The translations under genes were made by a program, and so were the position numbers. The notes beneath the pieces are model-generated. The model was not told where the DNA came from. It did not search any database and saw only the letters and a program-made list of their open reading frames with translations. From a virus, in IMG/VR virus record IMGVR_UViG_3300020478_000019, positions 1-41,451 of that record: 41,451 nucleotides of DNA; one strand, given 5' to 3'. Positions 1 through 41,451 of the stretch are shown here, one piece after another; position 1 is the first letter of the stretch, and each line of letters begins with the position of its first letter.

Positions 1-115
1 GTATTTTAGCACTTCTGAATATATTTTTTACAGGAATATATTCATCGTTAGAACTTCTATCTGTTGTTCTAGAGACGTAATTTATATTTGGTAAGTAAGA
101 AAAATATCCTCTCAT
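1..115 (-). CDS. 53: Baseplate wedge subunit gp53, N-terminal fragment
   Basis: Partial gene cut by the window edge; only the first 38 residues are visible, beginning MRGYFSYLP. The reading frame opens with ATG at 115 on the minus strand, 1 base after the gp48 stop. The pattern of an aromatic N-terminus, then a tyrosine-containing strand (INYVSR) and then VKNIFRSAKI resembles the start of T4 gp53 (FDPIEY ... MTDIFRNYKDYF). In T4, gp53 is a wedge protein that helps join wedges around the hub, in the same gene neighbourhood as gp4. The position directly after gp4 and gp48 on the same strand supports the call. The fragment is short, so the assignment rests on a weak N-terminal match plus context. 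Confidence 0.6.
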   Translation of the reverse strand, partial: MRGYFSYLPNINYVSRTTDRSSNDEYIPVKNIFRSAKI

Positions 116-116
116 T

Positions 117-1763
117 TTAGTAACCTACGTCTGAACTTGTGGGATCGTCTTGTCTGATAAGACTTATAGGCATTAGATCTCCTAGAGAAGTTGGATCATT
201 CCAGTCAAATCTTCGTCCATCTGCTACATTTGGACTGTAATCTGTGTTATATATTGGCTCTAGTTCATTGAATTTTAGAGTCATTGTGATTGATACTGGC
301 ATACCACCTTCATAAGATTGCCAACCTTGTCCTGCTCCAGCATAATCTAGTATTATATTTGTCAGAGCACAGGGTTTAAACTTATTTAATCCAAGAATAT
401 TCTTATTACCTGCAGTAACATATCGTATTCTGAATATGTTTGGTGTTCCTAGGAAGTATGATGCTGAACCAGCCTGTCCAACTCCACCGTCTCCGACCTG
501 ATGACCAGAGGATAGTTTTGCAGCTTTTCTAGGAGCAGACCATTGTTTAAGAGCTCTAATAATCATTCTTACGTTATGAGCTTCTGATTCACTTCTTGGA
601 CTTAATACCCAAGAGAAGTCAAATGATCTTAATTTTACTCCACTGAACATTAATTCAGTATTAGCATTAGCAACTACTCCTTCAGATCTTGCCAGGATTT
701 GTTCTGCACTTATATCCTGACCCATATCTCCTGCCATCTGACTTAGTTGATTTGCCAAGAAATCAGCTCTACCAGCTTCTCTTCTTACTGAAGATCCAAA
801 TGTACTTAAACTTCTGAGTGAATTTGCAAGTCCACCTAAACCTAAGAAGTTTGCTATTTGTGAACTACCGTAATGTTTATTGGAACTTTGGACTGCTGAT
901 ATTGCTTGTGTACTTACACTATCTTCTTGCCAATTTGTAGATAATTGGTCGGGTAAATTTCTAGGCATTGGTAGTTTTATACCAGCACCTAATTTTCTTT
1001 TAAATGGTGATGATCTTGATAAACCAACTGCTGCACCATCATTGGCTTGACGACCCATTGAGTCTGCATAAGGAGGTTTGTATTCATAAGCTTGGATAAA
1101 GAAACAATCCTGTCTAGGAGACAAGTCTTCAGGATATTTCACTACTCTTCGGAATAGTTCATCCTGTAGGTTACCCATTGAGTTACCTATTTTATTCAAC
1201 TGACCTTGAGGTCCATTCCATAAAGTATCGGCAACAACTGATCCAGCTGGACTATTCAGTGTTGCATATGTCATTCCAGCAACAGGATTGACTGCAAAAG
1301 CAAGTGCTGATGTAGCAGAGTACATTACAGGTCCTTGCCAGTTTACTCCACCAGCTTTATTTAATTCAAGGGTATCTGGATCTCTAACTGTTTGATTGTC
1401 TTGGGGATATATGTCTTGTCTTTCTTTTCTAGCCCATTGGGGAACGTCTTTATCTGCAGCTGCTGAGTGTGCTCTTGTTGCAGTTTGTATATTGGAGTGT
1501 ATAGCTAATTGTTCTTTTTCTGATAGGTAAAAAGGAGTATCAATTAATCCTCCTTTTGAAACTTGACTTTTCTGCCATACTCCATCAACATATATCGGTT
1601 CAGCACCAAGTAAGATTTCTCCATTGTCATCTACAGGGAAGACCTTTGTACTTTGACTATCTTGGTAATAATATACCTGATAGTTTACCATACGGCCGTC
1701 TACGACCTGTTTGATATCAATGCCTGGATTGACTTGTACTTTTTCTAGATCAGCTGCTGCCAT
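117..1763 (-). CDS. 48: Baseplate tail-tube cap gp48
   Basis: A 548-residue protein. The C-terminal half, from about residue 365, has the tail-tube-like fold signature: LRSFDFSWVLSPRSESEA, then an alpha-helical 'vrmIIRALKQWSAPR' segment, then FRIRYVTAG and a terminal VSITMTLKFNELEPIY strand. This is the pattern of T4 gp48, which sits on the hub and caps or starts the tail tube. T4 gp48 is about 364 residues, so this version carries roughly 180 extra N-terminal residues, as marine T4-like phages often do. It overlaps the start of its upstream neighbour's stop by one base (1763) and is co-transcribed with gp4. No membrane segment is apparent. The call is good but based on recalled family patterns, not a search. 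Confidence 0.75.
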   Translation of the reverse strand: MAAADLEKVQVNPGIDIKQVVDGRMVNYQVYYYQDSQSTKVFPVDDNGEILLGAEPIYVDGVWQKSQVSKGGLIDTPFYLSEKEQLAIHSNIQTATRAHSAAADKDVPQWARKERQDIYPQDNQTVRDPDTLELNKAGGVNWQGPVMYSATSALAFAVNPVAGMTYATLNSPAGSVVADTLWNGPQGQLNKIGNSMGNLQDELFRRVVKYPEDLSPRQDCFFIQAYEYKPPYADSMGRQANDGAAVGLSRSSPFKRKLGAGIKLPMPRNLPDQLSTNWQEDSVSTQAISAVQSSNKHYGSSQIANFLGLGGLANSLRSLSTFGSSVRREAGRADFLANQLSQMAGDMGQDISAEQILARSEGVVANANTELMFSGVKLRSFDFSWVLSPRSESEAHNVRMIIRALKQWSAPRKAAKLSSGHQVGDGGVGQAGSASYFLGTPNIFRIRYVTAGNKNILGLNKFKPCALTNIILDYAGAGQGWQSYEGGMPVSITMTLKFNELEPIYNTDYSPNVADGRRFDWNDPTSLGDLMPISLIRQDDPTSSDVGY

Positions 1764-2263
1764 TATTTCTTCCAGTTAAAAGCTCGATGCTTTGGATATT
1801 TCTTTCCAACCCTATCAATAAACTTTTCAGTAGGAAGAAGCGATATGCTTCCCCAATCTTCAGAACTAGGGACTGTGTATAGGTTTCCTATACCTTCATA
1901 TAGGTATTTGTGTAATGTATTCTTAGGTACAGATGCACCTCCGCCACTATTTAGTAGGCTATTTGCAACGGCATCTCTATAATCAGGATTTACGTAGTGT
2001 AAATTTGCTCCTAAGAACCCATCTCTATAGAATCTGAGAGCAACTGCTAAGGGTTGTACATCCCAAAATTCATATTTATCTGGGTATTTTGCTCCATATG
2101 AGAAGAAGAATAGTTTACCAATAGTAATACCACTAGTATCACTTGCGCTTATATCATATTCTTCTGTTTGTAGAGGTTCTAACGCTGTTTCTAGTTCGGA
2201 GATATACCAATCTCCACTTCTCATTTTCTTTCCAGCTTTAGTTTTGATTTGGTTTGCAATCAT
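1763..2263 (-). CDS. Conserved T4-like virion/assembly protein, function unknown
   Basis: 166 residues between gp4 and gp48, overlapping gp4 by 4 bases (ATGA-type coupling). The middle carries an aromatic-rich block (YPDKYEFWDVQPLAVALRF, then GFLGANLHYVNPDYR). This block, 'workable position for a side chain followed by GFLGxNLHY', recurs in proteins of many T4-like phages, but I cannot name its function. The start is basic (KTKAGKKMRSGDWY) and the C-terminus ends KHRAFNWKK. By position it could be a baseplate or head-completion accessory. It is unlikely to be gp53, because a better gp53 start lies at 115. No known catalytic motif is visible. Confidence 0.55.
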   Translation of the reverse strand: MIANQIKTKAGKKMRSGDWYISELETALEPLQTEEYDISASDTSGITIGKLFFFSYGAKYPDKYEFWDVQPLAVALRFYRDGFLGANLHYVNPDYRDAVANSLLNSGGGASVPKNTLHKYLYEGIGNLYTVPSSEDWGSISLLPTEKFIDRVGKKYPKHRAFNWKK

Positions 2264-2703
2264 ATCCCTAGGTCATCCTCTGTCATGATTTTGAACTCAT
2301 ACTTTCTATCCCTACAGTAGGACTCTGCTGCTTTCCATTTTGCTTGGTTAACAACATAGGTTTGTACTTCATATGCCCATGCCTTAGTTCTCTTTTTGGG
2401 GTTTTTCTTAGGCATTTGAAGTTGTTTCTTTGGTTTAACCTCTATGACTACAGATCTACTCTTACCTTTAATATCTCTGTATTTGATGAAGAAGTCTGGG
2501 AAGTACCTGTGCATCTTATTATCTAATGGACTTTTATATGGTATCCAAAATTCCTCAGATTGCCATTGACTTATACTTTCACTCAGGTCACAGTATTCCA
2601 TGAATTTCTTTTCCCAAAGTGATCTATAAATGATTTGAGTGGGGTCACCCTTATATTTTTTAGGTCTCTTTGGTCTATACTTCCCCTTATAAGCCATATA
2701 CAT
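2260..2703 (-). CDS. 4: Head completion protein gp4, TnsA-like PD-(D/E)XK nuclease fold
   Basis: 147 residues, close to T4 gp4 (about 150). It has the TnsA-like endonuclease layout: SLWEKKFMEYCD with Glu31, then YFPDFFI with Pro69-Asp70, then VVIEVKPKKQ with Glu88-x-Lys90 as the PD-(D/E)XK core. T4 gp4 (also called gp50/65) finishes packaged heads before tail joining. The very basic N-terminus (KGKYRPKRPKKYKGD) suits DNA contact. Two starts are possible, ATG at 2703 or ATG at 2697 (MAYKGK); the second is the commoner sequence type in this family, and neither has a clear Shine-Dalgarno. It is the first gene of the minus-strand unit, just downstream of a CTAAATA late promoter. Confidence 0.85.
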   Translation of the reverse strand: MYMAYKGKYRPKRPKKYKGDPTQIIYRSLWEKKFMEYCDLSESISQWQSEEFWIPYKSPLDNKMHRYFPDFFIKYRDIKGKSRSVVIEVKPKKQLQMPKKNPKKRTKAWAYEVQTYVVNQAKWKAAESYCRDRKYEFKIMTEDDLGI

Positions 2704-2723
2704 AGTATGTGGGAACTATTACA

Positions 2724-2730
2724 TATTTAG
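2724..2730 (-). promoter_or_regulatory. Late promoter (CTAAATA) for gp4-gp48-gp53
   Basis: On the minus strand the sequence reads CTAAATA, ending 20 bases upstream of the gp4 start. T4 late promoters use TATAAATA, and marine T4-like cyanophages use a CTAAATA version read by the gp55/gp33 machinery. The site lies directly against the gp54 ATG on the other strand, so the gp4/gp54 divergence region is only 27 bp. Confidence 0.6.
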
Positions 2731-3666
2731 ATGTCCAATAGAAATTCTAGACTTGGTACATTAAAAGCCAATCCTTATAATAGTAATGTAGAGTCTCGCG
2801 AGCAAACTACTGGTGCGAGGGATTCTAATCTATCGTCTATTTTTTATGATAGAGATGGTGGTCAAGTAATTGGTCCTACTTTTCAGGATGCATTAGGTTC
2901 TCCATCTTTAACTAATCAGTATAAGGTTTCATTGATGTTAGCCAATTCACCTAATGGTGATCCTAATAAGAGTTTAGATACTTGGCTTTCAACTTCTGGT
3001 ATTTTTAATGGTACTGGTCAAGGTGCATTTAGATTTGATTTCTTGGCACATGAAGCTCAGTTGCCTGGAATGAGGATGGAAGTCCAAGATGTTGCAGGTG
3101 ATAGACAAGGTATTACAGAGAGATTTGCTACACTTAGACAGTATAATGATGTAAAATTATCTTTTTACGTTTCATCTGATTATCAGGTCTTGAGATTGTT
3201 TCAAGAGTGGGTTGGTTTTATGAATCCTTTGTATCAGGATGATGGTACTTTTGCTCAAGGTAGTCCAGGCGGATATCCTTCAGCAACAGATTCTTCTGGT
3301 TTTCATAGATTGAGATATCCAAATACATATAAGAAAGATATAGCTATAACTAAGTTTGAACGAGGTGAAGGTTCTCGTCCACTTACTTATACTCTTATCA
3401 ATGCTTTCCCAACAGAAATTGATACCGTAGATTTGACTTACGAAGCAGGAATGGTTGTTAATACTGGAATTACATTTTCTTATGATAGGTACGTCATAAC
3501 TCATGGTGATGCACCAACTAGTAGTGATAAGATTCAAGATACTCCTCAAAATATAAGTAATCCTCCTCAAAGAAAACCACAATCAAGGGTAACAAAAGCT
3601 ATAAACCAATATCTTGATTTTTGGGGATGGAATGGTCAAGGTAAAAACACTCCTAGTGGCTTTTAA
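2731..3666 (+). CDS. 54: Baseplate tail-tube initiator gp54
   Basis: 311 residues (T4 gp54 is about 320). After a disordered, Asn/Ser-rich start, the protein shows a tail-tube-like fold: NQYKVSLMLA, then FRFDFLAHEAQLPGMRMEV, FATLRQYNDVKLSFYVSSDYQVLRLFQEWVGFMNPLY, then KDIAITKFER and TYTLINAFPTEI. This mirrors the gp19/gp48/gp54 family, in which gp54 forms the ring on the baseplate from which the tube polymerises. It is divergent from gp4 with a 27-bp gap, and no Shine-Dalgarno and no obvious plus-strand CTAAATA box lie in that gap. The C-terminal 45 residues are Pro/Gln/Asn rich and probably flexible. Confidence 0.8.
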   Translation: MSNRNSRLGTLKANPYNSNVESREQTTGARDSNLSSIFYDRDGGQVIGPTFQDALGSPSLTNQYKVSLMLANSPNGDPNKSLDTWLSTSGIFNGTGQGAFRFDFLAHEAQLPGMRMEVQDVAGDRQGITERFATLRQYNDVKLSFYVSSDYQVLRLFQEWVGFMNPLYQDDGTFAQGSPGGYPSATDSSGFHRLRYPNTYKKDIAITKFERGEGSRPLTYTLINAFPTEIDTVDLTYEAGMVVNTGITFSYDRYVITHGDAPTSSDKIQDTPQNISNPPQRKPQSRVTKAINQYLDFWGWNGQGKNTPSGF

Positions 3667-3707
3667 GTTCAATTAAGCTCCCTATATAAAATACTGAAAA
3701 AAATATT

Positions 3708-4424
3708 ATGCCGTTACCTACGATTACTACAGCTGAGTATGAATTAAAATTACCATCCACAGGTAAACCAGTTAAGTATAGACCATTCCTTGTAAGAGAG
3801 GAGAAAATTCTTATTCTTTCTCTTGAAGGACAGAATCAGAAAGATATATCAAGAGCTGTTAAACAAGTTTTAAAAGATTGTGTTTTAACAAAGGGTATTA
3901 AGATAGATACACTTCCATCTTTTGATATTGAATATTTGTTTTTAAATATTCGTGGAAAATCTGTTGGAGAATCAATAGATCTTATTGTCACATGTGGAGA
4001 CGATGGTAAGACAACAGTTCCCGTGACTGTTGATATTGATGATATTCAAATCATTAAAGATGATAGTCATAGTCAAGATATTGAATTGGCTGATGGATAT
4101 AAAGTGAGGATGAAATATCCCTCATTAAGTCAATTTATTGATCAAAATTTTGTTGATGGTGATGATGAAGTAGAGAAGGCTTTCACTATGATTGCTGAAT
4201 CTATTGAAATGGTTTATAACGATTCTGATGTATTTGCAGCTTCTGATTGCACTAAGAAGGAATTAAAAGAATGGGTTGAATCTCTAACTTCTGAACAGTT
4301 CAAGAAGATTGAGAACTTCTTTGAAACAATGCCTAAGTTATCTCATACTATTGAGGTTACTAATCCAAAGACTAAGAAGAAGAATACTATAGTATTAGAG
4401 GGGCTAACGGATTTTTTCGCTTAA
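3708..4424 (+). CDS. 26: Baseplate hub assembly protein gp26 (T4_baseplate family); 0-frame part of a putative frameshift pair
   Basis: 238 residues with the look of the T4 gp26 family (PF12322; T4 gp26 is 208): MPLPTITTAEYELKLPSTGKPVKYRPFLVREEKILILSLE at the start, a middle beta region ending VDIDDIQIIKD, then DGYKVRMKYPSLSQF and a helical C-terminus. In T4, gp26 acts in hub assembly and is not abundant in the finished particle. The start ATG is preceded by AATATT without a Shine-Dalgarno. The last codons are GAT TTT TTC GCT TAA, which form a perfect T TTT TTC slippery heptamer. A strong hairpin follows, so a fraction of ribosomes may enter the next ORF in the -1 frame and make a roughly 302-residue fusion. 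Confidence 0.8.
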   Translation: MPLPTITTAEYELKLPSTGKPVKYRPFLVREEKILILSLEGQNQKDISRAVKQVLKDCVLTKGIKIDTLPSFDIEYLFLNIRGKSVGESIDLIVTCGDDGKTTVPVTVDIDDIQIIKDDSHSQDIELADGYKVRMKYPSLSQFIDQNFVDGDDEVEKAFTMIAESIEMVYNDSDVFAASDCTKKELKEWVESLTSEQFKKIENFFETMPKLSHTIEVTNPKTKKKNTIVLEGLTDFFA

Positions 4425-4455
4425 GTATGTCTCATATTGATCTTGAGACATACTT
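4412..4455 (+). promoter_or_regulatory. Programmed -1 ribosomal frameshift signal
   Basis: Slippery heptamer T TTT TTC (4412-4418) sits in the zero frame of gp26, two codons before its TAA. Four bases downstream begins a perfect 12-bp stem: AAGTATGTCTCA (4423-4434), a 9-base loop, and TGAGACATACTT (4444-4455). A -1 slip continues as CGC TTA AGT ATG straight into the next ORF with no stop. The hairpin also buries that ORF's ATG (4427). All three classic elements of -1 frameshifting are present: the X XXY YYZ heptamer, the spacer and the structure. Confidence 0.85.
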
Positions 4456-4615
4456 CAGAATCAATTTCGCTCTCATGCAGTACCATAAATATTCATTAAC
4501 TGAAATAGAAAATATGTGCCCTTGGGAAAGGGATATCTATGTTGGGTTACTTAAACTCCATATTGAAGAAGAGAATCTGAAAGCACAACAAAGAGCAGCA
4601 CAACAGAACGCATAA
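4427..4615 (+). CDS. 51: gp51-like hub assembly ORF, probably expressed as the -1 frameshift extension of gp26
   Basis: 62 residues (MSHIDLETYF ... CPWERDIYVGLLKLHIEEENLKAQQRAAQQNA). The CPWERDIYVxLL helix resembles the short 'T' part of tail-assembly chaperones and the short gp51-type proteins annotated in marine T4-like phages; T4 gp51 itself is much longer (about 249). Its ATG has no Shine-Dalgarno and lies inside the 5' arm of a 12-bp hairpin, so independent initiation looks poor. In the -1 frame the preceding codons CGC TTA AGT link it without interruption to gp26. The next gene, starting 1 base after the stop, is a tape-measure candidate, the standard position for a G/GT chaperone pair. 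Confidence 0.65.
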   Translation: MSHIDLETYFRINFALMQYHKYSLTEIENMCPWERDIYVGLLKLHIEEENLKAQQRAAQQNA

Positions 4616-6358
4616 ATGGCAAAACTTAAAGCCTTATTCAAATCTGCAGGTAAAGCCACCAAAGGTGTACGTCGTGGTGCAGCTCGTAAAGCAATAAAAG
4701 CTAAAAAATTATTCGGGGTAAAAGGTAAGCAAAAAGGTCTTGCAAGAGCAGCTGGTGGACTTTTAGGTAAGTCTCAGGTAAAGGGTAAGAATGTTCTAGC
4801 AGGTACAGCGAAAGCAATCACAGATATTAGAACAGGTGAACAACGTTCTGGAATTACGAAGGTTAATAGACTTGTAGAGACTAAGGTTAATAATCTTCTA
4901 CCAAAATTAACGAATAGAATAGAGAATCAGGTTAATACTTTTGATCCTAATGCTATGTTAGGAAAGATATTTGATGGTGGTTTAGGTAAATTACAAGGAT
5001 TCGGTCAGAGTTTAGATGGTCTTAGGGGATCAATGGCTGAGTCATTGGGATTCCTTGGTAAGTCTAAAGGATTGATAGAAGATTTGATCAATAAACTTGC
5101 TTCTGGTAAGTTTGGTCAAAGAAGGGGTGGTGGACTTGTAGGTAATCTATTGAAAGGTGCTGCAGCCTTAGGTGTTGTTGCATTGGGTAGTAAACTTCTT
5201 GCTCCTGCTGCAGTCATAGGTGGCGCTGCCATGCTTGGCAAGAAATTATGGGGTGGTATTACTGGTCTATTCAAGAGAAAGAAGAAGAAAAAGGAAGTAC
5301 AACAGTTACCTGGCGTATTAGATAAGAATCAAGCAAGAAAGTTCAACGAGAGTTTAAAGAACTTTGAGGTTGGTCTTGATAGGATGGGTGGTGAACCAAC
5401 AGATGCAGAAGGTCTTCAGGAGAAAGAAGAATCACCAGGCCAAGAACAGGTAAAAGCTGAAAAAGAGAAAATAGAGATTCCTGAAGAATTTAAAGATAAG
5501 TATGAAATAACTTTTCAATATAGGGATGGAAGATATAGGTTTATTAACTATAAAGAGAAAGGATTACCAGAGGGTCAATCTTATAAAGGTTCGATCCTTA
5601 TGGAAGGCGATACTAAAGCTGACCAGAGTACATGGGAACTTATTTACAAGAAAGAAAAAGCAAGAGAAATACGTGAAAGACCAAAAGGCACTAAAAGATT
5701 TCTTGCTGGTATAGGTGATGCATTAACAGGTAATATATTTGATTTTGATAAACGTGGGAACGTTGTAGACGGTCTCAAGAGAGGTTTAAAGGGATTTAAA
5801 GGATCTAAGGGTACTGAAGGTACAAAGGGTGCCAGAGGTCATCAGGGACCACAGGGGATAATGAGACATGCGTTAGGCATGGCTGATCTAGCAACGGGTA
5901 ATATATTTGATTTTGATAAACGTGGAAATCTTCTTGATGGTGCAAAAAGAACAGGTGAGACATTAAAAGAAAAGACAAAGGGATTAACGAAGAAACCAAA
6001 GGGATTCATGAGGTTCTTAAAAGGAGCTATGGATGCCGTTACTGGTGATGCATTTGATTTTGATGGTCGTGGTAGTATGCTTGATGGTGCAAAGAGGATC
6101 TTAGATAAGAATAAGGATGATGCAACTGCAGTATCTCAACCTGCAGTACCACCACCAACACAAGAAGCGGGAGGAAATCAACAGGTTATTCCTATTCAAT
6201 TGGATGGTATGGCTGCAACTCCTCCAAATCAAGGACCAAGACCAGCACCTACTGATGTTAAAACATCTAATAAGGTTCCTTTCTTGATAGCTATGGATAT
6301 CAGTAATATCCATGTTCCATATTCTAGATCCATTTTCAATATTGTTGATGCATCATGA
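4616..6358 (+). CDS. Tail-lumen/tape-measure-like structural protein with repeats and collagen-like stretch
   Basis: 580 residues, close to the length of T4 gp29 (590), the tape measure. The N-terminal 60 residues are very rich in Lys/Arg/Ala (AGKATKGVRRGAARKAIKAKK). A hydrophobic Ala/Gly segment at about 178-212 (GAAALGVVALGSKLLAPAA) is typical of tape measures that later reach the membrane. Three repeats follow near residues 366, 425 and 473, each built on TGNIFDFDKRGNxxDGxKR; the first two share an exact 29-base DNA repeat (5729-5757 and 5897-5925). Between repeats 1 and 2, at about 390-414, is a collagen-like Gly-x-y run (GSKGTEGTKGARGHQGPQG). It directly follows the chaperone-type ORFs and ends in an ATGA overlap with the next gene. 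Tape-measure function is inferred from position and composition. Confidence 0.6.
   Translation: MAKLKALFKSAGKATKGVRRGAARKAIKAKKLFGVKGKQKGLARAAGGLLGKSQVKGKNVLAGTAKAITDIRTGEQRSGITKVNRLVETKVNNLLPKLTNRIENQVNTFDPNAMLGKIFDGGLGKLQGFGQSLDGLRGSMAESLGFLGKSKGLIEDLINKLASGKFGQRRGGGLVGNLLKGAAALGVVALGSKLLAPAAVIGGAAMLGKKLWGGITGLFKRKKKKKEVQQLPGVLDKNQARKFNESLKNFEVGLDRMGGEPTDAEGLQEKEESPGQEQVKAEKEKIEIPEEFKDKYEITFQYRDGRYRFINYKEKGLPEGQSYKGSILMEGDTKADQSTWELIYKKEKAREIRERPKGTKRFLAGIGDALTGNIFDFDKRGNVVDGLKRGLKGFKGSKGTEGTKGARGHQGPQGIMRHALGMADLATGNIFDFDKRGNLLDGAKRTGETLKEKTKGLTKKPKGFMRFLKGAMDAVTGDAFDFDGRGSMLDGAKRILDKNKDDATAVSQPAVPPPTQEAGGNQQVIPIQLDGMAATPPNQGPRPAPTDVKTSNKVPFLIAMDISNIHVPYSRSIFNIVDAS
5729..5925 (+). repeat. 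Direct repeat inside the tape-measure-like gene
   Basis: An exact 29-base sequence encoding GNIFDFDKRG occurs at 5729-5757 and again at 5897-5925, a 168-base (56-codon) period. A diverged third copy starts near 6044. The repeat is in frame and so reflects duplication of a protein module. Confidence 0.85.
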
Positions 6359-8037
6359 AGCCAACTTTAGCAACACTTGCAGTTAAAAAGAAGGCTAGTA
6401 AGGCAGTTGATGTTGCCGAAAATAGCATGGGAGCTTTTACTAGAGTAATAAAGCAAAATGCTTCTGGATTAGAGGGTGGAGTTCCTAGTGATTCTAAGAT
6501 TAAGAAGGCTGAGAAATTTGTAAAAGGTATTGGTGGAAAGAGAGGTGGATTTCCTGGCGTAGGTATTTTGGGAACTGCATTGATGTTCCCAGTTGTTCTT
6601 GGAGCAATGATGCAGGGTAGTGCTACTGCAACTCCTGATGGTGTACTGAATGAACAGTATGGTGGTGATGAACAAGCAATGAATAAAGATCTTCAAGCAG
6701 ATAAGAGATTACGGGAAGAAGGTCTTGAAAAGATAGAAGAGACGGGTGATGATAAGAAAGAATGGGATCAAAATGCAGGAAAAGAGTTACAGGAGATGCC
6801 TCAGGAGAGGACAGAACCTAGTACAGAGGATCAACAGGAACAAAAGGAAGAAGTAGAAGAGGAAGTAGAAGAAATTGAGGCAAGTGAGGTAGAAGCTAGT
6901 AAAGATGAGATTGATGTTGATAAGTTTAAGTCTCTTACTGATAGATTTAAGAATATAACTGAACAGGGATCTGTTGGTACTCCAAAATCAAAAGGGTTCT
7001 TTGGAAAGGCTGCTGATACTGTTAAAGAAGGTGCTGCTAATTTTGTTAAGAACGCTACATTTGGTCTTTTAGATTTTACTAAGAAGAAACCAGATGTTAA
7101 AAAGATGGGACAGGAAGTTGTACAACCTACACAACACTTCTTCCTTCCAGCTAAGACTGAGAAAGAATCTGAGGATGGTACTAAGGTTAAACCCAAGGAA
7201 AAATTAATGGAGAAAGAACCTCCAAAGTTACCACCTTTACCTGGCGAAATGGATACTGAGGGTGAAGATTTTGCTGCTTTGACTGCTGTTTCTGCTTTAG
7301 AAGGTGGAGATGATCAATCAAGAGCAGATGTTGCACAATCAATCTATAATAGACAGGCTGATGGTACGTATGGAGATTCTATTAAAGATGTAGTTACTGC
7401 TGATGGTCAGTATCAACCTGCATATAAAGATCCTACTGTATCCAGTGGACCTGGCACTGAGACTGCTCAAGAGTGGAAGGATATTAAAGATAGAGATAGT
7501 GCTGTGAAAGCCATGGTTTCTTACTATGAGAAGAGGGATCAGAGAGTAACTAAGAAACAAATGGAGGAATTATATGATAAAACTGCTGCAGCATTACAGA
7601 ATCCAGAAAATCAAGAGTCAGCAGCTGAACATGTTGAAGGAAGGACAGAGTTTCTTGGTGGTGAAGTAGAAGGTGATGATGTAGTTGATAGAGGTGGTAT
7701 AGAAGATAATGCTTTCTTCCAAGAATATGGATCTGGAGAACAAATGGAAAGAGGAGCAGTTGAGAATCCTTTATTAAGGAAGAGTGAGATGCGATCTTCT
7801 ACAGATGGTAGTAGTTCTACTTCAGTTCCTCCAGAACAATATGCTTCTTATGAACAACCTACTCCTATTATAAGTAACACTACATATGTTGTTCAGATGC
7901 CTACACCAGCAGCTAATAATAAACCAGTTCGTGCTATGGCTGCTCCTGAAGAAGGTGGTGGAGCAATGATTGTTCCTATAAATGATCCTAATACTATAGT
8001 ATCAACTCTTACTACAATAAGTCTAAGTGCATCCTAA
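6355..8037 (+). CDS. Tail/hub structural protein with SleB-like cell-wall hydrolase domain
   Basis: 560 residues starting with ATGA overlap. It has a basic N-terminus, a hydrophobic stretch at about 70-82 (GVGILGTALMFPVVLGAMM) and a long Glu-rich charged region (about 110-200). A compact domain near 303-410 contains SALEGGDDQ, ADVAQSIYNRQ and VVTADGQYQP. That order (acidic catalytic-type Glu near 316, Asn-Arg near 332, Gly-Gln-Tyr/Phe near 351) is the signature of the SleB/Hydrolase_2 cell-wall hydrolase family. A low-complexity tail follows. In T4 the tail lysozyme is part of gp5; here gp5 shows no such domain, so this protein may supply the wall-cutting activity during infection. That role is inference. 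Confidence 0.5.
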   Translation: MKPTLATLAVKKKASKAVDVAENSMGAFTRVIKQNASGLEGGVPSDSKIKKAEKFVKGIGGKRGGFPGVGILGTALMFPVVLGAMMQGSATATPDGVLNEQYGGDEQAMNKDLQADKRLREEGLEKIEETGDDKKEWDQNAGKELQEMPQERTEPSTEDQQEQKEEVEEEVEEIEASEVEASKDEIDVDKFKSLTDRFKNITEQGSVGTPKSKGFFGKAADTVKEGAANFVKNATFGLLDFTKKKPDVKKMGQEVVQPTQHFFLPAKTEKESEDGTKVKPKEKLMEKEPPKLPPLPGEMDTEGEDFAALTAVSALEGGDDQSRADVAQSIYNRQADGTYGDSIKDVVTADGQYQPAYKDPTVSSGPGTETAQEWKDIKDRDSAVKAMVSYYEKRDQRVTKKQMEELYDKTAAALQNPENQESAAEHVEGRTEFLGGEVEGDDVVDRGGIEDNAFFQEYGSGEQMERGAVENPLLRKSEMRSSTDGSSSTSVPPEQYASYEQPTPIISNTTYVVQMPTPAANNKPVRAMAAPEEGGGAMIVPINDPNTIVSTLTTISLSAS

Positions 8038-9482
8038 TGTCATCACTACAGAAGATAGAAATTAAAAAGGCAACTATAACTCCAGAAGCAGGGAGTTTTG
8101 AGGAGCCTAGCAACCCTCCTTTAGGTTATCGTGCTACTCGACATTTAGGTGATAAGAGACTTGTTGGAGAGAATATTACTCCTCATATTGTGCAAGTGGA
8201 TTACTTTGAGGATATATTATCCCCAGCTGTAACTTGTTATCTTAAAATATCTAATACTACTAATTTGTATAATAGAGTTCCAATAAGAGGATATGAAAGA
8301 GTTGATCTTACTATTGGTACTACTAATGGAGATTTTCAATTTGATGATGGTGCTGATGGTAGAGATGAGTGTCCTTTTTATGTTATAGGTATTCAGGAGT
8401 TAATGCAGGTTGAAGGACAAGAGACTTTTACTTTGGTTTTGAGTACATTAGAAAATTTAAGAAATGAGACTTCTAGGTGTCAGAGAAGATATGAAAGACT
8501 ACCAATAAGTTCTCATGTTCAAGATATATTGGAGAATACTCTTAAAGTACCAACTGAACGTATTGCTGAGGTAGAACCTAGTATTACTCCTTATGGTTTT
8601 ATTGGTAATAATAAGAAACCATTTCATATATGTACATGGTTAGCACCTAAAGCACAGCCAGGATCAGAAGGAACGTCTGGTACTTCTGGATCAGGTGGTT
8701 TGGCTGAAGCAAAAGGTACTTCTGGATTCTTCTTCTATGAAAATTATGATGGATACCACTTTAGATCAGTGGATAGCATGATTAAATCAACAGCAGAAGC
8801 AGCAAATCCTCTTGCAATGGCAAATAGGGCATTAGGAAGAGGAAATTATGTTCCTACTTATACTGCTACTTCTATGATTTCTAGAGATGAAGGTAGTGGA
8901 GAGAATGATAGACAAATTATCCATCATTATATGGATAAGAACACAAATGTACAAAAGAATTTGAGAGTTGGATTATACTCTAATTTGACATATTTTTATA
9001 ATCCATTAACATGGCAGATGGATGCTGTTAAGTATAATCTTAAGGCAGAATCTGAAGGTAATGTCAAAACTTTAGGTGATAAAATTCCAATACCTGAAGG
9101 TGATATCACAACATTTGCCTCAAGATTATTAGTTAGAATAGGTGACACAGGAATGTGGGATCCTTCTTTAGTTGAGGAACAAGGCGAAGTGCCTGGATCT
9201 GGTAGGGATAATTCTGATATGGCTAAGGCCTTTTCTAGATATACACTCCTCTTCACTCAGTCCCTAAATATTGTGATACCATGTGATGTCAAGTTGCGTG
9301 CTGGTCAGGTTATTAAGGTTGAATTACCTGTAGTCGGACCAACTGAAGGTGATAATAAAGAAATAGATCAAGAATCTAGTGGTTATTATCTAATTCGTAG
9401 TTTAAGACATCATTTTGAAATAGCTGACGGTAGGAATACTACCTCATTAAATCTCGTAAGAGATTCATACGGGCAAACTTAA
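8037..9482 (+). CDS. 27: Baseplate hub subunit gp27
   Basis: 481 residues (T4 gp27 about 391). The first 170 residues form a tube-like beta domain: ITPHIVQVDYFEDILSPAVTCYLKISNT, RVPIRGYERVDLTI, FYVIGIQELMQVEGQETFTLVLST. The central NKKPFHICTWLAPKA and SGFFFYENYDGYHFRSVDSMI and the late VIPCDVKLRAGQVIKVELP with SGYYLIRSLRHHFE match hub-protein layout (gp27/VgrG/gpD type). gp27 trimers form the central channel on which gp5 sits. A Gly/Ser/Thr insert (EGTSGTSGSGG, near residue 210) looks like a surface loop. It starts in TAATG overlap with the previous stop. The gene order gp27, small ORF, gp5 supports the call. Confidence 0.8.
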   Translation: MSSLQKIEIKKATITPEAGSFEEPSNPPLGYRATRHLGDKRLVGENITPHIVQVDYFEDILSPAVTCYLKISNTTNLYNRVPIRGYERVDLTIGTTNGDFQFDDGADGRDECPFYVIGIQELMQVEGQETFTLVLSTLENLRNETSRCQRRYERLPISSHVQDILENTLKVPTERIAEVEPSITPYGFIGNNKKPFHICTWLAPKAQPGSEGTSGTSGSGGLAEAKGTSGFFFYENYDGYHFRSVDSMIKSTAEAANPLAMANRALGRGNYVPTYTATSMISRDEGSGENDRQIIHHYMDKNTNVQKNLRVGLYSNLTYFYNPLTWQMDAVKYNLKAESEGNVKTLGDKIPIPEGDITTFASRLLVRIGDTGMWDPSLVEEQGEVPGSGRDNSDMAKAFSRYTLLFTQSLNIVIPCDVKLRAGQVIKVELPVVGPTEGDNKEIDQESSGYYLIRSLRHHFEIADGRNTTSLNLVRDSYGQT

Positions 9483-9497
9483 TTACGGTACTTACTT

Positions 9498-9725
9498 ATG
9501 GAATCAATAGAAGCACACATCGAAAAAGACAAACAGATCTTAGACGATAAAACTACAAATCCACAGATGCGTAGACATATTGAGGAAGAACTACATGATT
9601 TAATTGAATACGAAGAACATCATCATGAAGAGATTGTTGCAGGAGATCATCATGATCCTAACTGCATTGAACTTTTCTGTGATCAACATCCAGATGAGCC
9701 AGAATGTTTAATTTATGACGACTAA
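9498..9725 (+). CDS. cp12: CP12-like regulatory protein
   Basis: 75 residues, acidic and His-rich. The C-terminus reads NCIELFCDQHPDEPECLIYDD, which matches the CP12 C-terminal motif (YC-x-NP-x-x-x-EC-x-YDD), including the Cys61-x8-Cys70 spacing used for the redox-active disulfide. In cyanobacteria, CP12 ties up GAPDH and phosphoribulokinase and shuts the Calvin cycle in the dark; cyanophages are known to carry CP12 genes, thought to push carbon towards the pentose phosphate pathway for nucleotide synthesis. The N-terminal cysteine pair and the AWDAVEEL motif of full CP12 are absent, replaced by a charged helix with RRHIEEELHDLIEYEEHHHEE. It lies between gp27 and gp5, overlapping the gp5 ATG by one base, so it would be expressed late with tail genes. 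Confidence 0.7.
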   Translation: MESIEAHIEKDKQILDDKTTNPQMRRHIEEELHDLIEYEEHHHEEIVAGDHHDPNCIELFCDQHPDEPECLIYDD

Positions 9726-12310
9726 TGTTAGATAGTGCCCTATTAAAGACCAATTTTGTTGGTAGAGATGGTTTCGTATGGTGGATTGGCAGAGTTGCCG
9801 ATCCAGATGTATGGCGTAATCAGGCTACCGACACTGATGCTGGATGGGCATTTAGGTGTAAGGTTAGAATAATTGGTTATCATCCTTTTGATGATAGTGA
9901 ACTAACAGATGAGGATCTTCCTTGGGCTCATGTCCTAGTAGATGCTACTTCTGGTAGTGGACAGGGTACTTTCGGTGAAAGTTCCCGAATGGTTGGTGGA
10001 GAAACTGTATTTGGTTTCTTTATGGATGGTGAGGAAGGACAACAGCCAGTTGTTTTTGGAGCATTAGCAAGAACAGTAAACTCAAAGGGACCACAGAACG
10101 CAGCAGTTGCTGAAGGAGCAATTGCTGCAGAGTCAGGTGCTTGGGGTGTTGCTTCTGGAAGAAAAGGTAGCGGATCAGGACAAACAACATTACCATTATC
10201 TGAGAACGCACCAGCTGGAACTCCATCCGATAATGCTTCTAATAGGGTAGGTACAGAACAATCTGTAAATGTTACTAATAGACAAACAGGAGAATCTGAG
10301 AAGAAAACAGAATCTTCAGCAGGACTTGAAGGTATTAGTAAAGCACGGAAGGCTGACCAAACATTCGCTGATATAAGTTTAGGACCACATGGTTTCTCTA
10401 ACGGTTGTACTAATGACGCTCTTAGTGATATTACTCATGCCATTGGGAGCTTTCTTAAGACAGTAAACTCTTTGACAGAGTATGCAGGGGCATATGTTGA
10501 CTCTGCAAATAATCTTCTTGCTGATATTGAGAAGATAGTTAACAAGGCTTCTAGGTTAGTTACAGGAGCTGTTAAACTTATTATTAATTCAATTCGAGAT
10601 AAGGTACTCGGATTATTAGGTAAGAGGTTTAGAGATTTTGTTGGATTAATTGTACCAGAACCACAAAAATCTCCAGTAGTAAATGCATTTAAGAGAATAA
10701 TGGACATTCTCTTCTGTGTCTTGGAACAATTAGGTATTGATCTATTTGATTCCTTGAAGAAGATGTTCAAAGATATGATAGGAAAGGCTCTTAATTCATC
10801 AGTTTGTGCAGTTGAACAGGCTGTTGGTGCAGTTATGGCTGATGTTAATGATAAGATTAAGGCCGGCACTAAACCAATTATAGACGGATTAGATTGGTTG
10901 ACTGGTGCTATGGATGGAATGGGTGGATTGTTGAGTAAGGTACAATCATACATTGATATGTTGATGAGTTTCTTAGCTTGTGACTCTTTACAATGTAAGG
11001 AATATCAAGATTGGACTCAGGGTAGTGGATTATCTGCTAAACCAGCAACTAAGATGTCTTCTGTATTGGATAATATTGATATAATTGATAAATTAGATGT
11101 TGCTGCAGGTTCACCATTAGAGGAAAGATTCTCTTTACTAAGTCTTTTGAATGGTGATGTAGCTGATTTCTTTGATTGTAATGAAAAAACTAATAATCCT
11201 AAGACTCAAGATGATCTAGGAAATAGTATTCCGCCAGGATTCACATGGCCAGAATGTATTCCTCCTAAAATAGAAGTTCATGGTGATGGTAGTAAGACTG
11301 CTGCACTACTTCCTATTATATCTGGTTTAGATGGAAGCATCTTAACTATGGAGATATTGGAGAAGGGATGGGGATATACTAATCCACCAACTATTAGTAT
11401 CATTGATAAGACTAATCATGGTGGTGGAGCAATAGCAGAAGCTATTCTTGATGGTAATGGATCCATCGTTGACATCTATATGATGGCTAATGGTAGTGGA
11501 TATTGTCCATCGACTAATGTTGTACCACCTAAGTATCCTGTTACAGAGGGGCCAGGTGCTGGAACTACAACTGGTATAGGAACTGATGGATTATCATTAG
11601 ATACTGTTCCTCCATATATTACATTTACTACACCTGCAGATGATGCTGTTGGAGTACAGACTGGAGTATCATTATCAATGACCTTTAACGAACCAATAGT
11701 TAAAGGACAGGGACATATTACTATTATGGAATCAAATAGTAATGTTATTCATGAAAAAATTCCTGTACCTGATAATGATAGAATATCCTTCTTATCTGAT
11801 AGAATTATAGAGGTAAACCCAGATAAGGATCTTCAATTTGATACTGAGTATCATATAATGATGAGTGAGGGTTCATTCTTTGATCTTACTGGTAATCAAT
11901 TTGTTGGTATTGCTTTAACTGATACTTATAATTTCACTACAAGAGGTGTTGCTGGAATTGGAAGTCAGGCAGTTGGTATTGTTACTGACTTGAGACCAGT
12001 TAGGCCTGGAATAGGATATACTTCTGGTGATATGGGTATAGTAGGTAAGTGTACATTTGATCTTCTCCTTACACCTGCTGGTTCTATTGTTGGTGTAACC
12101 AATATTGCATGTAAGGATAAACATAATCAATCTCCAAAAGTCTCAATAAATACTAAGACAGGTAGGGGAGCACAACTAATTCCAATTATTAACTATAGTC
12201 CTGACTATGTTTCAGATATTGGTGAAAAACCAGATGGTACTGGTCCTATATTGGTTGTTGATGTTGTTAACTGTGTAGGTAAACCTTTAACTGGGAGTGG
12301 AGTTAGTTAA
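9725..12310 (+). CDS. 5: Baseplate hub subunit gp5 (OB-fold), no visible lysozyme domain
   Basis: 861 residues. Residues 1-120 show the gp5 N-terminal OB-fold pattern: NFVGRDGFVWWIGRVADP, FRCKVRIIGYHP, DLPWAHVL, then GETVFGFFMDGEEGQQPVVFGAL. A long helical middle follows (about 220-440), then modules with a GxGYTNPPTISI...GGGAIAEAIL...GSGY pattern, and an Ig-like Big_5/SbsA type domain at about 628-735 (PPYITFTTPADDAVGV ... LSMTFNEPI ... LQFDTEYHIMM). T4 gp5 has OB-fold, lysozyme and beta-helix parts; neither the T4-lysozyme active-site region nor the repeating beta-helix is visible here. The helix spike seems to be encoded by the next gene. The start is in TAATG overlap with the CP12-like ORF. 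Confidence 0.75.
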   Translation: MLDSALLKTNFVGRDGFVWWIGRVADPDVWRNQATDTDAGWAFRCKVRIIGYHPFDDSELTDEDLPWAHVLVDATSGSGQGTFGESSRMVGGETVFGFFMDGEEGQQPVVFGALARTVNSKGPQNAAVAEGAIAAESGAWGVASGRKGSGSGQTTLPLSENAPAGTPSDNASNRVGTEQSVNVTNRQTGESEKKTESSAGLEGISKARKADQTFADISLGPHGFSNGCTNDALSDITHAIGSFLKTVNSLTEYAGAYVDSANNLLADIEKIVNKASRLVTGAVKLIINSIRDKVLGLLGKRFRDFVGLIVPEPQKSPVVNAFKRIMDILFCVLEQLGIDLFDSLKKMFKDMIGKALNSSVCAVEQAVGAVMADVNDKIKAGTKPIIDGLDWLTGAMDGMGGLLSKVQSYIDMLMSFLACDSLQCKEYQDWTQGSGLSAKPATKMSSVLDNIDIIDKLDVAAGSPLEERFSLLSLLNGDVADFFDCNEKTNNPKTQDDLGNSIPPGFTWPECIPPKIEVHGDGSKTAALLPIISGLDGSILTMEILEKGWGYTNPPTISIIDKTNHGGGAIAEAILDGNGSIVDIYMMANGSGYCPSTNVVPPKYPVTEGPGAGTTTGIGTDGLSLDTVPPYITFTTPADDAVGVQTGVSLSMTFNEPIVKGQGHITIMESNSNVIHEKIPVPDNDRISFLSDRIIEVNPDKDLQFDTEYHIMMSEGSFFDLTGNQFVGIALTDTYNFTTRGVAGIGSQAVGIVTDLRPVRPGIGYTSGDMGIVGKCTFDLLLTPAGSIVGVTNIACKDKHNQSPKVSINTKTGRGAQLIPIINYSPDYVSDIGEKPDGTGPILVVDVVNCVGKPLTGSGVS

Positions 12311-12879
12311 TGGCACAAGAAAAGGATATCCAACAAACCGATACCAAAGAATATTATGGTAATTATCCTGGCTTTAGGATTGCTTCTGGGATAAAAATTC
12401 CTGATGGAGAATTGCAAGGTAAATATGTAGACTTGGAGATGATAACCGATGAAGGTCAGGGATGGGCCTTTTATAAAGACGGTTTACATAAGATGGTTGT
12501 TAATGGAACATCTTATGAGATAGTTGGTTTCCGAGGAAAGGATGGTGTACCAGCTAAGATGATCACTGCTAACTCAGGTAATATTTGCCTTGAAGCATTA
12601 GATGGTGATATAATATTAAAGGCAAGGAATATTAGATTCAAGAGTACAGATGAGTTTACAGTAACTTCTGGTAAACATATATCATTACAATGTGCAGAGA
12701 TGCATCTCTCAGCTACCAATGTTAATATTCTTGGAAAGAAAAATCTCTCTATGGGTGCTCAGTTTATAGAAATTAGTGGAGGAGTATCAGTAGAAGAGGG
12801 TACTCAGACAGATAAGAAACAAGGTGGATTCCTTGGTAGTATTATTGGTACGTTCGATAAGTTTAAGGACTTCTTATAA
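12310..12879 (+). CDS. Beta-helix spike protein (detached gp5 C-terminal-like needle)
   Basis: 189 residues. From about residue 85 the chain becomes a regular series of short strands: GNICLEALDGDIILKARNI, then IRFKSTDEFTVTSGKHISLQ, then MHLSATNVNILGKKNLSM. This is the pattern of the triple-stranded beta-helix found in T4 gp5 C-terminus and VgrG spikes. The N-terminal part (GFRIASGIKIPDGELQGKYVDLEM) may be a small folded adaptor. It directly follows gp5 and starts 1 base into the gp5 stop (TTAATGG). The membrane-piercing role is inferred from the strand pattern and position. Confidence 0.6.
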   Translation: MAQEKDIQQTDTKEYYGNYPGFRIASGIKIPDGELQGKYVDLEMITDEGQGWAFYKDGLHKMVVNGTSYEIVGFRGKDGVPAKMITANSGNICLEALDGDIILKARNIRFKSTDEFTVTSGKHISLQCAEMHLSATNVNILGKKNLSMGAQFIEISGGVSVEEGTQTDKKQGGFLGSIIGTFDKFKDFL

Positions 12880-13751
12880 TGGCAAAGACCTGTTCGATTC
12901 AGATGATAGGTGACAAATGTGTCATCGGAGCCCTTGATAAGTCTTATTTACTTGGGTCTAGGATATATCCTGGCACCTTAGTCTCTAATGGTCCTGCATA
13001 TTTTGGAATGACTCCTAATCAGGGAATTCCATTGGCGACGGTGATGATTGGACCACCGATAGGTATTCCTGCTAAGTTAACTCTTAAGGTTGATGGTATA
13101 TCAGAGTATTATGGAGTCAGTAATTTTTATTCAGTAAACAATTACTATGGGTTATGTACTAAGTATGAGGCAACTATTAGGAAGGCACTTAGTCAAACTG
13201 ATGGTACTAATGTTAAGAATGCTCTAAACATTGCAAATGATAAGTCACAATTTAATTCTACACTAACTGTTGCAGGTAAAGTAACTATCGGTGGTACACT
13301 TAAAGTTGCTGGTACAATTAGTAGTCCAACTATTAGTATGTTGAGTGCTAGGATTTCTTCTAAGAAGGGATTCGATATTCCTCATCCTACTAAAGATAAT
13401 CACAGATTGAGACACGTATGTCCAGAAGGTCCAGAGTCTGCTGTTTATATTCGTGGTATATTAAAGGATAAGAATACTATTGAACTTCCTGAATATTGGA
13501 AAGGATTAATAGATCCAGAGAGTATTTCAGTTCAATTGACCGCAATAGGTCATGCACAAGATTTATTTGTAGGTGATGTTATTGATTGGGGTACAAAGAT
13601 AGAAGTTAAGTCAGGAACTGGAACTTCAATCAATTGTTATTATGATGTATGGGCTAATAGAGTTGGAGAAGCGTTACATGTTGAATACAAAGGCTTGACA
13701 CCAAGGGACTATCCAGGCGATAATAAGGAGTATAACATTAACGGTTTATGA
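12879..13751 (+). CDS. Fibre-like virion structural protein
   Basis: 290 residues. Residues 100-150 (NAPLNIA-type helix, then SQFNSTLTVAGKVTIGGTLKVAGTI) carry the 'gKVtigGtLkVaGtI' repeat common in phage fibre shafts. The C-terminal 130 residues start FDIPHPTKDNHRLRHVCPEGPE, then AVYIRGILKDKNTIELPEYW and ISVQLTAIGHAQDLFVGDV. I recognise this as a conserved terminal domain of marine phage structural proteins, but cannot name its activity. No catalytic motif is obvious. Start and stop overlap the neighbours (TAATGG in, ATGA out). It may be a short fibre or a cap near the spike. Confidence 0.6.
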   Translation: MAKTCSIQMIGDKCVIGALDKSYLLGSRIYPGTLVSNGPAYFGMTPNQGIPLATVMIGPPIGIPAKLTLKVDGISEYYGVSNFYSVNNYYGLCTKYEATIRKALSQTDGTNVKNALNIANDKSQFNSTLTVAGKVTIGGTLKVAGTISSPTISMLSARISSKKGFDIPHPTKDNHRLRHVCPEGPESAVYIRGILKDKNTIELPEYWKGLIDPESISVQLTAIGHAQDLFVGDVIDWGTKIEVKSGTGTSINCYYDVWANRVGEALHVEYKGLTPRDYPGDNKEYNINGL

Positions 13752-14446
13752 GGATTCATAAAATCTTTCCGTTGATTGTATATCAAGGGGAAGTTGAGTG
13801 TCACAAGGAATTTAAGCAACAACACTTAGATTCTTTGAGGGATTATTGGTTTAATGGTTATCGTAATGAAAGCCCAGAGTTTTCTGGTAAAATATTTTTA
13901 CACAATAACCCAAAGTATAATCAATTTTTTAGTGAGTTAAGAAACCATATTGATGAATATTATAAGGTTCTTAATGTAGACTATGACAAACTTAGTTATC
14001 ATGTAGTTAAATCATGGACTGGTTACCATAATCATGAAGTGCCAGTATTAAAACCACATAATCATAATGAAACTAATTTAAGTTTTATATATTATGTTAA
14101 AAGTGATGAGAATTCTGATAGGTTATTGCTTATGCAGAATACTAATAGGAATGAATCTGTTGGAGGATTATTTGAAACATCTGATCAGAAAAATTTGATA
14201 AAGATGTTTAATGAGTTTAATTGTAATTACTATACCATTACTCCAAAGGAAGGAACTGTTGTAATATTTCCTGCTGATACCATACATAGTACTCAAAGAG
14301 TGGCTAATAATCAGGAAGAAAGAATAGTTATACCTGGCGATATAAGAGTTACTTTAAAACCAGAGTATGCAGATTATTCTCAGGGATCAACACATCCTGA
14401 ACAATGGTTAGAGTTGTCAAATAAATACGAACGGAGACCTGCGTAA
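13748..14446 (+). CDS. 2OG-Fe(II) oxygenase-like protein
   Basis: 232 residues. The double-stranded beta-helix signature is present: KPHNHNETNLSFIYYV supplies His104-x-His106, FPADTIHSTQ supplies His180, and GDIRVTL supplies Arg200 for 2-oxoglutarate. The N-terminal MRIHKIFPLIVYQGEV is the usual 'xxxFPtxvy' opening of the PF13759-type family. The metal site reads HxH...H instead of the commoner HxD...H. Substrate unknown; such enzymes hydroxylate proteins, nucleobases or small molecules. It overlaps the upstream fibre-like gene by 4 bases (ATGA), so it is translationally coupled to a virion protein. Confidence 0.75.
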   Translation: MRIHKIFPLIVYQGEVECHKEFKQQHLDSLRDYWFNGYRNESPEFSGKIFLHNNPKYNQFFSELRNHIDEYYKVLNVDYDKLSYHVVKSWTGYHNHEVPVLKPHNHNETNLSFIYYVKSDENSDRLLLMQNTNRNESVGGLFETSDQKNLIKMFNEFNCNYYTITPKEGTVVIFPADTIHSTQRVANNQEERIVIPGDIRVTLKPEYADYSQGSTHPEQWLELSNKYERRPA

Positions 14447-14451
14447 AACCA

Positions 14452-14619
14452 ATGTTTTGTAGAGTAAGAAAAACACTTAAAGAATATCGTGAATGGCAAC
14501 TTAAATTCTATACACGAGCACAAGATACTCTTGAAGTAAGACTTGCTGGCATTAAGGCTGCAAAAGCTAAACTTGAAGAACAAATGTCTAGAGACACAAT
14601 TAGTGTAGACGAGAACTAA
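14452..14619 (+). CDS. Small coiled-coil protein, unknown function
   Basis: 55 residues, from ATG at 14452 to TAA at 14617-14619; the stop overlaps the next ATG by one base, so the frame is tightly fitted between neighbours. The sequence (MFCRVRKTLKEYREWQ ... AGIKAAKAKLEEQMSRD) is a highly charged helix with heptad-like spacing. Family not recognised. Reality is supported by fit in the operon and by helix-like composition. Confidence 0.6.
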   Translation: MFCRVRKTLKEYREWQLKFYTRAQDTLEVRLAGIKAAKAKLEEQMSRDTISVDEN

Positions 14620-16232
14620 TGGCAGACCCGCAAAAGATAGCTAAAAGACTGAGGGATGACCGAAATCAGAAAGGTGATCAGGTCAAACAGTTAAATGAGC
14701 AATTGACTCTTGTTGATGCTGTTATTGACGAGTACGATGAAATAATTAATAAATTAGATGATAAGATCCCTCCTTTAATTGTACCTATTAATGAGAAGAT
14801 TAAGGCAGTAGAGACTGCTTATCATGCTAGAATTACTCATGGATGTAGGAGCGATCTTGCGTGGCAACTTCAGGAAACAAAGAAATATAGTAATAACAAT
14901 AACTATGAGGTATATCAGGTTGTAAAAGATCCTGCTACATACCAATTTAAAGGATATTATGGTGCAAAGTATTGGAAGTATCCTAAGAACAGAGAGTATG
15001 GTGCTAACGTTGTAGATGTAATTGATATTGCAGATGCTAATGTTGGTAGTAATACATTAGTCATATTTGATGAGGATGCTCCAAGTCTTACAGGATTTGA
15101 GACGGGAGTAACTGCTGGTATTAGTACGGGAGATTATATTACTGATTCTTTGGATGATGCTTTGGTATTCCAGTCAGGTAATACTCCAAGAGTAGTTGGT
15201 TTGGGTACTACAAGTTATCCTGGCCAGAGATATGCTGTTAGTGGATTCTGTACTTCTGGTGATACTAAGATATATGATGATCAAAAGATTGGATTCTTAA
15301 CCGCATTTAGTATTGGTGACCATGTTTATGGTATGTCAGACAAGTCTGGTGGTGGTATTATACAGAATAATACTACTATAACTGGTTTTGGAACAGCAGT
15401 TGGAATCGTTACTGTTGTTGGTACTGATTCTATAACTACAAGTATTTCTGTAACTATAGATTATGCAGTCCTTAATAACCCAGTAACTGCAAGTATTGCT
15501 GCAACTGTTGGACATACATTCTATGTTGGTATAACTAGTACCTATTATTCTGTAGAATTGAGTGAACAACCAAGTGTTAGTGTTGCTAGTAGTACTTTCC
15601 TTGTTATTAGACCTCCTGATACTGGAGATATAACATTTGAATCGTCTAAAAATCCTATAGACCCAGTAGAGATAGGTATTGCCAAGGGTGCTCAGATAGG
15701 TAAAGGACATAAATTAGTCCTTACTAATAATGGTGATCCTGATATTGTTGCACAATGGAGTGAGGCAAAAGAAGAACCAGAACCAAAGGTTGGTGCTGGT
15801 AGGATAGAATATTGGGTTGGAACGACTAACTGGCCAGTGTATTATCCATTTAGTTCAGGTGGTGGTGCAGTAGATCCAGTATATGCTCCAGAAGGATATA
15901 AAATTATTTGTCAAATTGGTGGAACTGCTAATGCATCGTTAGCATATGAAAATACTCCACCTTCAGGTAGTATTCCAGGCGATTGTGGTACTTATGATGC
16001 TGCTATTGCTACCGCAGAATCAGAGATGAATGCTCAGATTGCTCAAGATACTCCAAAGATTAATCATTATATTAATGGTGCTGCTTCATTAAGAAGTCTT
16101 AGAAATGATGATGAGACAGAGGCTTGGGGATACCTTCAGGCGATTGGATATATAAATGAGAAAAGAAAAGGTTTGCAAAAGAACGCAGATGACATTGCAG
16201 ACTTCAATTGGAAGGACGTTGGTATTACTTAG
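14619..16232 (+). CDS. Virion structural protein with N-terminal coiled coil
   Basis: 537 residues. Residues 1-70 form a likely coiled coil (AKRLRDDRNQKGDQVKQLNEQL ... DEYDEIINKLDD). The middle (about 130-370) is Thr/Ser/Gly/Val-rich beta with repeated short strands (VGIVTVVGTDSITTSISVTI), typical of phage fibre or baseplate proteins. A folded-looking part (GRIEYWVGTTNWPVYYPF) is followed by another helix near the C-terminus (AIATAESEMNAQIAQDTPKINHYI). I do not recognise a named family; such proteins are usual in marine T4-like phage tail regions. It starts in TAATG overlap and its stop abuts the next ATG. Confidence 0.6.
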   Translation: MADPQKIAKRLRDDRNQKGDQVKQLNEQLTLVDAVIDEYDEIINKLDDKIPPLIVPINEKIKAVETAYHARITHGCRSDLAWQLQETKKYSNNNNYEVYQVVKDPATYQFKGYYGAKYWKYPKNREYGANVVDVIDIADANVGSNTLVIFDEDAPSLTGFETGVTAGISTGDYITDSLDDALVFQSGNTPRVVGLGTTSYPGQRYAVSGFCTSGDTKIYDDQKIGFLTAFSIGDHVYGMSDKSGGGIIQNNTTITGFGTAVGIVTVVGTDSITTSISVTIDYAVLNNPVTASIAATVGHTFYVGITSTYYSVELSEQPSVSVASSTFLVIRPPDTGDITFESSKNPIDPVEIGIAKGAQIGKGHKLVLTNNGDPDIVAQWSEAKEEPEPKVGAGRIEYWVGTTNWPVYYPFSSGGGAVDPVYAPEGYKIICQIGGTANASLAYENTPPSGSIPGDCGTYDAAIATAESEMNAQIAQDTPKINHYINGAASLRSLRNDDETEAWGYLQAIGYINEKRKGLQKNADDIADFNWKDVGIT

Positions 16233-16862
16233 ATGATTCACATTGATTGTTCTAGAGAGTACTTAGATTGGTCGAAATATGATCTCTCTAAGGATGAGGT
16301 CTATATTATAGATAATCTTTTTCCAGGCTGGTTTGTTCACTATGTCGATGATCTTATAATGACCAGTTATGACTGGTTTTGGGGTCATAGTAGTGGATAT
16401 GCAGAGGATGGAAGAGATGTTGGTGCAGATCCAGAATGGCCAGAAGTACCAGCATTAAAACAACAAATATTTCCACCACGTAAGGAAGGAGCGCAAGATA
16501 GTTGTTATAGAATGATATACAGTGCTGTTATGTCTTCTATACCTTTTGAGGTAGAATTGGGTGAGATATTGATTAATGGACAACAATATATCCATAACAC
16601 TAATCCCCATCAGGATTGTCCTTGTGATAATGGACTTAGTTTCTGTTATTATGTCAATAAACAGTGGGATCAAGAATGGGGTGGAGAGTTAATGGTTAAA
16701 TTAAATGATGAGTGGACTGGTATTCCTCCTTCTCCAGGCAGAGTAATATTCTTTAAGGGTAATATATGGCATCATGGGTTACCACCTAATGAGAAGTATC
16801 GTGGATTAAGATCTAGTCTTGTCTATAAAACTATGAGAAAAGTTCCATTACCTGAAAAATAA
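16233..16862 (+). CDS. 2OG-Fe(II) oxygenase, prolyl-4-hydroxylase type
   Basis: 209 residues with a canonical HxD...H...R site: NTNPHQDCPCDNGLSFCYYVN gives His126-x-Asp128, VIFFKGNIWHHGLPP gives His180, and the following LRSSLVYK supplies the 2OG-binding Arg (190 or 193). GGELMVKLNDEW between them matches the 'GGeL' strand of P4Hc-type dioxygenases. The ATG directly follows the upstream stop, with no Shine-Dalgarno. Substrate unknown. It opens a run of three oxygenase-like genes ending at 17934. Confidence 0.75.
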   Translation: MIHIDCSREYLDWSKYDLSKDEVYIIDNLFPGWFVHYVDDLIMTSYDWFWGHSSGYAEDGRDVGADPEWPEVPALKQQIFPPRKEGAQDSCYRMIYSAVMSSIPFEVELGEILINGQQYIHNTNPHQDCPCDNGLSFCYYVNKQWDQEWGGELMVKLNDEWTGIPPSPGRVIFFKGNIWHHGLPPNEKYRGLRSSLVYKTMRKVPLPEK

Positions 16863-17413
16863 TGAAATTCGATTTATATCCAACCGTAATGTGTGCGGAG
16901 AAACTTGAAATAGATAATGATAAGTTAATGGAACGTATTGATGCGTTCCATAAAGATACTCCTTCAACTAATATTTCAAATGTTGGTGGGTATCAAGGAC
17001 ATAATTTTGAGGATGAGGAGTTAGTATCTGCTATTATTAAAGCAACACCTACAATGGAAGGTAAACAGTTCCTTGGTGATTTAATATGTGCTACTTGGGT
17101 TAACATTAATAAGAAAGACTCATTTAATACTCCACATACTCATTTGGATACTCAAGTTCTTATTTCTGGTACATATTATGTGAAAACTCCTGAAAATTGT
17201 GGTAGAATAAGATTTCATGATCCTAGAGGATCATTAATAGCCGCAATGCCTGATTATCAATATTATTATAATGGTGAGTCAATTACATATATTACACCAG
17301 AGCCTGGAATGTGTTTATATTTTCCACCTTGGTTAGAACATGACGTAGAACCTAATAATTCAGATGATATTAGAGTATCTGTATCTTTTAACATACTGTT
17401 TCCGAAAACATGA
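16862..17413 (+). CDS. 2OG-Fe(II) oxygenase-like protein (PF13759 type)
   Basis: 183 residues. It opens MKFDLYPTVMC; metal ligands appear as NTPHTHLDTQVLISGTYYV (His92-x-His94) and YFPPWLEHDVEP (His160), with IRVSVSFNI placing Arg171 for 2-oxoglutarate. The 'SGtYYVktP...grirFhdPR' block is characteristic of this family in marine phages. One-base overlap with the preceding oxygenase (TAATG) and 4-base overlap with the next show co-translation. Substrate unknown. Confidence 0.75.
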   Translation: MKFDLYPTVMCAEKLEIDNDKLMERIDAFHKDTPSTNISNVGGYQGHNFEDEELVSAIIKATPTMEGKQFLGDLICATWVNINKKDSFNTPHTHLDTQVLISGTYYVKTPENCGRIRFHDPRGSLIAAMPDYQYYYNGESITYITPEPGMCLYFPPWLEHDVEPNNSDDIRVSVSFNILFPKT

Positions 17414-17934
17414 GAAAAGAAATCTTTGCTATTACTATCTTTGAGGATACTGTAGATTTAGATAAGATTGTTGTTCCATATAAGGATGAACAATTAGAAC
17501 CTACTTGGGATTCTGGTGTTCCGTCTACATTTGGTAGTCAGAAAGGAGTTCCTGAGTCAACTTATGCATATCTCTCGGAAGTCGTTAACAGGAATCTAGG
17601 TCCTGCTCAATTGATGGGCCCAGATGCTACATTTGGTCACATGTGGGCCAATAAATATGGTGAAAATGACTATCAGGATGCACATATGCATCCAAATTGT
17701 CAGTGGAGTTTTATTATATACGTTGATGTATATGCTAAGACTTCATTTCTTAATCCCTCATTAATTGGTATTCAAAATCAAATGGGAAGTGGTAATGGTG
17801 CCTTTCCTTTAGATTATAAACCAGACTTGGGGCCTGGAAGTATCGTGATATTTCCATCATTTTTGATACATCAGGTCAACAGAGGAAATGTAGGGACTAC
17901 TATCTCTGGAAACATTTACATGGATTACTCATGA
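17410..17934 (+). CDS. 2OG-oxygenase-fold protein lacking the usual arginine
   Basis: 174 residues, paralogous to the gene at 18315 (both open MR(K/N)xxFxxxxFxDTVDL and share HISEVV/YLSEVV, NKY, QWSFIIY). Metal ligands: DAHMHPNCQWSFIIYV (His92-x-His94) and IFPSFLIHQV (His154). Where other members have R-x-S-x-S-x-N, this one has TTISGNIYM, so the 2OG-anchoring Arg is replaced by Thr. It may bind a different co-substrate or have lost activity. Overlaps neighbours on both sides by 4 bases. Confidence 0.65.
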   Translation: MRKEIFAITIFEDTVDLDKIVVPYKDEQLEPTWDSGVPSTFGSQKGVPESTYAYLSEVVNRNLGPAQLMGPDATFGHMWANKYGENDYQDAHMHPNCQWSFIIYVDVYAKTSFLNPSLIGIQNQMGSGNGAFPLDYKPDLGPGSIVIFPSFLIHQVNRGNVGTTISGNIYMDYS

Positions 17935-18176
17935 ATAAAGAAGAATATCAAGCAAAATGTGATGCAGTAGAAGATACTGCTTATGCTCAGAAGGGTAATC
18001 CCCAAGCATTTGGTAATGAACTATTACTTCAGAATATAGATGCATTTGGTGTTGCCATTTCAGAGTTGCATCATAAAGTCAGAGCATTAGAACGTGCTGT
18101 ACAAGATTTGGAACATAAGGTTACATCAATTGACGCAAACCTAAATCAGGTGTATGATAAAGTCATTGAGGAGTAA
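17931..18176 (+). CDS. Small coiled-coil protein, unknown function
   Basis: 81 residues. The C-terminal two thirds (LLLQNIDAFGVAISELHHKVRALERAVQDLEHKV) has clear heptad spacing for a coiled coil. ATGA overlap with the upstream oxygenase. Such proteins in tail operons may be fibre hinges or assembly chaperones, but no family is recognised. Translation by coupling is likely since no Shine-Dalgarno is present. Confidence 0.6.
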   Translation: MNKEEYQAKCDAVEDTAYAQKGNPQAFGNELLLQNIDAFGVAISELHHKVRALERAVQDLEHKVTSIDANLNQVYDKVIEE

Positions 18177-18178
18177 TT

Positions 18179-18325
18179 ATGGTAAAAAGGACATTTGAAT
18201 CTAAGGACAAGAAAGGTCGTAAGACTACTTGGGAATGGGAAGAAACTCCTGAACTAGCTGCTTTCATTGCGAAACAGACTGGTAAACCAACATTGAACGA
18301 GAAACCACAGAAGAATGAGGAATGA
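18179..18325 (+). CDS. Small hydrophilic protein, unknown function
   Basis: 48 residues from ATG at 18179 to TGA at 18323-18325, 2 bases after the preceding stop. It is basic at the N-terminus (MVKRTFESKDKKGRKTTWEWEETPE) and contains a short ELAAFIAKQTGKP helix. The stop overlaps the beginning of the next gene by 11 bases, showing tight packing. No family recognised. Confidence 0.55.
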   Translation: MVKRTFESKDKKGRKTTWEWEETPELAAFIAKQTGKPTLNEKPQKNEE

Positions 18326-18839
18326 TTTCTTTTCTGTTCCTTTTTTTATTGATACGGTAGACCTAGGAAAGATTAAGATTATAGATGAGGAGCTTAGACC
18401 TACCTTTAGATCAGGACTTAAAACTAGTCTGAGAACCAATAAACAGGTAAGTAATGATACTATTCAGCACATATCTGAGGTTGTTGGTAAAAATATTGAT
18501 TCCCTTGGAGTTAAATATGGTACTGCTAGTATAGAAGAGATCTGGAGGAATAAGTACGAGTCCCCACAGGATTTTCAAGATCCTCATATCCACTGTTATT
18601 CACAGTGGAGTTTTATCATATATGAGGATGTTGATGTATCCAGAACAGTCTTTCTTAATCCATATAGGTTTAGGGTAGAATCCCAGATGAGCATGTATGA
18701 TGAGTATTTCACGATGGACTATAGACCAGAACTACATAATGGTGATATAATCATATTTCCATCATTCGTAGAACACTATGTTCTCAGTGGTGGTACGGGA
18801 ACTACCATTGCTGGTAATGTATTCCTATCGCCTGAATAG
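18315..18839 (+). CDS. 2OG-oxygenase-fold protein, paralogue of the 17410 gene
   Basis: 174 residues, same length and layout as its paralogue: QDPHIHCYSQWSFIIYED gives His91-x-His93, IIIFPSFVEHYV gives His154, and TGTTIAGNVF again shows Thr in the place of the usual Arg. The shared loss in both copies argues for a real functional variant. The final codons overlap the tRNA-Thr gene: the TAG stop (18837-18839) is tRNA positions 8-10. Substrate unknown. Confidence 0.65.
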   Translation: MRNDFFSVPFFIDTVDLGKIKIIDEELRPTFRSGLKTSLRTNKQVSNDTIQHISEVVGKNIDSLGVKYGTASIEEIWRNKYESPQDFQDPHIHCYSQWSFIIYEDVDVSRTVFLNPYRFRVESQMSMYDEYFTMDYRPELHNGDIIIFPSFVEHYVLSGGTGTTIAGNVFLSPE

Positions 18840-18901
18840 CACAGTGGTAGTGCAGGGCTTTTGTAAAGCCAAGGTCGGGGGTTCAAATCCCTCTTCAGGC
18901 A
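18830..18901 (+). tRNA. tRNA-Thr(UGU)
   Basis: 72 nt cloverleaf. Acceptor stem GCCTGAA/TTCAGGC is perfect with A73 at 18901; D stem GCAC/GTGC; anticodon loop TTTGTAA with anticodon TGT; T arm with loop TTCAAAT. The 27-43 pair of the anticodon stem is a G/A mismatch. CCA is not encoded. The first ten bases are also the 3' end of the upstream CDS. Confidence 0.9.
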
Positions 18902-18915
18902 TCCCCTTTGGGGAT
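18901..18915 (+). other. Short hairpin between tRNA-Thr and tmRNA acceptor half
   Basis: ATCCCC, loop TTT, GGGGAT: a perfect 6-bp stem starting at the tRNA-Thr discriminator. It has no T-run, so it is more likely a processing spacer or a stem belonging to the tmRNA acceptor piece than a terminator. Confidence 0.5.
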
Positions 18916-18967
18916 AGGTGGTGCCACCTACATTCTGGACAGGGGTTCGACTCCCCTCACCTCCACC
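18916..18967 (+). ncRNA. ssrA: Permuted tmRNA, acceptor (3') piece
   Basis: The mature tmRNA 3' half. T arm AGGGG-TTCGACT-CCCCT (18941-18957) is preceded by the conserved GGAC, and followed by CACCTCC (18958-18964), discriminator A18965 and CC. CACCTCC pairs over 7 positions with GGGGGTG at 19047-19053, including the G3-U70 wobble required by alanyl-tRNA synthetase. TTCTG at 18933-18937 can pair with CAGGA of the coding piece as part of helix 2. A hairpin AGGTG/CACCT opens the piece. Its 5' end is approximate. Cyanobacteria have such circularly permuted, two-piece tmRNAs. Confidence 0.85.
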
Positions 18968-18969
18968 TT

Positions 18970-19042
18970 TGCTCCTTAGCTCAGTTGGTAGAGCGGTTGA
19001 CTGTTAATCAATTTGTCGCTGGTTCGAGCCCAGCAGGAGCAG
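18970..19042 (+). tRNA. tRNA-Asn(GUU) inside the tmRNA intervening segment
   Basis: 73 nt cloverleaf. Acceptor TGCTCCT/AGGAGCA is perfect, with U1 and G73 as usual for tRNA-Asn; D stem GCTC/GAGC; anticodon loop CTGTTAA with anticodon GTT; T stem GCTGG/CCAGC with loop TTCGAGC. CCA is not encoded. It lies 2 to 4 bases after the tmRNA acceptor end and 4 bases before the coding piece. Confidence 0.92.
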
Positions 19043-19046
19043 TCAT

Positions 19047-19275
19047 GGGGGTGCCAAGGTTTCGACAGGGTATCAGGAGCATGACTGAAACCTGCTCGGT
19101 TAGAGCACAAAACAGATGCAAAACCATCTGACACTGCTGCGAATAACATCGTAGCGTTCTCTCGTCTTATGACAAGAGAATTCTCACGCAGAACCGAATT
19201 GGTTACTGCCTAAGGTGAGATCGGGGTGAGATCAGCCTTGTTACCCAAGTGATCCTAGGGGGTGTAATGCCCCTG
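19047..19275 (+). ncRNA. ssrA: Permuted tmRNA, coding (5') piece with tag ORF
   Basis: Begins GGGGGTGCC AAGGTTTCGACAGGG, the standard tmRNA 5' acceptor strand and D-loop region. Resume codon GCG is at 19139; the tag runs 24 codons to TAA at 19211-19213. It starts ANNIVAFSR, as in cyanobacterial tags (from memory, Prochlorococcus ANKIVSFSRQTAPVAA), and ends EFSRRTELVTA. The last codons lie in a hairpin built from GCAGAACC and GGTT-A-CTGC, as expected for helix 5. Further pairing (GTGAGATC repeats, AGGGG/CCCCT near 19256-19274) suits pseudoknots. tmRNA rescues stalled ribosomes with SmpB. The 3' end is approximate. Confidence 0.85.
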
Positions 19276-19294
19276 CATATATAATGGTAAAGCC

Positions 19295-19489
19295 ATGCGT
19301 TTACAATTCTGGTATAGTAGGGACATGCAACTGTGGCGTTGGTCACTTTATACACGGCACTATGCTCCTGAAGGTAAGGATTATCACCAAGAATCAGGTC
19401 AGGAACGAGAAGTTAGGGATGCTATGAACCATGTTGCTGATGTGGTTGAAAAACTAGTGAAAGAAAAGAATGAAAAATGTTTGAACTAA
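19295..19489 (+). CDS. Small protein, unknown function
   Basis: 64 residues, MRLQFWYSRDMQLWRWSLYTR at the start and a charged helix at the end (VRDAMNHVADVVEKLVKEKNEK). The aromatic-rich start followed by an acidic helix suggests a small folded protein. A TATATAAT-like box lies about 15-20 bases upstream, right after the tmRNA, and the stop overlaps the next gene by 13 bases. Family not recognised, though similar small ORFs are frequent in marine T4-like phages. Confidence 0.55.
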   Translation: MRLQFWYSRDMQLWRWSLYTRHYAPEGKDYHQESGQEREVRDAMNHVADVVEKLVKEKNEKCLN

Positions 19490-20178
19490 ACCCTGAATTA
19501 GAAATAGTTGCAATCACTGACATAGGCCCTGATAAAAGAAAGGCCATGATCATTGAGAATATCTATAAGAATCCAGATGAAGTTAGAGAACTCTGTATAA
19601 AACTTCCTAAACAGGATCAGTTTGAGTTATGCCAACATCATCCTGGCAGTAGGGTATTCATAGAACATAAGGAAATACATAAGAATTTAGAACCACTGTT
19701 TAGACAGTTATGTTGTGATGAACAGTATTGGGAGAGGCCTACAGATATACAGTGTTTGAATAGATCTTTGGCCGCATTGGGTTTCATGTGTAATGTTAGT
19801 AACTCTGAGTCAGTTACTAAGAAACCATTAGGTCTTCTTCCTCATCAGGATTATTATAGTTTTCAACCATCACCTTTTCAATTTGGTGCTGTAATTTATT
19901 TGAATAAAGGAGAAGAGGAACAAGGTGGTACTGATATGTGGAGTTTCTGTGGTAAACAGACTATAGATGATAATTTAACTCACTTATATAAAGACTATGA
20001 TATTGTGAAGATAAGGGCAGATGTTTATGACTCTGTAATGGCGTGGAGACAGGAGTTTATGTTTGGTATGAAATTTAATAGGTGTATTTTATATCAAGCA
20101 GATGTTCTTCATGCACCATTCATGACTTCTGGTATGTTTGATACATGTGATAGAATGACTCAGGTACTATTCTTCTAG
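19477..20178 (+). CDS. 2OG-Fe(II) oxygenase-like protein (DUF6445-like)
   Basis: 233 residues. LLPHQDYYSFQPSPFQFGAVIYLN supplies His123-x-Asp125, LYQADVLHAPFM supplies His212, and CDRMTQVLFF supplies Arg226. The N-terminal part (AMIIENIYKNPDEVRELCIKL) and the 'YLN...qGGTdmws' block match the larger family of phage and bacterial proteins with a 2OG-like fold often labelled DUF6445. A paralogue lies at 27482. The substrate is unknown. It is followed by a 73-base gap with a late promoter. Confidence 0.65.
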   Translation: MFELNPELEIVAITDIGPDKRKAMIIENIYKNPDEVRELCIKLPKQDQFELCQHHPGSRVFIEHKEIHKNLEPLFRQLCCDEQYWERPTDIQCLNRSLAALGFMCNVSNSESVTKKPLGLLPHQDYYSFQPSPFQFGAVIYLNKGEEEQGGTDMWSFCGKQTIDDNLTHLYKDYDIVKIRADVYDSVMAWRQEFMFGMKFNRCILYQADVLHAPFMTSGMFDTCDRMTQVLFF

Positions 20179-20215
20179 TGTTTGAGTATTGCACAGGTTC
20201 TCTTTCTCTGAGTGT

Positions 20216-20222
20216 CTAAATA
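20216..20222 (+). promoter_or_regulatory. Late promoter (CTAAATA) for the giant fibre gene
   Basis: CTAAATA, 29 bases before the ATG of the 2327-residue fibre gene, in the only intergenic gap of this region (20179-20251). Matches the late-promoter motif of marine T4-like phages. No Shine-Dalgarno precedes the ATG. Confidence 0.65.
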
Positions 20223-20251
20223 GGTTTAGGAAATACTAGGTTGATGTTAAA

Positions 20252-23200
20252 ATGCCTCTATCAAGATTAGAAAATTTTCTGAAGAATGCTGAGGGTAACA
20301 TTCTATATGTTAACCCTAGTGATTTCGATGCCACTGACAGTATTGAAAACAGAGGTAATTCTCAGACACGTCCCTTCAAGACAATACAGAGGGCATTAAT
20401 AGAAGCGGCAAGATTCTCTTATCAGAGTGGACAGAATAATGATAAGATAGACAGAACAACTATACTTGCATATCCAGGCGTACACTATATTGATAACCGT
20501 CCAGGCTTTACGGTAACAAATAATGGTGGTAACGCTCAGTTTAAACAAAGAAAGAACGCAGGTTGGCAGACTACAACATTATCTCAGTTTACTACTGAAA
20601 GTAACTTTGATATCCTAGATCCTAATAACGAACTTTACAAGTATAATAGTACCGAGGGTGGTGCTATTATGCCTCGTGGTACTTCCATCATTGGTTTTGA
20701 CCTTCGTAAGACTAAACTAAGACCATTATATGTACCAGATCCTACTAATGATCTGATGCAATATGCTGGTGTACTTCGTGTAACTGGTACTTGTTACTTT
20801 ACTGCCTTTACTATTTTTGATGCAGACATTGGTAAGACTGCATACTATGACTATGATAGTAATACCAAGGCACCTACATTCTCACACCATAAGTTAGCGA
20901 CATTCTCATTCGCTGATGGTATGAATAATGTACTGATTGATGGTACAGATAGTCAGTTGACTGACCTTGACATGTATTACTTCAAGGTTGCTAAGGCCTA
21001 TGGAGATTCATCTGGTCGTCCTCTTGGAGATTATCCAACATTTACTGACTTTGAACCTAACGTAGACGAATTTAGAATTGTTGGTGACCTTGCTGCTGAC
21101 CCAGTTGGTATTACTTCTATTAAGTCTGGTGATGGTAATACTCCTAGTTCAACTATTACAGTTAATACTAATAAAGCACACGGGTTATTCAAGGATACTC
21201 CCGTTCTAATTACTGGTATTACTACTGCTGTTAATTCATATAATGGATCATTCTTGGTTGATGAGGTAACAACTGCCAATCAATTCAGGTTTGTTACTCC
21301 AAATGTACCTGGCAATGCACTACCTACTGCACAGGAAATTCAGAACTCATCTGTTATTATTGAGTCTGACACTGTAGGATCTGCATCACCATACGTCTTT
21401 AACTGCTCACTCCGTTCTGTTTACGGTATGAACGGTTTGGATTGTGATGGAGACAAGGCAACTGGTTTCAAATCTATGGTTTGTGCCCAGTTTACTGGTA
21501 TCTCTATCCAGAAGGATGATAATGCTTTCATCTTATATAATCCAACAACTGCAATCTTTAACGATACTACTACAGTTTCTGAGTCAGAGAAACCATTACA
21601 CTCTAACTCTAAGGCAATATACAAACCAACCTATGAAACCTCTCACATGAGGACTAGGAACAACGCTGTTGTTCAGTTGGTTTCTGTGTTCGCTATTGCA
21701 TATGCTCGTCACTTCCATGCAGAGAGAGGTGGTGACGCTTCAATTACGAACTCTAACTCTAACTTTGGTCAGACTGCTCTTGAGTCATCTGGATTCAAAC
21801 CAGAATCATTTGATAGGGATGACACTGGATATATTACTCACGTAATTCCACCAAGAGAGATTATTAAGGAAGATTCTACTGCTTCTTGGTTGACATTTGA
21901 TACTAGAAAGACTATTGGTATCGGTGTTACGGATAGATTATATCTATATGGTTATGATAGTCCAGAGATTCTACCTCCAGCAGAGGTTGACTCTTTCAAG
22001 GTTGGTGCTAGAAAAGGTGAGAGAATGTATCTGAGTTTGGTTAATACCCTCTCAGGTCAAGCAGTACAGGAAACCTATGAGACTCCGATTCTCATGCAGG
22101 TTCCTAGTGGTATTGGTACATCTCATGCTAAACAGTATGAGGTTATTAGAAATTCTGGTGTTAATGCCATTATTTCTAACGTTATCCAATTAAAGGTTAA
22201 TCATCAATTAGTTAATGGTGAGAAAGTTAGAGTCTTTAGTAATACTGGTGAGACACCGAATGGTATAGTTAACGATAAGGTTTACTATGCAATATCTGGT
22301 GGTACTCTTGCTGCAGATAGAATACAGTTGGCCGCAACGTTTAACGATGCTTCTGCACGTAGACCTATTACTGGATTATCTAATGGTGGTGGTAAATTAT
22401 TCATTAGATCTACTGTTTCAGATAAAGAACCAGGCGATCCAGGCCATCCAATGCAGTTTGATGATGGTACTTATACTATTAATAGTGTACCAAATGTCAT
22501 TGGTGGTTGGTATATACTAGGACATCCAAGTACAACATATAACAGTATATTCCCATCACTTAATACCATTGGTGTAGGTGTTATTGGTGAAGAGACTGGT
22601 ACTACATTCATCAAACGTCGAGTAGATAACAGATCACTACTTGATAGATTGTATAGAGTTAGGTATGTTATACCGAAAGAACATACAAATGCTCGTGCTC
22701 CTAAGCCTGGTTATATTCTACAGGAATCTAAGACTGTAGGTATTCAGAGTGCTTCTTACTTGACTGCTGACTTGAGTAACCCTACTCAACTTAAGAACGT
22801 CAAGGTTATTAAGAACGCAACATATGCTGCTAATACTCTTACATATACTACTGAACTTGCACATAGACTTCAGACAGGTGACTTAGTAACTATTAGAAAT
22901 GTTGAGAGTGCTAATAATAGTACAGGATTGTTCAATATTGGTTTTAATGGTGTTCATCCAGTCGATGCTGTTCAGTCAACTAAGAAGTTTACTGTTAGTG
23001 GTATAAGTACTGATCCTGGCGTATTCTGGAACACAGTTAACCAAAGAACTACACAACAACAAATTGAAGATTTACCCACAGTACAGAGATCTAAGGCAAA
23101 TGATACTTTCTCTGTCTATAGGGTACAAGAGAATAGACCACACGTACCAGGCACATCTGGACAAGATGGTGTATATAACCTAACGATGGTTTGCGGGTCA

Positions 23201-26200
23201 ATTCCACTGGACAAAGACCTTGGATTCGGAGTTTCATTTAAATCGTTCTCTCAGGATGTAAGACATCTATATCCACAACAGGATAGAGATAACTATGATG
23301 CTGACCCACAACCAGCGATTACACACTCAAGTGCTAAGGTTGTTGGTGAAGTTGTAACTAACGATAAGAAGAAATCTATTACTCGTGAGTCACTGTCATA
23401 CTTTATGCAGGGACAACAGGTAGGTTATGCTGTAACGGGTGCAGTTATTACTGGTACGGGTAATACTACAGTTACACTCTACACTGATGTAGAACATGGA
23501 TTCAACCCAATTAAAGCATTAACTCTTACTAATGCAGGTGCTGGATATAATAATGGATCAGGTATTGGAACTGTAATATATGCAGCAGATCTTGAAAATG
23601 CTGGATTGTTAGGTAAGAATGCTTCTGCAGAAATTGCTGTTTCTGCTGCAGGTACTATTACTAACGTTAAACTTCTTGATGGTGGTTGTGGTTATGGTAT
23701 AGGAAATACCATGACAGTTTCCTCCTTCCCAGCAGGAGCACCTGCAGTTGCTGGTGTAGTTGAAGTTACTTCAATCTTCCAAAATAGAGGAGATGGTTTA
23801 ACACTATCTGGATTTGAGACTGATGAGTTAAATGGTACATTTAAGATTGTTGATATCCCAAGTTCTAAGTCCGTATCTGTTGAGATAGGTACTTCTAGAA
23901 CATTATCTCCATACTTTATAGGTAGAGATGATAGAAGGAACCCAACTTATAGTCTTGCAAACATTGGTGTAGGTGTTACTTATATTGATGTAACTCGTGA
24001 GACAGGTATTGCAACACTTAGAACAGATAACAATCATTCACTTGTTGCTGGTAATGCCTTTACTATCTGGGGTACAAAGAACGAACTATTTGAAGATAGG
24101 AAGTTTGTAGTAGATGGTGTAGAGGATGCTCTACCACTAAGAAGTATTGTATTTAACGTTGGTATTATCACTTCTGGTATTGCAACCAATTATGATACAA
24201 CTGCCAACAGACTATTTGGTACAGGTATCAGAGCAAATGGTAAGTCATTGAGTGCAGGTGAGAATAACCTTGCAGGTAGAGGATCATACTTCTATACAGG
24301 TATATCAACTACAATCAATTCTCCATTAACATCTACTGATACTACCATTACTCTATCATCCACTGATGGATTCCAGCGTGGTGATTATTGTATGATTAAT
24401 GGTGAGGTTGTTAGATTTACTAGTGACAACATCAACAATATTATTCGTGGTCAGTTTGGTACATTGGCATCTTCTGCCATTACTGGTACTACCATTAAGA
24501 AGATACAAGTTCTACCGATGGAATTGCGTAGACCTTCTATCCTTCGTGCATCTGGTCATACATTTGAATATCTTGGATATGGTTCTGGTAACTATTCAAC
24601 ATCATTACCACAGAAACAAGATAGAGTTCTATCAGACTCCGAAACACTTGCCGCTCAGAAGAAAGAACTAGATGGTGGTACTGTTGTTTACACTGGTATG
24701 AATGATTCTGGTGACTTCTACACTGGATATAAGAGATTATCCTCTATTACTGGTGAGGAAGAAGTCATTGAGGCACCTGTATTTACATATACTGGTGATG
24801 ACGCAGAAGCAGAGACTATTAAGAGAAAGTCTGGTGTATTTGATGAAGTATTAATCAGAGAATCACTCACAGTTGAGGGTGGAGACAACAATAATAGAAC
24901 ATCACAGTTCTATGGTCCAGTTAACTTCACTGAGAAGATAACAAACACATCTGATGATGGTATTGAAACTATTAACTTCTCACTTAGAGGAGATGCCCCA
25001 CAGGGTAAGTTCATTACTGTTGGTATATCAACTCCAGTAGGAACCAAGAGATCTGGTGACATATCATTCATTGGTAACCCTAGTGCTGGTGGATTCTTAG
25101 GACATATATTTGCAGAAGGTGAGTGGAGAAGGTTTGGTGTAGTATCTCAGGAAAGAGATAGGAACTTCCTTAAGGTAGATCAGATTGGTATTGGTCAATC
25201 TGGTGTTGGTGCATTTAACTTCAAGGATTCATTAGAAGTTAATGGTGTTGTTAAGGTTAAAGACCTTTATGTTGCTGGTGTTGTTACCTTTGCTGCCAAC
25301 CAGGCATTCGCTGGTGTGTCTTATGACACCTTAGTTGTTAAGAAAGTTGCTAACTTCTGGGGATATAACACTACTGGTGGTACATCTCCTGCAGGACTTC
25401 CTTGGGCAGATCATGGTTACTACACCATTGTTGACGAGGGTGGTACATCAAGACTTAATAACATAGAAGTTGTTGGTACATATTGTACATTTAAACCTGC
25501 ATCACAGATAGTGATTGAAGGCCCAATGAAGTCTACCTTCGCTGGGGTAAGTACATTTGAAGGTACACTTAAAGTAGGTAACTTAGAGAGTACTGGTGGT
25601 ACATTCAACGGTACATATGTTAATGCAAGTAATGGTTCGTTTGGAACCCTTGAGGCAGTTAACCAGTTATATGCTAAGGCAGGTTTATGTACTGATTTGC
25701 ATGTTACTGTTGGTGTTGTAACTAACGGATTGTATGCTGATATTGGTATCACAACCCTATCTCATGTAACCACAGAGTATGTCAATACTGCTAATATCTA
25801 CAGTGGTATTGTTACTAACCTCAATGTTACCAATACTGCTACTATTGCCAATGCGACAATAACGAATGAGACTACAACTAATGCTACCATTACTAATGGT
25901 ACTATTAATACTCTGACTTGTCCAACAGGTAATTTCACAGATATTAACTTCACTGATGACCTTATCGGACCTGATGCTTACTTCTCTAATGATGTAGACT
26001 CAGATGCCATGACTACCAGACAAATTGGTAGTAAGTATGGTGCGAACCCAGGCAATAATGCACATCAGTTGCATGTATTTGCTAACGCAGGATTCTATAC
26101 TTGTATTACAGGTTATGCCTGTACAATGGAAAGAATCAACATGAAGTCTACTGGAGATGGTGTTTGTTCTCCTAAGATATATGCCAATACTGGTATTATA

Positions 26201-27235
26201 ACTGACTTGTCTGCTGGTTCTACAAATAGTATGACCGTTGATGCTGGTTCTGCTGGTCAGATTAAGTCATTCCAGTTTGAATCAACTGCAACAACTGTTC
26301 CACCTATTAAGACATCATCTAGTGTCAAGTGTGTTAACTTGAACGCTGATTTACTTGATGGTCTGTCAATGATAGACAATAACTGGACTTCTGGTGCATC
26401 TATTGTTGGTAGGGATAGTAATGGTGACTGTAAAGTACATGATATTACTGCTAACCTATTCCAAGGTGGATCTGGTGCTTTCCCATCAGGATTAACTGCT
26501 GGTGGATCTAATATTACTGGTTCATCTACTATTAATAACCTGACTGTCACTGGATCGTTCAATGCTGCGGCAGGAACAAACTTCGGTGGTAATGCTGATA
26601 CGGCAACTACTGCAACTCATGTTAATGGTACAAGTGGATGTGTTCTTTATCAGTCTGGTAACAACCAAACAACAACAGATAATGATCTGAAGTTTAATGG
26701 TAATAAACTGACTGTTAAGGACTTTGAGTGTACTGGTTCATTTACTGCAAATATTTCTGCACTGGTTCCTACTCTTGCTCAGAACGTTGCTGGTTCAGGT
26801 GGTAGGGTTCTTTATAATAGTTCTACTAACAATACCTCAGATTCAGGCAATCTAACATTTGATGGAACTAATCTAAGTTGTGGTGGTAACATTACTGCTT
26901 ATTCATCTGATATTAGACTTAAGACAGAGATTCACACGATTGAAAATGCCGTTGCGAAGGTATGTATGTTGAAGGGATTCACATATCAGTGGAACGACCT
27001 CGCCAAGGAAGAGATGGGATTTGACACTGAAGAGAGAATATCTGGTGTATCTGCCCAAGATGTTCAGAATGTATTACCAGAGGCAGTTAAACCTGCTCCT
27101 GCTAATGATAAGTATCTTACAGTACAATATGAGAAGTTGGTTCCTCTACTTATTGAATCTATTAAAGAACTTAAGTCAGAGATAGACCAGTTGAGACATG
27201 ACAAGGCGGATAGAATTACGAAGAACCACTACTAA
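20252..27235 (+). CDS. Giant tail fibre with C-terminal peptidase S74 chaperone domain
   Basis: 2327 residues. The N-terminal MPLSRLENFLKNAEGNILYVNPSDFDATD and the TRPFKTIQRALIEAA / AYPGVHYID block resemble right-handed beta-helix or pectate-lyase-like openings of cyanophage fibres. The long centre has repeated beta modules (AGAGYNNGSGIGTVIYA ... GGCGYGIGNTMTV; later, from about 1830, Asn/Thr-rich 'TNATITNGTINTL' repeats). The last 109 residues are an intramolecular chaperone: SSDIRLK carries Ser2219 and Lys2224 with the +5 spacing of the S74 Ser-Lys dyad, followed by GFTYQWND, RISGVSAQDVQNVLPEAV and a terminal coiled coil. S74 domains help the fibre trimerise and then cut themselves off before Ser2219. 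Likely host-recognition fibre. Confidence 0.8.
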   Translation: MPLSRLENFLKNAEGNILYVNPSDFDATDSIENRGNSQTRPFKTIQRALIEAARFSYQSGQNNDKIDRTTILAYPGVHYIDNRPGFTVTNNGGNAQFKQRKNAGWQTTTLSQFTTESNFDILDPNNELYKYNSTEGGAIMPRGTSIIGFDLRKTKLRPLYVPDPTNDLMQYAGVLRVTGTCYFTAFTIFDADIGKTAYYDYDSNTKAPTFSHHKLATFSFADGMNNVLIDGTDSQLTDLDMYYFKVAKAYGDSSGRPLGDYPTFTDFEPNVDEFRIVGDLAADPVGITSIKSGDGNTPSSTITVNTNKAHGLFKDTPVLITGITTAVNSYNGSFLVDEVTTANQFRFVTPNVPGNALPTAQEIQNSSVIIESDTVGSASPYVFNCSLRSVYGMNGLDCDGDKATGFKSMVCAQFTGISIQKDDNAFILYNPTTAIFNDTTTVSESEKPLHSNSKAIYKPTYETSHMRTRNNAVVQLVSVFAIAYARHFHAERGGDASITNSNSNFGQTALESSGFKPESFDRDDTGYITHVIPPREIIKEDSTASWLTFDTRKTIGIGVTDRLYLYGYDSPEILPPAEVDSFKVGARKGERMYLSLVNTLSGQAVQETYETPILMQVPSGIGTSHAKQYEVIRNSGVNAIISNVIQLKVNHQLVNGEKVRVFSNTGETPNGIVNDKVYYAISGGTLAADRIQLAATFNDASARRPITGLSNGGGKLFIRSTVSDKEPGDPGHPMQFDDGTYTINSVPNVIGGWYILGHPSTTYNSIFPSLNTIGVGVIGEETGTTFIKRRVDNRSLLDRLYRVRYVIPKEHTNARAPKPGYILQESKTVGIQSASYLTADLSNPTQLKNVKVIKNATYAANTLTYTTELAHRLQTGDLVTIRNVESANNSTGLFNIGFNGVHPVDAVQSTKKFTVSGISTDPGVFWNTVNQRTTQQQIEDLPTVQRSKANDTFSVYRVQENRPHVPGTSGQDGVYNLTMVCGSIPLDKDLGFGVSFKSFSQDVRHLYPQQDRDNYDADPQPAITHSSAKVVGEVVTNDKKKSITRESLSYFMQGQQVGYAVTGAVITGTGNTTVTLYTDVEHGFNPIKALTLTNAGAGYNNGSGIGTVIYAADLENAGLLGKNASAEIAVSAAGTITNVKLLDGGCGYGIGNTMTVSSFPAGAPAVAGVVEVTSIFQNRGDGLTLSGFETDELNGTFKIVDIPSSKSVSVEIGTSRTLSPYFIGRDDRRNPTYSLANIGVGVTYIDVTRETGIATLRTDNNHSLVAGNAFTIWGTKNELFEDRKFVVDGVEDALPLRSIVFNVGIITSGIATNYDTTANRLFGTGIRANGKSLSAGENNLAGRGSYFYTGISTTINSPLTSTDTTITLSSTDGFQRGDYCMINGEVVRFTSDNINNIIRGQFGTLASSAITGTTIKKIQVLPMELRRPSILRASGHTFEYLGYGSGNYSTSLPQKQDRVLSDSETLAAQKKELDGGTVVYTGMNDSGDFYTGYKRLSSITGEEEVIEAPVFTYTGDDAEAETIKRKSGVFDEVLIRESLTVEGGDNNNRTSQFYGPVNFTEKITNTSDDGIETINFSLRGDAPQGKFITVGISTPVGTKRSGDISFIGNPSAGGFLGHIFAEGEWRRFGVVSQERDRNFLKVDQIGIGQSGVGAFNFKDSLEVNGVVKVKDLYVAGVVTFAANQAFAGVSYDTLVVKKVANFWGYNTTGGTSPAGLPWADHGYYTIVDEGGTSRLNNIEVVGTYCTFKPASQIVIEGPMKSTFAGVSTFEGTLKVGNLESTGGTFNGTYVNASNGSFGTLEAVNQLYAKAGLCTDLHVTVGVVTNGLYADIGITTLSHVTTEYVNTANIYSGIVTNLNVTNTATIANATITNETTTNATITNGTINTLTCPTGNFTDINFTDDLIGPDAYFSNDVDSDAMTTRQIGSKYGANPGNNAHQLHVFANAGFYTCITGYACTMERINMKSTGDGVCSPKIYANTGIITDLSAGSTNSMTVDAGSAGQIKSFQFESTATTVPPIKTSSSVKCVNLNADLLDGLSMIDNNWTSGASIVGRDSNGDCKVHDITANLFQGGSGAFPSGLTAGGSNITGSSTINNLTVTGSFNAAAGTNFGGNADTATTATHVNGTSGCVLYQSGNNQTTTDNDLKFNGNKLTVKDFECTGSFTANISALVPTLAQNVAGSGGRVLYNSSTNNTSDSGNLTFDGTNLSCGGNITAYSSDIRLKTEIHTIENAVAKVCMLKGFTYQWNDLAKEEMGFDTEERISGVSAQDVQNVLPEAVKPAPANDKYLTVQYEKLVPLLIESIKELKSEIDQLRHDKADRITKNHY

Positions 27236-27462
27236 TGGCAGAGAAATATCAACCTACACAATTTAATGAAGGTGACTGGTGGTGTGAGGCGAGGATGGGC
27301 ATTAAAGAAGTCCGAATCGTTCATCACACCTTAGAGGAGTATATGAAAAATACTAAGGATATACCAGAGGATCATCTATCATATCTGGAACATATGCACT
27401 CCAAACTCTTTGGTATGATTGCAGAGTTTAATTTTGTATTTCAAAAACCGCACGATAAATAG
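27235..27462 (+). CDS. Small protein, unknown function
   Basis: 75 residues, starting in a TAATGG overlap with the fibre stop. Sequence has EGDWWCEARMGIKEVRIVHHTLEEYMK and a helical C-terminus (HLSYLEHMHSKLFGMIAEFNFV). No family recognised. Directly behind the fibre gene, so co-translated; a fibre-associated or assembly role is possible but unproven. Confidence 0.55.
   Translation: MAEKYQPTQFNEGDWWCEARMGIKEVRIVHHTLEEYMKNTKDIPEDHLSYLEHMHSKLFGMIAEFNFVFQKPHDK
27454..27461 (+). promoter_or_regulatory. Possible late promoter (GATAAATA)
   Basis: GATAAATA, overlapping the stop codon of the preceding ORF and 20 bases before the next ATG. It differs from the CTAAATA motif at the first two bases but resembles the T4 TATAAATA box. 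The 19-base gap and the TTATTATG start favour an initiation site here. Weak evidence. Confidence 0.35.
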
Positions 27463-27481
27463 TTTTAACTGATACCTTATT

Positions 27482-28252
27482 ATGGATTTGAATTTTGTTG
27501 ATGCCAAGGACATAAGAGTCTCTGACGAATTACAATATCAAATTAATAAAATAGATGACGTTCATCCAGTTATCATAGTAGATAATGTTCTGGAGAATCC
27601 TCATGGTTTTATTGAGAATATTGTTCAGAAGACACCTTTACAGTTTAATAATAAGGTACAGACTAGCGATATAGTATTTCCAGGCCATCAAGTACATTTG
27701 GGATTAGATTTTCCAGAGATTAATCTCTTGGTAGGTCATTTAATACAGAAATATACTGATTTTACACAGATAGAACAGGAAGATTTGGTATTTTCATATC
27801 AAATCAACGTAATGAATAGTGATGTAGAGGTTGAGAGGATATGTATGCAACCTCATGTTGATCCAGCAATGTTTGCGTTTGTTATATACTTGAATGAACC
27901 AGAACAATGTAGAGGAGGCACTTCATTCTTTAGTCATAGTGCATGTGGTGTGACTAACATGGAACATGTACATAAACCATTCAAGAGAACCGAAGAATAC
28001 TGGAATCTGAAGGAATGGTTGTATGATTTTAAAGATAAGAAGTTTGATAAGATAGATTGTGATAGTATGTTGATGGAAGATGTATATGAAGAGGAATATT
28101 TTGTTCCAATGCAATTTAACAGGTTGATATTATATCCATCTTATGTTTGGCATACTGCCATGATGAAGAAAGGATGGTATAATCACGATCAAGGAATGGA
28201 TAGAGTTTCTATCTCTGGGTTTATTCATCCTGATTGTTTTGGTGTATCGTGA
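27482..28252 (+). CDS. 2OG-Fe(II) oxygenase-like protein (DUF6445-like)
   Basis: 256 residues, paralogue of the 19477 gene. CMQPHVDPAMFAFVIYLNEPEQCRGGTSFF supplies His125-x-Asp127, LYPSYVWHTAMM supplies His224, and MDRVSISGFIHP supplies Arg241. The HPVIIVDNVLENPHGFIENIV opening is the same as in the paralogue (MIIENIYKNPDEVRELC). Start in the TTATTATG context without a Shine-Dalgarno. Substrate unknown; lies between fibre and further oxygenase genes. Confidence 0.7.
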   Translation: MDLNFVDAKDIRVSDELQYQINKIDDVHPVIIVDNVLENPHGFIENIVQKTPLQFNNKVQTSDIVFPGHQVHLGLDFPEINLLVGHLIQKYTDFTQIEQEDLVFSYQINVMNSDVEVERICMQPHVDPAMFAFVIYLNEPEQCRGGTSFFSHSACGVTNMEHVHKPFKRTEEYWNLKEWLYDFKDKKFDKIDCDSMLMEDVYEEEYFVPMQFNRLILYPSYVWHTAMMKKGWYNHDQGMDRVSISGFIHPDCFGVS

Positions 28253-28256
28253 CTAA

Positions 28257-28811
28257 ATGGAATTACTTCACAATATCTTTCATTATAGGAATGTTCTACA
28301 TGAAACAGATCACAAAAGGTTATTAGATCTATGTGATACATATGACTGGCCTGATCCAACTCCACCAGATGCTGATACTTTATATGATATAAAGGGATTT
28401 AGATCCCATGTATTGTTATCTAAGGATGAAGAGATATATGGTTTGATTCATAAGGCAATGTTGAGAACAATGCCTAAGATATATAAAGACTATTCTGATA
28501 GATTACCAACGGATTTATACGATAAATATTCAGGATACTGGTTATGTAAATATCCTGAAGGTGGATACCTATCTATTCATTCAGATTCTGACGCTGATGC
28601 TGCATCTGTAACTGCATCATTTAATATCAACAATGATTATGAGGGTGGTGAGATATGTTTTTGGAATGACCATTGCCTAGATAGGCATGAGAACTCAATA
28701 CATGTTTATCCTAGTAATCATCTGTTTATGCACGAAGTTAAACCAGTAACTAAGGGTAGTAGATATTCTGTTATCACTTGGTTCAGTTATCAAAAAGGAA
28801 GACAATGGTAG
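28257..28811 (+). CDS. 2OG-Fe(II) oxygenase, prolyl-4-hydroxylase type
   Basis: 184 residues, canonical: YLSIHSDSDADAASVTASFNIN gives His108-x-Asp110, DYEGGEICFWND the 'GGel.f' strand, SNHLFMHEVKPV gives His159, and GSRYSVITWFSY gives Arg169. This layout is the P4Hc/PF13640 type. A 4-base gap separates it from the previous oxygenase and its end overlaps the next start by 7 bases. Substrate unknown. Confidence 0.8.
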   Translation: MELLHNIFHYRNVLHETDHKRLLDLCDTYDWPDPTPPDADTLYDIKGFRSHVLLSKDEEIYGLIHKAMLRTMPKIYKDYSDRLPTDLYDKYSGYWLCKYPEGGYLSIHSDSDADAASVTASFNINNDYEGGEICFWNDHCLDRHENSIHVYPSNHLFMHEVKPVTKGSRYSVITWFSYQKGRQW

Positions 28812-29833
28812 ATCTAGAGAATCTAAGTATAGTATCTAATTCAGGTAGGTTTCCTAATCTACTGAATAATACTGATATTGATAATATCAGACAGATTGTT
28901 GATGCTCATCCAGATCTATTCAATGGATCTAATAAAATAGATAATGGTGGTGCATTATTTAAGACTCTTAAGAGTGATGGTAGTACAGAACCAACTAAGT
29001 ATGGGTTTAGATTTAGTATACCTACAGGACTAACACAGTATCAGTTCTGGGATGGAACTATATCAGATAATAAGTTATACCAATACCTTGCAGGTGAGAA
29101 AGGATTATATTTTGAAGCAGGTAAACCAGATGCTCCAGTAGAAGAACATATTGCTTTTGAACCAATTCCATTGTTTAAACCAACAATAGAGGCATTATGT
29201 CAACTTGCTACTGAATATACAGGTAATACAGATACAACTCCATTAAGTGATTTCTTATCCCTATTAGATAATATATTAACCACAGTGACAGATTATCAAA
29301 TATCATATATGGTTATTAATAGGTCTAACAAATCATTTAAGATAGGATTAGATAAGACATCAGATAGTGTTGTATCTGATGATTTATTTACAGCAATGGG
29401 TACAAGATCTAACACTAAAGTATATCAGAGTTGTCAGTCTGTATCTGGGATGGTAGATAAGGTTATAGCAGATCCACATTCTAAGGTAGATCTTTTGATA
29501 GAATTTAATTCTACTGGATTAGTTAAAGAGATGGGATATGCTATGACAGTAGTTCGTAAGAAAGGTGCTCCAAAAGGAACTAGTCCTCAAGATAATATAG
29601 GACTGTTTAATGAACGTGTTGCATCACACAACAGTTCAATAGAACTTATTGCATTTAATGCCAAGTACTTTGATTGGTTACCTGATAATTGGGTAGATGA
29701 GATATCTCAATGGGAGACAGCATCAAACATAGAGGCAATATATGGTGCTACAGTATTAACTGCTGAGAAGGAAGGAACAAGAACTCAGTTGCAGTATGGA
29801 TTTGATGGACCTATAGACGGCACACAATACTAG
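28805..29833 (+). CDS. Conserved hypothetical, probable virion protein
   Basis: 342 residues from ATG at 28805 (an upstream in-frame start at 28778 would lie deep inside the oxygenase gene and is less likely). Mixed beta/alpha composition: TKYGFRFSIPTGLTQYQFWDG, LYFEAGKPDAPVEEHIAFEPIPLFKP, DLLIEFNSTGLVKEMGYAMTVVRKK. No known motif. The stop is part of the palindrome CTAG (29830-29833) that also ends the convergent adhesin gene. Position among fibre genes suggests a structural role; this is inference. Confidence 0.5.
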   Translation: MVDLENLSIVSNSGRFPNLLNNTDIDNIRQIVDAHPDLFNGSNKIDNGGALFKTLKSDGSTEPTKYGFRFSIPTGLTQYQFWDGTISDNKLYQYLAGEKGLYFEAGKPDAPVEEHIAFEPIPLFKPTIEALCQLATEYTGNTDTTPLSDFLSLLDNILTTVTDYQISYMVINRSNKSFKIGLDKTSDSVVSDDLFTAMGTRSNTKVYQSCQSVSGMVDKVIADPHSKVDLLIEFNSTGLVKEMGYAMTVVRKKGAPKGTSPQDNIGLFNERVASHNSSIELIAFNAKYFDWLPDNWVDEISQWETASNIEAIYGATVLTAEKEGTRTQLQYGFDGPIDGTQY

Positions 29834-31401
29834 GTATATCTGCTTCCATTATGACTGTAGGATGCTTTACCTGCAGCATTTCCTGAACCACCTCCACCAT
29901 TTCCACCAACACCGTTACCTTGTCCGCCACAACCATGTTGTGAACAACATCCTGGCAGACCAGTGTTTCCTGCATTACCATTAGATCCACTACCTTCACA
30001 TTCTCCACCTGCTCCGCCATTACCGCCGGAACCACCTTGTCCTGCATTATTTCCTCCTTGCGCTCCTGCACCTCCGCTCTTACCTGCAATCCATTGGTTA
30101 TAGTCTTCTTCTAAGTTGTACCAAGTATTATTTGCACTGCCCCAGATATATCCTTTACCACGTCCACCTTCTCCGCCTGCACCACCATTACCTCCATTAC
30201 CTCCATTTCCATGACAATTCCTGTGGTGACTCCAACAGAACCAACCACCGCATGAGTAGTGTCCATTGTGACCACCATTTCCACCTCTGCCGCCGTTGCC
30301 GCCGCCTCCTCCGCCGCCACCGCCGCCTTTGATCTTGTTATTCCATGTATCATTGTCTATCTTTACTGGTACTGCAAGGTGTATGACATAACCTCCATTG
30401 CCACCATTACCACCGCCAGAACCGCCACGGTTACCTGAATGACCTCTAGAGTGACCTGCAACCGCATCATATTCAATAGTACCTCCACCACTATTATTGA
30501 ATCTTATTGATGGTTGATTCTCTGCCTCAGGTCCGGCATGACCTCCCATTGATACCTTCTTGTTTAGATTAGAAGTCCATATTGTATCTCCAAAGACTTC
30601 CCATCTTGATTTCATGTGCATCCAGTTACCATTAATAAGTGCAGTACACTTACTAACTGTATTTCTGAAGTTATTGAATGATATTGTACCACTTGTAGGT
30701 ACATTGTTATTTTGACTGATATTTACAACTGCTCCTCCTCTATAGTATCCACTAATAGAATTACCTCCATTAAATGCACTCTTAAGAGAACTCATGGATA
30801 TAGATCCACTTCCAAACTGAGTTGTATAGTTTATACTTAAGGCACCATCTCCTACAATTCCACTGGATATGTCCTCTAGTGCATAGTTTGATACATCAGA
30901 GAATGATTGAGATATTCCAGCATCATATGACATTTCATAGACTTTATCGTTATCCTCTGTATCAATAACAAATATTTGATTAGGATCTGCGTCATAGTGT
31001 TTGGCAACACCATTCATAAATTTAACTATATCTTTTACATCTCTATTAGAGGTAAAGTTACCACCATTACGTCTGAATATTGGATTAACATAGATTGTAC
31101 CTGATGGTGAGTTAGTTGCACACAGATACTTATGTAATGATAAGTCGTCTTCTAATCTTTCTGCTGATGGTACAATATGAATTGTTTTAGAACCATTTGT
31201 AGTTCTAGACTCATCATAGTCGTCATCATGGAACCAGATATAACAATAGAAGTCACCTACAGTTGCGAGTGACTTATATACCCTATCATGCCATACCAGA
31301 TGTTTGGCAACAGGAGCATAGGGAGATCTAGTACCCTCTGGGTCTAGTTCTTGTTCTCTTTCTTGTTGCTCTGCAAGAGCGTTACCTGTTAACTCAGACA
31401 T
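29830..31401 (-). CDS. Glycine-rich tail-tip adhesin, gp38-like polyglycine domain
   Basis: 523 residues. The N-terminal third is mixed (VWHDRVYKSLATVGDFYCYIWFHDDD). The middle has GALSINYTTQFGSGSISMSSLKSAFNGG and PTSGTISFNNFRN, the 'iSmSdlr...iSlsnf' strands found in phage fibre tips. From about residue 300 the chain is extremely glycine-rich (a run of ten Gly, plus GNGGNGGAGGEGG types) with scattered Cys, His and Trp. In T2/T6/S16-type phages the gp38 adhesin uses a polyglycine-II sandwich to bind receptors, and this looks alike by composition. It is on the opposite strand and convergent with the 28805 gene. Receptor binding is inference. Confidence 0.6.
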   Translation of the reverse strand: MSELTGNALAEQQEREQELDPEGTRSPYAPVAKHLVWHDRVYKSLATVGDFYCYIWFHDDDYDESRTTNGSKTIHIVPSAERLEDDLSLHKYLCATNSPSGTIYVNPIFRRNGGNFTSNRDVKDIVKFMNGVAKHYDADPNQIFVIDTEDNDKVYEMSYDAGISQSFSDVSNYALEDISSGIVGDGALSINYTTQFGSGSISMSSLKSAFNGGNSISGYYRGGAVVNISQNNNVPTSGTISFNNFRNTVSKCTALINGNWMHMKSRWEVFGDTIWTSNLNKKVSMGGHAGPEAENQPSIRFNNSGGGTIEYDAVAGHSRGHSGNRGGSGGGNGGNGGYVIHLAVPVKIDNDTWNNKIKGGGGGGGGGGNGGRGGNGGHNGHYSCGGWFCWSHHRNCHGNGGNGGNGGAGGEGGRGKGYIWGSANNTWYNLEEDYNQWIAGKSGGAGAQGGNNAGQGGSGGNGGAGGECEGSGSNGNAGNTGLPGCCSQHGCGGQGNGVGGNGGGGSGNAAGKASYSHNGSRYT

Positions 31402-31427
31402 GTACGGAAGATACTATATCACATGCT

Positions 31428-31445
31428 TATTTAGTTCTCTAAATA
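31428..31445. promoter_or_regulatory. Divergent pair of late promoters
   Basis: TATTTAG (31428-31434, the minus-strand CTAAATA) and CTAAATA (31439-31445), separated by TTCT, form an inverted repeat between the adhesin gene on the minus strand and the 31478 gene on the plus strand. A TATAAT box at 31449-31454 adds a possible sigma70 -10 element on the plus strand. Confidence 0.65.
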
Positions 31446-31477
31446 TGGTATAATATATAATAAAACTGGACGTTATT

Positions 31478-31660
31478 ATGGCAGAGTCTAATCACAAGGC
31501 AAATTTACAACAAAGAGCGCAACAACTACAACAGGAGTTGCAGGAAATGTCTAAGCAATTTGATGTAAAGAAAGAGGAATTTTTGAAAGTTCAGGGTGCA
31601 TTGGAAATGCTACAGGTCATTGAGAATGAAAACAATGCAACAGATAGTAAGGGAACTTGA
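31478..31660 (+). CDS. Small coiled-coil protein, unknown function
   Basis: 60 residues, nearly all predicted helix with Gln/Glu heptads (NLQQRAQQLQQELQEMSKQFDVKKEEFLKVQGALEML). Start in TTATTATG context behind late and -10 promoter boxes. Overlaps the next ORF by 35 bases. No family recognised. Confidence 0.6.
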   Translation: MAESNHKANLQQRAQQLQQELQEMSKQFDVKKEEFLKVQGALEMLQVIENENNATDSKGT

Positions 31661-31859
31661 TGATCTAATCATAGATGATTCAAAACATCCTGATAGACTA
31701 TACAAAAAATATAGGGATCACGACAAAAAACGAGAGGATGCCACCACAGAAGCGAGTCCAGTCTATAAACTGGCACAAGACGTGGTAGACAGGACTGAAA
31801 GATCGTGTTATAGTACGATTGCAACGAACAAAGGTAATGTCTTTACCTCCCTCCATTAA
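31626..31859 (+). CDS. Small charged protein, unknown function
   Basis: 77 residues from ATG at 31626 (MKTMQQIVRELDDLII), or 74 from ATG at 31635. The sequence LIIDDSKHPDRLYKKYRDHDKKREDATTEASPVYKLAQDVVDRTERSCYS is hydrophilic and helical. Overlaps the upstream ORF (35 bases) and the downstream one (23 bases). The strongly biased charge and operon fit make it believable; function not recognised. Confidence 0.5.
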   Translation: MKTMQQIVRELDDLIIDDSKHPDRLYKKYRDHDKKREDATTEASPVYKLAQDVVDRTERSCYSTIATNKGNVFTSLH

Positions 31860-33102
31860 AGAATATGTGCCACTGGGGTATACTACTCCATCAGAGGCAT
31901 ATGTTTATCGTTATACTAATCTCAACAATGGGATGATGTATATTGGTTATCATGTAGGGATACCAGAGGATACTTACCTAGAAAGTTCTGAGCACTCTGA
32001 CTTTCGTGCATTGATGGCAGGTTCTGAACCTGTGTTCAAGTATGAAATACTTTATTATGGTACTAAATCTGAAATGCAGAATCAAGAACACCAACTGTTG
32101 AAAGAAGTGGATGCTCGGAACAATCCATTATTCTACAACCAAAGTAATGGAACGCCTGCGTTCTCTCAAAAATCTCTGAACATCCAAAAATGTAAAGATA
32201 TTGATGAAAGACGTATAAAAGGTGAATTTAATATAGGAAAACAACCACTTGCAAAATATAAAGATATTTCTCGTTATCAAGCAAGGGCAGAAGAATTAAA
32301 TTTAAAAGCAGTTCGTAAGATTAAAGGATTAATTGAAGCAAATGGTGGAAATACTGATAATTGTGACCCAATCTTTATTGTAAATGATGAATTAATTAAT
32401 GGCAATCATACTCTTGAAGCAATATTACAGTGTAAGAAAACTATAGATGTACCTGTAGCAGTATTACCTGACGAGATTGCTCAAACTCTTACTTCTCTTG
32501 AGATTGATTTTTTATCTAAACTTGCAAATAAAGAAGATACTAAGGTTAAAACACCTAATAGTAAGAAAGATTTTGTTAAAATCTTGGTTCAATGTAAGTT
32601 AGATGATCCTAAGTTTGACTTTAATTCTGCTAAAGCACTTGAAATACTTCAAGAGTGTAATGTTAGAACTAAGAATGAGATTACTTCTATTAAGAAGATG
32701 GCAAAATCTCAGTATGTTACAGAGAAGAATGCTTTACAAGGTAAGATTAGAATTGAATGGGATCGTGCAGCAAATCAGAAGGTAATTGAAACTAAAGTAG
32801 AAAACTTTAGAACACATGATACTATGTCATTTGCTGCTTCTTCAGGACATACAAATAAATTAGATACATTACTTATCAGTTATATTAATCTTAATCCTAA
32901 CAAACCTCATATAGTTGTAGTGATCTATCATCCAAGTGATGAAGCAGAAGAAGCATGGAATAGAAATGAAAGATCATCAAGATATGAAAGATATATGGAT
33001 TTCTTTGAGAATATGATTGTACCTGAGTTAGATGGAATACCAGTTGAAAGAACTATAAGATTTGAAGAATTGACTTCATACAAATATGATAGAAGTATTT
33101 GA
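31837..33102 (+). CDS. GIY-YIG-like plus ParB/Srx-like domain protein
   Basis: About 421 residues from ATG at 31837; a TTG at 31819 would add six. Residues 21-45 (YVYRYTNLNNGMMYIGYHVG) match the GIY-YIG nuclease core, with a Glu in NQEHQLLKEVDA as the likely later acidic residue. Around 180-215, DPIFIVNDELINGNHTLEAIL...DVPVAVLPD matches the ParB-like nuclease/Srx core (pi.V...g.l.dGhhr..A), with GNHT in place of GNHR. The C-terminal third (KIRIEWDRAANQKVIETKVENF) is unassigned. It could be a homing-type nuclease or a DNA-modification or host-takeover factor. It overlaps the following oxygenase by 17 bases. Confidence 0.5.
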   Translation: MSLPPSIKEYVPLGYTTPSEAYVYRYTNLNNGMMYIGYHVGIPEDTYLESSEHSDFRALMAGSEPVFKYEILYYGTKSEMQNQEHQLLKEVDARNNPLFYNQSNGTPAFSQKSLNIQKCKDIDERRIKGEFNIGKQPLAKYKDISRYQARAEELNLKAVRKIKGLIEANGGNTDNCDPIFIVNDELINGNHTLEAILQCKKTIDVPVAVLPDEIAQTLTSLEIDFLSKLANKEDTKVKTPNSKKDFVKILVQCKLDDPKFDFNSAKALEILQECNVRTKNEITSIKKMAKSQYVTEKNALQGKIRIEWDRAANQKVIETKVENFRTHDTMSFAASSGHTNKLDTLLISYINLNPNKPHIVVVIYHPSDEAEEAWNRNERSSRYERYMDFFENMIVPELDGIPVERTIRFEELTSYKYDRSI

Positions 33103-33583
33103 TGATTACTTGCCTTTAGAGGTATTTAAAACTATCAAGGAGTATGCTCTTAGTGAGCATATTCCTTGGTATTTTTCTAGCAAATCTGTATATGAAGATG
33201 ATAATTGTCCACAGTTCTCTCATACATTATATGGAGACTTTGAACCAATTAGTGATGTTTGGTCTATAATTAGACCAGTGATGGCAACACTGGATCCAAT
33301 AGGATTGTACCGTATTAAGTTTAACTCAACTCCAAGAACATCAGAGATAATTAAGAAACCTTTACATTATGATATTAGTGATGCTGAAGGCAATGTACCT
33401 AACTATAATGTGTGTATAATATACATTAACGATAACAATGGTTATACATATTTCGAGGACAATCAGAAAGTAGAATCTAAAGCAAATAGAGCAGTTATAT
33501 TCTCAGGTGATGTATTACATGCAGGTACATCTTGCACTGATTCAAATACTCGTGTAGTGTTAAATATTGACTATTCAAAATGA
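33086..33583 (+). CDS. 2OG-Fe(II) oxygenase-like protein
   Basis: 165 residues. KKPLHYDISDAEGNVPNYNVCIIYIN gives His94-x-Asp96, VIFSGDVLHAGTSC gives His145, and TRVVLNIDYSK gives Arg156. It is the first of four consecutive oxygenase-like genes ending at 35579. It overlaps the GIY-YIG/ParB-like ORF by 17 bases and the next gene by 4. Substrate unknown. Confidence 0.7.
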   Translation: MIEVFDDYLPLEVFKTIKEYALSEHIPWYFSSKSVYEDDNCPQFSHTLYGDFEPISDVWSIIRPVMATLDPIGLYRIKFNSTPRTSEIIKKPLHYDISDAEGNVPNYNVCIIYINDNNGYTYFEDNQKVESKANRAVIFSGDVLHAGTSCTDSNTRVVLNIDYSK

Positions 33584-34212
33584 AATCTATTAACTTATTT
33601 CCAACACTAATGAAAGAGTATGACCTGACAGATTCGCCAGGTCTTGATGCTTTTAAGAAGGTAATATTTGAGAAAGGTCAAACAAGTGTACATGGATTAG
33701 CAGTTAATGGTAGAAGCAGTCATGGTGGATTTGATCCATTAAACTTTGAAGAATCAATGCCTATGCTTCAATCATTCATGCAATGTCTGGATGATTATAC
33801 AACTGAGTCTGGTAATTGGCCTACTATTATAAGCGGAAGTTGGTATAATATTCTTCCTAAAGGTGGATTTACTCACAGACATAGGCATGAGTCAAGTGTA
33901 GTTAGTGGGGCATTTTATGTCACATTACCTGAAGGAGATCATGGTAACTTTTATGTATTATCTCCACTACAACCATATATGATGTGTATGCACCATATAC
34001 AAACTACTCCATATAGTACCTATGAGTTTGATATTAATATTAAAGAGAATCACTTGTATTTGTTTCCATCGTGGTTAGAACATGGTAGTAGAGAGAATAA
34101 TACAGATAAGGACAGAGTTACTGTTAGTTTTAATACTAATCCTATGCCACCTGACAGATTAGATCCCAATTTTGTTGAACAAATATGGGGTAAAGGACAT
34201 GAAGATAGTTGA
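33580..34212 (+). CDS. 2OG-Fe(II) oxygenase-like protein (PF13759 type)
   Basis: 210 residues. Opens MKSINLFPTLMKEYDL; FTHRHRHESSVVSGAFYV gives His101-x-His103 (RHRHE), LYLFPSWLEHGS gives His168, and KDRVTVSFNTNP gives Arg179. Pro-Trp-Leu-Glu-His is shared with the gene at 16862, so the two are close relatives. It overlaps the next gene by 14 bases. Substrate unknown. Confidence 0.75.
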   Translation: MKSINLFPTLMKEYDLTDSPGLDAFKKVIFEKGQTSVHGLAVNGRSSHGGFDPLNFEESMPMLQSFMQCLDDYTTESGNWPTIISGSWYNILPKGGFTHRHRHESSVVSGAFYVTLPEGDHGNFYVLSPLQPYMMCMHHIQTTPYSTYEFDINIKENHLYLFPSWLEHGSRENNTDKDRVTVSFNTNPMPPDRLDPNFVEQIWGKGHEDS

Positions 34213-34882
34213 TATATTACCCACTAGATTAGGAGCGGTAATGTATCCTGAACATGATGAGATTAAGTCACTCATTATATCAGAGATTGATAATCATAGT
34301 GAACATAGGAGAGATGCACCATTAGAACATGTTGATTATTATTCTCCACTATTAGATACTAAGTTCACTAAGTTCAGAGAATGGATAGAACAACAGGCAG
34401 AAATATATGCCAGAGATATACTTGAATATGATGTTAATGATCTTATAGTAACTGATAGTTGGATCAATATATGTAATGGTGGTGGTTATCAACATCCACA
34501 TTTTCATATAAATTCATTTGTATGTGCATTATATTATGTGAGTTTCGATGATAACTTACATGCTCCAACATATTTCTATAAACCTAATGATAGTCAGAGA
34601 TTTCCTGATTACTTATCAATGATGTTGACAAATCATACTGAAACTAAGTATAATCAACCTAATGGTTTAGTTGGTATTGAAGGATCATTAATACTATGGC
34701 AGTCTAATACTGTTCATGGATATATGATGAATAATAATGGCAATCGCATTACTATTTCAACTAATATAATGCCTAAGTCCCTTGGTACTTATCATATAGT
34801 ACCGTTAAATAAGGATGAAAGACACACACAGATGACTACACAAAGATCAGGTCAATTATGGGATTCACCAAAGTTTATTTAA
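34199..34882 (+). CDS. 2OG-Fe(II) oxygenase-like protein (PF13759 type)
   Basis: 227 residues from ATG at 34199, chosen because AAAGGAC lies just before it; a TTG at 34172 is less likely. MKIVDILPTRLGAVMYPEHDEIK opens; YQHPHFHINSFVCALYYV gives His101-x-His103, ILWQSNTVHGYM gives His173, and GNRITISTNIMP gives Arg183. Paralogous to the next gene (shared EQQAEIY, TDSWIN, NIMP). Substrate unknown. Confidence 0.75.
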   Translation: MKIVDILPTRLGAVMYPEHDEIKSLIISEIDNHSEHRRDAPLEHVDYYSPLLDTKFTKFREWIEQQAEIYARDILEYDVNDLIVTDSWINICNGGGYQHPHFHINSFVCALYYVSFDDNLHAPTYFYKPNDSQRFPDYLSMMLTNHTETKYNQPNGLVGIEGSLILWQSNTVHGYMMNNNGNRITISTNIMPKSLGTYHIVPLNKDERHTQMTTQRSGQLWDSPKFI

Positions 34883-34883
34883 T

Positions 34884-35579
34884 ATGGAAGTAGTAAATAT
34901 ATTACCAACACCACTTGCTATGGTTCACTGTCCTTTTCACGACAGAATGAAAAGATTAGTGATGGAAGAAATAGAAGAAAATGGTGATTGGGTAGATAAT
35001 GATGCCTCTGAAGGTTTATCACATATAGATCATTATAATGTTCTTGCTAATGAAGAAAGATATGCAAGATTTAATGCTTGGGTAGAAGAACAAGCAGAGA
35101 TATATCTTAAAGATGTTATGGGGAAATATCTTCAAGATACTGTAACTATAACTGATAGTTGGATCAATAGATGTAAACCTGGCGGTTATCAAGTACCACA
35201 TAATCACAGTAATTCTTATATTTGTGCATTATATTATGTAAACTATGATAATACACAACATGGTCTAACTTACTTTGCATCATATAACAGTAGGGTACAA
35301 TCTTCACCATACATGAGTATACCTAACATGAAACTAACTAGGTACAATCAAGTAGAACAAGTCATGGCAAATGAGGGTGATATGCTTATATGGCCTGGTG
35401 AAATTACACATGGATATAAAAAGAATGAAGGAGATAATAGAGTCACTGTTTCTATGAATATAATGCCAACTATTATGACTAATGGTGATTATGGATGGAA
35501 AGTTGAGAAACTAAGTGATGAAGAAAGAAGTGTTTCTCATAGACGAAAAGGTTGGGAAATAGGTGACGATTACATGTAG
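34884..35579 (+). CDS. 2OG-Fe(II) oxygenase-like protein, tandem paralogue
   Basis: 231 residues, 1 base after the previous stop. MEVVNILPTPLAMVHCPFHD opens; YQVPHNHSNSYICALYYVNYDN gives His106-x-His108, LIWPGEITHGYKKN gives His176, and DNRVTVSMNIMP gives Arg186. Clear tandem duplicate of its upstream neighbour with substantial divergence. It ends the four-gene oxygenase block; an early-type promoter region follows. Substrate unknown. Confidence 0.75.
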   Translation: MEVVNILPTPLAMVHCPFHDRMKRLVMEEIEENGDWVDNDASEGLSHIDHYNVLANEERYARFNAWVEEQAEIYLKDVMGKYLQDTVTITDSWINRCKPGGYQVPHNHSNSYICALYYVNYDNTQHGLTYFASYNSRVQSSPYMSIPNMKLTRYNQVEQVMANEGDMLIWPGEITHGYKKNEGDNRVTVSMNIMPTIMTNGDYGWKVEKLSDEERSVSHRRKGWEIGDDYM

Positions 35580-35590
35580 ACAGTCAATAA

Positions 35591-35634
35591 AGTGGCACAG
35601 GCAATGTTGAATAGGATCTGATTTGGTGTATTAT
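35591..35634 (+). promoter_or_regulatory. sigma70-like early promoter with AGTGGCAC element
   Basis: AGTGGCACAG (35591-35600) followed by TTGAAT (35607-35612) and, after 16 bases, TATTAT (35629-35634). Good match to host-sigma70 promoters used for phage early genes; next ATG at 35651. Confidence 0.6.
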
Positions 35635-35650
35635 AGGTATATCAAACGAA

Positions 35651-36121
35651 ATGATCTTAATGTCCACTTACACTCCTGAACGTTTTCTTGCTGATTACAT
35701 GGTTGAAACTTCTTCACTAAAAGTATTAGTATTACGATGGACTGTAGATCTATGTAAAGCATTGGAACAACAGTATAAAGACTATTCTTTAAACTCTGCA
35801 ATTAGAAATAATGGTGTTGAACCTTCACCATATCTTCAAGAAAGAATCAGAAAGATTGAAAATGATGAAGATTTGATGAAGTTTAGAATCGAAAAAGGTC
35901 GTAAGTATTATAAGATCATCCAACAAGACTGCCGTGATGGTGAGTACAGAGATGGATCAGTTCACGCCTTTGTTGATAAGAATACAGGTGAAGTTTATAA
36001 ACCTGCTTCTTGGAAATCTCCTGCTAAACATGTTAGATATGACATGAGAATCATCAGAGAAAGAGAAGTAATGCTTGCTAATTGTGATTGGGCAGGTGGT
36101 TATCTTTATCTTAGAGGTTGA
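35651..36121 (+). CDS. Conserved cyanophage protein, unknown function
   Basis: 156 residues (or 153 from an internal ATG at 35660). Helical first half (LADYMVETSSLKVLVLRWTVDLCKALEQQYKDY), then a characteristic C-terminal block: HAFVDKNTGEVYKPASWKSPAKHVRYDMR ending DWAGGYLYLRG. I recall such 'FVDkxTGevYKPaswk ... GYLYlrg' ORFs as common in marine T4-like phages, of unknown role. First gene behind a sigma70-like promoter. Confidence 0.65.
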   Translation: MILMSTYTPERFLADYMVETSSLKVLVLRWTVDLCKALEQQYKDYSLNSAIRNNGVEPSPYLQERIRKIENDEDLMKFRIEKGRKYYKIIQQDCRDGEYRDGSVHAFVDKNTGEVYKPASWKSPAKHVRYDMRIIREREVMLANCDWAGGYLYLRG

Positions 36122-36125
36122 ATCA

Positions 36126-36293
36126 ATGCCAAAAACTAAGGTTAACAAGTTCACAAGGGCAGGTAATTATGGAAAAATAATTACTTGTCCAGAATGTAAT
36201 AGTTCAGAGAGAATATATCATTTCTCTTGGAGTTCATTAACTTGCCAACATTGTCAGTTGGATATTGTAAAATATGATTGGTTAGTATCGTGA
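36126..36293 (+). CDS. Zinc-ribbon small protein
   Basis: 55 residues from ATG at 36126 (MPKTKVNKFTRAGNYGK). Two CxxC pairs, CPECNSSERIYHFSW and CQHCQLDIV, are spaced as in a zinc ribbon. The fold suggests nucleic-acid or protein binding, perhaps in host takeover or transcription. The TGA stop overlaps a GTG start for the next gene (GTGA). Confidence 0.7.
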   Translation: MPKTKVNKFTRAGNYGKIITCPECNSSERIYHFSWSSLTCQHCQLDIVKYDWLVS

Positions 36294-36625
36294 CTAAATG
36301 GACTGCTACTATTAAAACTAAGAATACTCTTACTACTACTGAGTTTGAGAGTCTTACACCATACATGAATGATGCTTTGATTGAAGCAAAGTCAAGATAT
36401 GGTACAGATGATATAAAGTTATGTTCTGCTCCTACTAGTAGTTCTACTAACTATAGATCATCAGGTAATTATAATAATTCATTTGAAGGTACAGATCTAG
36501 ATAGTTGGTTAATATTAATTGCAATAGGATTAGGTATGATGATAATATATTATGCTTGGTGGATAATAATACCTTCTGCTATTATATGGTTTTACTTACC
36601 CAATTTGAAGAAACTATTTAAATGA
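36290..36625 (+). CDS. Small membrane protein, unknown function
   Basis: 111 residues from GTG at 36290, chosen because GTG/TGA overlap couples it to the zinc-ribbon gene. The N-terminal 65 residues are soluble and Thr/Ser rich; the C-terminus has a long hydrophobic stretch, SWLILIAIGLGMMIIYYAW followed by WIIIPSAIIWFYL, giving one or two membrane helices, with a Lys-rich end. Overlaps the next gene by 4 bases. Confidence 0.6.
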   Translation: MTKWTATIKTKNTLTTTEFESLTPYMNDALIEAKSRYGTDDIKLCSAPTSSSTNYRSSGNYNNSFEGTDLDSWLILIAIGLGMMIIYYAWWIIIPSAIIWFYLPNLKKLFK

Positions 36626-36846
36626 AAAGACCTGATACAATAAGCAGAATGATAGGATCAGTTCTTGTTGTTACTGCTTATTTTGTTGTGTTGCATGTTA
36701 GTGTATTTTATGGTACTATATTACATGCAACAGCATGCTTAATGAGCATACCATTCTTTATAAGAACTAAAGCGTATGATGTGGTGGCAATGTTATCATT
36801 CATGGTAGTAGTTTCCGCCTCAAAGTTCATACAATTAACCCTCTAA
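36622..36846 (+). CDS. Small membrane protein, unknown function
   Basis: 74 residues with two or three hydrophobic helices: MIGSVLVVTAYFVVLHVSVFYG, ILHATACLMSIPFF, VVAMLSFMVVVSASKF. It follows another membrane protein with ATGA overlap, so the pair may act together in the host membrane. Its TAA stop is inside the CTAAATA promoter of the next gene. Confidence 0.6.
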   Translation: MKRPDTISRMIGSVLVVTAYFVVLHVSVFYGTILHATACLMSIPFFIRTKAYDVVAMLSFMVVVSASKFIQLTL

Positions 36847-36849
36847 ATA
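36843..36849 (+). promoter_or_regulatory. Late promoter (CTAAATA)
   Basis: CTAAATA, 20 bases before the ATG at 36869 and overlapping the upstream stop codon. Standard late motif, isolated in an otherwise early-type region. Confidence 0.6.
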
Positions 36850-36868
36850 CTACAGATTTGATAATACT

Positions 36869-37171
36869 ATGGCACAACAATCAATGCGGTCTCCTGAACA
36901 GGATTTAAATACAAAGTTAGCAGGGTTAGATAGAACTAACAAGCAACTTAAGGCAGCAGTAACAACAATAGGTAATCTTGATGAGAGATTAACTACACTT
37001 GAATCTCTTGTTATGTCAATGGGAACTAAACAACAAGAAGATATAAGATCAGCATGGAATGAGATTAATAAACTAAATGGTAATGAGGATGCTTCTAAGA
37101 AGTTTGATATGGAATCAACAGTAGCACCACATCCCCATGAAAATGCTGCAGGTGCCCCACCAGTTGGATAA
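36869..37171 (+). CDS. Small coiled-coil, likely virion-associated protein
   Basis: 100 residues. Central heptads (LNTKLAGLDRTNKQLKAAVTTIGNLDERLTTLESLVMSM) predict a coiled coil; the C-terminus is Pro/His/Ala rich and disordered. Expressed from a late promoter of its own, so a structural or assembly role is plausible. No family recognised. Confidence 0.6.
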   Translation: MAQQSMRSPEQDLNTKLAGLDRTNKQLKAAVTTIGNLDERLTTLESLVMSMGTKQQEDIRSAWNEINKLNGNEDASKKFDMESTVAPHPHENAAGAPPVG

Positions 37172-37214
37172 GTGTCCACTACTGCTTGACATATGACTTG
37201 TATGGTAGTATATT
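37171..37214 (+). promoter_or_regulatory. Strong sigma70 promoter with AGTGTCCACT element
   Basis: AGTGTCCACT (37171-37180), then TTGACA (37186-37191), 17 bases, TATATT (37209-37214): near-consensus host promoter. Transcription would start at about 37221, exactly at the foot of a long hairpin. Confidence 0.75.
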
Positions 37215-37220
37215 AATAAT

Positions 37221-37271
37221 GGAGAAACAAGACGAGGCAGTGTGTGCTCGTAAGTCCTCGTTTTGTTCTCC
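37221..37271 (+). ncRNA. Structured 5' leader hairpin
   Basis: 5' arm from GGAGAAACAAGACGAGG (37221-37237) pairs with 3' arm CCTCGTTTTGTTCTCC (37256-37271): about 16 bp with one bulged A and one G-U pair, and an 18-base loop. It begins at the predicted transcription start and lies 21 bases before the 43-residue ORF. It could be a regulatory leader, an RNA stabiliser or part of a small RNA. I found no match to a riboswitch I know. Confidence 0.6.
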
Positions 37272-37292
37272 TCACCCATTTGCTTTATTATT

Positions 37293-37424
37293 ATGGACGA
37301 ATTTGATCTTGATTATGATGTTTTTGCACAACTTTCAGAAACAAATGAAGAAGATTGGTTGCCATCTGAAGGAGTAAAAGAAACATTTGATAAAGAGACA
37401 GAGAAACTGTTGGCACAGTTTTAA
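37293..37424 (+). CDS. 43-residue acidic protein, unknown function
   Basis: ATG at 37293 in the TTATTATG context, stop at 37422-37424. Strongly acidic (MDEFDLDYDVFAQLSETNEEDW), which suits a small inhibitor or DNA-mimic-like early protein, though this is speculation. The unit has its own promoter, a structured leader and a terminator, so it is a complete mini-operon. Confidence 0.65.
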   Translation: MDEFDLDYDVFAQLSETNEEDWLPSEGVKETFDKETEKLLAQF

Positions 37425-37437
37425 TAGTGTCACATAA

Positions 37438-37459
37438 TGCCCCTCAAGGGGCATTTTTT
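37438..37459 (+). terminator. Rho-independent terminator
   Basis: TGCCCC, loop TCAA, GGGGCA, then six T. Follows the 43-residue ORF by 13 bases. It is the clearest terminator in the window. Confidence 0.85.
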
Positions 37460-37489
37460 ATGCCATACTATATTATTGGTTAAAATTTG

Positions 37490-38752
37490 ATGAAACTGAG
37501 AGAACATCAGAAAGAGATCATTAAAACTATGCAGAGACACACTAAGGGACAAATCCTTGTCCCTACTGGTGGTGGAAAGACTGCATGTATGATCTTTGAT
37601 GCACACTCTCACTGTGATGATGAGTGGGCATGGAACAACGAACTAAAGAAATTTAGTGAACCAAAAACTATTGTAGTTGTTGCTCCTAGAATATTACTTG
37701 CACAACAATTATGTGAAGAGTTTCTAACAACATTAGACTTCAAGAATACAATAGTATTACATGTACATAGTGGTGAAACTCACCATGAACGTACTACAGA
37801 TATTGGAAAGATATATTTTTGGCACAAGAATAACTGGAAGAAAAATAGAATAATCTTCACAACATATCACTCACTTAATAAAGTAATGAGATCAACGATT
37901 GATGTTGATACGATATACTTTGATGAGGCACATAATAGTGTTCAGAAGAACTTTATTGAGTCAGTTGAACATTATTCAATGTATGCAAAGAGATGTTATT
38001 TCTTTACTGCAACACCTAAACATTCATCAACACCTAAGAAAGTTGGTATGAATGAAGAGGATATATTTGGTGAAGTTATTGTACAAATACCTGCCCCTGA
38101 TTTAATATCAAGAGGATATATTATCCCTCCTAAAGTTAAATCAGTCAAGTATCCTGCTGCAATGGAACAACCTGAAAGAGATAAAAGTATCTTGGTTAAT
38201 ATTCTCAAGAATGAGGATAATATGGAGAAGGTGTTAATAACTGCCAAGTCAACTAGGGATATGTCAAAGTTATTAATAGGTACAGACTTCCCTTTAATTT
38301 GTGAAGCATTAGGATACCATGTTATGTGGATAACTTCTAAGTATGGTGCAATGATTGATGGTAAGAAAGTATCAAGAGATAAGTTCTTTGATACTATGAA
38401 TGAATGGGGCAATCATCCTGATAAGAAGTTTGTTATGTTTCATCATTCAATTCTATCTGAAGGAATGAATGTTCATGGGTTAACTGCATGTATTCTTATG
38501 AGAAATTTAGATCTTATTACAATGGCACAAACTATTGGTCGAGTTATTCGACTACATAAAGATGATGCCCGTAATATATCATCAGGTGACTTAAAACCTA
38601 ATCGTGAAATGAATGGTTATCGTAAACCATTTGGTAAGATGTTTGTACCAGTATATTCTAATGTTGGTATAAGCACAGAGAGAAGATTACAGTCAGTTGT
38701 TGATACAATTTTTAACAAGGGTGAAGCACAAGTATCTACCGTAAAAAGATGA
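37490..38752 (+). CDS. SF2 DEAH-type helicase (UvsW-like)
   Basis: 420 residues from ATG at 37490 (an overlapping TTG one codon earlier is less likely). Motifs: LREHQKE (Q-like), Walker A PTGGGKT at 25-31, motif Ia VVVAPRILLAQQL, DEAH box (TIYFDEAHNSV), motif III-type FTATPKHS, and motif VI QTIGRVIRLHKDD. This fits UvsW/Res-type helicases; T4 UvsW (about 503) unwinds branched DNA during recombination-dependent replication. It is shorter than UvsW, so the ortholog call is left open. A CATACTATATT promoter-like box lies just upstream, after the terminator. Confidence 0.75.
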   Translation: MKLREHQKEIIKTMQRHTKGQILVPTGGGKTACMIFDAHSHCDDEWAWNNELKKFSEPKTIVVVAPRILLAQQLCEEFLTTLDFKNTIVLHVHSGETHHERTTDIGKIYFWHKNNWKKNRIIFTTYHSLNKVMRSTIDVDTIYFDEAHNSVQKNFIESVEHYSMYAKRCYFFTATPKHSSTPKKVGMNEEDIFGEVIVQIPAPDLISRGYIIPPKVKSVKYPAAMEQPERDKSILVNILKNEDNMEKVLITAKSTRDMSKLLIGTDFPLICEALGYHVMWITSKYGAMIDGKKVSRDKFFDTMNEWGNHPDKKFVMFHHSILSEGMNVHGLTACILMRNLDLITMAQTIGRVIRLHKDDARNISSGDLKPNREMNGYRKPFGKMFVPVYSNVGISTERRLQSVVDTIFNKGEAQVSTVKR

Positions 38753-38934
38753 CATTATCAACTAAGTATCGCCTTGAATTGACAGATATATGCTGTAGAA
38801 TGATAACTACAGACGGTATTCCTGTTAGTTTAGAGGAGAGAATCTGGATGAATAAGTTATGTGAACATAACATACATGCTAGAGAATTACGCAATTCTTT
38901 AATGTGTCCAGACAAAGTTGAGATAGATGAATAA
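38749..38934 (+). CDS. Small protein, unknown function
   Basis: 61 residues, ATGA overlap with the helicase stop and 8-base overlap with the next ORF. Sequence MTLSTKYRLELTDICCRMITTDGIPVSLEERIWMNKLCEHNIHARELRNSL contains helices and three Cys. No family recognised; helicase partner is possible. Confidence 0.6.
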   Translation: MTLSTKYRLELTDICCRMITTDGIPVSLEERIWMNKLCEHNIHARELRNSLMCPDKVEIDE

Positions 38935-39049
38935 TCTTGGAACCATAGATACTTCATGGAGTTCAATTAGAATTGCCCTAATCATGGTGATGGCAGTCGT
39001 TTGGTTCTATCTTCTTAATGTTGAGTTAAGGAGTGGTGACGATGACTAA
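38927..39049 (+). CDS. 40-residue single-pass membrane peptide
   Basis: ATG at 38927, TAA at 39047-39049. MNNLGTIDTSWSS, then a 19-residue hydrophobic helix (IRIALIMVMAVVWFYLLN), then an acidic tail (VELRSGDDD). Overlaps the previous stop by 8 bases. Small membrane peptides are frequent among phage early genes. Too short for family recognition. Confidence 0.55.
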   Translation: MNNLGTIDTSWSSIRIALIMVMAVVWFYLLNVELRSGDDD

Positions 39050-39092
39050 ACTGTCACAGTAGTCCCCATTATACCCTAATGTGTGGTATAAT
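39049..39092 (+). promoter_or_regulatory. Promoter with ACTGTCACAGT palindrome
   Basis: The perfect palindrome ACTGTCACAGT starts at 39050 next to the upstream stop, and TATAAT occupies 39087-39092. No good -35 is seen. Next ATG at 39113. Confidence 0.5.
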
Positions 39093-39112
39093 ATCATTAA
39101 TGGATTTTTATT

Positions 39113-39328
39113 ATGAAAACCAAAACCAAGATCAAAAGAGTTTGTGTGACTCCATTATCAAGAAAGGCGAAGAATCGCTTCTCTAATAATATGGATTTAC
39201 TTCATACATGTACTGTTGAACAAGAAAAGAATGAACAAGGAATTAATTGGTTATTCCTTAAAGCATTAACAAGAGAATACTGGTTTTGGGTTCCAGCAAA
39301 GGGCAATGAAGATTGGAAAGTTGAGTAA
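39113..39328 (+). CDS. Small protein, unknown function
   Basis: 71 residues, MKTKTKIKRVCVTPLSRKAKNRFSNNMDLLHTCTVEQEKNEQGINWLFLKALTREYWFWVPAKGNEDWKVE; basic start, aromatic-rich end (YWFWVP). The 'PLSRKAKNRF...HTCxVEQE' pattern recurs, as I recall, in marine T4-like phages without known role. Start in TTATTATG context behind a TATAAT box. Confidence 0.6.
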   Translation: MKTKTKIKRVCVTPLSRKAKNRFSNNMDLLHTCTVEQEKNEQGINWLFLKALTREYWFWVPAKGNEDWKVE

Positions 39329-39349
39329 ACATTGCAATTACACATTACC

Positions 39350-39607
39350 ATGACTGATAAAGAACAATTAAGGAAGATTCGTGAAGATTGTTTAGAACAA
39401 CTAGACATGCAATATGCTTCACGTATGGAAGAGTTAGTTGATGAAATGAGACTAGAAGATGCTGAATCAATTTTAAAAGAAATGGTTACAACTGATGATG
39501 AATCAGATGAAGAAACTGTTTTTATGGATGATTTAACTGACTGGTCTAAAGAAGAACTATCTAACATTGAGTTTGAAAACTTAGGTGAGTTTGAGAATCT
39601 TGAGTAA
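39350..39607 (+). CDS. Acidic helical protein, unknown function
   Basis: 85 residues from ATG at 39350; a TTG at 39332 is possible but less likely. Very acidic (EELVDEMRLEDAESILKEMVTTDDESDEE) and helical. Overlaps the next small ORF by 8 bases. No family recognised. Confidence 0.55.
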   Translation: MTDKEQLRKIREDCLEQLDMQYASRMEELVDEMRLEDAESILKEMVTTDDESDEETVFMDDLTDWSKEELSNIEFENLGEFENLE

Positions 39608-39755
39608 AGAAGAGAGACAAACTAAAAAAGAGATAAGGCAATTAGTTTATCCTAATCACCTTAAATATCTTAAAAAGTTGAAATCTGATCTTAAAAAAGA
39701 TAGAAATGGAACAAACATGACTAGATACACTAAGAAGAAACGTAAAAAGAAATGA
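39600..39755 (+). CDS. Lysine-rich 51-residue protein
   Basis: TTG start at 39600 and TGA at 39753-39755, between the acidic protein and the oxygenase with overlaps at both ends, which argues that the frame is used. Sequence LSKEERQTKKEIRQLVYPNHLKYLKKLKSDLKK ends TRYTKKKRKKK; strongly basic, so nucleic-acid binding is possible. Non-ATG start lowers certainty. Confidence 0.45.
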   Translation: MSKEERQTKKEIRQLVYPNHLKYLKKLKSDLKKDRNGTNMTRYTKKKRKKK

Positions 39756-40327
39756 ATGAGAATAACCAACAGTTATTATTATTTGGTATCGGTATTAACA
39801 AGTTTGATGTAATTAATTGGGAAGAAAAGAAACCTAAGTTGCTTGAATTGTTGAAATTTGACAATGATCCAAGAAATGAATGTCAGACAGATTATTTCCA
39901 ATATAATACTAGACCACCATATCTTAGAGATTGGGTGGATATAATGAAGGAAGATATTGATAACCTTGTTGAGGAATTTACACAAGGTTTAAGTGAAAAA
40001 TATCAAGGTGATTGCCCAGTTAGACCACTCGATCAGTGGCAATTATGGTCACAAAGATATACTACAGGAGAATTTCATGGAGCACATAATCATGGAATGA
40101 TGAACATTAGTTGTATACTATATGTTGAATTTGATGAAAATGAACATGAACCAACTGCATTTTATTCTCCTTTTCCTCATCCTTACTTTGGTACAATAGG
40201 TAAAGCATGCCCACCAGTTAAGGAAGGTACTATCATTGCATTTCCTTCAATATTGTTACATGAATGCCCTGTTTCAAAATCAAAAGTACCTAGAACTATT
40301 ATGTCCTTTAATATACCGTTACAGTGA
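39752..40327 (+). CDS. 2OG-Fe(II) oxygenase-like protein (PF13759 type)
   Basis: 191 residues. GAHNHGMMNISCILYVEFDENEHEPTAFYSPF gives His112-x-His114 and family-specific spacing, IIAFPSILLHECPV gives His170, and PRTIMSFNIPL gives Arg181. It is placed in the early-type region, unlike the other members, which sit in the tail region or just after the GIY-YIG/ParB-like gene. ATGA overlap on the upstream side. Substrate unknown. Confidence 0.75.
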   Translation: MNENNQQLLLFGIGINKFDVINWEEKKPKLLELLKFDNDPRNECQTDYFQYNTRPPYLRDWVDIMKEDIDNLVEEFTQGLSEKYQGDCPVRPLDQWQLWSQRYTTGEFHGAHNHGMMNISCILYVEFDENEHEPTAFYSPFPHPYFGTIGKACPPVKEGTIIAFPSILLHECPVSKSKVPRTIMSFNIPLQ

Positions 40328-40530
40328 TGTACGATTGCAAATTTAAACTAACTGACAAACAATACAATCTCATTAGTGAAGCATTGTTCTTCTATTCTGA
40401 AGAGAAAGGTGATGATAACCTTGCAAACAGTATAGAAGAATTAGAAGACCTAATTGATAGAGGTAGTGTTAAAGTAAGACGTAAATCTACCACAAAGAAG
40501 AAGCAAATAGATGTAGAGTGTGACATTTAA
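40327..40530 (+). CDS. Small protein, unknown function
   Basis: 67 residues from ATG at 40327 (GTG at 40324 adds one). MYDCKFKLTDKQYNLISEALFFYSEEKGDDNLANSIEELEDLIDRGSVKVRRKST; helical then basic. Start codon overlaps the oxygenase stop (TGATG). No family recognised. Confidence 0.55.
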   Translation: MYDCKFKLTDKQYNLISEALFFYSEEKGDDNLANSIEELEDLIDRGSVKVRRKSTTKKKQIDVECDI

Positions 40531-40533
40531 GGA

Positions 40534-40583
40534 AGTGTCCACTTTTTTCCCCATTGGGGTCGATTGTGTGTCATACTATAAGT
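40534..40583 (+). promoter_or_regulatory. Intergenic control region: AGTGTCCACT element, CCCCATTGGGG hairpin, -10 box
   Basis: AGTGTCCACT (40534-40543), identical to the one at 37171, then a T-run, CCCCATTGGGG (short hairpin near 40551-40561) and CATACTATAAG just before ATG at 40584. CATACTAT also precedes the helicase gene. The T-run precedes the hairpin, so this is not a standard terminator. Confidence 0.5.
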
Positions 40584-41451
40584 ATGAAAAACAAACACCT
40601 CGAACATCCTGAAGATTCTATCCTTAATAAGGGTAAAGATGGAGCACTTGAGATTCTCAAGTTCTTTAAGGATAAGAGTAGCACATTGTCAGTGAAGTAT
40701 GATGGTGCTCCTGCTATAGTTTGGGGTATTAATCCTGAAAATAATAAGTTTTTTGTTGGTACGAAGAGTGTATTTAATAAGAGAAAGATTAAGATCAATT
40801 ATACACACTATGATATAGAAGTTAATCATGGAAGTGTGCCTAATGTCGCATCAATCCTTCATCTATGTTATGAGAAACTACCTAGAATTGAAGGAGTTTA
40901 TCAATGTGATTTTATAGGATTTGGTGGTGGTTCTTCATACACACCAAACACAATTTCATACCTATTTGATGATAGAATTGAAGAAGATATGATTGTTGCC
41001 GCTCATACAACTTATGAGGGTGATAATATGAAAGAAATGGATGCAATATTTGATTATAAAGGTGTAAGAACTGATGAGGTTAAATTCTTATCAACTGATG
41101 CACAAATATCATACAGAGATATTAAATTAGATCTCTTAATTAGTCTCGCTCAAGCAGCAGTAAGATTTGTTAAATTCCCTGATAAAAAGGAAGGTGAACT
41201 AATCAAAGTTACTGTCAATAAGTTTATCAGAGAACAGAGAGATTTAGATCCTAATGCTTTATCAAAAGAGACAGGATTTCATGCAAATCTATTCCATCTA
41301 TACAATTTCATCAGAGATATTAAACTACTGTTGATGGAAGGTATAACAACTAGTGAGAATGTTGAGACAATGATTGATACTCAACAGTGTGAACATGAAG
41401 GTTATGTTATGTCAAATAAGTATGGTACTTATAAGTTAGTTAACAGAAAAC
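40584..41451 (+). CDS. Nucleotidyltransferase/ligase-like protein (DUF6267-like), 3' truncated by window
   Basis: 289 residues visible, open at the right edge. LSVKYDGAPAIVWGI holds the KxDG motif I of the covalent nucleotidyltransferase (DNA/RNA ligase, capping enzyme) superfamily: Lys38-x-Asp40-Gly41. YQCDFIGF (about 106-113) could be motif III, EGYVM (272-276) motif IV, and YKLVNRK (283-289) motif V. The overall pattern (FFVGTKSVFNKRKIKINYT, YTPNTISYLF, IIVAAHT-type) is that of a conserved marine-phage family I know as DUF6267. Ligase activity is an inference from motif order; no experiment is known to me. It starts an early-type unit. Confidence 0.6.
   Translation, partial: MKNKHLEHPEDSILNKGKDGALEILKFFKDKSSTLSVKYDGAPAIVWGINPENNKFFVGTKSVFNKRKIKINYTHYDIEVNHGSVPNVASILHLCYEKLPRIEGVYQCDFIGFGGGSSYTPNTISYLFDDRIEEDMIVAAHTTYEGDNMKEMDAIFDYKGVRTDEVKFLSTDAQISYRDIKLDLLISLAQAAVRFVKFPDKKEGELIKVTVNKFIREQRDLDPNALSKETGFHANLFHLYNFIRDIKLLLMEGITTSENVETMIDTQQCEHEGYVMSNKYGTYKLVNRK

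Follow-up and report, generated by a model that had tools for sequence, protein, structure and literature searches.

Tail-assembly chaperones (TACs) of phages such as lambda (G/GT) and HK97 (gp13/gp14) are made as a short form and a −1 extended form between the tail tube and tape-measure genes. For the T4-like phages, Vladimirov, Gautam and Davidson are reported, in Virology 2022, 566:9-15, to have identified the TAC genes, gp26 being TAC-N and gp51 the long form (doi 10.1016/j.virol.2021.11.003), and their abstract is said to describe frameshifting as conserved in several T4-like groups, T4 itself using genes 26 and 51. The phage Adele paper cites that study for poly-T slippery sites in T4-like TAC-N genes (PMC12846349), and the PRFect paper cites it for T4-like phages that carry separate short and long TAC genes with no frameshifting (PMC10885494). 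Our search of the open-access literature found nothing direct on gp26/gp51 frameshifting. The genes described here belong to the same family as those of Vladimirov et al., and a first-pass annotation of this sequence had known of no report of frameshifting between gp26 and gp51. That claim to novelty falls, because the 2022 study reportedly treated both T4-like TAC genes and frameshifting. The mechanism is already known for T4-like chaperones, and the present locus is a well-supported further case.

The window, that is, the whole stretch of DNA analyzed, is a 41-kb virus record (41,451 nucleotides); judged by gp26, its closest relative among deposited phages is S-SSM7, which infects Synechococcus (72.7%). 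The 3′ end of its gp26 ORF reads GAT TTT TTC GCT TAA, and the junction between this ORF and the gp51-like ORF that follows comprises these features:

3708–4424, plus strand: gp26-like gene, predicted short chaperone (TAC-N), 238 aa; PF12322 T4_baseplate 5.1e-74, phrog_150 2.2e-78
4398–4403, plus strand: internal Shine-Dalgarno-like GAGGGG, 8 nt 5′ of the heptamer
4412–4418, plus strand: slippery heptamer T TTT TTC in the gp26 register, with a single codon (GCT) before the stop
4418–4615, plus strand: −1 frame extension (TAC-C), an open frame with its stop at 4613–4615, predicted to complete the 302-aa TAC-NC
4422–4424, plus strand: zero-frame stop TAA of gp26; relatives use all three of TAA, TAG and TGA
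4423–4455, plus strand: stem-loop with a 12-bp stem and a 9-nt loop, 4 nt 3′ of the heptamer, −17.0 kcal/mol; probable stimulator
4427–4429, plus strand: in-frame ATG, the annotated gp51 start in relatives; ATG in 67 of 89 junctions, CTN, ATT or TTA in 22 of 89

The spacer GCTT (4419–4422) leads from the heptamer to the stem, whose arms AAGTATGTCTCA (4423–4434) and TGAGACATACTT (4444–4455) are perfectly complementary over 12 bp and enclose the 9-nt loop at 4435–4443. The −1 frame is open from about position 4376 to its stop, and the ATG at 4427 lies within that frame. Direct reading of the sequence bears out the elements listed in the first-pass annotation, namely the heptamer, the four-base spacer, the hairpin with its 12-bp stem and nine-base loop and the open −1 frame. 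The fusion that it put at about 302 residues has a computed length of exactly 302, and its predicted junction-spanning peptide is LTDFFRLSMSHIDLETYFR. The locus thus combines a short ORF that closes soon after an in-register heptamer with a −1 ORF that is open through a downstream domain, the arrangement by which a −1 frameshifted TAC gene is recognized.

Judged from comparative sequence data, it is very likely that a programmed −1 frameshift near the end of gene 26 yields a short and a long TAC that escort the tape measure. Most ribosomes translating gene 26 would stop at 4422 and make the 238-residue TAC-N. A smaller share, held up by the stem-loop at U UUU UUC and pulled by the Shine-Dalgarno-like GAGGGG inside the gene, would slip back one base with both tRNA-Phe and read on in the −1 frame as far as 4615. 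The resulting 302-residue long chaperone (TAC-NC) would carry an added C-terminal domain, the counterpart of the last part of T4 gp51. While the tail or the baseplate hub is being assembled, both forms would accompany the tape-measure protein. What is observed is a set of sequence elements, their conservation, a constraint on the −1 frame, homology between the fusion and gp51 and a predicted chaperone fold; from these we infer the occurrence and efficiency of slippage, the roles of the Shine-Dalgarno-like element and hairpin and the chaperone function.

We gathered junctions from IMG/VR and from annotated phage genomes, 108 of them distinct. As the first-pass annotation had proposed, homologous junctions were aligned, and the heptamer proved to be conserved, lying in register near the gp26 stop as T TTT TTY or T TTT TTG in 106 of the 108, although these rows are related and such counts are not numbers of independent events. 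Protein identity between the heptamer-bearing junctions and the window ranges from ~26 to 79%, and these junctions include Kyanoviridae, HTVC008M, Sinorhizobium phiM12, Cronobacter S13, Aeromonas Ah1 and Stenotrophomonas Mendera. The two junctions without it are those of Vibrio D504 (L027) and of a Klebsiella T4-type phage, in which gp26 and gp51 are separate genes. Every heptamer-bearing junction except that of S-SCSM1 has a −1 frame that stays open for 164 nt or more past the stop; a stop between the two frames in most relatives, which the first-pass annotation had named as evidence against frameshifting, is not seen. In S-SCSM1 (L116, MK867354.2, ~2714–2740), the gp26 stop is followed by an insertion of 11 nt that closes the −1 frame, and the gp51 domain lies in the +1 (or −2) frame as a result. 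We found no counterpart of this insertion in IMG/VR, and it is possibly a sequencing error, decay or a different form of recoding.

Codon choice at the site is correspondingly narrow. The Phe-Phe pair is written TTT TTC in 94 junctions and TTT TTT in 11, with TTT TTG in one, and 3878 pairwise comparisons among 99 sequences revealed no synonymous change at either heptamer Phe codon. Elsewhere in the long ORFs of the loci collected, the T TTT TTY form accounts for only 30 of 338 Phe-Phe pairs (8.9%), whereas nearly all related junctions have it, a contrast that exceeds chance. The preceding codon is AGT, GAT, TCT, AAT, GCT or GGT, always xxT whichever of five amino acids (S, D, N, A or G) it specifies; because amino acids change beside a fixed T, selection on the heptamer appears to act at the nucleotide level. 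Pelagiphage-like contigs (L007–L019) have AGT TTT TTT TAA or TAG at the site, and their first −1 frame ATG lies only in the middle of the conserved domain. We regard the comparative evidence for programmed −1 frameshifting as strong.

The elements flanking the heptamer also bear marks of selection, to differing degrees. A nearly invariant Glu-Gly-Leu is encoded 5′ of the heptamer, its Glu written GAG in 92 cases and GAA in 8, as compared with 731:1634 (31% GAG) elsewhere in gp26 and 129:308 (30% GAG) before Gly in long ORFs. This preference maintains a Shine-Dalgarno-like GAGGG at a fixed distance from the heptamer; in 92 of 106 junctions, 9 nt separate the end of AGGG from the heptamer. The window hairpin has a z-score of −4.7, that is, 4.7 s.d. 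below synonymous recodings that retain the −1 frame protein, and the mean for the hairpin region against synonymous recodings of the same −1 protein is −2.67 over 104 sequences. Pairing in the window stem exceeds that of slid controls and includes a compensated pair (columns 41/55, U-A in 52 sequences and A-U in 7); the A-U rows, which carry a GTG/GCA exchange, form one clade, so the compensatory change was probably a single event.

The stem itself is not universal. Another stem occupies the same place in L095, L070 and L118; the hairpin is absent or weak in the pelagiphage-like contigs, L024, the L072-type junctions and L080; and RNAalifold finds no consensus hairpin across all 89 cyanophage-type junctions, because lineages use different stems or none. 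The check proposed in the first-pass annotation, whether stem pairing is conserved with compensatory changes, thus gives pairing above controls and probably one compensatory event for the window stem, and no stem common to all relatives. Its suggestion that the hairpin hides the downstream ATG is unlikely to describe the main purpose of the structure, and we rejected it as such, given that relatives without an ATG there, such as L118, L095 and L070, retain strong hairpins. The 4-nt spacer is short by textbook standards, which counts against the frameshift reading. The three elements (Shine-Dalgarno-like sequence, heptamer and stem-loop) are present and apparently selected in many lineages, and the hairpin would act as a frequent but dispensable stimulator. 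A more elaborate scheme, in which a three-part signal has its hairpin rebuilt repeatedly from different codons or lost in some lineages, while the ATG adds a reinitiated free C-terminal domain and hence a third product per gene, is conceivable but unlikely.

We aligned the 89 cyanophage-type junctions without gaps. The first −1 codon after the slip is CGN, encoding Arg, in 87 of them, whereas the overlapping zero-frame codon encodes G in 40, A in 39, V in 6, S in 2 and E in 2; the second −1 codon specifies L, I or V in every one. Because the Arg is fixed in the −1 frame while the zero-frame residue varies, the −1 frame is constrained at the protein level upstream of the ATG. This constraint bears on termination–reinitiation, in which ribosomes would stop at 4422–4424 and restart at the ATG two bases on to make a separate 62-residue gp51, with the hairpin tuning the coupling. 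Such a scheme would suit an ATG that lies just 3′ of the stop, is kept in 67 of the junctions and opens a gp51 annotated as its own gene in database records. We nevertheless consider it very improbable as the sole explanation: it does not account for protein constraint that begins before the ATG or for an invariant heptamer, the same domain is fused to a gp26-like domain in T4 gp51, and 22 of the 89 junctions have CTN, ATT or TTA in place of ATG. Presence and absence of the ATG switch at least seven times on the gp26 tree, by well supported branches, and L024 and L056, of the lineage nearest the window's clade, are without it. With Leu or Ile as replacements and repeated switches, the position behaves as an internal hydrophobic residue and not as a start codon, and the ATG at 4427 is probably an internal Met codon. 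Reinitiation could still take place in addition to frameshifting.

The first-pass annotation had also pointed to a missing Shine-Dalgarno sequence at this ATG. The sequence is indeed missing, but we discarded its absence as evidence, as none of the eight genes inspected in the window genome, gp26 among them, has a clear one. In L029 and L032 (Stenotrophomonas phage Mendera and a Rhizobium phage), the heptamer occurs together with an overlapping TGATG stop–start, and frameshifting and coupled reinitiation could both be operating. Among deposited genomes, the gp51 domain is unannotated in S-PRM1, DSL-LC03 and S-WAM2 and cut to an internal ATG in HTVC008M (L023, L024, L118 and L025); it is missed or truncated because the frame is very short and often lacks a start codon of its own.

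Least probable of all is transcriptional slippage, in which RNA polymerase stuttering on the T6 homopolymer at the site would give some mRNAs an altered run that encodes the fusion in frame, as the longer T run of the pelagiphage-like group might favor, but a run of only six T closed by a C is short for slippage of the polymerase, and the run is kept in codon register with a Shine-Dalgarno-like element and often a hairpin, which are features of ribosomal slipping.

Programmed ribosomal frameshifting also agrees with the relationships among the proteins. The match of the window gp26 to PF12322 scores 249 bits against a curated cut-off of 24.5, which places it in the T4 gp26 family. The gp51-like ORF (4427–4612) matches phrog_634 (5.9e-27) and, in addition, positions 241–277 of phrog_150, which is the gp26 profile; this was an early sign of fusion between the two. 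T4 gp51 matches PF12322 over residues 1–201 and phrog_150 over 13–280 of 282, and in hhalign the frameshift-product profile aligned with T4/Klebsiella gp51 covers 15–288 at 97.1%. By these profile matches, T4 gp51 appears to be a gp26 paralogue carrying the C-terminal domain that is added by frameshifting in cyanophages. The first-pass annotation was right that T4 makes gp26 and gp51 as separate proteins and wrong to treat gp51 as the bare counterpart of the 62-residue ORF, as gp51 already includes a gp26-like domain; in the window, a gp26-like N-terminal domain and a gp51 C-terminal domain meet in one polypeptide only as the frameshift product.

We modeled the window gp26 with AlphaFold2 from an alignment made up only of the window and IMG/VR rows (pLDDT of 85). 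The top three structural matches of the model, over residues 1–96, are 2OB9 (Z of 7.8), 3FGX (7.8) and 3KLU (7.1), and the next scores 4.9. These three are HK97 gp13, Rbstp2171 and YqbN, all of them named tail assembly chaperones (PMC9603447). With Z values that are moderate, the model is supportive rather than conclusive of a TAC fold in residues 1–96.

The junction lies between two genes on the same strand and contains a candidate promoter:

2731–3666, plus strand: tail tube protein gene, directly upstream; PF23849 Phage_TTP_2 E 3.7e-14, phrog_45 tail tube 1.9e-32
4484–4491, plus strand: CATAAATA, late-promoter candidate of the T4 type lying within the TAC-C coding sequence; 87 junctions have it at the same offset
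4616–6358, plus strand: next gene downstream, a candidate for tape measure or tail core, identified only by its position

The tail tube gene occupies the position that V has before G in lambda. Our attempt to establish a tape-measure identity for the downstream gene by sequence failed: profile searches returned no convincing family match, and among the genomes compared, only S-SSM7 has a clear homologue of its product. HTVC008M and phiM12 each have a gene close by that carries a tape-measure annotation. In the product of the downstream gene (580 residues), a hydrophobic segment lies near residue 183, and there are also a short stretch resembling collagen and blocks similar to one another around 'GNIFDFDKRG'. 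The 560-residue product of 6355–8037 matches cell-wall hydrolase (PF07486) weakly, is hydrophobic in a segment near residue 68 and is possibly a tail-associated hydrolase. The nested promoter candidate matches NATAAATA, a late promoter of S-PM2 (PMC2984593). The His-Lys codons there are nearly fixed as CAT AAA, and the window has 7 copies of the core ATAAATA where ~20 would be expected. This candidate may drive the downstream tail gene.

Overall, the heptamer, the −1 frame constraint, the losses of the ATG, the gp51 homology and the chaperone fold support the proposal of a −1 frameshift that gives a G/GT-type chaperone pair, encoded just before a tape-measure candidate. The locus would accordingly be misannotated in deposited genomes of cyanophages and pelagiphages, which show gp51 as separate, shorten it to an internal ATG or miss it. 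The natural variants, a hundred or so and some of them lacking the hairpin, form a ready series for measuring the contribution of each stimulator.

Escherichia coli dnaX shares with the window an upstream Shine-Dalgarno-like element, an X XXY YYZ heptamer and a downstream stem-loop, but it is a different gene in a different host with the heptamer A AAA AAG, and at our locus the hairpin is not universal. Phage P2 E/E′, a frameshift reportedly described by Christie et al. 2002, likewise has a poly-T heptamer in a tail chaperone gene and differs in host group and in tail gene order. Residues 1–86 of the window gp26 superpose on HK97 gp13 (8% identity in the structural alignment); unlike the lambda and HK97 proteins, the window gp26 has an additional C-terminal half, and the lambda heptamer is GGGAAAG where the window has poly-T. 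In T4, gp26 is homologous to the short form and gp51, along almost all of its length, to the frameshift product, but the genes are separate and divergent (7803–8429 on the minus strand and 8480–9229 on the plus strand in L120), so that no frameshift can join them. This comparison supports T4 genes 26 and 51 and the single frameshifted cyanophage gene as two routes to the same pair of short and long chaperones.
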